Below are positions 1 through 64,000 of a DNA stretch of 64,000 nucleotides, piece by piece; the stretch's first letter is position 1; the number at the start of each line of letters is the position of its first letter. A program made the translations under genes and the position numbers. The DNA lies in assembly GCF_002221595.1 (NCBI RefSeq), contig NZ_NHMP01000002.1, forward strand, positions 248,001 to 312,000. The letters run 5' to 3'. Source of the DNA: Turicimonas muris (lineage in GTDB: Bacteria > Pseudomonadota > Gammaproteobacteria > Burkholderiales > Burkholderiaceae_F). The notes under the pieces were generated by a model. It did no database searches. It worked only from the letters and a program-made list of their open reading frames with translations, and was not told where the DNA came from.

Positions 1-1752
1 GCTATTGCCCAAGGCCGCAAAGAAGGTCAGGTTGTTAAGCAAGTTCAGCAGGGCGGTAAAGCCGGCGGTCACTGGTCCATTACTTTTGAAGAATTCAAGA
101 AGGGGCTTGAACCGTATACTCTTGATTTCGTAGCTGAGCTCTCCAAGGGAGATCCTGACGAAAGCATGGAAGACTTCAAGAAGAAATTGGTCGCCCTTGC
201 TGATACTTACATTGATAAGGCCAACGATATTCTCAGCTTCTGGTGTATGGGAGCTAACCAACATCAAAGAGGCGTATGGGTAAACGAACAGATTTATGCC
301 GTTCATCTTTTGCTGGCTAAGCATGCACGTCCGGGTAATGGCGCTTTCTCCTTGACAGGTCAGCCGTCTGCTTGCGGTTCGGCTCGTGAAGTTGGTACTT
401 TCTGCCATCGTCTGCCATCTGATCTGTTGGTAGCCGCTAAACCGGCACGCGTCAAATCTGAAAAGATTTGGGGCATCCCGGAAAAGACTATCAATCCGAA
501 AGTCGGTAGAGCCTTTATGGAAATTCTGCGCGGTATGGAAGATGATTCCGTTAATTTCGTCTGGACACAGGTTGTTAATCCGTTCCAAGCTGCTCCTAAC
601 AGCAACCACTGGTTGAAGGCAGCCCGCCATCCAAACAACTTTATTGTTGTTGCCGACGCTTATCCGACATACAGCTGCCGCTATGCAGACTTGATTCTCC
701 CTGCCGCTATGATCTTCGAGAAATGGGGCTTGTACGGCAACGCAGAAAGACGTACACAAGGCTGGCAGCAAATGGCAACTCCTCCGGGAGAAGCAAGAAC
801 CGACTTGTGGATGATGATGGAATTTGCTAAGCGCATCAAACTGAAAGATGTGTGGGGCGAACAGTCAGTTCCCGGTTTGAAGGTAGAAGGTTACGAAGAC
901 GGCAAGCTTCCGAGCGTTTTGGATGAAGCTCAGAAGATGGGCTACACACCTGAAACGACTCTTTATGAAGTGTTGTATGCCCGTAAGTCCAATACTAACG
1001 TTGCATGGCCTGATCCTGCCTTTGTCTGCAAGATTAACAGTACAGCGGCTCCGTCTAAACTTAACTGGTTCCCGGAAAAGGCTTTGTTCTCTGAATATCG
1101 CCAATTCACTTTGGGCGACGGTCACGACCTTGCGGATTTCGATACATATCTCAACTCCAAGACACGAGGTTTGATGTGGCCTGTTGTGAACGGAAAAGAA
1201 ACACCGTATCGCTTTAATCAGGACTTCGACCCGTATGTTAAGGAAGGCGGATATGCTTTCTACGGCAAGCTCTTTAAAGCTATCCCGACTGGCAACCTTT
1301 GGGGCATCACAGATCCGAAGCCGGTTCCGTTGCCCAATAAAGCAAAAATTTTCTACCGTCCGTATGCAGCCCCGGTTGAACAACCGGATGCCAACTACGA
1401 CTTGTGGCTTTGCACAGGTCGAATCCTTGAACATTGGCATACAGGTTCTATGACCATGAGAGTTCCTGAACTCTACAGAGCTCAGCCAAACGCTTTTGTT
1501 TACATGAACCCAGACGATGCTGCTAAGCGCGGCCTTAAGAACGGCGATGTGGCAACAGTTGAAAGCAGACGCGGAAAGATCAATGCGATCGTCCAGACAA
1601 ATCAGCGCAACTTCATGCCTAAGGGTTCTTCTTGGCTCGCTTTCTTTGACGAAAAGGTTCAAACCAACCAGGTAGTTATCGACGCAACTGACCCGATTTC
1701 TGAAGAACCTGACTTCAAGAAATCTGCAGTCAAGATTTATAAGGCTCAATAA
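1..1752 (+). CDS. napA: Periplasmic nitrate reductase catalytic subunit NapA (3' part)
   Basis: The reading frame is open from the first base, so the gene is cut at its 5' end and 583 C-terminal codons remain. NapA is the molybdopterin (bis-MGD) subunit that reduces nitrate to nitrite in the periplasm, with electrons from NapB. The visible part carries the family stretch MGANQHQRGVWVNEQ, followed by the GNGAFSLTGQPSACGSAREVG region that binds the cofactor. The C-terminal cofactor-cap region shows LCTGRILEHWHTGSMTMR. The N-terminal Tat signal and 4Fe-4S motif lie outside the window. It is the first visible gene of a napA-G-H-B operon; napG begins 36 bp downstream. The family assignment is very secure. 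Confidence 0.97.
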   Translation, partial: AIAQGRKEGQVVKQVQQGGKAGGHWSITFEEFKKGLEPYTLDFVAELSKGDPDESMEDFKKKLVALADTYIDKANDILSFWCMGANQHQRGVWVNEQIYAVHLLLAKHARPGNGAFSLTGQPSACGSAREVGTFCHRLPSDLLVAAKPARVKSEKIWGIPEKTINPKVGRAFMEILRGMEDDSVNFVWTQVVNPFQAAPNSNHWLKAARHPNNFIVVADAYPTYSCRYADLILPAAMIFEKWGLYGNAERRTQGWQQMATPPGEARTDLWMMMEFAKRIKLKDVWGEQSVPGLKVEGYEDGKLPSVLDEAQKMGYTPETTLYEVLYARKSNTNVAWPDPAFVCKINSTAAPSKLNWFPEKALFSEYRQFTLGDGHDLADFDTYLNSKTRGLMWPVVNGKETPYRFNQDFDPYVKEGGYAFYGKLFKAIPTGNLWGITDPKPVPLPNKAKIFYRPYAAPVEQPDANYDLWLCTGRILEHWHTGSMTMRVPELYRAQPNAFVYMNPDDAAKRGLKNGDVATVESRRGKINAIVQTNQRNFMPKGSSWLAFFDEKVQTNQVVIDATDPISEEPDFKKSAVKIYKAQ

Positions 1753-1788
1753 CCATAGTATGCGGAGCCGAAAGGCTCCGTCCAAAGC

Positions 1789-2565
1789 ATGACTGAGAAA
1801 AAGACATCAAGAAGAGATTTCGTTACTCGTTCCGTTCAGCTTGGAGCTGCAGGAGTAGGTGCAGGTCTGCTATGGAATCTTTTTCTTCAACAAAGTGCCC
1901 AAGCCAGAGGATTCATTCCGAGACCTCCGGGAGCACTCGAAGGCAAGGATTTTGATACAGCCTGCACCAAATGCGGTTTGTGCGTCAGAGCGTGTCCTTA
2001 TGAAACTCTCAAACTGGCCAAGTTTGGTGATATCGCCGCGCCTGGGACTCCTTACTTTGAACCAAGAGAAATTCCGTGCTATATGTGCAGAGACCTTCCT
2101 TGTGTCAAAGCTTGTCCTTCAGGAGCGTTGGATCCGGATCTGACGGATATTACGAAAGCAAAGATGGGAATTGCTGCGATTGACCACAGCACATGTCTTT
2201 CTTGGCAAGGCCTGAGATGCGAAATCTGTTATCGCGATTGCCCTGAACAAAACAAGGCAATCATTATCGATACGCAGCCTCGTCAAATCAGTAAACACGG
2301 AATGTTTCTGCCCGTTATTCAGCCGGATCAGTGCACCGGATGTGGACTGTGCGTTCATAGCTGTCCAACTACGGTGCCCTGCATCAACATTGTTGATCCG
2401 GATAAATTCCTTGGCAGGATAGGCGATCATTATCGTCTCGGTTGGAAAGAAGCTGATGATGCCAGACCTATTCCTAACAGTCCAATGCTTGGAGAAGGCC
2501 CGACACACGAGCTTCCTCCAGGAGGATTGGATTATTTGAATTCGGAGGGGCCTAATGGCAAATAG
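1789..2565 (+). CDS. napG: Ferredoxin-type quinol dehydrogenase subunit NapG
   Basis: Periplasmic iron-sulfur protein that, with membrane partner NapH, moves electrons from menaquinol or ubiquinol towards periplasmic nitrate reductase. The 258-residue product starts with a twin-arginine signal (SRRDFVTRS) and a hydrophobic segment. It then has several 4Fe-4S cysteine clusters: CTKCGLCVRACP, CYMCRDLPCVKACP, the CEICYRDCP region, and CTGCGLCVHSCP. Length and motif order are normal for NapG. Its end overlaps the start of napH by 11 bp, which suggests translational coupling. Confidence 0.95.
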   Translation: MTEKKTSRRDFVTRSVQLGAAGVGAGLLWNLFLQQSAQARGFIPRPPGALEGKDFDTACTKCGLCVRACPYETLKLAKFGDIAAPGTPYFEPREIPCYMCRDLPCVKACPSGALDPDLTDITKAKMGIAAIDHSTCLSWQGLRCEICYRDCPEQNKAIIIDTQPRQISKHGMFLPVIQPDQCTGCGLCVHSCPTTVPCINIVDPDKFLGRIGDHYRLGWKEADDARPIPNSPMLGEGPTHELPPGGLDYLNSEGPNGK

Positions 2566-3460
2566 GGAAATTAGACATTTGCCGCCTCCCAAGAACTTGA
2601 AGGAGCGGCTGTTCAGACTGCGGTATACCATTGCAAGGCGACTAGTCCAATTTACACTTATCGCTTTGTTTATCGGAACTTTCAGACTTGGATGGAACTT
2701 GTTGGGGGTTCCTCTGTTGGAAGGGGATTTGTCTTCCTCCCGAATTCTTTCCTTAGTTCCGCTCTCTGATCCGTTTGCAGCTTTAGAGAGAGTATTGGCG
2801 CAGTATTGGCTTTCTCCGGAAACTTTGCTTGGTGCCTTCATCATTCTGGCCTTCTATGCCCTTGTCAGCGGCAGAACATTTTGTTCTTGGGTCTGTCCTA
2901 TGAATTTAGTCACGGACTTCGCTTTTTGGGTTAGAGAAAAGCTGCATATTAAATCTCAGATGCTTGCTGTCCCTTCAGCAATGCGTTATGTCTTGCTTGC
3001 AGTTTGCTTGGTGTTATGTATTCTTACAGGCGAAGCCGCATTTGAAGCAGTTAGTCCCCAAGGAATTATCTGGCGCGAGATGGTCTATGGCATCGGCTAT
3101 GGATTCTTAAGCGCGGTTTTCGGGATCTTTGCGCTGGATTTGGCTATCACTAAGAGAGGCTGGTGTGGACATCTTTGTCCTCTGGGCGCCTTCTGGGCAC
3201 TTTGGGGACGCTTCGGACAGCTGAAGGTCAGTTATGATGACAATACTTGTACACGTTGCGGTGATTGTCTTAAAGTCTGTCCTGAACCTCAGGTGATTAA
3301 CTTTAAAGAAGCCGCCGAAGTCGGAAGATTTGCTTCCGGCGAGTGTGTTAACTGCGGAAAATGTATTTCAATTTGTCCTGAAAATAGTTTGAATTTTAAG
3401 TTGCGTTTTGTACCCCAGAAAAAGACTGAAAACGCAAAAATAGGAGACATTCATGAATAA
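2555..3460 (+). CDS. napH: Quinol dehydrogenase membrane subunit NapH
   Basis: Integral membrane partner of NapG. The 301-residue protein has four or so hydrophobic segments and the two conserved membrane cysteine motifs of the family (FCSWVCPMNL and GWCGHLCPLGA). Two C-terminal ferredoxin motifs follow (CTRCGDCLKVCP and CVNCGKCISICP). The ATG has a good GGAGG ribosome site inside the end of napG. It overlaps napB by 8 bp. NapGH-containing nap operons can work without NapC, which matches the absence of napC from this visible part of the cluster. Confidence 0.95.
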   Translation: MANREIRHLPPPKNLKERLFRLRYTIARRLVQFTLIALFIGTFRLGWNLLGVPLLEGDLSSSRILSLVPLSDPFAALERVLAQYWLSPETLLGAFIILAFYALVSGRTFCSWVCPMNLVTDFAFWVREKLHIKSQMLAVPSAMRYVLLAVCLVLCILTGEAAFEAVSPQGIIWREMVYGIGYGFLSAVFGIFALDLAITKRGWCGHLCPLGAFWALWGRFGQLKVSYDDNTCTRCGDCLKVCPEPQVINFKEAAEVGRFASGECVNCGKCISICPENSLNFKLRFVPQKKTENAKIGDIHE

Positions 3461-3764
3461 ACTCTTATTAGTCCCCCTGATGGCATTAAGCTTTGCTGCT
3501 TTCGCACAAGAACCGGCCGCCGATGCCGCCATCACAGATCAATTTACTCCTCCGATGATCCCGCATCCGGTAGCGGCTTATCTTCCGATTACTCCGACAA
3601 AGAACGCATGCTTGATGTGCCATCAGATTCCGAAACCCGGAATGCAGAAGATGAAAGGTATGCCGACTCCATTGCCGCCGAGCCATGTAACAGGAGATAA
3701 GGTTAATCCGAATCGCTATGAATGCATGCTCTGCCATGCTGAAGTACTTCCTGAGAAGAAGTAA
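3453..3764 (+). CDS. napB: Diheme cytochrome c subunit NapB
   Basis: Small electron-transfer subunit that passes electrons to NapA. The 103-residue precursor has an N-terminal signal peptide (about residues 1-18, ending FAAFA) and two CxxCH heme sites, CLMCH and CMLCH. The PPMIPHPVAAYLPIT stretch before the first heme is typical of NapB. It is shorter than the approximately 150-residue enterobacterial protein but keeps the whole heme core. It is the last gene of the operon; a strong bidirectional terminator follows. Confidence 0.92.
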   Translation: MNKLLLVPLMALSFAAFAQEPAADAAITDQFTPPMIPHPVAAYLPITPTKNACLMCHQIPKPGMQKMKGMPTPLPPSHVTGDKVNPNRYECMLCHAEVLPEKK

Positions 3765-3793
3765 TCAGTAAGTCAGTTATGCTTCCTTAATAA

Positions 3794-3822
3794 CAAAATG
3801 CCGGTTAAATACCGGCATTTTG
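3794..3822. terminator. Bidirectional terminator between napB and the NarL-type regulator gene
   Basis: A perfect 12-bp stem (3794-3805 with 3811-3822) closes a 5-nt loop. Each arm carries an A or T run at its outer end, so it can serve both converging genes. Confidence 0.85.
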
Positions 3823-3839
3823 GCAAAGAGATGAAGACC

Positions 3840-4493
3840 TCAAAGCTTGATATTGTTCTCACTCACCCAAATTGCGGCTTCCACACGGGAATGAAAATTT
3901 AACTTTTTCAAAATATGCTTTACATGAACTTTTACGGTTCCGTCTGAAATATTTAATTCTCGGGCGATGAGTTTGTTGCTCAGTCCCTGAGAAACTCCCT
4001 TAAGAACCATCAGTTCCTTTTCTGTGAGACCTTGAAGAGAACGTGACGATTCGTCTCTTTTTTCTTTAAGGGCCTCTGCTAAAGCATTGGTAAGAACAGG
4101 ACTTAAAACAACCTGTCCCTCGATTGCTCGATTGATATTTTCCAGGATTTCTTCAGGCTCCAGATCTTTGAGCAGGTAACCGTCAGCTCCCGTTTTAATT
4201 GCTTGCAGCAAATCGTTAGGAGAGTCAGATACGGTCAGCATTACTACTTTTATAGAAGGGTCGTGTTTTTTGATGGCTGAGAGGATTTCGATACCGCTCG
4301 TTCCTTTCATGTTCAAGTCCAAAAGTACTAAATCCGGTTCTTTAGAGGTTATGCCGGCGACAGCAGCCTCAAAGGTCCCGGCCTCCCCAATAACTTGAAA
4401 ATTTGGATTCAGCTGGAGAAGCTGAACAACACCCTTACGAAAAAGCGGATGATCGTCTACAACAAAGATTTTTGTTATTTCATTTTCGGCCAT
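3840..4493 (-). CDS. NarL/FixJ-family response regulator, probably nitrate-responsive
   Basis: DNA-binding response regulator of 217 residues from the preferred ATG at 4493; a TTG two codons upstream is possible. The receiver domain has the acidic pair DD at residues 13-14 and phospho-acceptor Asp59 (LLDLNM). The C-terminal LuxR-type helix-turn-helix reads LTEKELMVLKGVSQGLSNKLIA. It lies 30 bp after the NarX-like kinase gene, so the two are co-transcribed and cognate. Position next to nap suggests nitrate or nitrite control of nap; NarL versus NarP cannot be decided from sequence alone. Confidence 0.9.
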   Translation of the reverse strand: MAENEITKIFVVDDHPLFRKGVVQLLQLNPNFQVIGEAGTFEAAVAGITSKEPDLVLLDLNMKGTSGIEILSAIKKHDPSIKVVMLTVSDSPNDLLQAIKTGADGYLLKDLEPEEILENINRAIEGQVVLSPVLTNALAEALKEKRDESSRSLQGLTEKELMVLKGVSQGLSNKLIARELNISDGTVKVHVKHILKKLNFHSRVEAAIWVSENNIKL

Positions 4494-4523
4494 GACCAAT
4501 ATCCGTCCTCATTAACTTATTTT

Positions 4524-6371
4524 CTAATTTGCAGTCCTAAATCTAAAATTAACAATCAAGCCAGTAGGAGTATTGGGCAGGAAGTTAATTTCTGCGTCTA
4601 AAGCTTTTGCTCTCTCTTCCATAATGGAAAGTCCGAAATGGCCTTTCTTTTCACGCTCAGCCGGTTGCAAACCTTTTCCATTATCAGCAATACTAACATT
4701 AATGAAATTATCGGAGTCAATGGAAAGAGAAACATTGACCTTTGATGCTCGAGAATGTTTTTCAACATTAGTTAATGCTTCTTTAAGGATATGGATTAAG
4801 TGTACCTGCTTGTTGGCATTAATTTCAAAATCGAGAAGGTCGTTCTTCAGGTTGTATTCGATCCCCGAACGCTCATGGAATTCTTCCAATAATTTATGAA
4901 TAGATTGACGAATGTCCGCGGAAGTGGGTTTAAGCCGGAAGGCCGTCAGTACCTCACGGAGCTGTGTGTAAGCGGTAGAGACACCGGTTCTAAGTTCGTT
5001 TACGATTTCCTGAAGTTGCTCTTTGGGAAGTTCTTCTTTTAGCCCTAAAGAAAGGCGTGTAAGCTGAATTTTAGAAAAGGCTAAGGACTGAGCAATAGAG
5101 TCGTGAAGTTCGCGGGCAATAGTTGAACGTTCCTCGTACAGAGCAAGGCGGTAACCTTCTTCTCTTTTACGAGCATTGATTAATGCTGTCGCAAAGATTT
5201 CACTGACGCTTTCGAATAACCGGTAATCTCTAGGTTCTTCCTGTGTTTCTTCGAAATGGATCACTAGGTATCCAACGAGTCTAGAGGCATCTTTGACTTG
5301 GATTCTGAGATAGTTTCCGCTTTCTTCGGCTAATTTATTTTGATTGGCCGAGGAGAATTGAGATTTTAAGTTTTGAAGGAATTCTTTCTTAGCTTTATCG
5401 TTTAACTGCGGATAGGCAGTAGAAAGACGGTAAGAGTCCAGGTCGTCGGATACTAGGAAAAGGGCAATTCTGTTTCCATGGATGTAATGCATCAACTCTG
5501 CTAGAGCTTTAGCTAAAGTGTCCCCTTGGAGAGTGGGCGAACTGCTGAAGATACTGCGTAAGGTAAACAGCAAATTTACTGTCTTGTTTCGTTGATCCAG
5601 ATCTTTGGTTTTTCGTTTAACTTCCTCTTCCAGAGATTCGTAAAGTCTGGATAAGTCTTCAATCATGTAATTAAAGCTCCCTGCTAACACTCCAAGTTCG
5701 TTTTCTTTTTTGTAATTAGAGCGAACTGTGAAGTTGCCTTTTCTGACTGCAGAGGCAACATCTGCCAGAGCTTGCAATGGGAGGAAGAATACCCTTTGGA
5801 AGTATATTAAGAAGACGGCTCCCAAGAGGGGGACCAAAATACAAGTGGCTATCAGACCAATTCGAAGCCAAGTCATTTGTACAGCCAGACTTTGTTCAAT
5901 ATCAAAAACAAACTTGTCGACTTTAGAGACAAAAGATGGCACATAGTTAAGAAACTTGGCTTCTGTTGACGGATTTTCAATGACTTGTTCAGCCATGGGC
6001 TTTAGCATGCCGTAAAAGTCTGAATAGATTTCGTGGTAGAGGATTCGAAGCGAGTCGTTGGGTTTGTTTGGTATAGCTTTAACCAACCCGGGGCTGTTTA
6101 GCCTTCGCTCGAACTCATTGACTGCCCTCGTAATTGCCTTAGTTCTTTGCTCCTGTTCTCTAGTGGCATATTCAGCCACGGTTAGAGCAACTACGTAGCT
6201 CTGCATTCTCAATGAGCCGGAGATGTTGATGGCGCTTCCTTTATTTGACGACTGGCCAGTCAATAAGAAAATAGAGAAAAGCGTGAATGTAATGCCAAGA
6301 GAGAAAATAAGCATTAACAGTGCAAATTGAAAGAAAAGTTTCTTTCCTTGGAGAGTCTTAAGTAAGGTCAT
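4524..6371 (-). CDS. NarX/NarQ-type nitrate sensor histidine kinase
   Basis: Membrane sensor of 615 residues. TM1 (about 12-38) is followed by a periplasmic four-helix sensor whose first helix carries SAINISGSLRMQSY, closely like the nitrate-binding P-box of NarX/NarQ. TM2 lies at about 169-190, then HAMP, a coiled segment (about 243-262), and a GAF-like signalling region. The HisKA_3 dimerisation helix has the phospho-acceptor His423 in ARELHDSIAQSL, and an HPK7 ATPase domain follows (NVEKHSRA, DNGKGL). The P-box is established as the nitrate-contact element in NarX, so nitrate is the likely signal. It is the first gene of the kinase-regulator pair and ends convergently with nap. Confidence 0.92.
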   Translation of the reverse strand: MTLLKTLQGKKLFFQFALLMLIFSLGITFTLFSIFLLTGQSSNKGSAINISGSLRMQSYVVALTVAEYATREQEQRTKAITRAVNEFERRLNSPGLVKAIPNKPNDSLRILYHEIYSDFYGMLKPMAEQVIENPSTEAKFLNYVPSFVSKVDKFVFDIEQSLAVQMTWLRIGLIATCILVPLLGAVFLIYFQRVFFLPLQALADVASAVRKGNFTVRSNYKKENELGVLAGSFNYMIEDLSRLYESLEEEVKRKTKDLDQRNKTVNLLFTLRSIFSSSPTLQGDTLAKALAELMHYIHGNRIALFLVSDDLDSYRLSTAYPQLNDKAKKEFLQNLKSQFSSANQNKLAEESGNYLRIQVKDASRLVGYLVIHFEETQEEPRDYRLFESVSEIFATALINARKREEGYRLALYEERSTIARELHDSIAQSLAFSKIQLTRLSLGLKEELPKEQLQEIVNELRTGVSTAYTQLREVLTAFRLKPTSADIRQSIHKLLEEFHERSGIEYNLKNDLLDFEINANKQVHLIHILKEALTNVEKHSRASKVNVSLSIDSDNFINVSIADNGKGLQPAEREKKGHFGLSIMEERAKALDAEINFLPNTPTGLIVNFRFRTAN

Positions 6372-6420
6372 TACACGTGAGAATTCTGAGCTGTGAGACT
6401 AATTGTAGCAACAGGGAGAA

Positions 6421-6452
6421 AAAAATCGCCCCAAAAAGGTGGGGCGATTTTT
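6421..6452 (-). terminator. Terminator after the M20 carbamoylase-like gene
   Basis: Perfect 12-bp stem (6421-6432 with 6441-6452) and 8-nt loop, with T-rich sequence on the minus-strand 3' side. It sits between the end of the minus-strand hydrolase and the start of the sensor kinase, insulating the two. Confidence 0.85.
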
Positions 6453-6470
6453 TTGATAGTGATCTAAAGG

Positions 6471-7748
6471 TTACTTAATGCCTTCAATCGGGAAGTTCTT
6501 GACAGCATTCCAAAGAGCGTCGGCCCCTTGGATGAAGTCTTCAAGTTTCATCTTTTCATGAGGATTATGAGAACCATCTTGGTTTGCCACAAAAATCATA
6601 GCGGCAGGAATTCCCAAGTTACCGAAGATAACGGAGTCATGACCTGCACCGGAAGGCAGCTTGCGTACATTGAGGCCGGCTTCACGGGCACTCTTATCCA
6701 AATGATTCATAAGGTTTTCATGGATAGCAAGCGGTTCGCTGATGATAGTCTTGTCAAATTCAAACTTAACTCCGCGTTTCTTGCCGATTTCTTCAGCTTG
6801 CTGCAATAAGAGAGCATGGAACTGTTCAAGAGTTTCACGATGAAGAGATCTGATGTCGCAGCAGAAAGTGACTTCTCCCGGAACAATGGCAATAGCTGAA
6901 GTAGCAGCAGTATGGACAACACCGATCGTGAAAACTAAGTCTTTGCCGTCTTTGAGCCAATCATCCCATAAGCAGTCCATCTTGTAAGCGAGTTCAGCCA
7001 TTGCCAACACAGCATCGTGACGGAATTGCTTATCAACAGCACCTGAGTGAGCTGTTTCACCGATGCATTTGATAGTTTTATGACGGAAGTTGCCGCGAAT
7101 ACCTGTCACAATGCCGACTCTTGTATCGGAAGAATCGAGAGTAGGCCCTTGTTCAATGTGAAGTTCGATGAAAGCTGCCATCTTAGCTAAATCAACGACA
7201 GGAACACCTGTAGTTAAGTCGTCCGGATTAAAACCGCAGGCCTTGATGGTTTCTTTTAATGTTTTGCCGGTGGAGCGATGCTTGAGAGCAAGGTCTTGTT
7301 CCGTGAGCTGTCCAGTCATACCCAGAGAGCCTACATAGCACTTGCCGAACCAAGAGCTTTCTTCCATTCTCATCATGAGAACTGTGTAATCTCTTTCGGG
7401 AACGTAGTTGATTTCTCTCATCCAGCGAGCAACAGTCAAAGCAGCGACTACTCCTGCCAGCCCGTCATAGTTGCCGCCTTGTGGTACGGAATCCACATGT
7501 GAGCCGCTGACAAGGGCGGGGAGGTTACGATTTTTACCCGGAATGGTCATCCAAACATTTCCGGCTTTATCGGTAGAAATTTCAAGATTAAGTTCGTTTC
7601 CGATTTTCTTAAAATATTCGAGAACCTGGGTTTCTACGGGAGAGTAGCCCTGACGGGATACGCCTTGACCATCTTTTGACATCTCGCGGATGTCGTCGAA
7701 GCATTTTTTAGCAAATTCTGATGATTTTTTTTGGAATTCAGAAGGCAT
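6471..7748 (-). CDS. M20-family Zn amidohydrolase, N-carbamoyl-L-amino-acid hydrolase / allantoate amidohydrolase type
   Basis: Cytoplasmic dinuclear metal hydrolase of 425 residues. The metal-site motif GSHVDSVPQGGNYDGLAGV is the signature of the carbamoylase / allantoate amidohydrolase / beta-ureidopropionase subfamily. It also shows MRMEESSWFG, ELHIEQGP, and the C-terminal SGAGHDSVIFG and GSHNPHE blocks. Family members remove a carbamoyl or ureido group from amino acids, ureidoglycolate precursors or beta-ureidopropionate; sequence alone does not say which. No hydantoinase, allantoinase or dihydropyrimidinase gene is nearby. It is divergent from the DcuC-type carrier gene, which may share its regulation. 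Confidence 0.88.
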   Translation of the reverse strand: MPSEFQKKSSEFAKKCFDDIREMSKDGQGVSRQGYSPVETQVLEYFKKIGNELNLEISTDKAGNVWMTIPGKNRNLPALVSGSHVDSVPQGGNYDGLAGVVAALTVARWMREINYVPERDYTVLMMRMEESSWFGKCYVGSLGMTGQLTEQDLALKHRSTGKTLKETIKACGFNPDDLTTGVPVVDLAKMAAFIELHIEQGPTLDSSDTRVGIVTGIRGNFRHKTIKCIGETAHSGAVDKQFRHDAVLAMAELAYKMDCLWDDWLKDGKDLVFTIGVVHTAATSAIAIVPGEVTFCCDIRSLHRETLEQFHALLLQQAEEIGKKRGVKFEFDKTIISEPLAIHENLMNHLDKSAREAGLNVRKLPSGAGHDSVIFGNLGIPAAMIFVANQDGSHNPHEKMKLEDFIQGADALWNAVKNFPIEGIK

Positions 7749-7950
7749 TTTTAAGATTCTCCTTGGATTAAATCTGTTTATTTTAGAAGAACGAGACAGA
7801 TGAAAATTAAATAACTATTCAAAAAAAATTGTAAATTACAGGGTTAGTACGGTTTACTAGATATTACAAGATGTGAAATAGTAAGGCATTCTCCGGAAGA
7901 GAATATCTTACGGGGATTACAAAAATTAGCTAGTTTGAAAGGTGTTATTC

Positions 7951-9225
7951 ATGTCATTAACCGCTTGGATAGCAGTAGCTGTGGTTATCGTCACGGTCTA
8001 TTGCTTAATTAAACGCTATGAGACCCGCTTGGTTCTCTTCACGGCAGGTTTGTTCCTTTGCTGCATTTCCATGAAGCCGATGATGGCTCTGGACCAGTTC
8101 GCAAAGAGCATGACAACTGCAACTCTTATCATGGCAATCTGCGGATCAATGGGGTTCGCATATGTCGTGACTCACACACAGTGTGATAAGCATTTAGTTT
8201 CTCTGTTAGCCGCTCCTCTGAAGAAAATTGGTATTCTTTTAATTCCAGCCGCTACAGCTGTTACTTTCTTCGTTAACATTGCACTTCCTTCAGCAGCCGG
8301 CTGTGCCGCTGCCGTAGGCGCAACTTTGATTCCTGTGATGATCCGCTCCGGTATCCGTCCAGCCGCTGCAGGCGCAGCTATTCTGATGGGTACTTATGGT
8401 TCCTGCTTGTCTCCAGGTATGAGCCATAATAACTTCGTAGCTAAGATCTCCAACATGGACGTTATGGACGTTATCGGTCTCCACACACCATTCACATTGA
8501 TCATGATGGCTATCGGCCTTGTTGGTATCACAATCGTCTGCTTAGTCTTGCGCGATAACAAGCCAAGTCAAGAAGAACTTGATGCCTACTATGCTCAGGC
8601 TGGTCAGGCCGGCGAAATCGGTCGCATCAACATCCTCAAGGCTCTTGCTCCGCTTGTCCCATTGTGCATTTTGGTTGCCGGCAACCAATGGTTCCCAGCC
8701 ATCAAGATGGGCGTGGCACAGGCCATGGTCTGCGGTGCTATCTACACATTGGCAGTCAGCTGGACAAATCCACAACAATTCTCCAAAGAATTCTTTAAAG
8801 GAATGGGTTCAGGTTACGGTTCTGTGATGGGTATCATCATTGCGGCCGGTGTCTTTGCTGCTGGCTTGAGAGCTGCCGGTTTGGTCGATGCATTCGTCGC
8901 AGGTCTTAAGGCTTCTAACGAAATTGCCCGTTGGGGCGGTTCTTTAGGACCATTCATCCTCGCTGTTATTACTGGCTCCGGCGACGCTGCTACATTCGCC
9001 TTCAATGAAGCTGTTACACCTCACGCTGCTGATTTTGGTATGCAGGTTCCTAACCTCGGTGCTTTGGCTCTTATCTCTGGATCTTTGGGCAGAACAATGT
9101 CCCCGATCGCTGGTGTTGTGATCGTTGTTTCCGGTCTTGCTATGGTTCAGCCGATGCAATTGGTTAAGAGGACATTTATCCCAATGATTATTGCCGTGTT
9201 CACACTGGCATTGATTATGGTTTAA
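7951..9225 (+). CDS. DcuC-family anaerobic C4-dicarboxylate carrier
   Basis: Inner-membrane transporter of 424 residues with about 12 hydrophobic segments. The sequence has the DcuC-type pattern: an N-terminal TMs block, GTYGSCLSPGMSHNNFVA, and a second half with GSGDAATFAFNEAVTPHA. DcuC proteins exchange or export fumarate, succinate, aspartate and related acids under anaerobic conditions. The ATG at 7951 is preferred over the GTG at 7942 because AAAGG lies 8 bp before it. A terminator follows, so it is probably a single-gene unit, although an M20 hydrolase gene lies next on the same strand. Confidence 0.85.
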   Translation: MSLTAWIAVAVVIVTVYCLIKRYETRLVLFTAGLFLCCISMKPMMALDQFAKSMTTATLIMAICGSMGFAYVVTHTQCDKHLVSLLAAPLKKIGILLIPAATAVTFFVNIALPSAAGCAAAVGATLIPVMIRSGIRPAAAGAAILMGTYGSCLSPGMSHNNFVAKISNMDVMDVIGLHTPFTLIMMAIGLVGITIVCLVLRDNKPSQEELDAYYAQAGQAGEIGRINILKALAPLVPLCILVAGNQWFPAIKMGVAQAMVCGAIYTLAVSWTNPQQFSKEFFKGMGSGYGSVMGIIIAAGVFAAGLRAAGLVDAFVAGLKASNEIARWGGSLGPFILAVITGSGDAATFAFNEAVTPHAADFGMQVPNLGALALISGSLGRTMSPIAGVVIVVSGLAMVQPMQLVKRTFIPMIIAVFTLALIMV

Positions 9226-9241
9226 TTCTTTGCTACCGAAA

Positions 9242-9267
9242 AAAAAAGGTCCTTTGGGACCTTTTTT
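9242..9267 (+). terminator. Terminator after the DcuC-type gene
   Basis: 11-bp stem (9242-9252 with 9257-9267), 4-nt loop, and a run of six T on the 3' arm. Confidence 0.85.
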
Positions 9268-9354
9268 AATGGGAATTTGTAAAAGATTGCTAGAAAAATT
9301 CCCAATAAAACGCTATGATCCAATAATTAATACAAACCCTAAAGAGGAGACACA

Positions 9355-10623
9355 ATGTCAGATTATTCATCCCAGCTGATCGAACAAAGAAGAATTTTGC
9401 ACCAATGGCCGGAAGAAGGGTGGACAGAGTTCTGGACTACTGCATACATTGTCGAGAAGCTGCGCAGTTTTGGATATGAAGTTCTTCTTGGAACAAAAAT
9501 TATTAACCCAGAGCAAGTTTTCGGCAGAAATGTTGAATTAGTTGAAGAAGGTAAGAAAAACGCTTTGGCCCGTGGAGTTTCCGAAGAATTAATCGCGGAA
9601 ATGGAAGGCTACACAGGTGCAGTAGGTTTGTTGGATACAGGTAAAGAAGGTCCTACAACGGCATTCCGTTTCGATATCGATTGTGTCTGCGTTCAGGAAA
9701 CAGCAAATGCTGATCACAAGCCGAATAAAGAAGGGTTCCGCAGCCAGCACAACGGCTTTATGCATGCTTGCGGCCACGATACCCATACTTCTATTGGTCT
9801 GACATTGGCAAAATGGATTGCCGATCACAAGGACGAACTTAAAGGCAAATTCAAAATTGTTTTCCAACCTGCAGAAGAAGGTGTTCGCGGTGCTTCCGCT
9901 ATCGCCGGCTCCGGTATTCTTGATGATGCCAATTATTTATTCGGCAGCCACATCTCCTTCATGGCTGACAGCGGTGAAATCGTCGTAGCCCCTTACGGTT
10001 TGCTCTGCACATCTAAATTTGACGTTAAATTTACAGGAAAACCGGCTCACGCAGGTAAAGAGCCAAATGCAGGCCGTAATGCTTTAGCAGCAGCTTGCAA
10101 TGCTGTTGTACAAATGATGGGAATTCCACGTCACGGCGGCGGCATGACACGTATTAACGTCGGTACTCTCCGAGCCGGTGAAGGCCGTAACGTTATTCCT
10201 ACACATGCTCATATGGCTCTAGAAGTTCGTGGCGAAACAAGCTCTATCAACGACTACATGACAGAACAAGTTATGAACATCGTTGAAGGTATTTCCAAAG
10301 GCTTTGACGTCACATATGAAGTATCTCAGATGGGCGCAGCCGTTGACTTTACGAACGACAAGGAATGCAGCGACATCATTGAAAATGTAGCTAAGACAGT
10401 TCCTAGCGTTAATAAGATTATTCCGGACGGCAATTTCGGCGGTTCTGAAGACTATTCTGTTTTAGGCAGAAGAGTACAGGCCAACGGAGGTAAGGCAGCA
10501 TTCTTCATCTGCGGTGCTGACAGAGCAGCAGGCCACCATCAAGGAACCTTTGATATCGACGAAAATGCTTTGCAAACAGCATTTGATATGTACAAAGGCA
10601 TTGTTGAAAAAGTAAATAAGTAA
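9355..10623 (+). CDS. M20D amidohydrolase, AbgA-like (aminobenzoyl-glutamate hydrolase subunit A family)
   Basis: Cytoplasmic metal-dependent amidohydrolase of 422 residues. It has the M20D hallmarks: FRFDIDCVCVQE, MHACGHDTHTSIGL, FQPAEEGVRGA, a dimerisation/lid domain with GKPAHAGKEPNAGRNAL, and C-terminal NFGGSEDYSVLG with HHQGTFDID. The N-terminal RRILHQWPEEGWTEFWT block resembles AbgA more than generic N-acyl amino-acid amidohydrolases. AbgA normally works with AbgB, which is absent here, so the true substrate may be another N-acyl amino acid. It has its own ribosome site (AGAGGAG) 8 bp upstream and a long terminator hairpin downstream. Confidence 0.82.
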   Translation: MSDYSSQLIEQRRILHQWPEEGWTEFWTTAYIVEKLRSFGYEVLLGTKIINPEQVFGRNVELVEEGKKNALARGVSEELIAEMEGYTGAVGLLDTGKEGPTTAFRFDIDCVCVQETANADHKPNKEGFRSQHNGFMHACGHDTHTSIGLTLAKWIADHKDELKGKFKIVFQPAEEGVRGASAIAGSGILDDANYLFGSHISFMADSGEIVVAPYGLLCTSKFDVKFTGKPAHAGKEPNAGRNALAAACNAVVQMMGIPRHGGGMTRINVGTLRAGEGRNVIPTHAHMALEVRGETSSINDYMTEQVMNIVEGISKGFDVTYEVSQMGAAVDFTNDKECSDIIENVAKTVPSVNKIIPDGNFGGSEDYSVLGRRVQANGGKAAFFICGADRAAGHHQGTFDIDENALQTAFDMYKGIVEKVNK

Positions 10624-10643
10624 GCTGAATAGTTAGCTGAAAT

Positions 10644-10688
10644 AGGCTGCTGAGGCTCGGATTGTTCGAGTTAAAGCAGCCTTAAATT
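10644..10688 (+). terminator. Terminator after the AbgA-like gene
   Basis: Long hairpin with outer 8-bp stem 10644-10651 / 10675-10682 and an inner CTCG/CGAG stem, followed by an A/T-rich tail ending in TTTTT. Confidence 0.65.
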
Positions 10689-10908
10689 TTTGCTTAAAAG
10701 AAGCGTTCTGGCGAAGGTTTGAGAGGAATGACTTAAGAGAGTACCAAATCCAATAATTTACCAATGGTGCAAAATCCAGTAATTTACGGGTGGCAATTCA
10801 CAATTTCGAACAACCGTTACAGTAAGAGTGGTTTGTTGGCATAAACGGTTTCTCATCGGATAACTCCTTCAAATTAAATTGCGCAGACTTAATACCCATT
10901 TTTGAAGG
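10689..10908. other. Intergenic stretch with a possible degraded transposon end
   Basis: About 220 bp without a convincing gene. Two copies of a 17-nt motif, AAATCCARTAATTTACS, lie at 10746-10762 and 10772-10788. Just beyond, on the minus strand, a 32-codon ORF (10856 to 10758, stop included at 10758) starts behind GAAGGAG and runs into the repeats. Short reiterated terminal repeats next to a truncated ORF are how IS21-type element ends look, so this may be a scar of one. The family assignment is a guess; no transposase is recognisable. Confidence 0.3.
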
Positions 10909-10936
10909 CAAAAAAAAGAGGCTGGATAACCAGCCC
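10909..10936 (-). terminator. Terminator after frdC
   Basis: On the minus strand GGCTGG-TTAT-CCAGCC is followed by TCTTTTTTT. It ends the frdC transcript 23 bp past the stop codon, so nothing downstream is co-transcribed. Confidence 0.85.
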
Positions 10937-10958
10937 CCTACGATATCTATATTACTTG

Positions 10959-11804
10959 TTAGTGAGAGATACCTTTGAGTCTCTCAGGCCACCAAGATGG
11001 ATACGGCTGAGTCTGAGGTGTCTGGAGATAGCCAGGAACAAAGTGTGTCTTACCAAGTTCAGCTGCTTCCTTACCTGCATTGTAGTAACCCATGATTGTG
11101 AAGCTTCCGAGAGCAATCATGAAAATGATCAAGCCGATTGTAATCTTGCGGAGGAGAACGCGTGTAGCGTTGGAAGGACCGCACCACTTCATGCAGAGAC
11201 GATACAAACCGATCATGCCGTGAACTTCAGTAACGATGAGGAACAGGTAAACAACCCACAACCAGGAATTGTAAACTTCGAGGCCGGAACCGTAAGGTCC
11301 GATTTCGCCCGGATTCATGAGCATTGGGAGCATGTGCGGGAAAACCAAAGCTGTAAGAACAACACCAGTCAAGAACTGGAACCACCACCAAGTTGTATCT
11401 CCGTGGCGGAGAAGTTTAACGTGGCCGCGCATAGTGCGGAGGGCTTTGTAGTTGGATGGGAATTTGCGAAGGGCAGTGATAGCGTGGATAACTACCAATA
11501 CGAAAATAACTCCAACAAACAAGGAGTGCATCCAGAGGTGATCAACACCGTCAATAAAGTAGCCGCCTGTCAAGGAAACTAAGTTCCAGAAGGTGTCTTT
11601 ACCAAGAAGGATGGAGCTTGTGAAAGCCATGTGGCAGAAGAGGAACAAACCAAGAATCAAGCCTGTTCCGCTCTGAAGCACGTCAACCCATGCGTATGCA
11701 TGAGACTTGTGCTGAGTTTCTGTCAGATCAACACCGTCAATAATAGTTTTGGCGGTTGGAGTGACCTTATATAAATGGGAGATGTCCTTAAAATCGTCGG
11801 CCAT
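10959..11804 (-). CDS. frdC: Fumarate reductase cytochrome b subunit, Wolinella type
   Basis: Diheme membrane anchor of a quinol:fumarate reductase or succinate dehydrogenase, 281 residues with five hydrophobic segments. It aligns by eye with Wolinella succinogenes FrdC. All four heme-ligand histidines have counterparts: His58 (FCHMAF), His107 (IHAITAL), His157 (FPHMLP) and His195 (TEVHGMIGL). Glu193 matches the conserved Glu before the last histidine. The Glu66 position used for menaquinol oxidation in Wolinella seems to be Asp85 here (YFIDG). The flavoprotein and iron-sulfur genes frdA and frdB are not adjacent: a terminator lies downstream and upp upstream. Confidence 0.9.
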   Translation of the reverse strand: MADDFKDISHLYKVTPTAKTIIDGVDLTETQHKSHAYAWVDVLQSGTGLILGLFLFCHMAFTSSILLGKDTFWNLVSLTGGYFIDGVDHLWMHSLFVGVIFVLVVIHAITALRKFPSNYKALRTMRGHVKLLRHGDTTWWWFQFLTGVVLTALVFPHMLPMLMNPGEIGPYGSGLEVYNSWLWVVYLFLIVTEVHGMIGLYRLCMKWCGPSNATRVLLRKITIGLIIFMIALGSFTIMGYYNAGKEAAELGKTHFVPGYLQTPQTQPYPSWWPERLKGISH

Positions 11805-11881
11805 AGTAAAACCTTAGTTCAATTAATAAAGCAATTTAACTGAGAAGGATCTTGCTCTTTAATCTTTCTTTAAGGAATAAA

Positions 11882-11918
11882 AAAATATCGAAAGAAAACG
11901 AGTTTCCTTCGATATTTT
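11882..11918 (-). terminator. Possible AT-rich terminator after upp
   Basis: 11-bp stem AAAATATCGAA / TTCGATATTTT (11882-11892 with 11908-11918) in the gap between upp and frdC. AT-rich, hence weak; some read-through into frdC is possible. Confidence 0.5.
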
Positions 11919-11971
11919 GAAAATTAAGTAAAAATTTAAGGGTTTTATCCTATTTATATCTATTTATGCAC

Positions 11972-12622
11972 CTATTTGGTGCCAAATATTCTATCTCCGG
12001 CATCACCTAAACCTGGAATAATGTAGGCATCCTCATTCAAATGATCGTCAAGCGAGGCGACAAAAACTTTGATATCGGGATGTTTTTCTTGGAATGTCTG
12101 GACTCCCTCAGGAGCTGCAACCAAGGCTACGAAAACAATATCTTTTGCTTTAACACCGCGTTTGAGAAGAACATCTACTGCTGCAACTGCAGAGTATCCG
12201 GTGGCAAGCATCGGATCGACAACCAGGATCTTTCTATTCTTCAAATTGGAAGGGAGCTTAACTAAATATTCAACAGGACGATGGTCAGGCCCGCGGTACA
12301 TTCCGATATGGCCGATACGCGCAGACGGCATTAAATCCAAAAGTCCGTCACTCATACCAAGGCCGGCTCTGAGAACCGGAACGATAACAAGTTTTTTACC
12401 GGAAAGATAATTTGTCTTGCATTTGCACAAAGGAGTCTCAATTTCACGAGTTTCTAACGGAAGATCTCGGGTTACTTCATAACCTAAAAGGTAAGATATT
12501 TCTCGAAGAAGCTGTCTGAAGGTATTAGATGGTGTACCTTTTTGACGCATTGTGCTGAGTTTATGTTGGATGAGTGGATGATCGACTATATAAAGGTTAG
12601 GAAATCTCGGATCTGTCTTCAT
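11972..12622 (-). CDS. upp: Uracil phosphoribosyltransferase
   Basis: Salvage enzyme making UMP from uracil and PRPP. The 216-residue length is standard. The PRPP-binding loop reads [11 protein letters not shown], the uracil-site region [13 protein letters not shown] is at the C terminus, and [12 protein letters not shown] is present. Start ATG has GGGAG about 7 bp upstream. It precedes frdC on the same strand but with an apparent terminator between them. Confidence 0.96.
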
Positions 12623-12733
12623 TTAGAACTCCCATAAAAGTGTCTTAATTATCCTCCCACTGATAGGAAGTTTCCATGACTTCTCCTAAATTGTTTAAAC
12701 TTGCAATAATAGATACAAATTAAAGGAAATTAC

Positions 12734-13294
12734 ATGCGCTATCTTGTACTTTTAGTTCTGCTTTTGTTAGGAGCAGGCTTTGTGTTCCTGAATTGGGATG
12801 CAGTATGCAGTCCGACTGAAGTCAATATGGTATTCACCAAAGCTCAAGCCCCTCTCGGGATGATGCTTTTAGTCTGGTTCGGTATCCTTTTTCTTGTTGT
12901 TTGCTATGGTCTGGTTAAGCAGCAAGCTACAGCATTAACTACAGCAAATAAGATGGCCAAAGAGTTAGAGGCTCAGAGAAAGTTGGCAGCTAATGCCGAA
13001 GACTCTCGTCTTACTAACGTTAAATCAGAATTTGATGCTAAATGGCAGAAGCTCGTTGACAGTCAAACTGCAATCCTGGAAGCCTCTGAAAAGAGAATCA
13101 TGCAGGAACAAACTAATTTACTTGAATCTTTCAAAGAAGCACTCAAGAATAATGAGCAAAGCAATCAAGATTTAAGTAAGAACATTACAACGGCTTTAGA
13201 TACGATGGACGATAAGATCACCAAAGTATTGATCGACGTTAAACAGGTTACGGCGTCTTCTAAGAGCGCCCCTGCATCGCAGACAGAGCAATAA
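12734..13294 (+). CDS. LapA-domain membrane protein with long coiled tail
   Basis: 186 residues. Two hydrophobic segments (about 1-20 and 40-63) flank a short loop, in the arrangement of the LapA (DUF1049) domain of lipopolysaccharide-assembly accessory proteins. A predominantly charged, heptad-like region (about 70-170) then suggests a cytoplasmic coiled coil, longer than in classical LapA. RBS AAAGGA precedes the ATG. It is a single gene between divergent upp and convergent fbp. A role in envelope assembly is inferred only from the domain resemblance. Confidence 0.6.
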   Translation: MRYLVLLVLLLLGAGFVFLNWDAVCSPTEVNMVFTKAQAPLGMMLLVWFGILFLVVCYGLVKQQATALTTANKMAKELEAQRKLAANAEDSRLTNVKSEFDAKWQKLVDSQTAILEASEKRIMQEQTNLLESFKEALKNNEQSNQDLSKNITTALDTMDDKITKVLIDVKQVTASSKSAPASQTEQ

Positions 13295-13314
13295 TTCTGA
13301 GCAGTACAAAAATG

Positions 13315-13335
13315 AAGGCCGGTTAAACCGGCCTT
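13315..13335. terminator. Bidirectional terminator between the LapA-like gene and fbp
   Basis: Perfect 9-bp stem AAGGCCGGT / ACCGGCCTT with a 3-nt loop and A/T tails on both sides, shared by two convergent genes. Confidence 0.8.
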
Positions 13336-13352
13336 TAAAATATTTAAGTTAA

Positions 13353-14345
13353 CTAGAATTTTTTGTGATATTCCTCAACGCGAGCGACTTCTTCTTTAGC
13401 TCCTAAGAATACCGGTACGCGTTGATGAAGTTTTTCCGGTTGAAGATCAAGAATAGCGCCTTTACCGGTGGAAGCAGCTCCGCCGGCTTGTTCAATTAAG
13501 AATGACATTGGATTAGCTTCATACATAAGACGAAGCTTACCAGGCTGCTCGGGCTTTCTGTTGTCCCATGGATACATAAAAATGCCTCCGCGGCAAAGAA
13601 CACGGTGAACTTCCGCAACCATGGCGGCAACCCAGCGCATATTGTAGTTTTTGCCCAAAGGTCCGTCTTTTCCTGCTAATAAGTCTTTAACGTATTCTTT
13701 GACCGGAGCCGCCCAATGACGCATGTTGGACATATTGATTGCAAATTCTTCCGTAGTCGCTGGAATTTGGACGTTTTCTTTGGTAAGGATATAGTTGCCG
13801 GTATTCATGTTTAAAGTGAACATGACGACTCCTTTGCCGAACGAGAATGTCAAGATAGTTTGCGGAGAATACATGACGTAGCCCGCAGCAACTTGCTGTC
13901 GTCCCGGAATCAGAAAACTTTCGTTCGTGATTTCACCTTCCGGAGCCTTTGTGATTGAGAAGATTGTTCCGATAGGAGCATTAATGTCGATATTGCTGGA
14001 GCCGTCGAGGGGGTCAAAGGTAATGAGGTATTTGCCTCTCTTAAACTGAGAAGGAGTGACAAGACAGTCATCCATCTCTTCGCTAGCCATACCGGCAACA
14101 GAACCGGTCCATTCAACTCCGGAAACAAAGATCTCGTTGGAAATAACGTCCAATTTCTTTTGATGCTCTCCTTGGACGTTGTCAGTACCAGCCATTCCCA
14201 AAACGCCGGCCAGCGCACCATGAGTAACTTTATCGTTGATGTCTTTGCTTAACTGAGCAACGGCACTGATTAATGCGGATAATTCGCTGTCAATCAAATT
14301 GTTTTGAACGGCAGTTGTTAGATATTGAGAAAGAGTAATAGACAC
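13353..14345 (-). CDS. fbp: Fructose-1,6-bisphosphatase, class I
   Basis: Gluconeogenic enzyme that hydrolyses fructose-1,6-bisphosphate. The metal-binding and catalytic block [21 protein letters not shown] is near residue 110, and GGIFMYPWD and [10 protein letters not shown] follow, as in class I enzymes. I place the start at the GTG at 14345 (330 residues): it has GGAG 7 bp upstream and matches the family N terminus (SITLSQYL). The longer in-frame start at 14390 would overlap pepN. It lies 13 bp after pepN, so the two are probably co-transcribed. Confidence 0.95.
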
Positions 14346-14358
14346 AACACTTCTCCGA

Positions 14359-17034
14359 TTAAATGGGTTCGTTAATAGCTTTATCCACAATCTCTCTGAG
14401 ATCTGCTGAGAGATTCTTTTGTTGACTTACGTATCTTAATGCTTTGTACATCATTGAAGACAGTCTCGGCTCATACCTTCTCCAATTTTCTAGTGTTCTG
14501 GCCAAGCGGGCAGAGACCTGCGGGTTAAAACTGTCGATATTAAGAACAGTTTCAATCCAGAGCTGATAACCGCTGCCGTCAAGAGTATGGAATTCAGGAC
14601 CGCCTTTGGCAAAGAAAGTTCTTAACAGCGAGTAGACGTTATTCGGATTCTTAATGGAGAAAAGTGGATCCATCATCAAAGAGCGGATTTTGTTCACAAC
14701 CGGCATCTCTCCGTGAACCGAGGTCGCTAAGGCTTGAACTTCGAGCCATTTGTTAATTAGGAGAGGCTCTGTTGCCCATGCGATAGAACTCTTGTTGAGC
14801 ATTTCTTGACGAATGGGAAGACCGGAGTGTACAGCTATGCTTAAGGCGCCTAGTTTGTCCGTAATGTTGTTCCCTTTTTCAAAGAAGTTGCGGGTTTGCT
14901 GAACCCCCTTCGGATTACCGGAAGCGACAAGATAGGACAAAGAAAGGAACTTCAAAGCTCGTTTTCCGGCGAGATCCGGATCATATTTATATATTCCCTC
15001 GGTTGTGCAGGTTTTTACCTTATCCTCAAAGCTGGTCTTGAGTCTTTGCCCAATTTTCTTTTGCATCGCCTGACAAGCCGCACGAATTAAAGCCGGTTCA
15101 ATAATGATTTGGCTTTCATAAATGGCTTGTTCGCTAGGCAGCTTTAAAATCTCTGCTCGGTAAGCCGGGGACAATCTTTCATCGTTAAGAATTTCTTCAA
15201 AAGTTGCTAAATAAGCTTCCATTGGAGAAAGAGAATTCGCATTTTGAGTTTTTCTTAATTCTTGGATGAAGGCGTCGATAGCTAAAATAGAAAGCTTCTC
15301 AAAGGCTTCAGCGCGGTTAAACAGATCCGAGTCGTTTTTGGCTAAGAAGACTAGTTGATCTCTGGTTAAATCCATGTCACAGATGACGGGAGCAGAGAAG
15401 CCTCTGCCTAAAGACAGAAGAGGTCTCCTGTCTACATTGACCAAAGTCCAAGTTTGTACGTCTTGATTTAAAAGAAGGACTCGAGTAGTTCCGACGGGCA
15501 GCGGTTCACCTTCCAGCTGCAAAGGAATATCTTCGCCTTTGTCATTGAGTACTCCGACAGCTAAAGGAATCATCAAAGGCTGTGGTTTCGGTTGACCAGG
15601 AAGGGTACGGTTGGACTGTCTTGTGGTAATAGTAAATGTCTTCTTGCTTTCGTCCCATTGAGTCTTCACCGAGACGCGAGGAGTACCGGCCTGGGAATAC
15701 CAAAGAGCGAACTGAGAAAGATCAGCGTCGTTGGCTTCTGCCATCGCAGTACGGAAGTCGTCACAAGTCGCCGCAGACCCGTCGTATCTGCGCAGGTATT
15801 CGGCAAGCCCTTTCTTAAAACCTTCCTTCCCGAACATGGTTTGATACATACGGACAACTTCTGCACCTTTTTCGTAAACGGTCATGGTGTAGAAGTTGTT
15901 AATTTCGCTGTAGGAATCGGGACGAATCGGGTGGGCCATAGGACCGGAGTCTTCCGGAAACTGAGCGGTGCGCAAAGCCCGGACGTCTTTTATTCTTTTT
16001 ACGACTTTTGCTGATTCAGAACCAAGCATATCGCTTGCGAACTCTTGTTCTCTGAAAACCGTCAAGCCTTCTTTCAAAGACAATTGGAACCAGTCTCTGC
16101 AAGTCACGCGATCACCGGTCCAGTTATGGAAGTATTCATGTCCGATAACGGATTCAATAGCAGCGTAATCGGAATCGGTCGCAACTCCGTCATCGGCAAG
16201 AACGTATTTGGCATTGAAAATATTCAATCCCTTGTTTTCCATTGCACCCATGTTGAAGTCGTTAGTGGCAACAATCATGAAGCGTTCCAGGTCTAAGGTA
16301 AGGCCGTAGCGGACCTCATCCCAGCGGATAGCTTTTTTAAGGCAATCCATAGCGTGGACGGTCTTATTCTCGTTTCCTGGTTCTGTATAAATTTGCAGAA
16401 GAGCGGTTTTGTCGTTGTTGAGTTCAATTTTGTCTTCGTTGACGGTGAAGTTGCCGGCAACAAGGGCGAACAGGTAAGAAGGTTTCGGGAAAGGATCGTG
16501 CCAGATTGCGTATTTGCGCCCGTCAGGAAGCACTCCTTGATCTACAAGGTTTCCGTTGGAAAGAAGAACTTTGCACTCTTTAGGAGCATGAAGCGTCACG
16601 GTGTACTTTGCCAATACGTCCGGGCGATTAGGGAAGTAAGTGATACGTCTGAAGCCTTCTGCTTCGCACTGTGTTATGAAGTTGTTGTTCGAAAGGTACA
16701 GACCGGAAAGCTCAAGGTTAGCTTTGGGATTGATTCGAGTAACAATTTCTATATCGGTGGGCTCTTTAATTGAGTGAAAAATCAATTTGCCGGCATTCAT
16801 GGCATACTGATTCGTCAAGCTCGGCTGTCCGTTAATTTTTATTGAGACAAGCTGGAGACTTTCACCGTTTAATTCAAATTCGTCGCTTTCTCTGCCTTCT
16901 CTCGGGACGACATGCATGGTAGAGGTGACGATTGTTCTATCGGGAATTAAATCAAAAACGAGATTAATCGTTTCAACATCGTGGTTAGGTGCTTTGTAAT
17001 CTTTACGGTAAACGACCGTTTGTCTGTTTGACAT
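14359..17034 (-). CDS. pepN: Aminopeptidase N (M1 family)
   Basis: Zinc aminopeptidase of 891 residues, about the usual PepN length. It has the substrate-recognition motif GAMEN ([14 protein letters not shown]), then the zinc site [11 protein letters not shown] near residue 298 with the downstream glutamate in [11 protein letters not shown]. The C-terminal helical domain is complete. Cytoplasmic, it releases N-terminal amino acids from peptides, in line with the peptide-based metabolism suggested by the nearby dipeptidase. GAGGA lies upstream of the ATG. Confidence 0.97.
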
Positions 17035-17120
17035 TGAAATCCTCGCGTAAAACTGTCCGATTATTCTAATTAATATCGAGGAAGTTATCAGAAATTACCA
17101 AATCGGAATAGACATCGAAA

Positions 17121-17142
17121 TTCTGGAGCTTAAGCTCCAGAA
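17121..17142. promoter_or_regulatory. Perfect 22-bp palindrome between divergent pepN and dipeptidase genes
   Basis: TTCTGGAGCTT at 17121-17131 is exactly inverted at 17132-17142. It is centred between the starts of pepN (17034) and the dipeptidase gene (17220). An operator for both promoters, or a strong cruciform/hairpin, are both possible; there is no T-run, so a terminator is less likely. Confidence 0.45.
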
Positions 17143-17219
17143 ACAAATAATCACCAAAAAATGTAGCTTCATAATTTTTCAATAGCTAGAATCCTTTCAA
17201 ATATTTAACGGAGATTCCT

Positions 17220-18650
17220 ATGTGCACAACAGTCATTGTTGGTGAAAAGGCCAGTTACGACGGCTCTTTTCTGATGGCCAGAAGCGCTGACAGCTCTGCT
17301 CTAAAGGCCCAACATTTTGTAATTCATCCGGCAAAAGAATATCCCGAAGGTGCGATGTACCGCACCAAGGACTACGATGGCGCCACAGACTTTTCTTATC
17401 CGTTGCCAAGACAGGCAATGCGCTACACAACGGTTCCTAACTGGAAAACAGGACTGCACGGTGCAGTAGGATTTAACTCCGAAGGTCTCGGCATCACCGG
17501 CACTGAATCTATCTTTGCTCGTGATGATGCTTTAGCTATTGACCCCTACAATAAGGAATCCGGCATTACTGAAGACGATATTCTTGACGTTCTTCTTCCA
17601 CGCTGCAAAACAGCTCGCGAAGCAGTGGCCCTTCTTGGCAAGATTATCGAAACACAAGGCGCCGGAGAAGGTTTCGGTGTGGGTTTTGCCGACGACAAAG
17701 AAGTCTGGTATCTCGAGACCGGAACAGGTCATCAATGGATGGCTCAGCGTACTCCGGCCGAAGTCTACTTTGCATCCGGCAACCAAGGCAGATTGCGCTT
17801 CTTTGATCCGAAAGACGACACAATGATGGGTTCTCCTACATTGATTTCTTTCGCAGAAGAACACGGCTTCTACGATCCTAAGTCAGGCAAGTTTGATTTC
17901 GCTGCCGCTTACACCCGCAACGATGACAGAGATCGTATTTATAACGATCCGCGCGTTTGGGTAATGCAGAAGATTTTGAATCCGTCTTTAGAGCAAAAAG
18001 TTGCTGACGGAAGAAACTTTGATGTTTATCTCAAGCCTGAACAGCCCGTTACTCTTCAAAATCTGAAAGATATTATGCGCAACCACTTCGAAGGTTACGC
18101 TCACGACCCTTACAGTTTTGGATTAAACGGAAGCGAACCTTGGAGACCAATCAGCGTATTTAGAACTTATGAAGCTCATATTCTTCAAGTTCGTCCATGG
18201 ATGCCGAGAGAAATCGGCGACGTGATTTACGTTGCGTTCGGTATGGCTTGCCTTTCTTGCTTCATGCCTTTCTACCAAGGTTTAGATCAGGTTCCTGTTG
18301 CGTTCGGCGAAGGAACTGATCATGCAGACGACAAGTCTATCTATTGGAAGTTCCGTAAGCTCCAAACGCTTGCTATGACAGACTTTCCGACTCTGGCTCC
18401 GATCGTTCAGAAGAAATTTGCTGAGCATGAAGCTGCTATGAGTGAAAAGCAGTCTGCTATGGAAAAAGAATACACCAGCTTGTATGCAACTGATAAGCAG
18501 GCAGCTCATGATCTGCTTCAGAAATTCAATTTGGAAGTTTTCGGAGAGACAGAAGAAGTCATTGATGGTTTGATGAATGAGCTCTTTACAGTTCTCACAG
18601 CAAAGATCGAGAAAGAAAACTTCTTCGCAAATAAGAAAATGAAAGACTAA
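17220..18650 (+). CDS. C69-family dipeptidase (PepD-like)
   Basis: N-terminal-nucleophile hydrolase of 476 residues. The protein starts Met-Cys-Thr-Thr, so the catalytic Cys2 would be exposed directly after Met removal, as in C69 dipeptidases without propeptide. Further family blocks are FLMARSADSS, GFNSEGLGITGTES and the GAGEGFGVGFADDKEVWYLE region. No signal peptide is evident, so it is probably cytoplasmic. It would cleave dipeptides released by other peptidases and is divergent from pepN across a palindrome. A terminator follows. Confidence 0.9.
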   Translation: MCTTVIVGEKASYDGSFLMARSADSSALKAQHFVIHPAKEYPEGAMYRTKDYDGATDFSYPLPRQAMRYTTVPNWKTGLHGAVGFNSEGLGITGTESIFARDDALAIDPYNKESGITEDDILDVLLPRCKTAREAVALLGKIIETQGAGEGFGVGFADDKEVWYLETGTGHQWMAQRTPAEVYFASGNQGRLRFFDPKDDTMMGSPTLISFAEEHGFYDPKSGKFDFAAAYTRNDDRDRIYNDPRVWVMQKILNPSLEQKVADGRNFDVYLKPEQPVTLQNLKDIMRNHFEGYAHDPYSFGLNGSEPWRPISVFRTYEAHILQVRPWMPREIGDVIYVAFGMACLSCFMPFYQGLDQVPVAFGEGTDHADDKSIYWKFRKLQTLAMTDFPTLAPIVQKKFAEHEAAMSEKQSAMEKEYTSLYATDKQAAHDLLQKFNLEVFGETEEVIDGLMNELFTVLTAKIEKENFFANKKMKD

Positions 18651-18670
18651 TCTTTCTTTTTTGAAAACCG

Positions 18671-18702
18671 CCTCCTATCTGGAAAGCTAGGAGGTATTTT
18701 TT
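18671..18702 (+). terminator. Terminator after the C69 dipeptidase gene
   Basis: 7-bp stem CCTCCTA / TAGGAGG (18671-18677 with 18688-18694) followed by TATTTTTT. Confidence 0.75.
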
Positions 18703-18728
18703 GCATCCGAAAAGCTTCAGGCAGACAA

Positions 18729-18748
18729 AAGGCCTCCGAGGAGGCCTT
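18729..18748 (-). terminator. Terminator after the NapC/NirT-type cytochrome gene
   Basis: 8-bp stem AAGGCCTC / GAGGCCTT with a 4-nt loop; on the minus strand it is followed by a short T run. Confidence 0.65.
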
Positions 18749-18768
18749 ATCCTGTGCATTACAGTTGG

Positions 18769-19392
18769 TTATTTAGCAGCGGCTTTCCATGCATCTTCAA
18801 GAGGAGGGAACTTCTTGTTTTCAGCGATGTAAGCATCAACTTCTTTGTAGTTGTGGCCGGCTGTCTTATGGCACTGTACGCAGTTGGTTGGTTTGTCTAT
18901 AAAGCCCTTGTGGAACTGAGCAATCATCGGCTTCTTGGCATCGTACATTTCTTCCAGGTTATGGCAGCCGCGGCAGTTCTTGAAGTTGTTGCCGGTCATT
19001 GTGTCGATAACGCGTTTTTCGGTAACTTTACGTCTTTCAATCCATTTTTCCGGAGTGGAGTAGTTGCCCTTGATTTCGCCGATGAGAGAAACGAAACCGG
19101 CTTCAGCTTTTGCGAAAAGAAGCTGAGTATAGGCAACTGGGGTCAAAGGATGATTTGTTTCATTTAAAAGGTGGCAGTCAGAGCAACCTGCTGTTACGCC
19201 AGTCGGAGTTCTGGCATGCTGTCCTTGCTTCCATGCATAGGCTACGCCGTCCATGGAGTGACACCATGTCGTACAGAATTTGTCGGAACCAGCCCACTGT
19301 ACAACGGAAACGGTGGAAGCAGAAATCACGATACCGACAACAATACCAATAACTAAGAGCCAAAAAACTCCCCATTTGCTTCTAGAGGACAT
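18769..19392 (-). CDS. NapC/NirT-family tetraheme cytochrome c, membrane-anchored quinol dehydrogenase
   Basis: 207 residues: one N-terminal membrane anchor (about 8-30) and a periplasmic domain with four heme sites. Three are normal: CSDCH (C70), CRGCH and CVQCH. The first, at residues 40-45, is C-T-T-W-C-H, that is CX3CH instead of CXXCH; the His45-x-Met47 spacing seen in NrfH-type heme 1 is kept. Proteins of this family take electrons from the quinol pool and hand them to periplasmic reductases such as Nap, Nrf, TMAO or flavocytochrome fumarate reductases. No reductase gene is adjacent, so the partner is unknown; the secreted FAD reductase at 38.6-40.1 kb is one candidate. Confidence 0.88.
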   Translation of the reverse strand: MSSRSKWGVFWLLVIGIVVGIVISASTVSVVQWAGSDKFCTTWCHSMDGVAYAWKQGQHARTPTGVTAGCSDCHLLNETNHPLTPVAYTQLLFAKAEAGFVSLIGEIKGNYSTPEKWIERRKVTEKRVIDTMTGNNFKNCRGCHNLEEMYDAKKPMIAQFHKGFIDKPTNCVQCHKTAGHNYKEVDAYIAENKKFPPLEDAWKAAAK

Positions 19393-19606
19393 ATTCTTCT
19401 TCCTTGCTGTTGTTAGTTAGTCAAAATGTTCTGACTCTAAGGGTGAGTCGTGTCGCTCTATGCTTCTTCTGGAATGTACGAGAGAGCGACATGAACTAAG
19501 TTTATCTTAAGAAATAATTGGAAATAAAAAGAGGAAATAAAAAAAATATGGAACTAACCCTACTAATCCTGGGTTCTCCCCAATTCGAGGTAATCTTTTT
19601 GGGTCA

Positions 19607-20350
19607 TCACATCAGGCCGATAATCACACTTGTTTGGTCGACTTCAAGGTAGGCGTCCGAACCGATAGTCAGTGTATGCGGGCTATGTACAAAACCGACA
19701 ACATTAATTCCATTCGCTAGTCGTAGAGTAACTTCACCACCTTTATCTCTTTGGGGTAAGCGAGCAACCTGGCCTTTTAAGACTTCTTTGTCATAGTTCT
19801 CCGGGAGGGAGTCAAGAATTTTTGCTCCGGTAGCTTTAAACAAGGCTAATACAGTCATTCCTATCTTTAAACCGAGCAGCTGCTGACTTTCTGTCGTAAT
19901 GCTGGCTTTTAAATAGGCGTGTTCAGCAACTTTTAAAACCACCTTGGATTGAGAAAGACCTCCATGAATTTCTTCAATCAGGCAAGGAATCACATTTCGT
20001 ACGCTCATTTTGAGCGTACTGGCGGCTAGAGATGCAAGTTTTGAATGTTGTCCGTTCTCAATATCCATCAAAATTTGTGAGCGAACTTTGTTCAGAGAGG
20101 CGGATGCTTCCAGTACCAGTCTTCCGGCAGGAGTCAAGACTGCTCCGCCTCCGGAGGAGCCACCTACAGCTTTTTCAACCAGCGGTTCGCCGGCAAGATT
20201 ACTCAGAGTTTCGATTGCCTGCCAAGCGGCTTTATAGCTGATTCCGGCTGAACGTGCTGCCTGAGAAATACTTCCCAGACTGTCGATTCTCTGAAGAATA
20301 TCTATTCTTTTATCTACACTCTCTAATCCCAGGGCATCAAAGATGTTCAT
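19607..20350 (-). CDS. modE: ModE-type molybdate-responsive transcriptional regulator
   Basis: 247 residues. The N-terminal winged helix-turn-helix has GSISQAARSAGISYKAAWQAI followed by the glycine-rich GGSSGGGAVLT loop and TPAGR, as in ModE. The C-terminal half has two Mop/TOBE-type segments, the first beginning MSVRNVIPCLIEEI (about 134) and the second VLKGQVARLP (about 190). In the established ModE system, molybdate-bound dimers repress the transporter operon. It is divergent from modABC, with an inverted repeat between the two. Confidence 0.93.
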   Translation of the reverse strand: MNIFDALGLESVDKRIDILQRIDSLGSISQAARSAGISYKAAWQAIETLSNLAGEPLVEKAVGGSSGGGAVLTPAGRLVLEASASLNKVRSQILMDIENGQHSKLASLAASTLKMSVRNVIPCLIEEIHGGLSQSKVVLKVAEHAYLKASITTESQQLLGLKIGMTVLALFKATGAKILDSLPENYDKEVLKGQVARLPQRDKGGEVTLRLANGINVVGFVHSPHTLTIGSDAYLEVDQTSVIIGLM

Positions 20351-20386
20351 ATCTTTACCAATTAATTATTTTACGTATACAATATC

Positions 20387-20409
20387 GTTATTCTAATCTA
20401 GAATAACGA
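20387..20409. promoter_or_regulatory. Probable ModE operator in the modE-modA intergenic region
   Basis: CGTTATTCTA and TAGAATAACG form a perfect 10-bp inverted repeat with a 3-bp spacer, 28 bp before modA. The CGTTAT...ATAACG outer half-sites resemble the known enterobacterial ModE box. Location and symmetry support auto- and modABC control. Confidence 0.75.
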
Positions 20410-20437
20410 CAAGATAATTATTTCTTAAAAGAGCATC

Positions 20438-21187
20438 ATGAAACAAAGTTTATTGCTTTTAGCTGTAGCAGCTATCTTCTCAACCTCAGCCGATGCCGCC
20501 GACATTAATATCGCAGTAGCCGCCAATTTTACCGCTCCTATGAAAGAGTTGGCCGCTATGTATGAAAAGGAAACCGGTAATAAGATTCTAGCTTCCTACG
20601 GCGCAACAGGTGCCTTTTACGCACAGATAAAAAACGGTGCTCCTTATCAGGTTCTTTTTGCCGCTGATGCAAAAACCCCAGCTAAGATTGTAAAGGAAGG
20701 TTTGGGTGCTGAAGGTACGAATAAGGTATATGCGTACGGTAAGTTAGTTTTGTGGAGCGCCGCACCTGACTTTGTAAAAGAAGATAAGAACTTTATTCTT
20801 TCTGACAAAGTTAAGAAGATTGCCGTTGCTAACCCCAAGTTAGCTCCATACGGAGAGGCTGCTTATCAAACAATGACAGCTTGGGGCAATCTGAAGAAAG
20901 CGGAACCCAAATTTGTAACCGGGGACAATATCGGTAAGACATTCCAGTATGCCAAGACAGCTAACGCGCAGGTTGGTTTCGTCGCTTTGTCTCAAGTATT
21001 CAAAGACGGAAAGATGACCTCCGGTTCCGGCTGGATTATTCCAACTGACTTGTATCAGCCTATTCGTCAGGACGTCGTTGTCTTGAAGCCGGGTAAAGGC
21101 AACAAAGAAGTTGCTGACTTCCTTAAGTTCGTTGAAACCAATCCTCAAGCTAAGAAGTTAATTGAGTCCTACGGATACGGACTGTAA
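20438..21187 (+). CDS. modA: Molybdate ABC transporter substrate-binding protein
   Basis: Periplasmic molybdate/tungstate-binding protein, 249 residues with a signal peptide ending about residue 20 (SADA-AD). The mature start INIAVAANFTAPMKEL, the SYGATGAFYAQIKNG oxyanion-site block and VLFAADAKTP are typical of ModA. The C-terminal stretch with FVALSQ and GSGWIIP is also family-like. First gene of modABC, 12 bp before modB. Confidence 0.95.
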   Translation: MKQSLLLLAVAAIFSTSADAADINIAVAANFTAPMKELAAMYEKETGNKILASYGATGAFYAQIKNGAPYQVLFAADAKTPAKIVKEGLGAEGTNKVYAYGKLVLWSAAPDFVKEDKNFILSDKVKKIAVANPKLAPYGEAAYQTMTAWGNLKKAEPKFVTGDNIGKTFQYAKTANAQVGFVALSQVFKDGKMTSGSGWIIPTDLYQPIRQDVVVLKPGKGNKEVADFLKFVETNPQAKKLIESYGYGL

Positions 21188-21198
21188 GAGAGTTTTAG

Positions 21199-21879
21199 AT
21201 GTTTACCGCTGAAGAATTACTGCCTATCCAACTAACTCTAGAGCTAGCTGCCATAACTACAGTGTTTCTTTTAATTGTCGCCACGCCACTGGCGTGGTGG
21301 CTCGCTAATACAAAGTCGAAGCTGAGATCCGCAGTGAGTTCAGTGGTGACATTACCTCTTGTTTTACCGCCCAGTGTATTAGGTTTTTATCTTTTAGTAG
21401 CCATGGGGCCAAATGGGCCTTTGGGTAAATTGACAGAAGCTTTAGGGGTAGGGCTTCTGACATTCACTTTTCCGGGGCTTGTAATCGGCAGCGTCGTATA
21501 TTCGATGCCGTTTGCTGTGCAGCCGCTGCAGGGAGCGTTCGAATCTATCGGCAAAAGGCCGCTGGAGGTCGCTGCAACACTCCGGGCCGCGCCGTGGGAT
21601 ACTTTCTTCAATGTAATTCTACCACTAGCGAAGCCTGGCTTCGTAACTGCTTCTTTACTTACTTTTGCGCACACAATTGGCGAGTTCGGCGTTGTTCTGA
21701 TGATTGGGGGCAATGTTCCCGGAAAAACTCAAGTTGTTTCCACAGAAATCTACAGCTATGTGGAAGCAATGGAATACTCAAAGGCCCATTGGCTGGCTGG
21801 CGGTATGGTCTTATTTAGTTTCTTTGTTCTACTCGGACTAACATTATTAAATAGAAAAAACGATCGCTTCTTGACCTAG
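21199..21879 (+). CDS. modB: Molybdate ABC transporter permease
   Basis: Inner-membrane channel subunit of 226 residues with about five hydrophobic segments. The ABC-interaction EAA-type loop appears as EVAATLRAAPWDTFFNVILP, followed by GFVTASLLTFAHTIGEFGVVLMIGG, the ModB/CysTW-type signature. It lies between modA and modC with short gaps. Confidence 0.95.
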   Translation: MFTAEELLPIQLTLELAAITTVFLLIVATPLAWWLANTKSKLRSAVSSVVTLPLVLPPSVLGFYLLVAMGPNGPLGKLTEALGVGLLTFTFPGLVIGSVVYSMPFAVQPLQGAFESIGKRPLEVAATLRAAPWDTFFNVILPLAKPGFVTASLLTFAHTIGEFGVVLMIGGNVPGKTQVVSTEIYSYVEAMEYSKAHWLAGGMVLFSFFVLLGLTLLNRKNDRFLT

Positions 21880-21888
21880 GAGAATAAG

Positions 21889-22980
21889 TTGGAATCAATA
21901 AGTACAAGTGAAGTGAACTTATTCCTGGAAAGGAAAGGAGGTTTTAAGCTTGACTGCAGCGTTAAATTCCCCACAGAGGGAATTACTGTTGTTTTTGGAG
22001 AGTCGGGTTCCGGTAAGACAACATTTTTGAGATGCGTGGCGGGGCTTGAACGTGCACATGGCTATGTTCATGTCGGCAATGAACTCTGGCAGGATGACAA
22101 GAAGAATATCTTTTTACCGACTTGGCAGCGCCAGCTGGGTTATGTATTTCAAGAATCTTCTCTTTTTCCTCATCTTTCCGCGTTAAAAAATTTAGAGTTC
22201 GCTATCAAGAGAAGCAAAAGTCCCAACTCCAAAGAGAGAATGGAAACCGCTATTGAATTGTTAGGAATTCGAACGTTGCTTAACCGCATGCCTTCTCAGC
22301 TTTCGGGCGGAGAACGGCAAAGAGTGGCAATTGCCAGAGCCGTGGCGACGGATCCACATGTAATGCTCTTTGATGAGCCCCTAGCTTCTTTGGACTTTGC
22401 CAGAAAGGTTGAAATTCTCCCTTGGCTGGTAAAGCTTAAAGAAGAACTCAAAATACCAATGCTTTATGTGACTCACTCTACAAATGAAGTAGTGAAACTT
22501 GCCGATCACATCATTGTGCTTGAGAAAGGACTTTTGAAAGCCAGCGGCTCTCTGCAAAGCGTTTTATCCAACGTAGATCTTCCCGTTAAGCTCGAAGGAA
22601 AACTTGGAGTGGTTCTGCGCGGAAAAGTGATCAATAAGGACGCCCGCTGGAATTTATTGACAGTAAGAATCGAAAAGTTTGATATTACCGTCCCTGACGG
22701 AGGAGAAGGGGTTGGAGACTCCGTGAGTTTGCAGGTGTTGGCTAAAGACGTTTCTATTGCTGCAGCAAAGCCTGAATCGACCTCAATTTTAAATATCTTG
22801 CCGGGTATAGTCACCCAAATACGGCAAGAAGATAATCATATCGACAGCTTGGTTCAAATTGACTGCAACGGTCAGAAATTTTTGTCTTTGGTGACAAACA
22901 AATCTTTAAATTCTCTCTGTCTCCAAGAGGGCTCGAATGTTTGGGTTCAATTTAAATCGATGAGCTTAAGTTCCCAGTGA
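21889..22980 (+). CDS. modC: Molybdate ABC transporter ATP-binding protein
   Basis: 363-residue ATPase. Walker A is GESGSGKTT, the Q-loop region is YVFQESSLFPHL, the signature is LSGGERQRVAIARA, and Walker B is MLFDEPLASLD. A C-terminal TOBE/Mop domain (from about residue 300, ILNILPGIVTQI) is usual for ModC. The start is TTG, supported by AGGAG 7 bp upstream and position after modB. Confidence 0.95.
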   Translation: MESISTSEVNLFLERKGGFKLDCSVKFPTEGITVVFGESGSGKTTFLRCVAGLERAHGYVHVGNELWQDDKKNIFLPTWQRQLGYVFQESSLFPHLSALKNLEFAIKRSKSPNSKERMETAIELLGIRTLLNRMPSQLSGGERQRVAIARAVATDPHVMLFDEPLASLDFARKVEILPWLVKLKEELKIPMLYVTHSTNEVVKLADHIIVLEKGLLKASGSLQSVLSNVDLPVKLEGKLGVVLRGKVINKDARWNLLTVRIEKFDITVPDGGEGVGDSVSLQVLAKDVSIAAAKPESTSILNILPGIVTQIRQEDNHIDSLVQIDCNGQKFLSLVTNKSLNSLCLQEGSNVWVQFKSMSLSSQ

Positions 22981-23016
22981 TTTGCCTAAGACTTAAAAAT
23001 TTTGCTGTGAAATACA

Positions 23017-23050
23017 AAAGGAGATCAAGTTTTTTAGACTGATCTCCTTT
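23017..23050. terminator. Bidirectional terminator between modC and the DUF3426 gene
   Basis: Perfect 11-bp stem AAAGGAGATCA / TGATCTCCTTT with a 12-nt T-rich loop, between convergent genes. Confidence 0.75.
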
Positions 23051-23069
23051 GAATTTTGGTCCAACCTGA

Positions 23070-23924
23070 CTATTCCAAGACTTTAACCATAAAGTTCGAA
23101 GGTCTTCCTTCAGAATAGACAACAGGAATTTGAATCTTGACCGAGAGTCCTCCTTTGATGCTCTTCATATCCGGGATGACTGTGTATTCAGAAGGCGGAT
23201 AAGTTTTTTGGAAGATAGTCTTATTGGTGTTGACAAAAGTGACTTGAAACTGAGGAAGTCTCTGAGTTCTCATATCCTGATTTTGTACTTGGAGCGAGAC
23301 GTCCCAGGTGTCTCTGCCTGTGGCATTCATCTCCGAAGTCAGGATTCTCAGCGGCCTCATCGGAGGGCAGTAGAAGAACTTGCAGCTTCTTTCAGAAATT
23401 GAGTTAAGAGGATCCTGTTGCATGATGCTTGGCTGCAAGAATAAGGCAACTTGCCAGGTGCACAGGCAAACCACAATAAAGCAAATAAAAAGCATCACTG
23501 ATCTCAGAACGCCAGATGGAGTCGGAGCTTCTTCGGGAGCTTCTAGATTTTCATCGGGAGGTTCCATGACGGCTTTAGGCTTTTGGCTTAAAGGCGTTGA
23601 GAGTTCCTCTAAATCCTTGGAAAGCGCAGCCATCATTTCACGAGGATCTTTGCGCTTAACTGAAGAGGGCTCAGCGGTTGAAGAAATGGGAGCCTGAGGA
23701 GTTTGTCCAGCGGGACAGCCGGTGGAAGTGCCTGCAGAAGAGGGTTCTGTAGGAGAGGGAGAAATTTTTGGAGTTTCAGTCTTGGCAGATGTCGGAACCG
23801 GAGAATTCAGTTCAGCGGGCACAATTCTCGGAATTAAATCTTCTTTTCGCTTTAAAGGTTGAGAAAGACTCGGTTCATAAGGAAATCTAAGACCTTTTGA
23901 ATTGCCAGAGATTTTCGGCTCCAT
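23070..23924 (-). CDS. DUF3426-type membrane protein
   Basis: 284 residues. The N-terminal half is low-complexity and Pro/Ser/Glu-rich (about 40-140), followed by one membrane segment (about 143-165, VMLFICFIVVCLCTWQVALF). The C-terminal extracytoplasmic beta-rich domain has the DUF3426 pattern, including CKFFYCPPMRPLRIL and an FQKTYPPSEYT motif. Location directly after prmA is the usual place for this family in Burkholderiales. Function is not established; it lacks the N-terminal zinc ribbon often seen in the family. Confidence 0.7.
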   Translation of the reverse strand: MEPKISGNSKGLRFPYEPSLSQPLKRKEDLIPRIVPAELNSPVPTSAKTETPKISPSPTEPSSAGTSTGCPAGQTPQAPISSTAEPSSVKRKDPREMMAALSKDLEELSTPLSQKPKAVMEPPDENLEAPEEAPTPSGVLRSVMLFICFIVVCLCTWQVALFLQPSIMQQDPLNSISERSCKFFYCPPMRPLRILTSEMNATGRDTWDVSLQVQNQDMRTQRLPQFQVTFVNTNKTIFQKTYPPSEYTVIPDMKSIKGGLSVKIQIPVVYSEGRPSNFMVKVLE

Positions 23925-23939
23925 ATTCTGCTCGCTCGG

Positions 23940-24839
23940 TTATTTCTTTTGTCCTGCTAAGCACACCCATCCTTCCGAAGTTTTCCAAATCTTCAGATCC
24001 AGAGTGGCACACAGCCCGTTGTAAAGTTCTATTAGCTCTTCAGCTTGTCTCTCTAATATACCCGATAAAACCAAGGATCCGCCTTCTTTTACGCGGGATA
24101 TGAGCGCAGGAGCCAAGATTCGGAGGGGGTTGCTCAAAATATTAGCTACCACCACATTAAATTTTTCATCAGGCAATTTGGATGGGAGATAGAAGCCTGC
24201 CTCAACTCCATTCTGCTCGGCATTGTATTTAGCCGCTTCGATGGATTGCGGGTCGATGTCGGTGCCCATAACAATATCAGCACCAAGTTTCTTTGCGGCT
24301 ACGGCAAGAATTCCAGAACCACAGCCGTAGTCGAGAACACTGCGGCCGCAAAGAGCATGCGAACTCAGCCATTCAAGACAAAGATGGGTTGTGGGATGAG
24401 TCCCTGTACCGAATGCAACGCCCGGATCAAGTCTGATATTGATTGCATTCGGATTAGGAGGTTCGTGCCAGGACGGAACAATCCATAGCTTTTCGGAAAT
24501 TTGAGTCGGAGAAAATTGAGCTTGCGTGATGCGAACCCAATCGTTATCCGGAACGACTGTTTCCGCTTCAATTTCCGGTACTTTGAAATGCAGTTCGTCG
24601 CAGCATTTATTTAAAACCTTAGCAATAGGAAAGTCTGCGGGGACAAGAATTTTCAATCTGGAACGATTCCACGCCAGTCTCTCGGGCTCCAGCCCAGGCT
24701 CTCCGTAGAGCGGAGCCTCGTCTTCGCTATCAGCATCGGCATCTTCGATGCTGACTGAATAGACACCTTCGTCCATTAAGAAATCTGAAAGTTCTTCGGC
24801 TTCGTCTTTTTCGACCAAAATTGAAAATTCTTTGAGCAT
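23940..24839 (-). CDS. prmA: Ribosomal protein L11 methyltransferase
   Basis: SAM-dependent enzyme that trimethylates ribosomal protein L11; 299 residues. The N-terminal recognition domain starts MLKEFSILVEKDEAEELSD. The catalytic part has DPGVAFGTGTHPTTHLCLEW, SAM motif LDYGCGSGILAVAAKKLGA, and the NPPF-equivalent VVANILSNPL. It lies 8 bp after accC in the fatty-acid cluster. Confidence 0.96.
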   Translation of the reverse strand: MLKEFSILVEKDEAEELSDFLMDEGVYSVSIEDADADSEDEAPLYGEPGLEPERLAWNRSRLKILVPADFPIAKVLNKCCDELHFKVPEIEAETVVPDNDWVRITQAQFSPTQISEKLWIVPSWHEPPNPNAINIRLDPGVAFGTGTHPTTHLCLEWLSSHALCGRSVLDYGCGSGILAVAAKKLGADIVMGTDIDPQSIEAAKYNAEQNGVEAGFYLPSKLPDEKFNVVVANILSNPLRILAPALISRVKEGGSLVLSGILERQAEELIELYNGLCATLDLKIWKTSEGWVCLAGQKK

Positions 24840-24847
24840 TTAGCAGC

Positions 24848-26206
24848 CTATGCGTGTTTACGGTTCATGTGCGAGAGTTTTTCTTCCAGATAGTGGATGC
24901 TTGGGCCTCCCTTTAAATAAGTTTGGTCAATCATCATTTCTCTGTGAAGAGGAATATTGGTTGAAATTCCTTCTACAACAGTTTCGGACAACGCGCATCT
25001 CATGCGGGCAATTGCTTGCTCACGTGTGTCCCCGTAAGAGATGAGCTTGCCGATCATTGAATCGTAGTGCGGAGGTACAAAGTATCCCGGGTAAATGTGG
25101 GAGTCAACGCGTATTCCTGGACCGCCAGGGGCATGGAAGGTCGAGATTCTTCCCGGGCTCGGTGTGAATCTAAACGGATCTTCAGCGTTAAGTCGGCATT
25201 CAATGGCGTGGCCTCTGATTTGAATATCTCTCTGGCGATAGCTTAAACGTTCGCCGGCAGCAATTTTGATCTGTTCTTGAACCAAATCGACGCCTGTAAT
25301 TAATTCCGTGACAGGGTGTTCCACCTGAATACGAGTATTCATTTCGATGAAGTAGAATTCTCCGTTTTCGTACAAGAATTCAAAAGTGCCTGCGCCTCGA
25401 TAACCTATCTTTCTGCATCCGTCTACACAGCGTTCGCCGATTTTTTCGATTTGACGGCGAGGGATACCGATAGCCGGAGCTTCTTCAATGACTTTCTGAT
25501 TGCGTCTTTGTATAGAACAGTCTCTTTCGCCAAGCCAGATAGCATTTCTGAAAGAGTCGGAAAGTACTTGAATCTCAATGTGACGAGGATTTTCAAGGAA
25601 TTTTTCAAGGTAGACGGTACCGTTGCCGAATGCGGCTTTAGCTTCTTGTCTTGTGGTATTGACCGCATTAATCAGAGCAGCTTCGGTATGAACGACTTTC
25701 ATTCCTCGTCCGCCGCCGCCACCGGCTGCTTTAATAATGACCGGATAGCCGACTTCACGTGCCAGACGAATAATTTCTTTCGGGTCATCCGGAAGCGCGC
25801 CGCCTGAACCCGGAACGCAGGGAACGCCGGCTTCAATCATGGCTTGTTTGGCCGAAACTTTATCTCCCATTAAACGAATAGTTTCCGGGCGAGGTCCGAT
25901 AAATACGAATCCGCTGGATTCAACCCGTTCAGCGAAGTCTGCATTTTCCGACAGAAAACCGTAACCCGGGTGAATAGCCTCGGCATCGGTGACTTCAGCC
26001 GCACTAATTAAAGCCGGGATATTCAAATAACTTTGGTGAACGGGAGCCGGTCCGATACAGACGGACTCATCTGCAAGCCTAACGTACTTGGCGTCAGTGT
26101 CTGCTAAAGAATGAGCAACCACCGTTTTAATGCCCATTTCTTTACAAGCACGCTGAATTCTAAGGGCAATTTCACCTCGGTTGGCAATTAAGATTTTTCC
26201 AAACAT
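24848..26206 (-). CDS. accC: Acetyl-CoA carboxylase biotin carboxylase subunit
   Basis: 452-residue ATP-grasp enzyme that carboxylates biotin on AccB. It has the N-terminal [16 protein letters not shown] motif, the glycine-rich [11 protein letters not shown] loop, [19 protein letters not shown], and [14 protein letters not shown]. Length is standard. It begins 2 bp after accB, so the two are translationally close. First committed step of fatty-acid synthesis. Confidence 0.98.
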
Positions 26207-26208
26207 GG

Positions 26209-26670
26209 TTACTCAATAACAAAGAGGGCTTGTCCAAATTCAACAGGCTGAGCATTATCAACCAGAATTTCTTTTACGGTACCGCTGACTTCTGCTTCAA
26301 TTTCATTAAGCAGTTTCATGGCTTCAATAATGCATAAGGTGTCGCCTTTCTTTACCTGAGAACCGACCTGAACGAAAGGATCGGCACCGGGGCTAGGGGC
26401 GCGGTAGAAAGTGCCGACCATCGGGCTTGTTACCTGAGTCCCGGACGGAGCAGCGGCCTTAGGGGCAGGAGTGGGTACTGACACTGGTGCAGCTACCGGC
26501 TCTGCCGGTCTGTAAACTGGCTGAGGAACTTCGACTACGGCTGGTTGTGCAGCAACAGATACCGGTTTGTTGACGATTCTGACTTTTTCGCCTTCTTCAG
26601 TAATTTCCAATTCGGAAACTCCTGAAGCCTGTACCAAATCAATAAGTGTTTTAAGTTTACGCAGATCCAT
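26209..26670 (-). CDS. accB: Biotin carboxyl carrier protein
   Basis: 153 residues: an N-terminal helical region, a Pro/Ala-rich linker (about 45-75), and a C-terminal biotinyl domain with the biotin-acceptor Lys119 in EAMKLLNEI. The extra thumb region (APSPGADPF) is present, as in bacterial BCCP. It is the second gene of aroQ-accB-accC-prmA-DUF3426. Confidence 0.97.
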
Positions 26671-26684
26671 GATGATCCTCTTCT

Positions 26685-27119
26685 CTAATTAGAATTAATT
26701 AAATATTCAGCCGCCAGCAGATACCCTTTATACCCTAAGCCAATAATGCATCCTCTAGCAATGTCGGATAGATAGGAATGATGTCTAAAAGGTTCCCTAG
26801 CAAAGATGTTTGTAAGATGCACTTCTATGAAAGGGATGTTGACTGACAAGAAGGCATCTCTAATGGCAATGCTTGTGTGAGTGTATGCGCCGGGATTGAT
26901 GATGACTGCGTCGACTTCTTCTCTGGCGGCTTGATGAATTTTGTCAACAAGGTCTCCTTCGTGGTTGCTCTGATAGCAAATCAGTTCAACACCGTAAGAA
27001 GCACATTTTTGACTAAGTTCGTTTTCAATTTGTTCTAAGGTCACAGATCCATATTTTTCAGGCTCTCTTCTGCCTAAAAGATTTAGATTGGGGCCGTTAA
27101 GCAGCAAAATTTTGTTCAT
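26685..27119 (-). CDS. aroQ: 3-Dehydroquinate dehydratase, type II
   Basis: Shikimate-pathway enzyme of 144 residues. It shows [18 protein letters not shown] with the catalytic tyrosine, [26 protein letters not shown], and [19 protein letters not shown] with the catalytic histidine. The ATG at 27119 is preferred over a GTG one codon upstream. It heads the acc cluster, the usual Burkholderiales order. Confidence 0.96.
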
Positions 27120-27344
27120 CACGTTCAGGGGAGGATGGCGGAAAATCTCTCAGCTCCCCTTAGAGTTATTTATTTCGTAAGTATAGTACTTAACTTTCCC
27201 TAAAAACATTAAGAAATCGGGCTATTTGTATCTATCTTGATGGATCTGTGAGGGGGAAAAAAGAGTTTTAAGCCCTTTATTAAAGCGTCAAAGACAAATG
27301 TAAAGATCGGCGAAGATACGCGAAAAAGGCAGAAAATGGCCTGG

Positions 27345-27974
27345 TTATTTAGTTTTATCAAGAATTTTTTTAAGATCTTCAATTGTGGCAAATTTGAAGC
27401 TTTCTTCTTCGATTTGCCATTGATCAGGAAGTTTGTTTTGCTTTTTCTTTCCTTGCTGGTGCCCGTCGTAGACGCGCAATACTACCCAGACAGAGATGTG
27501 TTGATCCCGAAGTACACCGTTTCTCAACGAAGGGGCTTCGACGATAAGTTCTTCAACCGGATCTCTTTTAGTTCTTCCTTCTATCGGATAAGACTCAAAA
27601 TCAATATTTCTATCCAACAAGAATAACTCTACTTCTTTAGGATCGTCCGCAGCTAGATCGATATAAATATTAGAGAATTTATCTGCGCACCCGTTGAGAA
27701 CACCTTTAGTTAAAAGCGGAGAGTATTGCTCTAACTCCTTCATGACCGTTAGAGCCATCAACCGAAGCTCCCTTAGACGCCCTTTATGTCCTTCCGGATC
27801 AAAAATTGCGTAATGTTCCCTTAGTGCCGTCTCGATTTGTTCATCGGACGGAAGCATAGAAGTGGAAAGATGCGGATTACTTTCAAGTATTTCGCTTCTG
27901 GCTTCGTTCCAAGGAAGCCCTTTTTCGGCGATTATGCCGGCAGCAAGGGCTGCATATTTATTAGGCTGAATCAC
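27345..27974 (-). CDS. Conserved hypothetical protein, possibly nucleotidyltransferase-like
   Basis: 209 residues, no signal peptide or membrane segment. I recognise it as the conserved protein often found beside mpl in Burkholderiales but know no proven function. The middle (about 95-140) reads TKGVLNGCADKFSNIYIDLAADDPKEV, reminiscent of a minimal nucleotidyltransferase fold where G-S/D and alternating D residues bind metal, but the canonical GSxxxGxxxxxSDxD motif is not intact. It is divergent from mpl. Confidence 0.6.
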   Translation of the reverse strand: MIQPNKYAALAAGIIAEKGLPWNEARSEILESNPHLSTSMLPSDEQIETALREHYAIFDPEGHKGRLRELRLMALTVMKELEQYSPLLTKGVLNGCADKFSNIYIDLAADDPKEVELFLLDRNIDFESYPIEGRTKRDPVEELIVEAPSLRNGVLRDQHISVWVVLRVYDGHQQGKKKQNKLPDQWQIEEESFKFATIEDLKKILDKTK

Positions 27975-28160
27975 GGTGTCCTTAGATTTCTATGAAAACG
28001 TAACAAATTCTAGGCGATCAGAATGCCGCAAAACCAAGAAAAAATTATTCTGAGCTGCCCGATGTCCAAATCGTTACTAAATTTCTTATGTATATTCTTG
28101 AGACTAAAGAGCGCCTCGATCTATAGTTCTCTGATTACGAGATAGATGTTCGGAGAAATT

Positions 28161-29522
28161 GTGCATATTCATATTGTTGGTATTTGCGGGACCTTTATGG
28201 GAGGAATCGCTCAGCTTGCCAAATCCTTAGATATAAAAGTCAGCGGCTGTGATGCAGCTGTCTATCCCCCAATGTCTGATCAGCTTAAAGAAGCTGGGAT
28301 TGAACTGATCGAGGGCTACGATTCTGAGCAGTTAAAGTTAAATCCTGACTTGTATATTATCGGTAATGCTATCTCTCGAGGAAACCCTCTTCTTGAAGCT
28401 ATTCTTAATTCAGGGGCTCCATACACTTCGGGACCACAGTGGCTCGCAGAAAACATTTTGTGGAAGAAGAAAGTCTTAGCTGTTGCGGGCACCCATGGCA
28501 AAACCACTACAAGTTCCATGCTGACATGGATTTTGGAAGAAGCTGGTTTGAACCCAAGCTTTTTAATCGGAGGAGTGCCCAATAATTACCATCGTTCTGC
28601 CCGTTTGACTGACTCAGAATACTTCGTTATTGAGGCAGATGAGTACGACACAGCATTCTTTGATAAGAGAAGCAAATTTGTTCATTACCGTCCTTGGGTG
28701 GCAATTCTGAATAACTTAGAGTATGACCATGCCGACATTTTTCCGAATATCCACGCAATTCAAAGACAGTTCCATCATTTAGTCAGAACTATTCCATCGC
28801 AGGGAAGAGTAATTTATAACGGCGAATCCGAAGCTCTTAAAGAAGTATTAGAAATGGGGCTTTGGACGCTGGCTGAATCCTTCGGTACTTCAGATTCGGA
28901 CAACTGGCAATTAAAAGATCATGAGGATTCGCGATTGTTCTCCGGTTCCAAGGAAATCGGAGAAGTTTCTTCTCCGTTGCCCGGACATCATAACCGAATG
29001 AACACAATTGCCGCAGTAGCTGCGGCAGCAGCAATCGGAATTTCTGCTGTCGATGCTTTGCATCATATGGAATCCTTTGAAGGTGTAAAACGCAGACTGG
29101 AACTTAGAGGAACGGAAGACGGAGTCAAAGTTATTGATGATTTCGCCCATCATCCAACCGCCATTGAAGAGACTCTTAAGGCACAAAGAAGCGTCCAGAG
29201 GGAGGGAAGAATCATTGCGGTGCTTGAACCTCGGTCAAATACGATGAAACTTGGAAGCATGAAAGACAAACTTCCCGGATCATTGGAGTTGGCCGATGAA
29301 GTTGTCTGCTTTCAATCTCCTGCAGTGCATTGGGATGTGGCAGAAGCTCTCAAGCCGCTTGGGAATAAAGCTAAAGTCTTTAGTCATCTTGAGGAAGTTG
29401 CCGAAGCAGCAGTGAAGACTGCCGAGCCGGGAGATACAATTTTGGTAATGAGCAACGGAGGCTTCGGCAATATCCATGAAAAACTTCTGAATGTTCTCCG
29501 ACAGAGGTCTATTAATGAATAG
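28161..29522 (+). CDS. mpl: UDP-N-acetylmuramate:L-alanyl-gamma-D-glutamyl-meso-DAP ligase
   Basis: Peptidoglycan-recycling ligase that rejoins released tripeptide to UDP-MurNAc. It has IHIVGICGTFMGGIAQLA at the N terminus, ATP-binding AGTHGKTTTSSMLTWILE, YFVIEADEYDTAFFDKRSKF, and NNLEYDHADIF. I choose the GTG at 28161 (453 residues): GGAG lies 5 bp before it and the product then begins like known Mpl proteins. An ATG at 28146 has no convincing ribosome site. It overlaps the next gene by 8 bp. Confidence 0.95.
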   Translation: MHIHIVGICGTFMGGIAQLAKSLDIKVSGCDAAVYPPMSDQLKEAGIELIEGYDSEQLKLNPDLYIIGNAISRGNPLLEAILNSGAPYTSGPQWLAENILWKKKVLAVAGTHGKTTTSSMLTWILEEAGLNPSFLIGGVPNNYHRSARLTDSEYFVIEADEYDTAFFDKRSKFVHYRPWVAILNNLEYDHADIFPNIHAIQRQFHHLVRTIPSQGRVIYNGESEALKEVLEMGLWTLAESFGTSDSDNWQLKDHEDSRLFSGSKEIGEVSSPLPGHHNRMNTIAAVAAAAAIGISAVDALHHMESFEGVKRRLELRGTEDGVKVIDDFAHHPTAIEETLKAQRSVQREGRIIAVLEPRSNTMKLGSMKDKLPGSLELADEVVCFQSPAVHWDVAEALKPLGNKAKVFSHLEEVAEAAVKTAEPGDTILVMSNGGFGNIHEKLLNVLRQRSINE

Positions 29523-30096
29523 CACTACTATCTATATTCATGGATTTCTTTCTTCTCCGTATTCCAACAAAGGAAAGATTTTGGAGCAAAGGCATCTTCA
29601 AAGAGGAATTCCTTTTATTGCTCCGGAAATTTTTGTAGGACCGAAGAAAGCCGCCGAGATAATTATAGCTGCCGTAGATCAGGTTCAAACGGACGATTTT
29701 TGTTTTATCGGTTCATCGCTAGGCGGTTTTTATGCCACCTGGGCAGCGGAAAAGTTTAGTAGAAAGGCGGTTCTCTTAAATCCTGCCGTTCGTCCTTGGC
29801 TTTTTATGGAAGATAAGGTCGGGGTGCACTACGTGGAACAAACCGGCGACAAAATCGTTGTCTATCCGGAGTACGAAGAAGAATTAAAGGCATTAGCCGT
29901 TAACAGTCTTAAAGCTCCTTCTAATTACTTGACCATCTTGGGAGATAAGGATGAAGTGCTCAATTGGCACGATGGTGAGGAGTTTTACCATGGGACTAAT
30001 GTCAAGATAGTGCACGGAGCGGACCATAGACTCTCAGGCTTTGATTCTCTTGCAGATGATGTTATGAATTTCCTTCATGGCAGGATCTCCAGGTAA
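29515..30096 (+). CDS. YqiA/YcfP-type alpha/beta hydrolase (putative esterase)
   Basis: 193 residues from the ATG at 29515, which overlaps the mpl stop region. Small alpha/beta-hydrolase with the N-terminal IYIHGFLSSPYSNKG motif, nucleophile elbow FIGSSLGGFYATW (Ser), and late acid/His region GDKDEVLNW ... HGADHRLSGFD. This matches the YqiA/UPF0227 family. The natural substrate is unknown; it is a likely esterase or thioesterase. Coupled to mpl by overlap. Confidence 0.82.
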   Translation: MNSTTIYIHGFLSSPYSNKGKILEQRHLQRGIPFIAPEIFVGPKKAAEIIIAAVDQVQTDDFCFIGSSLGGFYATWAAEKFSRKAVLLNPAVRPWLFMEDKVGVHYVEQTGDKIVVYPEYEEELKALAVNSLKAPSNYLTILGDKDEVLNWHDGEEFYHGTNVKIVHGADHRLSGFDSLADDVMNFLHGRISR

Positions 30097-30124
30097 GATC
30101 TGCTTTCTCAAAGAAAGGATGACA

Positions 30125-32116
30125 ATGAATTTATTTTTCGAAGAAGACGGTGCTTTTAAGGCAGGAGTCATTCTGAACGCGACGGACGCTGCTTATCAGA
30201 TCGAATTACCGACAGGAAAAAGAATAAAAGTTAAAAAATCACATAGTTTTTTTGAATTTTCCGCTCCCTCTCCTCTCGAATTTATTCAGCAGGCTCAGGC
30301 TGTAGCTGAAACTATTGATTTAGATTTGCTTTGGGAGTTCGCTGCAGCTGAAGAATTTACTTATCAGGATGCTGCAAAGGAATATTTCGGGGAAGAAGCC
30401 GGCAAGCTTGAACAGGCCGGAACTCTTTTCCGTCTTCATGCCTATCCCGTCTACTTTTATAGAAAAGGTCGAGGAAAATACAGAGCAGCTCCCGAAGAGA
30501 CTCTCAAACTTGCTCTGGCGGCAATTGAAAGAAAGCGAAAGCTGGACGAACAAAAAGATGCTTACGTCAAGGAACTTCTCGAAGGCCGAGCTCCCGAGGC
30601 TATCGCTGCTCAGGCAATTCAGCTTTTGTCTAAGCCCGACAAAAACTCTATTGAGTGGAAAGCGCTGAAAGAAGCCACTGACATTAGAAGCTGTTCTCCT
30701 CTAAGACTGCTTTTAGAAGTAAAAGCGATTCCTAACGCATGGAGATACCACGTAGAGAATTTCTTTTCAATTAACTTTCCTAAAGGAAAGGAATTTCCGA
30801 AGACCTTTCCGGAACCTCAGAAGGAATGTTTTGAGGATCTTCCTCTTGCTGACGGCCAAGCTTTTTCGATTGACGATTCCAACACAACTGAAATTGATGA
30901 TGCGGTTTCCGTGACACCCGTGGGAGACAACAGAACCAAGCTAGGTATTCACATTTCAGCGCCCGGTCTTGGAATCTTGACTGACTCTGAAGTAGATAAA
31001 GCTGCGCGAGAAAGAATGTCTACTGTGTATGCTCCCGGTCTGAAGACAACGATGCTGCCGAAAAGCTGGGTTAAAGCCTTTTCTTTGGATGAAGGAAACA
31101 TTTGTCCGGTTTTATCTTTGTATGCTTTAGTAGATAACGAGACGTTCGAAGTAGTCGTGACGGAAACACGATTAGAGAGAATCAAAATCGCCGCCAACTT
31201 GTGGTACGACAAGATTGAAAGCCAAGTAACAGAAGAGGCTGTCCGAGACAATACTTTGGACATACCGTTCGGTAAGGAAATGTCCTGGGTGTGGCATTTT
31301 GCAAAACATCTTCAGCAAAAACGCGAAGAAGTTCGCGGGCGTCCTGAGCCGGTAGGAAAAATTGACTGGTATTTTGATCTGAAAGGTGAAGATGAAAACG
31401 CAACCGTTGAGCTGAAAGGCAGAAAACGCGGTGCTCCACTTGATTTATTGGTGGCCGAGGTAATGATTTTTGCCAATGCTTCTTGGGGTGAGTGGTTGGA
31501 GAAAAAGAAGGTTGCCGGCATCTACCGCAGTCAACGAATGGGCAAAGTGAAGATGACTTCCGTTCCGGGACCGCATGACGGAATCGGTGTTGAGTACTAC
31601 GCTTGGTCGACTTCTCCGCTGCGGCGTTACGTCGACATGGTTAACCAACGTCAATTGATAGCTGCCGTCAGAGATGAGAAGCCTCCGTTTAAGGCTAATG
31701 ATCTGGATTTGTTCAGCATTATTTCCAACTTCGATACGAAATACACCGCCTTTAATGACTTCCAGACTCGAATGAACCGTTATTGGTCTTTACGCTGGAT
31801 TGAACAGGAAAAAATCGAAAATATAAAAGTCACCGTCGTTAAGGGGGATTTGGTTCGCTTGGAAGGTTTGCCAATGATGCAGAGAGTACCGGGACTTCCG
31901 GAGTACTCTCGAGGCCAGAACCTTCTTATGAAAGTAGTTGGCATCGATTACATTGAGCTTGTTCTCGAACTGCGTTTAGTTGAAGTTTTGGATCAGGAGG
32001 ATGCCGAAGACTTATCGGAGGAAGAGCTCGTTGAAGTTGAAGAGCCACAAGAAAATCCAGCTCCTCAGACTAATTCCAGTGATTCGGAACAACCAAAATC
32101 TAATGAAGCAAGTTAA
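30125..32116 (+). CDS. RNB-domain exoribonuclease (RNase II/R family)
   Basis: 663 residues from the ATG at 30125 (AAAGG 6 bp upstream, N terminus MNLFFEEDGAFKAG). The RNB catalytic domain contains the metal-binding aspartates in FSIDDSNTTEIDDAVSV, followed by STVYAPGLKTTMLPK and SPLRRYVDMVNQRQL. The C-terminal tail (about 630-663) is acidic, rich in Glu and Ser. It probably degrades RNA 3' to 5'. It lacks a clear S1 domain at the C terminus, so it is neither classical RNase R nor RNase II; this shorter RNB type is common in Betaproteobacteria. Confidence 0.85.
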   Translation: MNLFFEEDGAFKAGVILNATDAAYQIELPTGKRIKVKKSHSFFEFSAPSPLEFIQQAQAVAETIDLDLLWEFAAAEEFTYQDAAKEYFGEEAGKLEQAGTLFRLHAYPVYFYRKGRGKYRAAPEETLKLALAAIERKRKLDEQKDAYVKELLEGRAPEAIAAQAIQLLSKPDKNSIEWKALKEATDIRSCSPLRLLLEVKAIPNAWRYHVENFFSINFPKGKEFPKTFPEPQKECFEDLPLADGQAFSIDDSNTTEIDDAVSVTPVGDNRTKLGIHISAPGLGILTDSEVDKAARERMSTVYAPGLKTTMLPKSWVKAFSLDEGNICPVLSLYALVDNETFEVVVTETRLERIKIAANLWYDKIESQVTEEAVRDNTLDIPFGKEMSWVWHFAKHLQQKREEVRGRPEPVGKIDWYFDLKGEDENATVELKGRKRGAPLDLLVAEVMIFANASWGEWLEKKKVAGIYRSQRMGKVKMTSVPGPHDGIGVEYYAWSTSPLRRYVDMVNQRQLIAAVRDEKPPFKANDLDLFSIISNFDTKYTAFNDFQTRMNRYWSLRWIEQEKIENIKVTVVKGDLVRLEGLPMMQRVPGLPEYSRGQNLLMKVVGIDYIELVLELRLVEVLDQEDAEDLSEEELVEVEEPQENPAPQTNSSDSEQPKSNEAS

Positions 32117-32240
32117 GAGATTTCTTCTTTTGGGAATTCAAAATGGTTTCTGAAAGAAATTTCTACATATTCAAAGTTATGTATTAAGGCTTCGTAAAGT
32201 AAAAAAGATTCGTTTTGCCCTTTGGGAATCAAGGGATAAG

Positions 32241-32274
32241 ACCCGCAAAATGACCCCGCGGGTTTAATTTTGCG
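32241..32274 (+). promoter_or_regulatory. Two mutually exclusive hairpins in the aroE upstream region
   Basis: Hairpin A pairs ACCCGC (32241-32246) with GCGGGT (32258-32263), followed by TTAATTTT. Hairpin B pairs CGCAAAAT (32244-32251) with ATTTTGCG (32267-32274). They share bases and cannot both form. A may simply be the terminator of the upstream exonuclease gene; the overlap allows an attenuation switch. The rest of 32117-32400 shows nothing else I can name. Confidence 0.4.
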
Positions 32275-32400
32275 CGGAAGATCTTTTTTGCTCTCTGGGT
32301 ATTAAATTTTTTATAAGAAAAATTAGCTATTGAGCCATCCCATGAGAGTGTTATTATTTGGAAAAAAGAAATTTTAAAAATTTTTAAGAAAGGGAAAAAC

Positions 32401-33222
32401 ATGGGTAAAGAATCGAAATACGCCGTAGTCGGTAACCCTGTGGCCCACAGTTTGTCACCGGAAATTCATGAAGCCTTTGCTAAACAGTTTGGCGACAATA
32501 TTTCTTATGAAAAAATAGAAATTCCATTAGGAGAATTTGAAAGTTACATTGAAGATCTGATCTCAGAGGGATATAAGGGTGTCAATGTGACCATTCCTTT
32601 TAAGGTTGATGCTTATCGTTTTTCCACTAAAACGACGGCCTATGCAAGACAGGCAACCGCCGCTAACACTCTCAAATTTGAAGGAAATAAAGTTCTCGGA
32701 GAGAACACCGATGGGATTGGTTTTGTCCAGGATTTAAAAGGGCGCCTGAACTTTTCTTTGAAAAATAAGAATATTTTGATTTTAGGTGCCGGCGGAAGCG
32801 TTAGAGGACTGCTCCCAGTCATTCTTGACGAACTTCCTAAAAAGATTTCAGTTGCCAATCGTTCGGTTGCTCGGGCTCAGCAGCTGGCCGATGAATTCGG
32901 AATCCAAAGTATTTTGTACGATGAGACAGGCTCTGAACAATACGATCTTATTATTAACGCCACTCCCGCAAGCCTTCAGAATAAGGCTCCTCTAATTCCT
33001 GCAAATGCCTTTGAAGATTGTGAACTAGCTTTCGATCTGGTTTATGCTGCTGATCCGACACCGTTTATGCAAGTTGCAAAAGAAGGTGGGGCAAAAGTTA
33101 CATCTGACGGCCTGGGAATGCTTGTCGAGCAGGCCGCTGATTCTTATAATTTCTGGCTTGGACATCGGCCCGAAACGACGCCGGTCTATGAATATATTAG
33201 GAAACTGTTAGCGAAAAAATAG
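32401..33222 (+). CDS. aroE: Shikimate dehydrogenase
   Basis: NADP-dependent enzyme reducing 3-dehydroshikimate, 273 residues. The substrate site AVVGNPVAHSLSPEIHEAF and GVNVTIPFKVDAY are complete, and the NADP fold has LILGAGGSVRGLLP and VANRSVARAQQLA. A second shikimate-pathway gene, aroQ, lies 5 kb away, but not in the same operon. AAGAAAGGGAAAAAC precedes the ATG. A small hairpin (33230-33246) separates it from mgtE. Confidence 0.95.
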   Translation: MGKESKYAVVGNPVAHSLSPEIHEAFAKQFGDNISYEKIEIPLGEFESYIEDLISEGYKGVNVTIPFKVDAYRFSTKTTAYARQATAANTLKFEGNKVLGENTDGIGFVQDLKGRLNFSLKNKNILILGAGGSVRGLLPVILDELPKKISVANRSVARAQQLADEFGIQSILYDETGSEQYDLIINATPASLQNKAPLIPANAFEDCELAFDLVYAADPTPFMQVAKEGGAKVTSDGLGMLVEQAADSYNFWLGHRPETTPVYEYIRKLLAKK

Positions 33223-33260
33223 AAAAGTGAGAGACAAGGTGTCTCTTTGAGGAGTGAAGC

Positions 33261-34718
33261 TTGAGTCTTCAAGAAAACACTATTGGCTTGGCCAAGGATG
33301 AAGAGATTTCAGCACGTGACCCCGAAGCAGCGGCACGTGCTTTGGCACTTGTCCAACAGTTAATCGAAGAAGGCGAAGAGGCCGAGGATAGAAAAGATCT
33401 GAAAGACAGAGAGGCCATCCGGCTTGATCTCCGAGATACTCTGTCTGAACTGCATCCTGCTGACGTTGCCTATATTCTGGAAGCTCTTCCTCTTGATGAA
33501 CGTCTGATTGTCTGGGACTGTGTCAGGTCTAGTCAGGACGGTGAAATTCTTGTTGAGGTCAATGAAGCGGTTCGTGAAACCCTTATTGATGCGATGAACA
33601 AGGACGAGCTTGTCGATGCCGTTGAAAAGTTGGGCACCGACGAGATTGCTGATCTTGTTGAAGACTTGCCGCCGGATGTTGTTGCTGAGGTTCAGGAAGG
33701 TCTTTCCCACGAAGAGAGAGCACAGCTGCGGGCGGCAATGAGCTACCCGGAAGATTCCGTGGGTGCCCGTATGGACTTCGATATTGTCTCAATTCAGCAA
33801 GATGTTACGCTCGATGTCGTTCTTCGCTATTTACGCCGTTTAAAGAAACTCCCTGATCACACTGACCAAGTATTTGTAGTAGACCGAGACGAGAGGTTAA
33901 TGGGAACTCTTCCGGTTGACCGAATTCTTACTCATGCTCCGGATCAGTTGGTTAAAAATGTGATGGTTGCAGACGTTTTGACACTTTCCCCTTTGGAAGA
34001 TGTCGGAGATGCGGCTTCCGCCTTCGAACGTTATGACCTCGTTAGTGCACCAGTTATTAACGAAAGCGGACGATTGGTGGGCCGTTTGACCGTTAATGAA
34101 GTCGTTGACATTATTCGTGAAGAAAGTGATGAAGAAGCTTTCGGCGCCGTCGGTTTGGATGATGATCAGGACTTGTTCGAATCTATTTGGTCATCTGCAA
34201 AAGCCCGCTGGATTTGGCTTGGAATCAATTTATTTACAGCATTCTTTGCATCCCGCGTGATTTCTGCATTTGACGGGACAATCGAAAAGGTTGTGGCTTT
34301 GGCCGCTTTGATGCCGATTGTTGCAGGTATTGCTGGGAATTCCGGCAACCAGACATTAACTCTGCTGGTTCGTTCTTTAGCGACAGGCCAGATTACAGAA
34401 TCAAACCAGTTGGACGTTATTAAGAAAGAAGTTTTAGTTGCTCTTATCAACGGATTTATCTGGGGAATTATTGCGGGGCTTTTTGCTTGGGCTCTTTACT
34501 ACAACTCACCGGACGGTAAACTTCTCGGCTTGACTATGTTTATGGCGATGATGCTGAATATGCTGATGGGTGCCGTTGTAGCTATTCTTGTTCCGCTCAC
34601 TCTTAAAAAATTAGGAAGGGATCCGGCGTTAGGTGGCTCGGTTCTTCTTACTTTTATCACAGATTCCGGCGGCTTCTTTATTTTCTTAGCCTTAGCTACT
34701 TATATTTTTAGCGTTTAG
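33261..34718 (+). CDS. mgtE: Magnesium transporter MgtE
   Basis: 485-residue Mg2+ channel. The N-terminal helical domain (about 50-170) has ELHPADVAYILEALP and DLVEDLPPDVVAEV, then two CBS repeats (about 178-300) ending LTVNEVVDIIREE. Five C-terminal membrane segments include the pore motif GIAGNSGNQTLTLLVR. Start is TTG, supported by GAGGAG about 6-8 bp upstream. It probably follows aroE in the same transcript. Confidence 0.95.
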   Translation: MSLQENTIGLAKDEEISARDPEAAARALALVQQLIEEGEEAEDRKDLKDREAIRLDLRDTLSELHPADVAYILEALPLDERLIVWDCVRSSQDGEILVEVNEAVRETLIDAMNKDELVDAVEKLGTDEIADLVEDLPPDVVAEVQEGLSHEERAQLRAAMSYPEDSVGARMDFDIVSIQQDVTLDVVLRYLRRLKKLPDHTDQVFVVDRDERLMGTLPVDRILTHAPDQLVKNVMVADVLTLSPLEDVGDAASAFERYDLVSAPVINESGRLVGRLTVNEVVDIIREESDEEAFGAVGLDDDQDLFESIWSSAKARWIWLGINLFTAFFASRVISAFDGTIEKVVALAALMPIVAGIAGNSGNQTLTLLVRSLATGQITESNQLDVIKKEVLVALINGFIWGIIAGLFAWALYYNSPDGKLLGLTMFMAMMLNMLMGAVVAILVPLTLKKLGRDPALGGSVLLTFITDSGGFFIFLALATYIFSV

Positions 34719-34810
34719 AGCCTTTTGCGGTGAGACTTGAATTTGTCTCCTACAAGAGGACGTTCAGAAAAGATAAAGCCTCCCGAAGGAGGTTGATGCG
34801 CTTTGCGCCT

Positions 34811-34836
34811 ATTAATTCTCGCAGGTGAGAATTAAT
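34811..34836. terminator. Hairpin between mgtE and the molbindin gene
   Basis: Perfect 10-bp stem ATTAATTCTC / GAGAATTAAT with a 6-nt loop; it touches the stop codon of the minus-strand mop gene. No long T run on either side. A weaker CCTCC-CGAA-GGAGG hairpin with T's lies just before it. Confidence 0.5.
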
Positions 34837-35048
34837 TACTCGTCTGTGCCGACCATAACGTTGGAAGCCTTGATTACGGCGTAGGCTTTTTTGCCGACTT
34901 CAAGGTTAAGAGACTTAGCAGAAGTAGAAGTGATAGAGGAGACAACCTGTGTGCCGCAGGCGAGTTCGATAGTAACTTCTGTGGAAACAGGGCCTTCTTT
35001 GATGGAAACAACTTTACCTTCTAAAACATTACGTGCAGATAATTTCAT
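34836..35048 (-). CDS. Molbindin: molybdenum-pterin/molybdate-binding Mop protein
   Basis: 70 residues from the ATG at 35048, which has GGAG 7 bp upstream; the longer TTG start at 35060 would include the ribosome site. The whole protein is one Mop/TOBE domain beginning MKLSARNVLEGKVVSIKEG and ending VMVG. Such proteins oligomerise and store or buffer molybdate in the cytoplasm. It fits with modABC and NapA but is 12 kb away and singly transcribed. Confidence 0.88.
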   Translation of the reverse strand: MKLSARNVLEGKVVSIKEGPVSTEVTIELACGTQVVSSITSTSAKSLNLEVGKKAYAVIKASNVMVGTDE

Positions 35049-35060
35049 TTGAAACTCCAA

Positions 35061-35500
35061 TGTGTTAATTCGAATAATTAAGCGAGAAAAATCTTAAGAA
35101 GTCTCACTTCATCAAACAACTTTTTGAGGCGTTATTTTGAAGGAGAATATTCCTCTCTGAGATAAAGTAAAAGAGCGTTATTCCATTAGGGAACTCTTGG
35201 GTATCAGTGTTTGCGTAAGAGAAGCTCGCTTTTGCAGGATTAGGAATTTGAATAACGGATTGACAGAAAAAGATGTAATGAGTCTGTTTGAAATAAATTG
35301 ATACATTCTATTTTGGTTTCTAAGGGTCTTTGCCTAGGGTTTGGAACTAATGATTCATTTTCCGCTATTCGAAGCAAGAAAAACTTCTTAATTAGAAAGC
35401 TACTTGGTTGACTATTTCAGATTAACCGATTCGGTTAGTTTTAAACCGAAAACTGTTTTCCACGCTATATATTCATTTTATTAGCCTCCTGGAGTTGATG
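35061..35500. other. 440-bp intergenic region between mop and the phosphatase gene
   Basis: No gene is visible. It must contain the divergent promoters of mop and the phosphatase gene. Its most regular element is a cluster of AACCGA half-sites: TAACCGA-T-TCGGTTA (35423-35437, a 15-bp palindrome) followed by AACCGAA (35444-35450), about 50 bp before the phosphatase start. This is a plausible operator, with no known matching regulator. Confidence 0.4.
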
Positions 35501-36670
35501 ATGAATAAAAAGTGGCCCTATCTAGTTTCTGCGTTAGTTATATCCGTATGTAATTCAAGTTTTGCTCAAGAGCCGATTCCAGGGACACCGGTTTATGAAG
35601 AGCTAGAGAAAGTTGTAGTAGTTTCCAGACACGGAGTTCGGTCACCGACTCAGTCAGTTGAAACGCTTGCTTCATGGAGTCCTCGTCAATGGCCCGAGTG
35701 GGGAGTAGAAAAAGGGTATTTGACCCCAAGAGGATATGGATTGGTTAAGGGAACGTGGAAACAAAACAGCAGAATAAGCCCGTTCGTTTTTAGTCAATGT
35801 CCCAATCCGAATGAAGTTGAAATCATTGCCGACGTAGACGAACGGACAATTAAAACTGCTGAGGCTATAAGCGAAGGCTTATTCCCACAGTGCGGAATAA
35901 AGGTCAAAGTTACTTCTGCAAAACATTCGAAGCTGTTTTCACCGCTTAAAGCCAAGGTTTGTAAGATTCGACATCCTGATTCTTTAGCCGAGAAATTGAC
36001 TCAAAACTCTAGAGGCGTTTCTAAGGTCTACGCTCACGAGATATTTCTATTAAATAAAGTCACCGAAGGCAATTTTTCCGGCGAAATGGTAGGGCATGCA
36101 AGTAAACATAAAGTTGGTTTGAGCGGGGGGCCTTACTATGGTTCAAGCTTTACGGAAATTCTGGCCTTAGAGTGGGGCCAGTGGCCTGATCAAATCCCGG
36201 GCTGGGGCCAAATGCCATGGGCGGAAATTCTGAAAGTTATGCCTTTACGGGTTGGCGTTTTTTCAATTCTTAACCGGGATATGGAAGTGGCTCGGTATAA
36301 AGGATCGGCCCTAGGAGCGAAGATTATCGACTCATTAGAAAAAACAGACGGTCCTAAATATACTTTTTTGGTCGGACATGACACTAACTTGGCCAATCTT
36401 GGTGCTTTGTTTGACTTGAACTGGAAGCAGCCGGACAGAATGAGAAATGAGAATGTTCCGGGTGGCTATTTGACTTTCGAAAAATGGAAAGTAGGAGATA
36501 GAGAAGAAATTCGTGTTTCTTATTCAGCACTGAGTCCGGAACAAATGCATGCTTCCGAAGTAACGCTTCCTCCGGTAGAAACTCAGATCCTTCCTAAAGG
36601 GGTAGAGTTTTCTCAGTGGGTAAGACACTATCGCGGTCGATTAGATAGCCGGTGTATAGCGAACGACTGA
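35501..36670 (+). CDS. Secreted histidine acid phosphatase (AppA/Agp-type)
   Basis: Periplasmic phosphomonoesterase of 389 residues. Signal peptide about 1-22 (ending SSFA-QE). The catalytic motif VSRHGVRSPT has the phosphorylated His, and the distal LVGHDTNLANLGAL supplies the HD acid pair. Members hydrolyse sugar phosphates, phytate or other organic phosphates; specificity is open. The ATG at 35501 is preferred because GGAG is 6 bp before it; two other starts immediately upstream are too close to the ribosome site. Confidence 0.88.
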   Translation: MNKKWPYLVSALVISVCNSSFAQEPIPGTPVYEELEKVVVVSRHGVRSPTQSVETLASWSPRQWPEWGVEKGYLTPRGYGLVKGTWKQNSRISPFVFSQCPNPNEVEIIADVDERTIKTAEAISEGLFPQCGIKVKVTSAKHSKLFSPLKAKVCKIRHPDSLAEKLTQNSRGVSKVYAHEIFLLNKVTEGNFSGEMVGHASKHKVGLSGGPYYGSSFTEILALEWGQWPDQIPGWGQMPWAEILKVMPLRVGVFSILNRDMEVARYKGSALGAKIIDSLEKTDGPKYTFLVGHDTNLANLGALFDLNWKQPDRMRNENVPGGYLTFEKWKVGDREEIRVSYSALSPEQMHASEVTLPPVETQILPKGVEFSQWVRHYRGRLDSRCIAND

Positions 36671-36732
36671 TTTTTTCAGCAACTCATGTAAAATCCTTCT
36701 CTCGATGTATATGGTTAAGTGGAGAATTTACG

Positions 36733-37695
36733 TTAGCGAGCTCCTTTGATGACCAGGTATTTGTCGTCGAGAGTTCCTTGTAGATAATTCAAAACATTAT
36801 CAACGGCAGCGATGTTCATTTCAGCAGAATTTTCTACAGTAGAAGAAGCTGTATGAGGAGTGAGGACTGCCGTGGGACAGTCAGCAAGAGGTGAGTCCGT
36901 GCAAGGCTCGGAGGGAAATACATCCACTGCAGCGGCTCCAAGTTTTCCGGACTTTAATGCGTCTGTTACTGCAAATTCGTCGATAACGGGACCTCTGGCA
37001 ATATTGATCAAAATCGAGCCTGTCTTCATCTGATCTAATTTATTCTTGTCGATTAGATGAAAAGTGGAATCCGTCAACGGAACATTCAGAGAAAGGAAGT
37101 CTCCCTCTCTAAGGAGGGTCTCTTCATCGACGTATTTGACACCATAAGTTTTTTCATCCTCGAGATTCGGATGACGGCAGTAGTAAATCACATTCATTTT
37201 GAAAGGAACGGCTCTTTTAGCAATCTCTTTTCCAATTCCTCCGAAGCCATAAAGAGCTAAAGTTTTTCCTTTGGCACCCGGTTCCAATGTTGGTTTCCAA
37301 ACATGTTTATGCATCAATTTGTTTTGAGCATCAATTCTTCTGGCGAAATAAAGAACGTATGCCATAACATGTTCGGCTACGGCACCTTCAACAAAACCTG
37401 TAGTTCGGGTCAGACCGATACCGAGCTCTTTGAGAGCATTCAAATCTATTGCGTCGTATCCAATACCGTTTCGAGAGATGAATTTGAGTCTGTTCAGCCG
37501 TTTAAGAAGGTTCAGTGAATAAGTTTCCGTGCCTGCAATGATGATGTCGGCATCTTTAACTGCTTCATACAGAATATCTTCGCTTACGCCCGCACCCAAG
37601 GCAGGTCCGCTGTACTTCCATGCGTTAAGTCCTGCTTCTTTAAGCTTGCTGAGAGCCGTATCTGTGAAATTTACGGTTGTTATAACTACATTCAT
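36733..37695 (-). CDS. D-isomer-specific 2-hydroxyacid dehydrogenase
   Basis: NAD(P)-dependent enzyme of 320 residues. It has the Rossmann motif LYGFGGIGKEIAKRA (about 146), and the catalytic set Arg (in RNGIGYDAIDL), Glu (VFPSEPCTDSPLA) and His (TPHTAS). The sequence suggests the phosphoglycerate dehydrogenase / hydroxypyruvate reductase branch without the regulatory ACT domain, so serine biosynthesis is not assured. It lies 42 bp after the Crp-family regulator gene on the same strand. Confidence 0.85.
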   Translation of the reverse strand: MNVVITTVNFTDTALSKLKEAGLNAWKYSGPALGAGVSEDILYEAVKDADIIIAGTETYSLNLLKRLNRLKFISRNGIGYDAIDLNALKELGIGLTRTTGFVEGAVAEHVMAYVLYFARRIDAQNKLMHKHVWKPTLEPGAKGKTLALYGFGGIGKEIAKRAVPFKMNVIYYCRHPNLEDEKTYGVKYVDEETLLREGDFLSLNVPLTDSTFHLIDKNKLDQMKTGSILINIARGPVIDEFAVTDALKSGKLGAAAVDVFPSEPCTDSPLADCPTAVLTPHTASSTVENSAEMNIAAVDNVLNYLQGTLDDKYLVIKGAR

Positions 37696-37737
37696 TTTTT
37701 ATGGTTCTCCAGAGGTAAGGAAACGTTGTCCAAAAGA

Positions 37738-38427
37738 TTACTTAACCCAATCGTACATGTTATCGAACAGTGAAGACATTACATACACAGTGCGGCCACT
37801 CTTTTTCAGAAGACCTTTAGACGTCCAATCCGAAAAGAGTCTGCTTACGGAGACACGAGTCAAATTTACGACGGAACCGTACTGCTCGTTCGTTAAGTCG
37901 AGAGGAATCCGAATCCAAGAATTTGGCGGGATCGGTTTTTCATAGCTGATGAGAAGAACTTTGAGTAAGCGCCTGAGCCGTTCCGCCGGTTCTAATGTGA
38001 AATTGGCAACCATCGCTTCTATTGAGCATTCTTGTTTGAAGACCACATGTTTGGCGTAATCAAGACTGAATTCCGAATGTTCAAGCATAAATTTGGAAAT
38101 CAAATGGGGATGCATAGCCAAAACTTCGCAAGGGCCGATTGCGCGGGTCGTTACATTGACTTTGGTTTCAGTCAAAGCGGATAAATCACAGGCAGATCTG
38201 CCTGGAATTAATAGGTTGAGAACGCTTGGGTGACTTTTATATCTGTCAGCGATGTAGTAGGCGGCCGCTCCTTTCGTTATCAGGAATAGTTTGTTGTTTT
38301 CTCCGCGGCTTTTAAGCAGCTGACCTGACTTATAAGTGAGCGGAACGCCATACTGGGAGAACAGCTCAGCGACTTCTCGCGGTTCCTTCGGAGGGATCCA
38401 GGGAAGGGCATGAAAAATTTGACGCAT
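37738..38427 (-). CDS. Crp/Fnr-family transcriptional regulator
   Basis: 229 residues: N-terminal cyclic-nucleotide-binding-like beta-roll (about 20-125) with FLITKGAAAYYI, and a C-terminal winged helix with LTNEQYGSVVNLTRVSVSRL as recognition helix region. It lacks the N-terminal cysteines of Fnr, so no Fe-S cluster is expected; the cAMP-contact residues are not clearly conserved either. The effector is unknown. It lies between the secreted FAD reductase gene and the dehydrogenase gene, all on the minus strand. Confidence 0.85.
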   Translation of the reverse strand: MRQIFHALPWIPPKEPREVAELFSQYGVPLTYKSGQLLKSRGENNKLFLITKGAAAYYIADRYKSHPSVLNLLIPGRSACDLSALTETKVNVTTRAIGPCEVLAMHPHLISKFMLEHSEFSLDYAKHVVFKQECSIEAMVANFTLEPAERLRRLLKVLLISYEKPIPPNSWIRIPLDLTNEQYGSVVNLTRVSVSRLFSDWTSKGLLKKSGRTVYVMSSLFDNMYDWVK

Positions 38428-38516
38428 TTGTTTCTTATTTCAATATTGGACGGGTCAATTTTTTCACGTGCACCAAGTTTTGAAAAGTCGGTATTACACC
38501 GTTCCAGCCAAAACGA

Positions 38517-38536
38517 AAGCCGCCCGAGGGCGGCTT
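38517..38536 (-). terminator. Terminator after the FAD reductase gene
   Basis: 8-bp GC-rich stem AAGCCGCC / GGCGGCTT with a 4-nt loop; minus-strand sequence continues TTTCGTTTT. It separates the reductase from the Crp-family gene. Confidence 0.75.
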
Positions 38537-38562
38537 CCGTTCAGTTCAGGAGAAACTATTTT

Positions 38563-40053
38563 TTATTTTTTGCCGATATTGTGATCTTTGACAGCGCTTT
38601 CTGCAGCGATTCTGCCGGAGTTAACGGCAAAACCAATGGTAGAGCCGGCCATCAAGAGGTCATAAGAGTCACCGTACATACCGCCGACGTCGGAACCTGC
38701 TGCGTAGAGGTTAGGAATAACTTTATCCTTGTCTGTGACGACTTGGAGACGATCGTTAACTTTGATGCCGCCGAGTGTTCCGAGAGAGGAGGCAACGCTC
38801 TTGATTGCGTAGAAAGGACCTTCTTTAACTGGGAAGATGTACTGCGGATCTTTTGCGAAGAGTGCGTCATGGCGAACTTCTGCAGCATTGTTGTATTGTT
38901 CAACGCTGGCTTTCAGTTTTTCAGGATCCATACCGGTCTTCTTGGCTAATTCTTCCAAGGTATTAGCTTTTACTGCCCAACCGGCTTTTTCAGCTGCCGG
39001 CCATTCTTCTTCAAACTTGGTGAGTTTGGCACCAATTGGAACCATTACGCCAACGCCCTGGACGATACCGTCATGCTTCATGGAATTGAGGTTCTTGTTG
39101 TCATAAACAACCCACATCTGGCCGCCGATTCTTTCAAGAGCGTTGCCGGCTGCGGGCCAGTCACCCATAATTGTTTCGTCGCAGAAGCGATCTCCGCCCG
39201 GTGTCAGCCAAAGATGAGGCTGCTTAGCTGTTGCGGAAACGTGATTTGTCGTTCCCACTCCTCTTGGGCCCGGACGATAAGATTGCTGAACATCCAAGCC
39301 TTCTTTACCGCCGCCGGCAGACCAAGCCATCTGAATACCTACACCGTTTTTACCGGACTGTGCTAATCCGTCAGTATTTGGGAAACGTGTGTACTTCTTC
39401 ATCATTTCGGGGTTGTCAGCGAAACCGCCGGTTGCGATGATAACGGCTTTCGCATTGACAGTAACTGTATTGCCGTCTTTGTCTTTTGCAATAACGCCGG
39501 CAACCTTACCGTCTTTCATAAGGAGTTTTTCAGCAGGTGTATTGAAAAGGACTTCAACACCGTAATCGCTCTTTGATTTCTTCTGGAAGAGGTTAATCCA
39601 ACCGGCTCCGCGGCCTTCATAAATATGCCAAGTGTAGAGACCGCCTGGATAGTTTGTTGTAAGTTTTTCAAACTTAACGCCGTGCTTAATCATCCAGTCA
39701 ACAGTGTCAGCGGATTTGTCAACGATAGCTCTTACGAGACGAGCGTTACTTCTCCAGTGACCGTAGTTCATGATCTTCTTGAAGGTTTCATCCTTTGTGA
39801 GAGGAATGTAGTAATCACGCTGCATCTTTGTACCAACCGCAAAGATACCTTCAGAGAAGTTGCCTGTTCCGCCCGGGAGTCCTTTCTTTTCTAATCCGAC
39901 GACCTTAGCGCCAAGTTCGCCTGCTGCGAAAGCAGCCGCTGTACCGGCGGCGCCTTGACCGACGACAACGATGTCAGTGTCGATAACTTTGTCGGCGGCA
40001 TATGTCATTGTGGACAATGTTGCTAAAACGGCAATAGTGAGCAGTTTTTTCAT
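38563..40053 (-). CDS. Secreted FAD-dependent reductase, flavocytochrome c / fumarate reductase-like flavoprotein
   Basis: 496 residues with a signal peptide (cleavage near TYA-AD, residue 19) and then the FAD Rossmann fold DIVVVGQGAAGTAAAFAAG. No heme-binding CxxCH motifs are present, so electrons must come from a separate cytochrome. Family blocks include AVIIATGGFADNPEMM, GDRFCDE and the final AGSTIGFAVNSGRIAAESA. The C-terminal flavin-proximal part reads GSDVGGMYGDSYDLL and has no obvious equivalent of the HGxNRLGG arginine of true fumarate reductases. The substrate is therefore probably another unsaturated acid or ketone. Sutterellaceae genomes are rich in such flavoproteins. Confidence 0.85.
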   Translation of the reverse strand: MKKLLTIAVLATLSTMTYAADKVIDTDIVVVGQGAAGTAAAFAAGELGAKVVGLEKKGLPGGTGNFSEGIFAVGTKMQRDYYIPLTKDETFKKIMNYGHWRSNARLVRAIVDKSADTVDWMIKHGVKFEKLTTNYPGGLYTWHIYEGRGAGWINLFQKKSKSDYGVEVLFNTPAEKLLMKDGKVAGVIAKDKDGNTVTVNAKAVIIATGGFADNPEMMKKYTRFPNTDGLAQSGKNGVGIQMAWSAGGGKEGLDVQQSYRPGPRGVGTTNHVSATAKQPHLWLTPGGDRFCDETIMGDWPAAGNALERIGGQMWVVYDNKNLNSMKHDGIVQGVGVMVPIGAKLTKFEEEWPAAEKAGWAVKANTLEELAKKTGMDPEKLKASVEQYNNAAEVRHDALFAKDPQYIFPVKEGPFYAIKSVASSLGTLGGIKVNDRLQVVTDKDKVIPNLYAAGSDVGGMYGDSYDLLMAGSTIGFAVNSGRIAAESAVKDHNIGKK

Positions 40054-40317
40054 TTATATAGTCTCCTTGGAATTAAGTGCTAACAGCAATAACTCTTTGA
40101 ATTATCGAGCTAATTTTGCCAATCACCATAGGTGAGTATTTTGCTCCGAGTAAGCTCGTTTTGTCCGTAACTTTCTTTACACGAAAAAGAGAAGAGTTGT
40201 ATCTCGGGATACATTTTCGGGGTAATTACTTGAATGGTGTAAGTTAACAAAAAATGAGAAAGACACTTACCAAAAGATTTTCACTATGTAAAAATGGCGA
40301 AAAAAGAGGATTTAAAA

Positions 40318-42891
40318 ATGCCTTCTCCCAACCCTAGTTTCTCAGTTCCATTGCCCACTACTGTAAAGGTACGAGTGGAAGAGCAAATGATCCAGAAGGA
40401 TTTTCGCGGCTACTTAACCCGAGCAATTACCTGGACAGCGTTAATGCCATTGTTCATGCTTGCTTTCATGCATCTTAATCAGATTCAAAGAGAAAATGAG
40501 GAAAATGATGTTAGACAGATCGCAGTAATGGAGCAGCTGGGAAGACAGCTTTCGAACGAAATCGAAACTATCCGATCATTTTTAGATTCAAGTCTGGATT
40601 CATTATCAATTCATTTACAGAATCCAAAAAGTTATTTCAAAGAATGGGCACAGACCAGAGTTACGCGTCAGACATCGTTTAACTCCCTTTTTCTCATTCC
40701 TACTCAAGAGGGATTCTCCGATAAGACCATTAATCTCCATGAGTCGGAGAATCTAGGTCCCGGAGATGAAAGATTATTTCATTTACTCAGTCAGAAGTTT
40801 CGACACGCCGCGAGCAATTTTGAATTCTATAAATATACGGAAGGTACTCAGCCGCAGTATTGCTTTGGCTCTCCCGTGAAGGAAGAGCGACTGCTCAAAG
40901 GTTATTGGCTGACAACTTGCGTTTCTGAAAAATATTTTTCTGAAGTGTTCGAACATATTATCGGTCTCGAACCGTTCTCTATTCAGCTTCTAGACAGTTC
41001 AGGACAAAGTTTCTTTCAGAAGCCCATCAAAAGAGAAAACTTTTCATTCTCTCCGCTCGGAGGAAAAGACTTCTACGAGGAGGTGCATGAAAAGATAAAG
41101 AATTCTCCGGCCGTCTGGAGAACAGACAAGAAAAGAAATGAAGCCCAAGTAATAACGGCAATGAAAGTATCTCCAGGTGATCTTCTTTTAGCTGTGGGTC
41201 AGCCTCTGGCAATTCGAGATAGGCAACTTCTTTCATCACTAACGACTTCAGGTATTTTCCTGTTGGTTGCAATTCTTGCGGCCTTTGTGGTTGGGACGGT
41301 CTTAGGAAGACAGCTCAACGAGGCTGTTCATAAGTTGATTGAGCAATTCAGTGCGTTTGAGAAAACCGGGAAGATTTCTAAAATGGACGACGTGTTCAAA
41401 GAAACTGCGCCTTTAGAACTGCAGCTTCTTTCAACTAAGTTCGAAGAAATGGCGGCCACAGTTCTGATGAGCCAAAAAAGGCTTGAGTCTGTTAATGAAG
41501 CATTGAGTGAGCAAGTTGAAAAACGGACCGCTTCTTTAAACCAAAGAAAAGAAGAGTTGAAGAGCCTGCAGCTTTTATTGGCTCCTCTGGAGGACTCGGT
41601 AGACGTTGTTATCGCAAAAACTATTAATCGATTCAAGGATATTTTTACTATTCCTACGCTTTTCTTTTCCAAGGAGATGCTCGGGAACAGCGTGTTTCAG
41701 TACATCTCTGTAAAAGCTAATGATGGAAGCAGATTGGGTTATTTATACTTTGATTGCGGAGATGGAAATCCTTCCTCGTTCGCCTCCGGTCCTCTTCTAA
41801 GGCTCGCCCATTCCATTGCAATTGTTATGGATAATCAGGAAATGTATTCTTCCTTGAAAACTTCAGCTTCCCGCTTTACGGCTTTGATGGAGTCAATGAC
41901 TGAGGGAGTTATCTTGGTAGGAAAAACAGGAAGTCTTCTCTATGGTAACAAGGCAGCTAGAGGCCTTTTAGGATTGATGCCTAAACAGGAAGTGCCAAAT
42001 TTTGAAGAATTATTTTCTTCTCTATTCCGTTCGTCAGAACTTGGAGAGGAAGGTTTCGATAAACAAGAAGAGCGTCCTCGAAGATATTCAAGCACAACAG
42101 ATTCTGATTTTTTTATTGAAACATCAGCTTTTAACGTTCCCGGTTTTTACGGATTTTCCGGAAGACGCCGCGGCCTCTTAATAAGAGACATATCTCAAGA
42201 TATAGCAATGGAAAGGATGAAAAAGAACCTGGTTTCGATGGTTGCTCACGAGTTAAAAACTCCTGTGACAACAATGAGACTTCAAGTTGAGACTCTTCAA
42301 CGGCAACTTGTCCAAAGAGATACTGAATTTTCTCATGAATTGCTCTCGGAGATGTTAGAAGAGAGTTCAAGACTGCAGCGGCTCGTTGAAGATTGGCTGG
42401 ATATGTCCCGAATAGAGGCAGGTTCCATTGTTCTGCGTCCCAAGATTTATTCCATTAGGCGCCTCCTTGATCAGGCAATTGGTGCTGTCCGCCAACACTA
42501 TCCCGAACTAAAAATTACTACCCAAATCCAAGAAGGTGCAGAGTTTTTAAAGGCAGACAAGGACAGACTGATTCAAGTATTTATCAATATTTTTGGTAAC
42601 GCGGCGCGCTATCGATCGAAATTAGAGCCAGTTTGCCGTGTAACGGTTCGTCTGGTAAAAGACGAAATAGAAATTGCTTTCCAAGATAACGGAATAGGAG
42701 TAAAGGAGAATTATCTCTCGAAGATATTCGATTCTTTCTACCAAGTAGAAATGGGTTCGGATAGAAAAGTGGGAGGAACTGGGTTAGGCTTAGCCATTTG
42801 TCGCGGCATTATGACTGCTCACGGCGGCAGAATTTGGGCAGAAAGAAATAAAGAAACAGGTACTACTTTTAAATTGAGGTTAGCGGTATGA
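40318..42891 (+). CDS. Membrane sensor histidine kinase
   Basis: 857 residues from the ATG at 40318, which has AGAGGA 7 bp upstream; an ATG at 40294 lacks a ribosome site. TM1 near residues 38-54, a periplasmic sensor domain of about 245 residues, TM2 (about 304-330), then HAMP-like and coiled segments, and a PAS-like region. The HisKA helix has phospho-acceptor His644 (MVAHELKTPVTT), and the ATPase domain has NIFGNAARY, DNGIGV and GGTGLGLAICRG. It overlaps the response regulator by 4 bp and is divergent from the FAD reductase gene. The signal is unknown. Confidence 0.88.
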   Translation: MPSPNPSFSVPLPTTVKVRVEEQMIQKDFRGYLTRAITWTALMPLFMLAFMHLNQIQRENEENDVRQIAVMEQLGRQLSNEIETIRSFLDSSLDSLSIHLQNPKSYFKEWAQTRVTRQTSFNSLFLIPTQEGFSDKTINLHESENLGPGDERLFHLLSQKFRHAASNFEFYKYTEGTQPQYCFGSPVKEERLLKGYWLTTCVSEKYFSEVFEHIIGLEPFSIQLLDSSGQSFFQKPIKRENFSFSPLGGKDFYEEVHEKIKNSPAVWRTDKKRNEAQVITAMKVSPGDLLLAVGQPLAIRDRQLLSSLTTSGIFLLVAILAAFVVGTVLGRQLNEAVHKLIEQFSAFEKTGKISKMDDVFKETAPLELQLLSTKFEEMAATVLMSQKRLESVNEALSEQVEKRTASLNQRKEELKSLQLLLAPLEDSVDVVIAKTINRFKDIFTIPTLFFSKEMLGNSVFQYISVKANDGSRLGYLYFDCGDGNPSSFASGPLLRLAHSIAIVMDNQEMYSSLKTSASRFTALMESMTEGVILVGKTGSLLYGNKAARGLLGLMPKQEVPNFEELFSSLFRSSELGEEGFDKQEERPRRYSSTTDSDFFIETSAFNVPGFYGFSGRRRGLLIRDISQDIAMERMKKNLVSMVAHELKTPVTTMRLQVETLQRQLVQRDTEFSHELLSEMLEESSRLQRLVEDWLDMSRIEAGSIVLRPKIYSIRRLLDQAIGAVRQHYPELKITTQIQEGAEFLKADKDRLIQVFINIFGNAARYRSKLEPVCRVTVRLVKDEIEIAFQDNGIGVKENYLSKIFDSFYQVEMGSDRKVGGTGLGLAICRGIMTAHGGRIWAERNKETGTTFKLRLAV

Positions 42892-43598
42892 ATCCAAATA
42901 ATTCTTTGATTCTAGTGGTTGACGACGAAACAAAGATCAGAAGACTTATTAGTACTAATTTAGCTTTTGAGGGATTCGATGTGGTCCAAGCAGAGGACGG
43001 GAAGCGAGCCTTGGAGGTTTTTAATCACTCCTTGAATAAACCCGATTTGATTCTTCTTGACTTGATGATGCCGGAAATGGATGGGATGGCGATGTTAAAA
43101 CAATTAAGAAGGTACTCAGACGTTCCCGTCATTATTCTTTCAGCAAAAGATGAAAGACCAACGATTATTGAAGGTTTTAGAGAAGGAGCCGACGACTTTA
43201 TTTCCAAGCCGTTTTACATTCAAGAACTTTTGGAAAGAATTCGGGCTGTGCTTCGTAGAAGCCAAAGAGTAAAGTCAGTGCAAAAGCCAGCCCAGGAAGT
43301 TTTGGTAAGTGGCAACTTGTCCCTTAATCTTTCCCAGAGGGACTGTATGGTCGGCGATGAACATGTGAAGCTGACCGACAGAGAATTTCGTTTACTTTTT
43401 GAGTTGATGAAACATCCCGGAGAAGTTTTAACCCATGAAAGATTGTTGAGAGCAGTCTGGGGTGACGAATACATAGGCGAAGTTCAATATTTACGAGTTA
43501 CATTTGCCCGAATCCGAAGAAAGCTAGAGCAAGCTGGTTTGACGAGAGATGTGATTGGAGCATATTCGAGCGTTGGATATCTTCTGCTCGAAGAATAA
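42888..43598 (+). CDS. OmpR/PhoB-family response regulator
   Basis: 236 residues. Receiver domain with Asp pair 12-13 (VVDDE), phospho-acceptor Asp58 (LLDLMMPEMDG), and the conserved switch residues at LSAKD and SKPF. The C-terminal winged helix has LTDREFRLLFELMKHPGEVLT and LRVTFARIRRKLE. Its ATG overlaps the kinase stop (ATGA), so both are made together. Likely targets are the divergent FAD reductase or the permease operon just downstream. Confidence 0.93.
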   Translation: MNPNNSLILVVDDETKIRRLISTNLAFEGFDVVQAEDGKRALEVFNHSLNKPDLILLDLMMPEMDGMAMLKQLRRYSDVPVIILSAKDERPTIIEGFREGADDFISKPFYIQELLERIRAVLRRSQRVKSVQKPAQEVLVSGNLSLNLSQRDCMVGDEHVKLTDREFRLLFELMKHPGEVLTHERLLRAVWGDEYIGEVQYLRVTFARIRRKLEQAGLTRDVIGAYSSVGYLLLEE

Positions 43599-43697
43599 CT
43601 TATCCGCAGTAACTCATTATTTTTGCCCATTTTTCTTGGTTAGGAGTAATTACTGAGCTTTAGCAATTTTTTTGCAATATTTTTAAAAGTTTTGTTA

Positions 43698-43745
43698 TTG
43701 AGCTGCAATGCGATCTTGAGATCATTTTCTTGAGGAAATCTCAAA
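43698..43745. promoter_or_regulatory. TTGAG repeats upstream of the permease operon
   Basis: TTGAG occurs at 43698-43702, 43716-43720 and 43730-43734, the last two as CTTGAG, and its inverse CTCAA at 43740-43744. They sit immediately before the permease gene and after the OmpR-type regulator gene, making them candidate regulator sites. Spacing is irregular (18 and 14 bp), so the call is weak. Confidence 0.3.
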
Positions 43746-43767
43746 ACTCAAATCCATTGGAGAAAAA

Positions 43768-45051
43768 ATGACAACTCAAATCGTCATAGCGCAATGCATT
43801 ATGGTGTTGACGCTAATAGTTATGATTACAGGCTTAACGCCTATTTACATTACTGCTATTACCGGTGCAGCTATTTCCGCCATTGTTGCCGGCTTCCCGC
43901 TCGCGGGAAGTGCTCCGGTCACAGTCGCAAAAATGATTAACTCCGGCTTGAATCCGGTTATTGCAGATATGACGGGCATCTTGCTCTTTATCGGTATCAT
44001 GCAGGCTACCGGTTTCCTAGATGTTATCGTTCGCGATATCGTTCGTGTTGGAAATAAAATTGGCGGTGGCCCCGGTGTCTGTACAGCCGGCGGTATTGCT
44101 GCCGGATGTATTGGTGCTTTAACCGGTTTTACACAGCCGGTTATTACTGCTGTGATCACAGGTCCTGCTGCTGTGCGTTTAGGCGTTGATCCGAACAAAG
44201 TCGCCGGTATTCAGGGCCACGCCGGTCATATCGGCAACTTGGCAGGCTTTACACATCCAACTCAGGTAGCAATTTTGGCAACTGCAGGTATTGGATACGG
44301 TTTATTCAATGTTCTAGGCTTAATTGCAGCTCTTTCAATTTTCTTCATGTCCTGCCTCCGTGTTATCCGTGATATGCACAAGCGCGGCGTCACTATTTCT
44401 GAAGAAGACAGACTGGCAGTCATGGCCGAGATTAACAATAAAGAGTACAAGACTACTTCCTTCCGAGCTTTCCTCCCATTCATTGTTTTGGTTGTTGGTT
44501 TCGTACTTGGCTTGCCTATCTTCTTAGTAGGTTTGGTCTCAGCATTGGTTGTGATGGTTCTTGCCCATAAGGACATGAAGTCCTCCGAACAGACTATGAT
44601 GCAAGGTGTTGGACTTATTGCTACTCCGTTGGTTGCCACTATCGGCTTTTTATTCATGAGTACGGTTATTAAGCAGATCGGTTTGGCAGATACTATCTCC
44701 ACATTTGCAGCCCCGATGCTTTCCTTCTCTCCGATTTTGATCATGTTCTGCGTGTCTTTCGTCACGGGTTTCATGACTCAATCCTACGGTGCTTCCGTTG
44801 CAGTAGTTATTCCATTCCTTCAAGTCGTACTCGCTTCAGGTGCTGATCCTTTTGCAGCTGCTTTCGCTGCCGCATCCGGTGCATCTTTGATTCAATACTT
44901 CTTGACAGGCGGTCCGGTTGCAGCTCTGGCTACAGTTATTCCGGTTGTGCCTGGTTCAGCTCTTAAACCAGCTAACTTGTTCCAAAGACCTTCCATTCTC
45001 TTTGGTTGCTTCGTAGCTCTGTGCATTTCCATGGCACTTTCTATTCTCTAA
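43768..45051 (+). CDS. Permease of the ion-transporter superfamily (GntP/CitM-like), substrate unknown
   Basis: 427 residues with about 12 hydrophobic segments and short loops, a pseudo-symmetric arrangement. Glycine-rich re-entrant motifs occur in both halves: GFTQPVITAVITGPAAV plus GNLAGFTHPTQVAILATAG, and GFMTQSYGASVAVVIPF. These resemble organic-anion carriers of the ion-transporter superfamily. Neighbours are a two-component system upstream and an asparaginase downstream, so an amino acid or dicarboxylate is possible, but I cannot name the substrate. GGAG lies before the ATG. Confidence 0.7.
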   Translation: MTTQIVIAQCIMVLTLIVMITGLTPIYITAITGAAISAIVAGFPLAGSAPVTVAKMINSGLNPVIADMTGILLFIGIMQATGFLDVIVRDIVRVGNKIGGGPGVCTAGGIAAGCIGALTGFTQPVITAVITGPAAVRLGVDPNKVAGIQGHAGHIGNLAGFTHPTQVAILATAGIGYGLFNVLGLIAALSIFFMSCLRVIRDMHKRGVTISEEDRLAVMAEINNKEYKTTSFRAFLPFIVLVVGFVLGLPIFLVGLVSALVVMVLAHKDMKSSEQTMMQGVGLIATPLVATIGFLFMSTVIKQIGLADTISTFAAPMLSFSPILIMFCVSFVTGFMTQSYGASVAVVIPFLQVVLASGADPFAAAFAAASGASLIQYFLTGGPVAALATVIPVVPGSALKPANLFQRPSILFGCFVALCISMALSIL

Positions 45052-45061
45052 TTTTGAAATA

Positions 45062-45091
45062 GGCGAGGGATTTGAAATCTCTCGCCTTTTT
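45062..45091 (+). terminator. Intrinsic terminator or attenuator inside the permease operon
   Basis: 9-bp stem (45062-45070 with 45078-45086, one G-U pair) and five T's. It lies between the permease and the next gene, whose ribosome site follows at once, so it probably lowers rather than abolishes downstream expression. Confidence 0.7.
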
Positions 45092-45101
45092 GGGAGCGTC
45101 A

Positions 45102-46316
45102 ATGATTAAATTAATTAAAGAGGGCAAAACCGAGCTGGGAATTGTGGGACACGCCGGATATGGTCATGCAAATAGCCATCTTGGATTTATTCAGGACGAT
45201 TCAGGAGGGTTAAGCGCAGTGACTGCGTTGCTTCAAAGAGCAACGGGTATTGATTTGGAAATAGTAGAAATAAACGTTAAAACCGGGCGTAAAGACGCCT
45301 ATTTTGAAGTTAAAACTAAGAGCGGAGGGATAGGGAAGGCTTTTGCCAGAAGAGGTATTACAGCTTTTGAAAAAAGACTTTCTTCTTATGCTCTCGGAAA
45401 ACAAGCTATCAATTCTCAAGCTATTGCATGCGAAGCTTTTGGAAGAATTCTTGGGCAAGGTGCCATGGAAGTTCCGGTTGCTTTTCAGACAGCAGTGGCA
45501 AATGCTGCTATGGACAGCTTTTTGCAGCAGTATCCCGACTTTTTCCTGACCTCGAATGAAGAAGTCGAAGGAAATTGCGGCAAAGTCATAGGAGCCAGAT
45601 TAAACATTAACGGCATTAACGTTTCAGTAATGGGTCTGACTAACGCTTCCGTCGGAGGACTAGGGCCGAATGAAGATATTGAAGGTAATGTTAACCTCTT
45701 TGGCAAGTTTGAGCTGATGCAAAAGCTCGGGCTTGATGGTTTGCCTTCGTTTGTAATCGAAGGAAAAGTTTGTGCACAACCTGTGTCATCAGAAATTACA
45801 AAACCTACTTTCCTTATCAGAGGAAACGAGGAACATGACAACTCAGTGGTTGCAGAATGTCTTTTGAAGGGTGCAGAAAATCTAGGTTATCCAACAATTT
45901 ATCGTCCTGAGCTGCTGCGCAGATCTGAGAGTGCCATGGAGTCGCTCACCAAAGAGCAGGGAGAGTACATTCAGGAACTCGGAAAGAAGTTTTCCGCCGC
46001 TACAACTTCGTTTGAAAAGGTAAAGATAGCTGCAGAACTTAATAGATTTGCGAGTGAAGACTTAGGTGGTACGACTTTCATGTCTAACTCTATCCATAAG
46101 GTAATGGGCGGAGTGGGCTGTATTCCCGGCACCAGCTGTGTATTAAGCTTATTTATTCCGAACAGCCAGTTGGAACAAGAAGTGCTTCCTACGCTTTCCT
46201 TAGATGATGTAGACAGATATGTAAATTTAATCATCAAAGGAATCGAAGTTCTAAACGGAAGAAAACAAGAAGCGTCAGTGCGCTTAGCTGAGATTAAGAA
46301 ACAATTCAATCTATAA
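45102..46316 (+). CDS. Unrecognised 404-residue protein in the permease-asparaginase operon
   Basis: I do not recognise this family. The ATG at 45102 has GGGAG 5 bp upstream; a TTG at 45072 lies in the terminator stem and is rejected. No signal peptide or membrane segment. The N terminus has a striking His/Gly pattern, IVGHAGYGHANSHLGFIQDD, and there are glycine-rich stretches GLTNASVGGLGPNEDIEGN and MGGVGCIPGTSCVLSLF. These look like a ligand or metal site of an enzyme. It lies 10 bp before the asparaginase gene, so a linked step in amide or amino-acid metabolism is inferred from context only. Confidence 0.75.
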   Translation: MIKLIKEGKTELGIVGHAGYGHANSHLGFIQDDSGGLSAVTALLQRATGIDLEIVEINVKTGRKDAYFEVKTKSGGIGKAFARRGITAFEKRLSSYALGKQAINSQAIACEAFGRILGQGAMEVPVAFQTAVANAAMDSFLQQYPDFFLTSNEEVEGNCGKVIGARLNINGINVSVMGLTNASVGGLGPNEDIEGNVNLFGKFELMQKLGLDGLPSFVIEGKVCAQPVSSEITKPTFLIRGNEEHDNSVVAECLLKGAENLGYPTIYRPELLRRSESAMESLTKEQGEYIQELGKKFSAATTSFEKVKIAAELNRFASEDLGGTTFMSNSIHKVMGGVGCIPGTSCVLSLFIPNSQLEQEVLPTLSLDDVDRYVNLIIKGIEVLNGRKQEASVRLAEIKKQFNL

Positions 46317-46326
46317 GGAGTTAATA

Positions 46327-47322
46327 ATGAGCGGAAAGAAGAAAGTCATCGTATTTACAACCGGCGGCACAATTGCTATGAAATACGATCCCAAGGTTAA
46401 TGGCCTTGTTCCTGCCGTGAGCGGAGAAGATTTGGCAGCGGCTGTTCCGGGTTTAGATAAAGTCGCTGATGTCGAAGTTCGTGAGTTTTCCAATATCGCT
46501 AGCCCTGGAATGACTCCCGAGATGATGTTCCAGCTTTCAAAAATGATTAATGAAGCTTTAGAAAGTGATGATGTGGCTGGTGCTGTGGTTACACATGGTA
46601 CTGACACAGTGGAAGAAACTTCTTACATGCTGGATTTGCTTCATCAAAGCGAAAAGCCAGTTGTACTTACTGCTGCAATGAGAGGTGCCGGAGATACAAG
46701 TCCTGACGGTCCCGCAAATATCTATTGTGCAGTAAAGACAGCAGCTAGCGAGGAAGCTAGAGGGAAAGGCGTGATGGTTCTTCTCAATGAAACTATTCAT
46801 GCAGCCGGACAAGTCCGCAAAACTCATTCTGCCAACCCTGCTACTTTTGCCTCTCCATGGTGGGGGCCCATTGGTTACTGCGATGTAGACAGAGTTGTAT
46901 TCAGAAGAGAGCCTTTGAATCGTCAAACTTTCGCTCCTGAATCTCTCACGGCACGCGTTGATATTGTCCCGGCCCAGACAGGTATCGGCCGAGATTACAT
47001 CGATTACGCTGTCGCAAAAGGCTGCAAAGGCATCATTGTTGAAGGATTCGGCAGAGGAAATATTCCGCCGATGATGGTAGAAGGAATTAAAGACGCAACA
47101 GACAAAGGTGTTGTAGTTGTCATAACTACCCGAACTCACGGAGGCCGTCCTTACCAGGTCTACGCCTATCCGGGTTCGGTCACTGACAGCAGAAACAAAG
47201 GGGCAATCCGTGGAGGAGAAACCTCAGCTGCAAAAGCTCGTCTTAAATTAATGGTTATCTTGTCCGAGAAACCGGAGTTAGCAGGCAATAGAGAGGAATT
47301 GGAAAAACTCATGGATGTGTAG
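46327..47322 (+). CDS. Asparaginase/glutaminase-family amidohydrolase
   Basis: 331 residues, no signal peptide, so probably cytoplasmic. It shows the first catalytic motif FTTGGTIAMKYD (nucleophile Thr12) and the second, VVTHGTDTVEET (Thr92-Asp93 with the upstream Thr89). LTAAMRGAGDTSPDGPANI follows, as in type II-like L-asparaginases. It would release ammonia from asparagine or a related amide. Ribosome site AAGGAG precedes the ATG. Last gene of the permease operon; a terminator follows. Confidence 0.9.
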   Translation: MSGKKKVIVFTTGGTIAMKYDPKVNGLVPAVSGEDLAAAVPGLDKVADVEVREFSNIASPGMTPEMMFQLSKMINEALESDDVAGAVVTHGTDTVEETSYMLDLLHQSEKPVVLTAAMRGAGDTSPDGPANIYCAVKTAASEEARGKGVMVLLNETIHAAGQVRKTHSANPATFASPWWGPIGYCDVDRVVFRREPLNRQTFAPESLTARVDIVPAQTGIGRDYIDYAVAKGCKGIIVEGFGRGNIPPMMVEGIKDATDKGVVVVITTRTHGGRPYQVYAYPGSVTDSRNKGAIRGGETSAAKARLKLMVILSEKPELAGNREELEKLMDV

Positions 47323-47363
47323 AAAAGATTTGACATGAAATACTAGCTTTTATTTTTAAGCAG

Positions 47364-47392
47364 CCGGCCATTTTGTATGACCGGTTTTTTTT
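47364..47392 (+). terminator. Terminator after the asparaginase gene
   Basis: CCGG(C)CA / TG(A)CCGG stem with one mismatch and an 7-nt loop, followed by eight T's. Confidence 0.65.
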
Positions 47393-47477
47393 GGAAGGAA
47401 GGATGTCGGGTTTTACCGTAGGGGCTCGTAACTAATCTAGAATATTTCGCTGAACACAGAGAAAGAGAGGATGAGCC

Positions 47478-48677
47478 TTGAAAGGGAAAAGTTACTTTTG
47501 GTATGCATACAGCTTTTCGACGTTAGGGCGTTTTGTCCATGGGATGGCACTGTCATGGGTTGTATGGACGCTTACTCATTCGCCTATATGGCTAAGTGCA
47601 ATCGCATTGCTTTCTGCTCTGCCGACTCTTCCGCTTGCTCCCTTAGCCGGACAGGTTGCCGACCGTTTTCACCGACATAAAATCCTTTTAGTTACTCAAA
47701 CTTTGGGTTGCTGTGTGGCGGCAATAACGGCTTTCTTGGCTTATCACAACCATTTGACCCCAACTATCTTGGCCGTATTAGCTTTATGTTTCGGAATAAT
47801 CAGTTCCGTTGACGGGCCAGCTCTGCACTCAATGTTGGTCGAAAGCGGAGAAACTGTTTCCCAAGCTGTAGCCCGCCAATCGCTGATTATGAACGTAGCT
47901 CGTTCCTTTGCACCCTTATTAGCTGTTGCAATTATTGAGTCCGTCGGCAACAGCTGGTGCTTTGCCATGAATGCGATTTGCTTTATCCCGATGATCTACA
48001 TCATGGCCGTTGTCCGCATTCCGAATGCAACGACACAACAGGAAAGAGAAGAAAGCACAGGGATGACTTCTCGACAACTTTTTGCTAAATACCAGGTGCT
48101 TAAAGAAGTTTTGCCTCAGGTCGCTTGTCTTTCTATATTAGTGATGCCGTCAGTTGCGCTTTTACCGGCAATTTCATTGAAGGGTTCTGAGCTGGTAAGT
48201 TTCGGTTCTATGTCTTCCGGTTTGGGGTTTGGAGCGGTTGCTGCTGCCGTGCTTATGCAGAAAAACAAGCGAATCATTAATCACGTCACCACTGTCTGGA
48301 TGGGCGGGTGGATTACGTGTATCGGTTTTGCCGTACTTCCTGCACTGGAGTCCCTAGGTTCCCAATGGATTTGCGCTTTAGTTGCCGGTGCCGCATTAAC
48401 TTTTTCTTTGGCGGCTGCCAATAATGCGGTTCAGCGTAAAGCTCCCAACATTTATCGAGGACGGTTTTCTGCCATGTACTTAGCCGTGATGCTGGGACTT
48501 GTTCCGGTAGGACAATTGATTTTGGGCCTCTCGGCAAAGTTCTTCGGGGCAGAGCTCGCTGTTCGCGGTTGTTCAATTATTGCAATGGTATTAATGGTCC
48601 TGTTCGCTTATTTGTCCTCTGAAAGCAGTGGAGGCGGAGACGAGGACTCTCAAAAAAGAACACCAAATAAAGGCTGA
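47478..48677 (+). CDS. MFS transporter (EntS-like exporter family)
   Basis: 399 residues with about 12 membrane segments. The loop 2-3 motif is GQVADRFHRHKILL (MFS motif A), and the N-terminal half (FSTLGRFVHGMALSWVVW) resembles the MFS_3/EntS group of exporters. A hydrophilic Ser/Gly/Asp tail follows. Start is TTG with GAGG 7 bp upstream. The substrate cannot be told. It is independently transcribed from the asparaginase operon. Confidence 0.78.
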   Translation: MKGKSYFWYAYSFSTLGRFVHGMALSWVVWTLTHSPIWLSAIALLSALPTLPLAPLAGQVADRFHRHKILLVTQTLGCCVAAITAFLAYHNHLTPTILAVLALCFGIISSVDGPALHSMLVESGETVSQAVARQSLIMNVARSFAPLLAVAIIESVGNSWCFAMNAICFIPMIYIMAVVRIPNATTQQEREESTGMTSRQLFAKYQVLKEVLPQVACLSILVMPSVALLPAISLKGSELVSFGSMSSGLGFGAVAAAVLMQKNKRIINHVTTVWMGGWITCIGFAVLPALESLGSQWICALVAGAALTFSLAAANNAVQRKAPNIYRGRFSAMYLAVMLGLVPVGQLILGLSAKFFGAELAVRGCSIIAMVLMVLFAYLSSESSGGGDEDSQKRTPNKG

Positions 48678-49012
48678 TATGGAATGGAGATTGCTTCTGC
48701 CAGAAGAATTTTTGACAAAGCTATAACGTTTTTAACTTGTTAACTGGGATTTTGCTTACTTGGGCAATATAGAGAAGTAACCGAGTTCGATAAAATGTAA
48801 ATATATTTAACAATCTTAAGAACCCAAAATGTCCAATTTTTTTTTCTTAAGAGTTTGGATTGAACCACTAAAGTCAAAGGTTGAAGGAAAAATTTCAAGA
48901 AAAAACATCCCCAATTTAGGTGTCACATTTAATTGCATCTGCCTACACAATTTCACTTAATCATTGCTTCTCTTTGGTTTTCAAGAGAAAAACCCTATGA
49001 GATAATTTTTAA
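48678..49012. other. 335-bp AT-rich intergenic region
   Basis: No gene or clear RNA is visible. It holds poly-T and poly-A tracts and must contain the promoter of the transglycosylase gene. Overlapping short stems (TCTCTT/AAGAGA and GGTTTT/AAAACC near 48970-48990) are the only local structure. Confidence 0.4.
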
Positions 49013-49849
49013 ATGATTGATAAAAATACACTATCCGAAGGAGCCGGTGTTGTGACAGCTGGTCGCCGTTGGTCAAAAACAATGAGCGCAGCCGTCAAGT
49101 TTCGCAAGTTTTTTCTCGTAGCAGCTGGTTTTTGTCTTCTTACCTACTACATAAACTCGCTTTGTGTGGAGGCACCTGCTACTGAAACTAACTCAGAGGC
49201 GGCTAGTCAAAAGGTCCTTTCTTATTTGAATTTGGATCTGGAACCGTTTGTTGCTCAAGAAAACGAAGAAGACAGATTATCTGTCATTCAAGAGCGTGCT
49301 GTATCTTTCATATCAAAATACTTTACTAAAGCAAAGGAACAAGATATTAAAGAAGCGGTAGCTCAGGCTTTCATTACCGGAAAGAAATACGACATTGACC
49401 CTTTGTTGATTCTGTCAATTATTGCTATTGAATCTTCTTTTAATCCGAATGCTAAAAGCGCTGCAGGAGCGAAAGGTTTGATGCAGGTTCATGTACGTGT
49501 GCATACTTCGAAATACAAACGGTTTGGAGGTCTTAAAGCAGCCAACAATATTGAGGCTGGAATCGAAGTCGGTACTGAGATTTTACGAGAGTACATCAAC
49601 AAAACAGGTTCATTGGCTAAAGGACTGAAATTCTACGTTGGCGCAGCAAATCATAGAACTGATAAGGGCTACGGGAATAAGGTATTGGTGATGAGAGACA
49701 ATCTTCGTTATGCGATTTCCGGAGATGTTTCGACAGCGTTAAAAATGGCGAGGAGCGGGAAGAAGGTTCTTCCGGCTAAAGAAACTAAGCACTTGGCTTC
49801 ATATTCCACTCACATCAATCCTGATGGTAGTGTGAGTGCTACAAATTAA
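49013..49849 (+). CDS. Lytic transglycosylase, SLT domain
   Basis: 278 residues with an N-terminal membrane anchor or signal (about 31-50, KFFLVAAGFCLLTYYINS). The SLT domain begins at about 125: catalytic Glu in SIIAIESSFNPNAKS, then AGAKGLMQVHV. The usual third motif AYNxGxG is altered to KFYVGAANHRTDKGYGNKV, so the fold is likely but the saccharide-binding edge differs. It would cleave peptidoglycan from the periplasmic side. Monocistronic, with a strong terminator downstream. Confidence 0.85.
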   Translation: MIDKNTLSEGAGVVTAGRRWSKTMSAAVKFRKFFLVAAGFCLLTYYINSLCVEAPATETNSEAASQKVLSYLNLDLEPFVAQENEEDRLSVIQERAVSFISKYFTKAKEQDIKEAVAQAFITGKKYDIDPLLILSIIAIESSFNPNAKSAAGAKGLMQVHVRVHTSKYKRFGGLKAANNIEAGIEVGTEILREYINKTGSLAKGLKFYVGAANHRTDKGYGNKVLVMRDNLRYAISGDVSTALKMARSGKKVLPAKETKHLASYSTHINPDGSVSATN

Positions 49850-49869
49850 TTTATCTAACCACATTTTTC

Positions 49870-49900
49870 AAGAGCTTTTCTTCCGCGAAGAAAAGCTCTT
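49870..49900. terminator. Bidirectional terminator between the transglycosylase gene and rsmE
   Basis: Perfect 13-bp stem AAGAGCTTTTCTT / AAGAAAAGCTCTT with a 5-nt loop. Confidence 0.85.
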
Positions 49901-49925
49901 ATAGCATGTGTCCATCAAAAGGATC

Positions 49926-50639
49926 TTAATTCCAGTCCCATAATGTGTGGGCATAAGAGGCAGCCACAATTCCGGCGGTTTCAGTTCTGAAAACGAATTG
50001 GCCTAGCTGTTTCGGCTCAAATCCTTTCTCCATCAGAAGCTGGATCTCTCGTTGGGAAAGACCGCCTTCAGGTCCGATTGCAAAAGAAACTGACTCTATT
50101 TTTTCCTCAGCTTTCTCTGAAAGAGTGGCTTGAGGTATCATAATAAAATTTTTCTGGATTCCTTCAGGATTGAAATCTTGGAGGGAGGGAAGCCAGGAAA
50201 CTTTAAGCAAAGCACTTCTTTTGCATTGTTTGCACGCTGAGACGACTATTTTGTTCCAGCGTTCTATTCTTTTAAGAAGTTTGTCTCCTATTAACTTTAC
50301 TTCAGAACGATCGGCTGGAAAGACGATAAGTTCCGTTACTCCGAGCTCGCAGGCTTTTTCAACAATCCAGTCCATTTTTTCATTAGAGACTAAGGACTGA
50401 AGAAGGACGATTTTTAGAGAGTTTTCTTGGGTGAATGCAGTTTCTAAAATCTTTACGGACGCGAAGTCTTTGGCAAAGTGGATCGTGCCTTTTGCTGACT
50501 TTCCGTTGCCGTCAAAAAGTTCGGCCTCATCATCTTCGCGCATGCGCAAAACTCTCATTGCATGGTGTATGGCCTCCGGAGGCAAAACAACTTCTTCGCC
50601 GACTTTATAAGCGATGTCGGGAACATAAAATCTCGGCAT
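49926..50639 (-). CDS. rsmE: 16S rRNA m3U1498 methyltransferase
   Basis: 237-residue SPOUT-class methyltransferase that modifies U1498 of 16S rRNA. The N-terminal PUA-like part has PPEAIHHAMRVLRMREDDE. The C-terminal knot has KMDWIVEKACELGVTELIVF, SFAIGPEGGLSQREI, and LGQFVFRTETAGIVA. Complete and typical. It is divergent from tkt. Confidence 0.95.
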   Translation of the reverse strand: MPRFYVPDIAYKVGEEVVLPPEAIHHAMRVLRMREDDEAELFDGNGKSAKGTIHFAKDFASVKILETAFTQENSLKIVLLQSLVSNEKMDWIVEKACELGVTELIVFPADRSEVKLIGDKLLKRIERWNKIVVSACKQCKRSALLKVSWLPSLQDFNPEGIQKNFIMIPQATLSEKAEEKIESVSFAIGPEGGLSQREIQLLMEKGFEPKQLGQFVFRTETAGIVAASYAHTLWDWN

Positions 50640-50770
50640 AAATTTACGAACTTCTCTTGTGGAATTAGGTAAGAATAATACTGTTTGTAGTCTTTTTTCC
50701 CGAAGAGCTCTACTTTGAAATATTTTGAACTAAGTTCAGTATGTTATATGCGTACTCATCTTGGTAAAAT

Positions 50771-50808
50771 GGCAGAGTCTTGAACTTCCTGCCCCACGGC
50801 AGGTTTTT
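50771..50808 (+). promoter_or_regulatory. Attenuator-like hairpin in the tkt leader
   Basis: CCTGCC-CCAC-GGCAGG (50788-50793 / 50798-50803) is followed by TTTTT, a complete small terminator 21 bp before tkt. An upstream GGCAG (50771-50775) can pair instead with CTGCC (50789-50793) and would break it. About 35 bp upstream, TGAAC-TAA-GTTCA (50726-50738) is a perfect inverted repeat. The switch idea is inference. Confidence 0.5.
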
Positions 50809-50829
50809 AAATATATTTATCTTTCTATC

Positions 50830-52848
50830 ATGACATCATCAGTCTCCGCTAAGACTATGGCTAGTGCTTTACGTGCATTAGCCATGGACGCAGTACAGAA
50901 GGCAAAGTCTGGCCACCCGGGAATGCCGATGGGAATGGCAGATATCGCAGTTGCCCTCTGGAAAAATCATCTTCGTCACAACCCAAATAATCCGAAATGG
51001 ATCGGCCGAGATCGTTTCTTATTAAGCAACGGTCACGGTTCCATGCTTCAGTACGGCCTTCTTCATCTTTCAGGCTACGATTTGAGCCTTGATGACCTCA
51101 AGAATTTCCGTCAGCTGCACAGCAAAACACCGGGACATCCGGAAGTTGGTGTAACTCCAGGTGTGGAGACTTCCACAGGCCCATTGGGACAGGGAATTGC
51201 AAACGCTGTCGGTTTTGCTTTAGCAGAAAAAATGCTGGCGGCCGAATTTAATCGTCCTGGCTTTGACGTCATCGACAACTACACTTACGCATTCCTCGGA
51301 GACGGATGCCTGATGGAAGGAATTTCCCATGAAGTATGCTCTTTGGCCGGCGTTTGGAAGCTCAATAAACTTATCGCTCTTTATGACGACAACGGTATTT
51401 CTATCGACGGAAAGGTTGAATACTGGTTCGCTGATGATACCCGCAAACGTTTTGAATCCTATGGCTGGAATGTAATCGGTCCTATCGACGGTCATGACGC
51501 CGAAGCGGTTTCCGAAGCAATTGCTCAGGCTAAGAAGTCCGACAAACCGACTTTGATTGACTGCAGAACCATCATCGGCTTCGGCTCTCCCAATAGACAA
51601 GGCACCAGCAAAGCCCACGGAGAAGCACTCGGCGATGAAGAGATTGCCGTAACCAGAAAAGCCATCGGCTGGGAATACGGTCCTTTTGAAATTCCTGCAG
51701 AAGTCTATGAAGCTTGGGATTCCAGAGCTAAAGGCGACATGGAAGAAGCTGCATGGAATAATCTTTATGCCAAATACAAGGAAGCTTATCCGGAACTTGC
51801 CGCTGGGTTAGAACGCAGAATGGACGGCGAACTTCCTGCTGATTGGGATGATGTTGCTTTTAATGCCATCTTGAAGGCTGTTGAAGAAGAAAAAACGGTC
51901 GCCAGCAGAAAAGCCAGCCAGATGGCTTTGAATGAATTGGCACCGCATTTGCCTGAATTAGTCGGCGGTTCTGCTGACCTTACCGGTTCCAATTTAACCA
52001 ACTGGAACGGTGTACAGGCTTTAAGAGCCGACAACATGCTTGGCCGTCACATCAACTACGGCGTACGTGAATTTGGTATGGGCGCCATCATGAATGGTAT
52101 TGCTCTCTACGGCGGATTCATTCCATACGGCGCAACTTTCTTGACATTCTCCGACTATGAGAAGAATGCCATGAGAATGGCAGCTTTGATGAAGCTCAGA
52201 ACAATTTTCGTCTATACCCACGACTCTATCGGTTTAGGAGAAGACGGCCCGACTCATCAGCCGATTGAACACTTGGCCAGCTTGAGACTGATTCCGAACA
52301 TGGATGTTTGGAGACCAGCCGATACCGTTGAAACCGTTATTGCTTGGGAGAGCGCTATCGAAAGAAAGGACGGCCCGACATCTTTGATTTTCTCTCGCCA
52401 GAACCTTCCTTTCATGGTTAGAGAAGAAACTAACGCAGATGACATCGCAAAGGGCGCCTACATTTTGGAAGAAGCTTCTGCAGGCAAAGAACAAACCGAA
52501 GTTGTTCTTTTGGCTACAGGCAGCGAAGTAGCACTTGCTGCCGAAGTCAGAAAGATTTTGACCGCTGAAAATGTTCAGGCTCGTTTGGTTTCCATGCCTT
52601 CCACAACCGTATTTGACCGCCAAGATGAAGCCTATAAGACTGACGTTTTGGGCGACGGCTTGCCAATCGTGGCTATCGAAGCTGCTTCCACAGGACTTTG
52701 GTGGAAATACGTCAAAGGCAACGGTACTGTAATCGGACTCGATCAATTCGGAGAGTCAGCACCTGCCAAGGATCTGTTTAAACTTTATGGATTCACTGTT
52801 GAAAATATCGTGAATACTGTCAAAACCACACTTAACAAGGGGAAATAA
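50830..52848 (+). CDS. tkt: Transketolase
   Basis: 672 residues from the ATG at 50830 ([15 protein letters not shown]); a frame-open extension to 50761 crosses the attenuator and is rejected. No strong Shine-Dalgarno sits before this ATG. The TPP-binding motif is [13 protein letters not shown] with DDNGISIDG, and the pyrimidine domain has [21 protein letters not shown] and [13 protein letters not shown]. It exchanges two-carbon units between sugar phosphates. It is co-transcribed with gap, whose ATG is 3 bp after its stop. Confidence 0.96.
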
Positions 52849-52851
52849 TAG

Positions 52852-53865
52852 ATGACTATCAGAGTAGCAATTACCGGCTATGGCCGTATCGGCCGTATGG
52901 TTCTTCGTGCTTTCTATGAAGAAAAGAAATGGCCTGATATGAAGATTGTCGCTATCAACGATACAGCCAAACCTGAAGCCACAGTCCATCTTACTAAGTT
53001 CGACACAGCTCATGGTAGATTCAACGGCGATGTAGCTTGGGACGACGGTTACCTTGTTGTTAACGGCGACCGCATCAAAATGGTTTCCGAACGTGATCCG
53101 CGCAAGCTTCCTTGGAAAGATTTGGATATTGATATCGTTTTAGAGTGCACGGGCGCTTTCCGCGATAAAGAAAGCTGCATGGCCCACATCGAAGCCGGAG
53201 CCGAGAAAGTATTGATCGCATGCCCGGGTAAAAATGTTGATGCCACTATCGTTTACGGTGTTAACCAAGACGTATTGAAGGCCACCGACGTCGTTGTTTC
53301 CAATGCTTCCTGCACAACAAACTGCTTGGCTCCGTTTGTTAAGCCTTTGATGGAAAAAATCGGTATTGAAGACGGCATGATGACAACCGTTCATGCCTTC
53401 ACAAACGACCAGGTTTTAACAGACGTTAAACACAAAGACTTGAGAAGAGCCAGAGCTGCCGGCCACAACATCATCCCGACTAAGACAGGCGCTGCTAAGG
53501 CAGTCGGTGAAGTTATTCCCGAAATGAAAGGCAAGCTTGACGGTTACGCAATGCGCGTTCCGACAATCAACGTCTCCGTCTGCGATTTAACTTTCAACGC
53601 AACTCGTCCGACAACTGTAGAAGAAGTTAACAAGATTCTTAAAGAAGCTTCTGAATCTAAAGAACTCAAAGGAATTTTGGGCTACAACGAAATGCCTCTA
53701 GTTTCTTCTGATTTCAACCATTCTCCGTATTCTTCTATTTTCGATGCAACCTTGACTAAGGTTATCGACGGAACTCTCGTGAAAGCCGTTGCTTGGTATG
53801 ACAACGAATGGGGTTTCTCCAACCGCATGCTCGACACAGCAACCGCAATGTATAACGCCAAGTAA
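52852..53865 (+). CDS. gap: Glyceraldehyde-3-phosphate dehydrogenase, type I
   Basis: 337 residues. NAD fold start [17 protein letters not shown], catalytic Cys in [12 protein letters not shown], the following [10 protein letters not shown], and the C-terminal [15 protein letters not shown]. Ribosome site AAGGGG is within the end of tkt. A terminator follows before pgk. Confidence 0.97.
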
Positions 53866-53881
53866 TTAGTTCGATTTGGAG

Positions 53882-53904
53882 CCCGAAGAAATCTTCGGGT
53901 TTCC
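53882..53904 (+). terminator. Terminator between gap and pgk
   Basis: 7-bp stem CCCGAAG-AAAT-CTTCGGG and a T-rich tail, 16 bp after the gap stop. The pgk ribosome site follows closely, so this may reduce rather than block pgk transcription. Confidence 0.75.
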
Positions 53905-53921
53905 TTTTTACAGGATTAGAA

Positions 53922-55130
53922 ATGAAAGTTAAGACATTAGAGTCATTAGCCAAAGACGGCGAACTTAAAGGTAAGCGAGTTTTCATCCGTGCTGACTTAA
54001 ACGTGCCTCGCGGACCGACAGGCAGAATTTCTGACGACCACCGCATTCGTGAGTCTCTTCCAGCTATCAAAATGGCTTTGGAGGGTGGGGCTGCAGTAAT
54101 GGTCTGTTCTCACCTCGGCCGTCCTAAAGAAGGCGAACTCACTGAGAACGACAGCCTAAAGGGCGTAGCTGATTACCTCGGCAAGCTTCTCGGTAAAGAA
54201 GTTAAGTTTGCTACAAACTGGGTTGACGGTGTTGATGTTGAACCCGGTGAAGTCGTTGTTCTTGAAAACTGCCGGGGAAACGTCGGTGAAAAGAAAAATG
54301 ATGAAGAGCTGTCTAAGAAAATGGCTGCTCTCTGCGACATTTACGTCAATGACGCCTTCGGTACTTCCCATCGTGCTCAAGCCACTACAGAAGGTATGGC
54401 TAAGTACGCCAAAGTTGCCTGCGCAGGTCCTCTTCTGGCTAAAGAAATTGATGCTTTGACTGCAGCTGTCGGAGGCGCCGAACATCCGCTTGTTGCTGTT
54501 GTCGGTGGATCTAAAGTCTCTACTAAACTTACCATCTTGATTCACTTAGCTCCGTTGGTTGACACCTTAATTGTCGGCGGCGGGATCGCTAACACATTCT
54601 TGCTTGCTCAAGGCAAGAAGATTGGTAAGTCTTTGGCTGAACCGGAACTTGTTGATGAATGCAAGAAGGTTATGGAAGTGATGAAAACTAAGGAAGGAAA
54701 GCTTCCGTTTCCGCTTCCTGTTGACGTTGTTGTTGCTCGCCATATCGGTTACGACGCCGGTTTCAGAATCTGTGACGTTGACGATATTCAAGATGATGAA
54801 ATGATTCTTGACGTTGGTCCTAAGACAAGCATGATGCTTCGCGGCGTGATGGATGGCGCAAAGACTATCATTTGGAACGGTCCTCTCGGAGTATTCGAAA
54901 TGGATAACTTCAAGGAAGGAACACATGATTTAGCCCGTACAATTGCTAAAGCGACTAAGGCCGGTGCATTCAGTATCGTCGGCGGCGGCGATACCATTGC
55001 TGCTGCAAAGGCCTTCGACGTAGCAGATAAAGTATCCTACATTTCTACAGGCGGAGGCGCTTTCTTGGAATTCTTGGAAGGCAAGACACTTCCTGCCGTT
55101 GCAGCTCTCGAAGCAAGATTTGAAAAATAA
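53922..55130 (+). CDS. pgk: Phosphoglycerate kinase
   Basis: 402 residues. N-terminal substrate site [42 protein letters not shown], basic-patch residues, and C-terminal nucleotide site [10 protein letters not shown] and [13 protein letters not shown]. Glycolytic/gluconeogenic partner of gap. Complete and usual length. Confidence 0.97.
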
Positions 55131-55155
55131 TTTTTGCTGAAACCTCATGATGAAC

Positions 55156-55182
55156 AAAAAGCCGGTAAAAACCCGGCTTTTT
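55156..55182 (+). terminator. Terminator after pgk
   Basis: 10-bp stem AAAAAGCCGG / CCGGCTTTTT with 7-nt loop, T-run on the 3' arm. Confidence 0.85.
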
Positions 55183-55263
55183 GCAAAAAGTATTTTGAAA
55201 AAGAAAAAAACGCGATTTTTTTAATAAACTAATCTTCGTTGAAACGAAATTAAGTTCAAAAAA

Positions 55264-55356
55264 ATGTCTTATATCAATAACACAGCCGGCTATGAAGCGT
55301 TTACCAACGCCGCTGCTGCTATTGATTTTTCTCCGCGAATGTGCCGAATGTGCTAA
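55264..55356 (+). CDS. Putative leader peptide (30 residues) ending in Arg-Met-Cys-Arg-Met-Cys
   Basis: A short ORF in the metQ upstream region. Its last codons are a tandem repeat, CGA-ATG-TGC CGA-ATG-TGC, then TAA. The peptide has no signal or membrane segment and resembles an attenuation leader: Met and Cys codons placed directly before a terminator-like hairpin that starts one base after the stop. CGA is also a slow-decoded arginine codon in many proteobacteria. The ribosome site is weak. The sulfur-amino-acid theme fits metQ downstream, which makes regulation by Met or Cys supply the natural hypothesis. Translation itself is unproven. Confidence 0.6.
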   Translation: MSYINNTAGYEAFTNAAAAIDFSPRMCRMC

Positions 55357-55395
55357 CCCAATTCCCTTAAAGGATTGGGCATCTTTATATTTTTC
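55357..55395 (+). terminator. Terminator-like hairpin directly after the leader ORF
   Basis: CCCAAT and ATTGGG form the outer stem (55357-55362 / 55374-55379), extended by CC/GG after a one-base bulge, followed by CATCTTTATATTTTT. A ribosome sitting on the last leader codons would cover its left arm. Confidence 0.6.
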
Positions 55396-55636
55396 TATCG
55401 AAAATTCTATAAAGAATAAATATATTTTTAAATATATTTAATTAGCAAAAGATCATGAATTCGGCAATTACAGACATAAAAGTATCTACAACTCACACAA
55501 ACTTTCTCTGTACCTCCGCAGAGTTCGAGAAGTTATTGTTGAAATTAGTTTCCCATCAAATTCGCGTGTCCGCCGAGTTTTACGACACGCTAGGCATCTC
55601 CATTTCTAATTTCTTATTACTTTCAAAGGAATCATC
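55396..55636. other. 240-bp AT-rich stretch between leader hairpin and metQ
   Basis: Contains AAATATATTT direct repeats (about 55417-55440). A 62-codon ORF (55455-55643) overlaps the metQ start codon by 7 bp; it has no clear ribosome site and no recognised family, so I do not call it a gene, though coupling to metQ cannot be excluded. Confidence 0.35.
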
Positions 55637-56446
55637 ATGTTAAAAAGACAAACCTTAAAGCTGCTTTCCTCTCTCGTCATTGTTTCCGCCTTAGCTTTGA
55701 CAGGCTGCCAGGATAAGAAACCTTCCGAGCTGAAGGTAGGAGCAACTGCCGGTCCGCACGCTGCTAATGTTCAAAAAGCTGCTGAAGTTGCAAAGAAAGA
55801 CGGCCTAAACGTGAAGGTAGTTGAGTTCACCGATTACATCACGCCGAATAAGAGCTTGGCTGAAGGAGCTCTGGACGTGGTTGTCTATCAGCATGAACCT
55901 TTCTTGAATAACTTTAACAAACAGCAAGGTAGCGACCTTAAGAATATTGGCAAAGCAGTGGTACAGCCGATGGGCTTTTACTCTAACAAGATTAAAAGCC
56001 TGGAGACAATTCCTGCAGGCGCAACGGTCGCCGTCCCAAATGATCCGACCAATGAGGGCCGAGCTTTGATCCTTCTTGAACAGGCCGGTCTCATTAAGCT
56101 GAAAGCCGGTGCCGGCGGTACCGCTACTGTTCATGAGATTATTGAAAATCCGAAGACATTGAAATTTAAAGAACTCGAGGCTGCACAGCTGCCAAGAAGT
56201 TTAGAGGATGTTGATTTTGCCTGCATTCCGATGAACTATGCAATCAGCGGATCTTTATCTCCTCAGAAACAAGGTTTTTACTTTGAATCCAAGGATGCTC
56301 CGTACGCTTTGATTGTCATCGCTTCTCGTGCTAATAATGCAAACGATGAGCAGGTTAAGAAATTTGTGAAAGCCTTCCAATCTCCGGAAGTGGCTAAGTT
56401 TATAAAGGAGGAGTTTAAGGGTGCCGTTGTACCCGCCTGGGAATAA
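55637..56446 (+). CDS. metQ: MetQ/NlpA-type methionine-binding lipoprotein
   Basis: 269 residues with a lipoprotein signal (lipobox LALTGC, lipidated Cys at about 23), then KVGATAGPHAANVQKAAEVAKK, and the ligand-site blocks VYQHEPFLNNF, VAVPNDPTNEGRALILLE and FACIPMNYAISG, all MetQ-like. It would capture D- or L-methionine for an ABC importer. No metN or metI is adjacent, so it is either an orphan that serves a transporter elsewhere or a solitary paralogue. AAAGGA is 7 bp upstream of the ATG. The leader-peptide region above suggests regulation. Confidence 0.9.
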   Translation: MLKRQTLKLLSSLVIVSALALTGCQDKKPSELKVGATAGPHAANVQKAAEVAKKDGLNVKVVEFTDYITPNKSLAEGALDVVVYQHEPFLNNFNKQQGSDLKNIGKAVVQPMGFYSNKIKSLETIPAGATVAVPNDPTNEGRALILLEQAGLIKLKAGAGGTATVHEIIENPKTLKFKELEAAQLPRSLEDVDFACIPMNYAISGSLSPQKQGFYFESKDAPYALIVIASRANNANDEQVKKFVKAFQSPEVAKFIKEEFKGAVVPAWE

Positions 56447-56513
56447 GAGAAGAAATTTTTTGAGTTAAAAGAGCTAATCAACAAGAGGCTGAGTTTGATG
56501 AGCTCAAAAGAAA

Positions 56514-56541
56514 AGCTGTCTTCCGGGAGCGGAAGACAGCT
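56514..56541 (-). terminator. Terminator after the DedA-family gene
   Basis: Perfect 11-bp stem AGCTGTCTTCC / GGAAGACAGCT with a 6-nt loop; minus-strand sequence continues TTTTCTTTT. A second imperfect stem (56471-56481 / 56495-56505) next to it may end the metQ transcript. Confidence 0.8.
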
Positions 56542-56565
56542 GAAGGCAATTCTGAGGCCGATTAA

Positions 56566-57222
56566 TTAACTTGTTTTGGGACCGAAATATTTTTTCCACA
56601 ATTGGATGCACATGGCAATCGTGAATGGTCCGAGTGCAGCCAAGATACCGACAATTAAAATCAGAGAAAGATTGTTTTTGATAAACGGGATATTGCCGAA
56701 AAGATATCCTGCTCCAACGATAGAGCCTACCCAGAAGAGGGCCCCGAAACCGCTGTAAAGTTCAAATTTAACGGTGTTCATTTGAGCGGCCCCCGCAACT
56801 AACGGAGCGAAGGAACGAACAATCGGAACGAAACGGGCAAGAACAATAGTCTTACCGCCGTGTTTTTCATAGAAAGAATGTGTCTTTTGAAGAGCAGATT
56901 GATCAATCCATCCAATCGAGCCGTCGTAGATTTTTTTACCCAACCACGATCCGATGTAAAAGTTGGTTGTGTTTCCGACAATGGCACCGGCTGTAATAAT
57001 CAGAATGAGAGCGATCGGGTTCATGACTCCGGTTGCTGCGGCTGCCCCCGAAATAAAAAGGAGAGAATCACCGGGCAAAAAAGCGCAAATGACAATGCCG
57101 GTTTCTGCAAAGAAGATAAGGAAGAGAACTATGTAAATCCAGATCCCATAGGCCTCGGCAATATGAAGAATAAATTGATCGGCGTTTCTAAAAAGCTCAA
57201 TCGCTAGGTTAAGGAATTCCAT
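56566..57222 (-). CDS. DedA-family membrane protein
   Basis: 218 residues with about five hydrophobic segments. Characteristic motifs are FFAETGIVICAFLPGDSLLFISG and, after TM2, NTTNFYIGSWLGKKI, with FYEKHGGKTIVLARFVPIVRSFAPLVAGAAQM. DedA proteins are implicated in lipid scrambling, notably undecaprenyl phosphate recycling. Single gene with its own terminator. Confidence 0.93.
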   Translation of the reverse strand: MEFLNLAIELFRNADQFILHIAEAYGIWIYIVLFLIFFAETGIVICAFLPGDSLLFISGAAAATGVMNPIALILIITAGAIVGNTTNFYIGSWLGKKIYDGSIGWIDQSALQKTHSFYEKHGGKTIVLARFVPIVRSFAPLVAGAAQMNTVKFELYSGFGALFWVGSIVGAGYLFGNIPFIKNNLSLILIVGILAALGPFTIAMCIQLWKKYFGPKTS

Positions 57223-57398
57223 TAAAAACTTTCTCAGTGAGTCACATGACCACGTAATTCTAGACGAAAAAGAATTTTTTCACTAAGCAGGATAAGTACC
57301 AGAGCAGGTTCAAAAGAAATAGACTTGAAGCCGAAAAATTCTCTCTGTTTTCAAGAAGATGGCAAAACAGAAAAAACTTTCGGATATACAATACCGGA

Positions 57399-59303
57399 AT
57401 GATCGAAACTGAAAAAAGAAGAGCTTTTCGGGAGATTCGTGAGCTTCCTGACCAGCTTATTAGTCAAATAGCAGCCGGAGAGGTCATTGAAAGACCTGCC
57501 TCCGTAGTGAAAGAACTTTTGGAAAACGCCATTGACGCGGGTTCTACTCATGTCGAAATTAGATTGGACGGCGGCGGCATCAAACGAATATTGATCCAGG
57601 ATAACGGCTGCGGGATTCCGAAAGAGTCGCTTTCGCTTGCTTTAAAGCGTCACGCTACCAGTAAGGTTAGAAATTTAGATGAGCTTGAATCTATTTCGAG
57701 TTTGGGATTTCGAGGCGAGGCCTTAGCATCCATTGCCAGCGTAGCCGATCTTCATCTCTCATCTAAAGTTGAAGGGTCGGACGGCTTCTCTATTTTTAAA
57801 GAAGAAATTACACCTGCGGCTTTGAAGAAGGGAACACGTATCGAGGTCACGGATCTTTTCTATAAAACACCGGCCCGCAGAAAATTCTTAAAAGGAGAAC
57901 CAACTGAGCAGGCACATTGCCTGACTTGTATCAAACGCATCGCCTTGGCTAACCCGGAGATAGATTTTTCAGTTTTTGCAAATGGCAAAGGCGTGTTGTC
58001 TCTCCCTCCTTCAACTTTAGAGGCCAGGTTAGAGCGCATGATGCCAAAAGAATTTTTAGAAGCTCATCGCACTGTCAGTGCCGAAACTCCCTCAGTCAAA
58101 TTGTACGGTTGGGTTTGTTTGCCGACAGCCGCTAAAACCCGTACGGACTGCCAGTACTTCTATGTTAACGGACGCTTTGTTAAGGACAAGGTGCTTACTC
58201 ATGCTCTCCGACAAGCCTATGCAGATGTTTTGCACGGTTCTTCTCAGCCCCTGTACTGCCTGTTTTTAGAGATTGACCCGCTGAAGGTAGACGTTAATGT
58301 TCATCCAACAAAAAATGAGGTCAGATTCCGAGACTCATCTGCTATTCACCAGTTCGTATTTCATGCAGTGGAAAACGCAATATCTCAGTCGGTTCTTGCG
58401 GATCCATTGACAGGCGAACTCACGGAAAAGGAATGTTTTACGGGACTTCAGGAGGACGAGCCAAAACGGACTGCCTACGGGAGCGTGGGAGAAAATAGTT
58501 TTTCGCCGAGAAAAGAATACACATTGCGCGGAGATGACGGCTACCAGCATTACTTAGATTTTTACGGAAAGAATGAGCGTTCTGCTGTTTCTGCTCAGTC
58601 AAGCTTTCCTAAGACTATTTACTCTATGGAGGCAGACGAGGAAGCAGGAGATCTCTGCGCCGGTACATCATCTCGCGTCGCTGAAGAAGTAAAGGCAGAA
58701 AATGAGGTCTACCAGCCTTTGGGAAGGGCGGTAGGACAGATAGCCGGTACTTTCATCATTGCGGAAAATGATAAAGGCATGGTCATTGTCGACATGCACG
58801 CCGCTCATGAAAGAATCGTATATGAGCGCCTGAAGAAAAGTTTCGACAGACGAGAGGTTGTAACTCAACAATTCCTAATTCCCTATGTTTTCAGCGTCAC
58901 CGAAGAGCAGATGGCAGTATTTGAAGAGTGTAGGGACCAAATCGCCGAGTTGGGTCTGGATTTATCAGCCGTTGGTCCGACACAGCTTAGCTTACGAGGA
59001 GCCCCTGTCATGCTCGACTCCAAAATCGGCAAAGAGGGCGAAGATTTGGTTCGTGATGTTCTCGAAGACATGCGAAAGTACGGAAAGTCATCTGTTCTTG
59101 CAGAAAAACGAAATGAAGTATTAGCAACGATTGCGTGTCACTCTGCAATTCGCGTAAATCGGCTCTTGACCCTCTCTGAAATGGATGCCGTTTTAAGAGA
59201 CATGGAAAAAACTGATCGTGCAGACGAATGCAATCATGGGCGTCCAACCTGGGTTCAGATTTCTCATCGAGAACTCGACGGCTTCTTTATGCGGGGAAAA
59301 TAA
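57399..59303 (+). CDS. mutL: DNA mismatch repair protein MutL
   Basis: 634 residues. The N-terminal GHKL ATPase is complete (ISQIAAGEVIERPASVVKELLENAIDAG, DNGCGIP, ATSKV, SLGFRGEALASI), then transducer domain. The C-terminal dimerisation domain has DMHAAHERIVYE, close to the DQHA(X)2E(X)4E endonuclease motif, and CNHGRPT. This indicates the endonuclease-active type of MutL. It adjoins miaA with no gap, a common arrangement. Confidence 0.97.
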   Translation: MIETEKRRAFREIRELPDQLISQIAAGEVIERPASVVKELLENAIDAGSTHVEIRLDGGGIKRILIQDNGCGIPKESLSLALKRHATSKVRNLDELESISSLGFRGEALASIASVADLHLSSKVEGSDGFSIFKEEITPAALKKGTRIEVTDLFYKTPARRKFLKGEPTEQAHCLTCIKRIALANPEIDFSVFANGKGVLSLPPSTLEARLERMMPKEFLEAHRTVSAETPSVKLYGWVCLPTAAKTRTDCQYFYVNGRFVKDKVLTHALRQAYADVLHGSSQPLYCLFLEIDPLKVDVNVHPTKNEVRFRDSSAIHQFVFHAVENAISQSVLADPLTGELTEKECFTGLQEDEPKRTAYGSVGENSFSPRKEYTLRGDDGYQHYLDFYGKNERSAVSAQSSFPKTIYSMEADEEAGDLCAGTSSRVAEEVKAENEVYQPLGRAVGQIAGTFIIAENDKGMVIVDMHAAHERIVYERLKKSFDRREVVTQQFLIPYVFSVTEEQMAVFEECRDQIAELGLDLSAVGPTQLSLRGAPVMLDSKIGKEGEDLVRDVLEDMRKYGKSSVLAEKRNEVLATIACHSAIRVNRLLTLSEMDAVLRDMEKTDRADECNHGRPTWVQISHRELDGFFMRGK

Positions 59304-60245
59304 TTGACGACTCAAAAACTGGAAGATGCTGATGCGGTGATGCTTCTCGGACCGACAGCCAGCGGAAAGACCGCACTTGCGTTAAAAGCTGCCAAGATGG
59401 TGCCTTGCGAAGTTATTTCCATTGACTCGGCACTGGTCTATAAAAAGATGAATATTGGAACCGCAAAGCCCACAAAAGAAGAGCTGGAACAAGTTCCTCA
59501 TCACCTTATCGATATTATTGAGCCGACGGAGGCATACTCGACCGCAAGTTTTGTTTCCGACTGCGAAAGACTGGTAAAAGAAATAAGAGCCAGAGGACGT
59601 CTTCCCATTATAGTGGGCGGGACGATGCTCTACGCCAAAGCACTGAGGGAAGGTTTGTCAGAATTGCCGACTAGCACACCGGAAGTAAGGGATAAGATTG
59701 GAAATCTGCTTAAAGAAAAAGGCCTTTCTTTCCTATATGAAGCGCTTAAAAAAGTCGATCCGGACTCAGCCCGGCGCTTATCTCCAAACGATACACAAAG
59801 AATTTCGAGGGCCCTGGAGGTCTATGACTTATCAGGGCGCCCGCTGACTTCTTTTTTTGGAGAAGCAAAAGGAACGGAGTTAAATATTCCGACCTTTGCT
59901 CTCTTTCCCGAAGACAGGAAAGAACTTCACCGAAGAATTGCCCTTCGCTTTGAACAGATGTTGGGAAACGGGTTCCTTGATGAGGTCAGAAGCTTGAAAG
60001 AAATACCGGGCCTAACAAAAGATCATTCCAGCATACGCTGCGTCGGCTACCGTCAAGCGTGGGATTATCTTGACGGACTTACAAGCTTTGATGAATTTAA
60101 AGAAGCTGGGATCGCGGCTACCCGTCAGTTAGCTAAACGTCAAATCACCTGGCTGAGGTCGATGAAAGACGTTACTTTATTAAATGGCACTTCACAGGAA
60201 AACGAAAATACTTTCTTAGAAGCGTGCCGTCTTGCGGCTACTTAA
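59304..60245 (+). CDS. miaA: tRNA dimethylallyltransferase
   Basis: 313 residues. Prenylates A37 of tRNAs reading U-starting codons. P-loop GPTASGKTALALK, SIDSALVYKKMNIGTAKPT, DDIIEP-like HHLIDIIEPTEAYS, and VGGTMLYAKALREGL. Start is TTG at the base after the mutL stop, with GGGGA as ribosome site in the end of mutL; no better start precedes the P-loop. It ends 8 bp into the convergent MFS gene. Confidence 0.96.
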   Translation: MTTQKLEDADAVMLLGPTASGKTALALKAAKMVPCEVISIDSALVYKKMNIGTAKPTKEELEQVPHHLIDIIEPTEAYSTASFVSDCERLVKEIRARGRLPIIVGGTMLYAKALREGLSELPTSTPEVRDKIGNLLKEKGLSFLYEALKKVDPDSARRLSPNDTQRISRALEVYDLSGRPLTSFFGEAKGTELNIPTFALFPEDRKELHRRIALRFEQMLGNGFLDEVRSLKEIPGLTKDHSSIRCVGYRQAWDYLDGLTSFDEFKEAGIAATRQLAKRQITWLRSMKDVTLLNGTSQENENTFLEACRLAAT

Positions 60246-61422
60246 TGGCTTTTCGATTGCAGAGAATTAACCAAGCTGCGTAGGGAAGGAGAATAAGGCC
60301 GGAAGCGGCAATAACGAAAGCGTAACCGCAGACTCCGGCAGCCCAAGCTGCAATAAGCGGACCAAGTGCCATTCCAACGTGTCCGGTCAGGAAATTGAAT
60401 CCGTAAATCTGTCCTTTTTCTTCCGGAGGACAGACTTGAGACAGAATGGCATTAACGGTCGGAATTAAGCCTGCAACTGCAAAACCGCCTAAGAATCTCC
60501 AGAAGGTCAGACCTTCCACGCTGTCCGGAACCACCTGGAGAGCGATGACTGCAGCGGAAAGCACAAGACAGATCAGGAGGACTTTCATAAAACCGAACTT
60601 CTGACCGGCGGCTCCTAATAAAGGAGAAGCAATCATGACGGAGATTCCGCTGATCGAAAAAACGGTTCCCGCCACGAGGGTAATGTTATCCATGCTTCCT
60701 TGAAGTTCAGCAATATAGAGCGGGAAAATCGGCTGAAGAGAAAACAAAGCCGCATAAATGACAGCCGAGCCTATCAGCATCTGCATGATGGCAGGAGACT
60801 TAAGAACGGAAAAATCAAAAAATGGCTTTTTCTCTTTAATGGGTTCGTGTTTTCCTTCTTTACAGTAAAAGAAAATTAAAACGGTAATAATGGCTAATGC
60901 CACTCCGGCAATATAGAAAGAATTCCGCATGCCGAATTGAGTGGAAAGTACGCCTCCGATGAAAGGACCTCCGATTCCTCCGATTGTCATCCCTCCCTGA
61001 AGTAAACCCATGCTTAATCCGATTTTATTGTTCGGCATTGTGGTGGCCACAAGAGCGAGAAGGGCAGGATAAAGACCTGCGGAAAGGCCCTGGAAAACTC
61101 TTGCAGCAAACAGCCCTTCGACGGTACTGACGAGGCCGCAAAGCGTATAACTTATAGCCAAACAAACTGATGCCCGCAAAGCCATTAATTTACGGCTTTT
61201 TCTGTCTGCAATAACTCCCCAAACAGGACCTAATAGTCCGCTGATAAAGAAGGTGACGGAAAAGACTGCCCCGGACCAAAGATTGACATCATCCGGAGCA
61301 ACCTTAAGGTCTTGAACAAGATAGAGAGGCAAAAACGGTGTGACCATCGTAAAAGATAGTTCCATCAAGAAACCCGATGCCGTTAAGACAATAAGCGGGA
61401 TTATCCAGCCGTTTTTGTTCAT
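60238..61422 (-). CDS. MFS efflux transporter (DHA1-type, MdtG-like)
   Basis: 394 residues, 12 membrane segments. Loop 2-3 motif GVIADRKSRKLMALRA, motif C region GGMTIGGIGGPFIGG in TM5, both typical of the drug:H+ antiporter-1 group. Resembles MdtG. Actual substrate unknown. Convergent with miaA, with an 8-bp overlap of stop codons. Confidence 0.82.
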   Translation of the reverse strand: MNKNGWIIPLIVLTASGFLMELSFTMVTPFLPLYLVQDLKVAPDDVNLWSGAVFSVTFFISGLLGPVWGVIADRKSRKLMALRASVCLAISYTLCGLVSTVEGLFAARVFQGLSAGLYPALLALVATTMPNNKIGLSMGLLQGGMTIGGIGGPFIGGVLSTQFGMRNSFYIAGVALAIITVLIFFYCKEGKHEPIKEKKPFFDFSVLKSPAIMQMLIGSAVIYAALFSLQPIFPLYIAELQGSMDNITLVAGTVFSISGISVMIASPLLGAAGQKFGFMKVLLICLVLSAAVIALQVVPDSVEGLTFWRFLGGFAVAGLIPTVNAILSQVCPPEEKGQIYGFNFLTGHVGMALGPLIAAWAAGVCGYAFVIAASGLILLPYAAWLILCNRKAIK

Positions 61423-61464
61423 ACAGATTGCTTAGAGAAGAGGTGTTCGTTGTTCTTATCGGAG

Positions 61465-61496
61465 AAAAGGACTAAGGCAGGTGCCTCAGCCCTTTT
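61465..61496 (-). terminator. Terminator after the outer-membrane barrel gene
   Basis: 14-bp stem (61465-61478 with 61483-61496) with two G-U pairs on the minus-strand RNA, 4-nt loop, T-run at its end. Confidence 0.8.
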
Positions 61497-61501
61497 TAGC
61501 T

Positions 61502-62428
61502 TTAGTACATGAATTGATAGTTAACCATCAAGTCTTGTTTGAAGCTGCCGTGCGGGGCTGCACCTGCACCGTAGGTCAACCCGAATGCATGCTGACCTTT
61601 AGTAGTTTCAATTCCGAATTTGCCTCGGAAAGAGATGGAGTCTGCAAATCTTGTGCTGTAGAAATCATCTTCTGTACTGACATTTACTTTTCTCTTACCG
61701 GCAGTAGGAATGACAGCCAAATCCAACATGGTTCTTGTTCTCCAGCCGCCACCGCAGGTAAATTCATAGCCTGCATTCACGCCGACCGGGAATTGCCAAA
61801 TGTTTTGATCTCCGAGGTGGATAGTATCTCCCTCAATGTCTGTGTAGTTGTCGTTTTTGAGATGAGTAAAGCGGACACTGTAATAAGGAACCCAGCTAAT
61901 ACCTCCGGCAACGAAGCTAGTTTCAAAGCGGATGCCGGCGTTGATGGAGGATCCTTTGACATGGCTGAAATCAGGTTTATCTTTGCTATAGAGATAACCG
62001 AGGTTTGCAATGACGTTAACTCTTTGTCCTTTCCAAGTGGAGTAAAGGTTGGCGCCGCCCCAATGAGAATCTAATTTTTCCTCATCCTCTCCGGTACGTT
62101 TTAGCTTGCCGGCTCCTCCATTAATTGAAAGACCGAGACGGAAGCTGTCAGCAATGACGTGGTCGTAACCGAGAATTAGCCCGGCACCTTTATTTCTCAT
62201 GTCTTCGTGGCTGATTCGATGGGTGTAACCAAAGCCTTCTAACCAAGGATCCCCTTGCTTGTATTGAACATTCCAGCCGTTGAACAGAGGGCCGGACATG
62301 GATAAACGAGATTCAATGATATCTTGGTTGATGTTGCTTACGTCATACCGGTTAGCGGTTGTCACCAAAGCCATGGACGGTGCAGAAACAGCTAATAAGA
62401 GTAAAGCGGAAAGTTGTGAAAGTTTCAT
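61502..62428 (-). CDS. Outer-membrane beta-barrel protein (autotransporter barrel-like)
   Basis: 308 residues with a signal peptide (about 1-20, ending PSMA-LV). The remainder is alternating beta-strand sequence with aromatic girdle residues and ends in a C-terminal FMY, typical for outer-membrane insertion. Internal pattern (GAGLILGYDHVI, GGANLYSTWKGQRV) resembles autotransporter barrel domains, but no passenger domain is present. Function unknown: a porin-like channel or adhesion-related barrel. Confidence 0.72.
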   Translation of the reverse strand: MKLSQLSALLLLAVSAPSMALVTTANRYDVSNINQDIIESRLSMSGPLFNGWNVQYKQGDPWLEGFGYTHRISHEDMRNKGAGLILGYDHVIADSFRLGLSINGGAGKLKRTGEDEEKLDSHWGGANLYSTWKGQRVNVIANLGYLYSKDKPDFSHVKGSSINAGIRFETSFVAGGISWVPYYSVRFTHLKNDNYTDIEGDTIHLGDQNIWQFPVGVNAGYEFTCGGGWRTRTMLDLAVIPTAGKRKVNVSTEDDFYSTRFADSISFRGKFGIETTKGQHAFGLTYGAGAAPHGSFKQDLMVNYQFMY

Positions 62429-62565
62429 GATTCTTTAATTAAGTTGTAGTCATTCTCTGCCTAACTACTGGCAGATGGGACGTTGGTTATGGCTAATAAG
62501 ACTAAGTATACAAGCAAGGTCAAAGCCAAACAAACGTCAAATCTTTGATTGGACGGCCATCGAAA

Positions 62566-62595
62566 AGAAAACGACCGCTTATGCGGCCGCTTTCT
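62566..62595 (-). terminator. Minus-strand terminator hairpin used as intron insertion site
   Basis: 13-bp stem (62566-62578 with 62583-62595) around TTAT. The two imperfect positions are G-U pairs on the minus-strand RNA, and the T-run follows on that strand, so it terminates a leftward transcript from beyond the intron. The intron starts at the very next base. Confidence 0.65.
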
Positions 62596-64000
62596 GTGTG
62601 CTCGGCATGAGTGCAATCTAAAGGGTGAAAGTCCCGAGCTCGCCCGCTAGTGGGAAGAGCTAGCGAATCTGCAAGGTGTGTGCAGTGATGTACAGGCTGA
62701 AAGAAGCAGATAGCAAAACCTTGAACTGACGAACAGAAATCGTCTATAGGCAGGCGCAGAGGATGAGAATGCAAAATAATTCGAAGTCCGAAAACTAGCC
62801 GGAATCTGCGAATGTAAAGACGGCAGTTACATGAGGTGAAAGAGTGCACTCTTACCCGAGGAGGTCTTGTCAGCTCCGACAGGGGTAGTAACAACGAATG
62901 GCAAGAAGTCAGCAGAGGTCATAGTACCCAAGAGTAAGGGGGAAGGACCGAACTAGTAAACCGTGAAAGGAGGAACGCTGCAAGGCAAGAATGGAAAAAA
63001 AGGAAGTACACCTAGGCTCTGAAGGATAGTGCGGAACACGAAAGTTAAGAGCAAAGGAGTTCGATGACACCAAGCAGACGGAACTTATGAGTAGCGAAAC
63101 ATTTGGAGAAATCACGCTCGAAAGGATACTCGCCAGAGGGAACCTAATGCAGGCTCTGAAGAAGGTGGAAGCAAATAAAGGTTCATGCGGTGTTGACGGC
63201 ATGGAAACAAGTGAGCTGAGAGCCTACTTCAAATCAAACCCTGGGAAACTTACAGAGCAAATTCTTCAAGGTACTTTTAAGCCCTCGCCTATAAGGAGGG
63301 TTTACATCCCAAAAGACAACGGGGAGCAACGTCCCTTGGGGATACCCACGGTAATCGACCGCTTTGTGCAACAGGCAATAGCCTTAGTACTGAGCGAGGA
63401 ATACGAAAAGATTTTTGTGGATCACAGCTATGGGTTCAGACCCAACAGGGACTGCCGGCAAGCCGTAAGGCGAGCTATGGAGCATATTCGAGAGGGATAC
63501 GAATGGGTAATCGATATCGACCTACGTAAGTTCTTTGATACGGTTAACCATGATTTCCTAGTTCAACTCCTATCCAGAAGGATAAGGGACGGACGTGTAA
63601 TCTCTCTAATCCATAAATTCCTTCGAGCGCCGATTAGCGAGGAAGGGAAAGTTGGGAAAGCGAATCGACTCGGCTGTCCACAAGGGGGTGTTATATCTCC
63701 CGTGTGTGCGAACGTAGTTCTTCATGAACTGGATATAAAACTCCGTGAGAAGAACATGAGAGCATGCAGATACGCCGACGACGCCGTCATCTTCTGCAAA
63801 AGCAGGAAAGCCGCGGAGAGAGCACTTAAGTGGATTAAGAAATTCATCGAGAGCAAGCTTCACCTCAGAGTCAACGAGGACAAGACAAAAATTCTAAAAG
63901 TAGGAAGCCCCGATGTTCAATTCCTAGGTTTTAGCTTCACGACTAAAGTCTCAAAGGCTAAAAAGATGAAATTCCCGCAATACCGATACTTCCCTACTGT
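62596..64000 (+). mobile_element. Group II intron (5' part; runs off the window)
   Basis: The 5' end GTGTGCTCGGC is a standard group II start, followed by the characteristic GTGCAATCTAAAGGGTGAAAGTCCC domain I segment and, further on, GCAAGAAGTCAGCAGAGGTCATAGTACC before the ORF. The maturase starts about 490 bp in. Domains V and VI and the 3' end lie beyond the edge. It is a self-splicing, retrohoming mobile element on the plus strand. Confidence 0.9.
63087..64000 (+). CDS. ltrA: Group II intron reverse transcriptase/maturase (partial, LtrA-like)
   Basis: 304 codons up to the window edge, no stop. RT motifs in order: GVDGMETSELRAYF, RPLGIPTVIDRFVQQA, HSYGFRPNRDCRQAV, DIDLRKFFDTVNHD, GCPQGGVISPVCANVVLHELD, and the catalytic RYADDAVIF, then VQFLGFSF. 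Thumb/X and any endonuclease domain lie outside. The start at 63087 is inferred: the strong AAGGAG (63053-63058) serves a separate 8-codon ORF (63064-63090) whose stop TGA overlaps this ATG, suggesting coupling. The frame is also open upstream to 63030 without another ATG. Confidence 0.9.
   Translation, partial: MSSETFGEITLERILARGNLMQALKKVEANKGSCGVDGMETSELRAYFKSNPGKLTEQILQGTFKPSPIRRVYIPKDNGEQRPLGIPTVIDRFVQQAIALVLSEEYEKIFVDHSYGFRPNRDCRQAVRRAMEHIREGYEWVIDIDLRKFFDTVNHDFLVQLLSRRIRDGRVISLIHKFLRAPISEEGKVGKANRLGCPQGGVISPVCANVVLHELDIKLREKNMRACRYADDAVIFCKSRKAAERALKWIKKFIESKLHLRVNEDKTKILKVGSPDVQFLGFSFTTKVSKAKKMKFPQYRYFPT

Follow-up and report, generated by a model that had tools for sequence, protein, structure and literature searches.

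Organization of the metQ upstream region

The window analysed here is a 64,000-nt stretch of the Turicimonas muris genome, and the coordinates below refer to its plus strand. At 55637–56446 it carries metQ, which encodes a methionine ABC transporter substrate-binding lipoprotein (253.3 bits to TIGR00363, cut-off 228.85). The upstream gene, pgk, has a terminator-like hairpin at 55155–55183 (arms 55155–55165 and 55173–55183, 100% complementary; fold z −4.31). Between the two, at 55264–55356, an ORF of 30 codons and a TAA stop encodes MSYINNTAGYEAFTNAAAAIDFSPRMCRMC; counterparts of this leader ORF precede metQ-family genes in five other genomes. The tandem exact 9-nt repeat CGAATGTGC CGAATGTGC (55336–55353) stands directly before the TAA, and its unit, CGA-ATG-TGC, reads Arg-Met-Cys, two copies of which close the ORF. 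The distance from the stop to the metQ start is 280 nt. With up to one mismatch, the 17-mer CGNATGTGYCGNATGTG has a single occurrence in the whole genome.

Two hairpins are associated with the leader ORF. Hairpin A (55273–55326) lies within it (p 0.029 against dinucleotide shuffles, 0.037 against synonymous versions). Hairpin B (55357–55379, arms CCCAATTC and GGATTGGG) begins immediately 3' of the TAA. It is followed by the stretch CATCTTTATATTTTTC (55380–55395), which is only loosely U-rich, and by a second, A+T-rich hairpin at 55382–55415. An earlier note on this DNA had described the ORF with its tandem ending, a hairpin immediately after the stop and metQ downstream, and each of these elements is confirmed. 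The segment 55354–55395 folds at −9.6 kcal/mol, with equally stable shuffles in 4 of 200 cases, and the whole of 55264–55400 is no more stable than its shuffles (z −0.83, 38/200). A terminator consensus scan of 5 kb on both strands yielded 8 terminator-like sites, with 6.3 expected; hairpin B alone is an unremarkable terminator.

The ORF list contains a second small ORF, of 62 codons, at 55455–55643. It overlaps the metQ start, and translational coupling is possible. The other Turicimonas genome (G064) has a 59-codon ORF that ends 2 nt before metQ and by eye bears little likeness to the 62-codon ORF. Just 5' of the leader ORF, the inverted repeat TTCGTTGAAACGAA (55235–55248) is contained in a longer imperfect repeat (55219–55264); it falls in the likely promoter region and could be an operator. 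Further downstream, two Rfam group II intron pieces, RF02001 and RF01998, are present on the plus strand at 62679–62948.

A metN-like gene with an adjacent permease gene (metI by eye) was found on another contig, where it scores 421 bits, under the cut-off of 499.7; these genes lack the leader, so the metQ gene of the window stands alone. In the same genome, neither a tandem metQ pair (L148) nor a metNI-like operon (L303) has such a leader. The tandem metQ-like genes of L148 (G000:C20) are located beside glnK/amtB-like genes, as judged by eye.

Recurrence of the leader and conservation of its ending

The family set comprised 67 genomes, 41 of them with metQ-family genes at E ≤ 1e-20. The sample consisted of 138 regions upstream of these genes (131 regions of 116 kb, and 7 more); at least two matches truncated at contig ends (G014:C11, G034:C35) fell outside it, as did inner genes in some of the tandem sets. 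In nine regions from six genomes and four genera, a short ORF ends in Arg-Met with Cys codons close by. Single leaders were found in the window, in G064 (MTSLNNRSERAALISVSAVIVSLLRMRMC), in G050 (MSFILINSLFDSLHSEGVGVAQNRMCRM) and in G015 (MNTAFFFCATLSTALLIVQCRRSMACRMCRI). The genome G049 has two, MNSTLTHTVKASLHSECLVLSNRMCRM and, before a metQ paralogue, MNTRTAIFKLEALLSVSCCPCCQRMC, and G034 has three, all before metQ paralogues (MTMFSTNSFVCNRFHVIVELTCRM, MSLRNTNANFSINHSYVITLCCRM and MNNTFTTTNQTNEVFTSCFGRACRMCFRMC). The distance from stop to gene ranges from 104 to 280 nt. It is on this conservation in other genomes that we base the view that the arrangement did not arise by chance. No match at gathering score to Rfam 15 was obtained for any of the nine leaders, that of the window included.

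The nearest MetQ outside the genome of the window is 82–83% identical and belongs to a genome listed under the same genus. The leader peptide, used as a protein query against the 67 genomes, matched in nine at E up to 1, and none of the matches was good (best non-self 0.114). The N-terminus of the leader is free, and the ending is conserved. The common core is CGA-AUG followed by UGA or a Cys codon. The earlier note had named conservation of the RMCRMC ending in relatives as a check; the leader and this core are common to the nine regions, and the exact RMCRMC ending was found in this genome only.

We counted the core without the Cys/Met filter used for the ORFs. In the 131 upstream regions, CGAATGTG, an 8-mer picked after the endings had been seen, has 16 sense copies in 12 regions, 4 antisense copies and no reversed copy. 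Each of the 16 sense copies is read in frame and falls within the final seven codons of a short ATG ORF. It is absent from the 7 additional regions, which makes 12 of 138 overall. The filter itself passes 22 sense and 16 antisense ORFs and is therefore weak evidence alone; it is the core that discriminates. Three further CGAATGTG endings (L265, and L266 and L267, which encode the same peptide in two genomes) are not counted among the nine, as they have no in-ORF hairpin and no Cys codons; since the antisense control had four chance matches, these endings may be chance.

The core is not confined to leaders. Most of the nine came from looking specifically in front of metQ-family genes; genome-wide, TGYCGAATGTG has 30 matches in 18 genomes, of which seven are these leaders; none of the 23 others belongs to a comparable leader, as judged by eye. 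Among them, L192 ends a 9-codon ATG ORF (MLFNEYCRM) and L199 a 10-codon frame lacking an ATG (..FCRMC), and neither was counted as a leader; at the remaining non-leader matches, inspection by eye revealed no short ORF ending of this type. The motif CGAATGTGA occurs at 26 places in the genomes G000 (that of the window) and G034. Two are G034 leaders, one (L285) ends a 68-codon frame with no Cys at its end and was rejected, and none of the rest is leader-like by eye. An order-wide search of 399 genomes gave 13 with a match, and outside the window no leader was seen among the matches listed; L057 and L060 have an ATG ORF ending in RMCRM, but in other settings. Outside the family, 73 loci (L075–L147) contain no R-M(-C) ending before metQ. 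Cys-rich short ORFs before metQ in Oceanimonas and Zobellella were set aside, as by eye they lie inside the end of the upstream gene in another frame.

The last six codons of the nine leaders include 15 Cys, 14 Met and 14 Arg codons of 54, compared to 8 Cys, 2 Met and 9 Arg among the other 186 codons (start codon aside), an enrichment that is biased upward because the endings were partly found by the Cys and Met filter. At least one Cys is present in the last six codons of every leader. Synonymous changes, which the earlier note had named as a check, are seen in the Cys codons, which vary between TGC and TGT even next to the core, and not in the Arg codon preceding AUG. That codon is CGA in 14 of 14 cases, so codon or nucleotide choice matters, not amino acids alone. 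The share of CGA among Arg codons is 11.5% in the window ORFs and 6.6–19.2% in small samples from four other genomes. Where Met is the final codon, the stop is UGA (4/4), whereas UGA ends 6 of 46 window ORFs and none of 25 sampled G034 ORFs; the CGA and UGA counts weigh less because of shared descent.

RNA folding of the leaders

The part of the leader ORF before the ending folds better than shuffles with p between 0.003 and 0.13; seven of the nine are at or below 0.05, and the other two are at 0.097 and 0.13. The combined Fisher value is 9e-9, that against a synonymous-codon null is 1.6e-10, and that for the 45 nt after the stop is 2.3e-5; these values treat as independent nine leaders that are not fully so. 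In the same kind of region, control ORFs reach p ≤ 0.05 in 5 of 67 cases and random segments in 32 of 238, against seven of nine leader ORFs. Folding of the 45 nt after the stop reaches this level in five of nine leaders versus 9 of 67 controls; a retained hairpin in relatives was among the checks proposed in the earlier note.

For base pairs transferred between homologous leader ORFs (G000/G064 and G049/G050), retention fell short of significance (p 0.10 to 0.39). On these grounds covariation was rejected for the in-ORF hairpin, and the claim is limited to excess folding, not conserved pairs. Over the nine leaders, pairing between the ORF and the first 60 nt past the stop is not in excess (Fisher 0.85), and thus there is no sign of an antiterminator. 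The ending and the downstream RNA likewise show no pairing excess in three stretches (Fisher 0.80, 0.14 and 0.31), so long-range pairing of the ending was rejected as a general feature.

A U-tract after the hairpin is present in only three of nine leaders as judged by eye (the window, L150 and L214), and so intrinsic termination, which the earlier note had taken as the switch, does not hold as a general one. The last CGA-AUG is separated from the first paired base beyond the stop by 6–20 nt. With a ribosome footprint of the generally known size, a waiting ribosome would thus reach the left arm in some leaders and not in others. A Shine-Dalgarno-like AAAGG precedes two of the nine ORFs by eye, that of the window not among them.

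Possible mechanism and comparison with known systems

The ending, its frame, its codon choice and its position before metQ-family genes are conserved, and the leaders fold in excess of controls. We consider it somewhat probable that the leader is ribosome-sensed and controls metQ; that it is translated and stalls ribosomes, which amino acid it senses and how it switches metQ are inferred. The codons of the ending, and its recurrence before metQ-family genes, suggest a sensor of methionine or cysteine supply. A ribosome would translate the short ORF behind RNA polymerase, which might pause at hairpin A and let the ribosome catch up, and near the end of the ORF it would meet CGA, reported to be slow in the Salmonella his leader (PMC4046918), as well as AUG and Cys codons. 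With an ample supply of charged Met-tRNA, and probably of charged Cys-tRNA too, the ribosome would pass, terminate at the stop and leave. The hairpin after the stop could then form, and metQ would be held down through premature termination, intrinsic or Rho-dependent, or through the folded leader. Scarcity of Met or Cys would make the ribosome wait at CGA-AUG-UGN, where it would cover the left arm of the hairpin or exclude Rho, and metQ would be made. The sequence does not tell intrinsic termination, Rho and translation apart as the switch. The attenuator interpretation of the earlier note is, as a whole, partly supported.

CGA is read by an inosine tRNA. A speculative and rather unlikely reading is that, while CGA occupies the P site, decoding of the AUG that follows depends to an unusual degree on the supply of Met-tRNA; a single Met codon could then act as the control codon, and CGA would be fixed for this reason. 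A different role of the same codons is also unlikely, and slightly more so: CGA-AUG-UG may be an intrinsically slow or arresting site, through which the leader reports how fast translation proceeds in general, Arg-tRNA, or a small molecule that acts on the ribosome at termination, and not a shortage of Met or Cys. It would suit the invariant Arg and its 14 of 14 CGA codons, the UGA stops after a final Met and the poor translation of CGA reported from a Salmonella his-leader assay (PMC4046918). Such a pause needs no Cys, yet every one of the nine leaders has Cys among its last six codons (15/54), and the genes downstream are methionine-transporter genes.

The 8-mer recurs in leaders that otherwise differ in sequence, and CGAAUGUG could be a target, in RNA or DNA, of a protein or a small RNA, the surrounding ORF being incidental; but the 16 sense copies are all in frame close to the end of an ATG ORF, and the Cys codons beside the core vary between TGC and TGT, and we regard such a site as improbable. 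Less probable still is a translational switch proper to Turicimonas, in which sequence on either side of the second small ORF's start is paired with the ending until a waiting ribosome releases that start, which is coupled to metQ. In both Turicimonas genomes an ORF of 62 or 59 codons ends at the metQ start, and pairing of the motif with RNA 60–125 nt past the stop has p 0.085 in the window and 0.009 in G064. Against this, the three downstream stretches gave no pairing excess over the nine leaders, the other seven leaders have no comparable second ORF, and the reading was chosen after the data had been seen.

Proteobacterial methionine and cysteine genes are usually seen as being under repressors or SAM riboswitches. 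A literature search on Met leader peptides, in which few subscription journals were covered, gave no metQ leader of this type among the matches listed, and RMCRMC itself returned unrelated mentions only. If the ribosome-sensed reading is true, a recurring leader with Met and Cys codons before metQ adds ribosome sensing to the controls in these gut bacteria. The SAM riboswitch (S box) is likewise a known control of methionine genes; unlike it, the metQ leaders have no Rfam match (0/9). SAM riboswitches were seen in Dialister (L075, 457–558; L076, 601–698), about 1.8–1.9 kb upstream of the metQ-like match. The Dialister metQ products are 51–58% identical to this betaproteobacterial MetQ, and together these sequences suggest gene transfer.

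In arrest peptides of the tnaC type, the ribosome is halted where a short ORF ends. The metQ leaders would resemble them in this point and, in some cases, in the UGA stop. They differ in that the Arg position is tied to the CGA codon and in that, by eye, the nine leaders share the ending only, whereas residues further up the nascent chain are not conserved.

Cysteine leader peptides of Actinobacteria are reportedly the subject of a study by Canestrari et al. 2020. Like the metQ leaders, the actinobacterial ones are described as short ORFs whose Cys codons lie close to the stop, and in Mycobacterium a terminator was not found and Rho was suggested (PMC1262725). That system belongs to another phylum and to cys or cbs genes instead of metQ, and the metQ leaders mix Cys with Arg-Met. 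A run of Cys codons near the stop is not present in the window, which has two separated ones; adjacent Cys codons occur in two of the nine leaders (CCPCC in the second G049 leader and CC in one from G034).

The trp, his and leu leaders are ribosome-mediated transcription attenuators of amino-acid operons. The metQ leaders share with them a short ORF that contains codons of the amino acid concerned (in all nine, although partly selected by the filter), hairpins and a downstream gene for that amino acid. In contrast to these attenuators, the gene behind is a transporter part, alternative antiterminator pairing was not found over the nine leaders, and a U-tract is seen in three of nine. The control codons of the metQ leaders are at the very end, after the in-ORF hairpin, and the Met codon is preceded by a fixed CGA. 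Among ribosome-sensed leaders this fixed CGA would be the unusual feature, and on it the tuning of an attenuator through codon choice could be tested in a natural setting.
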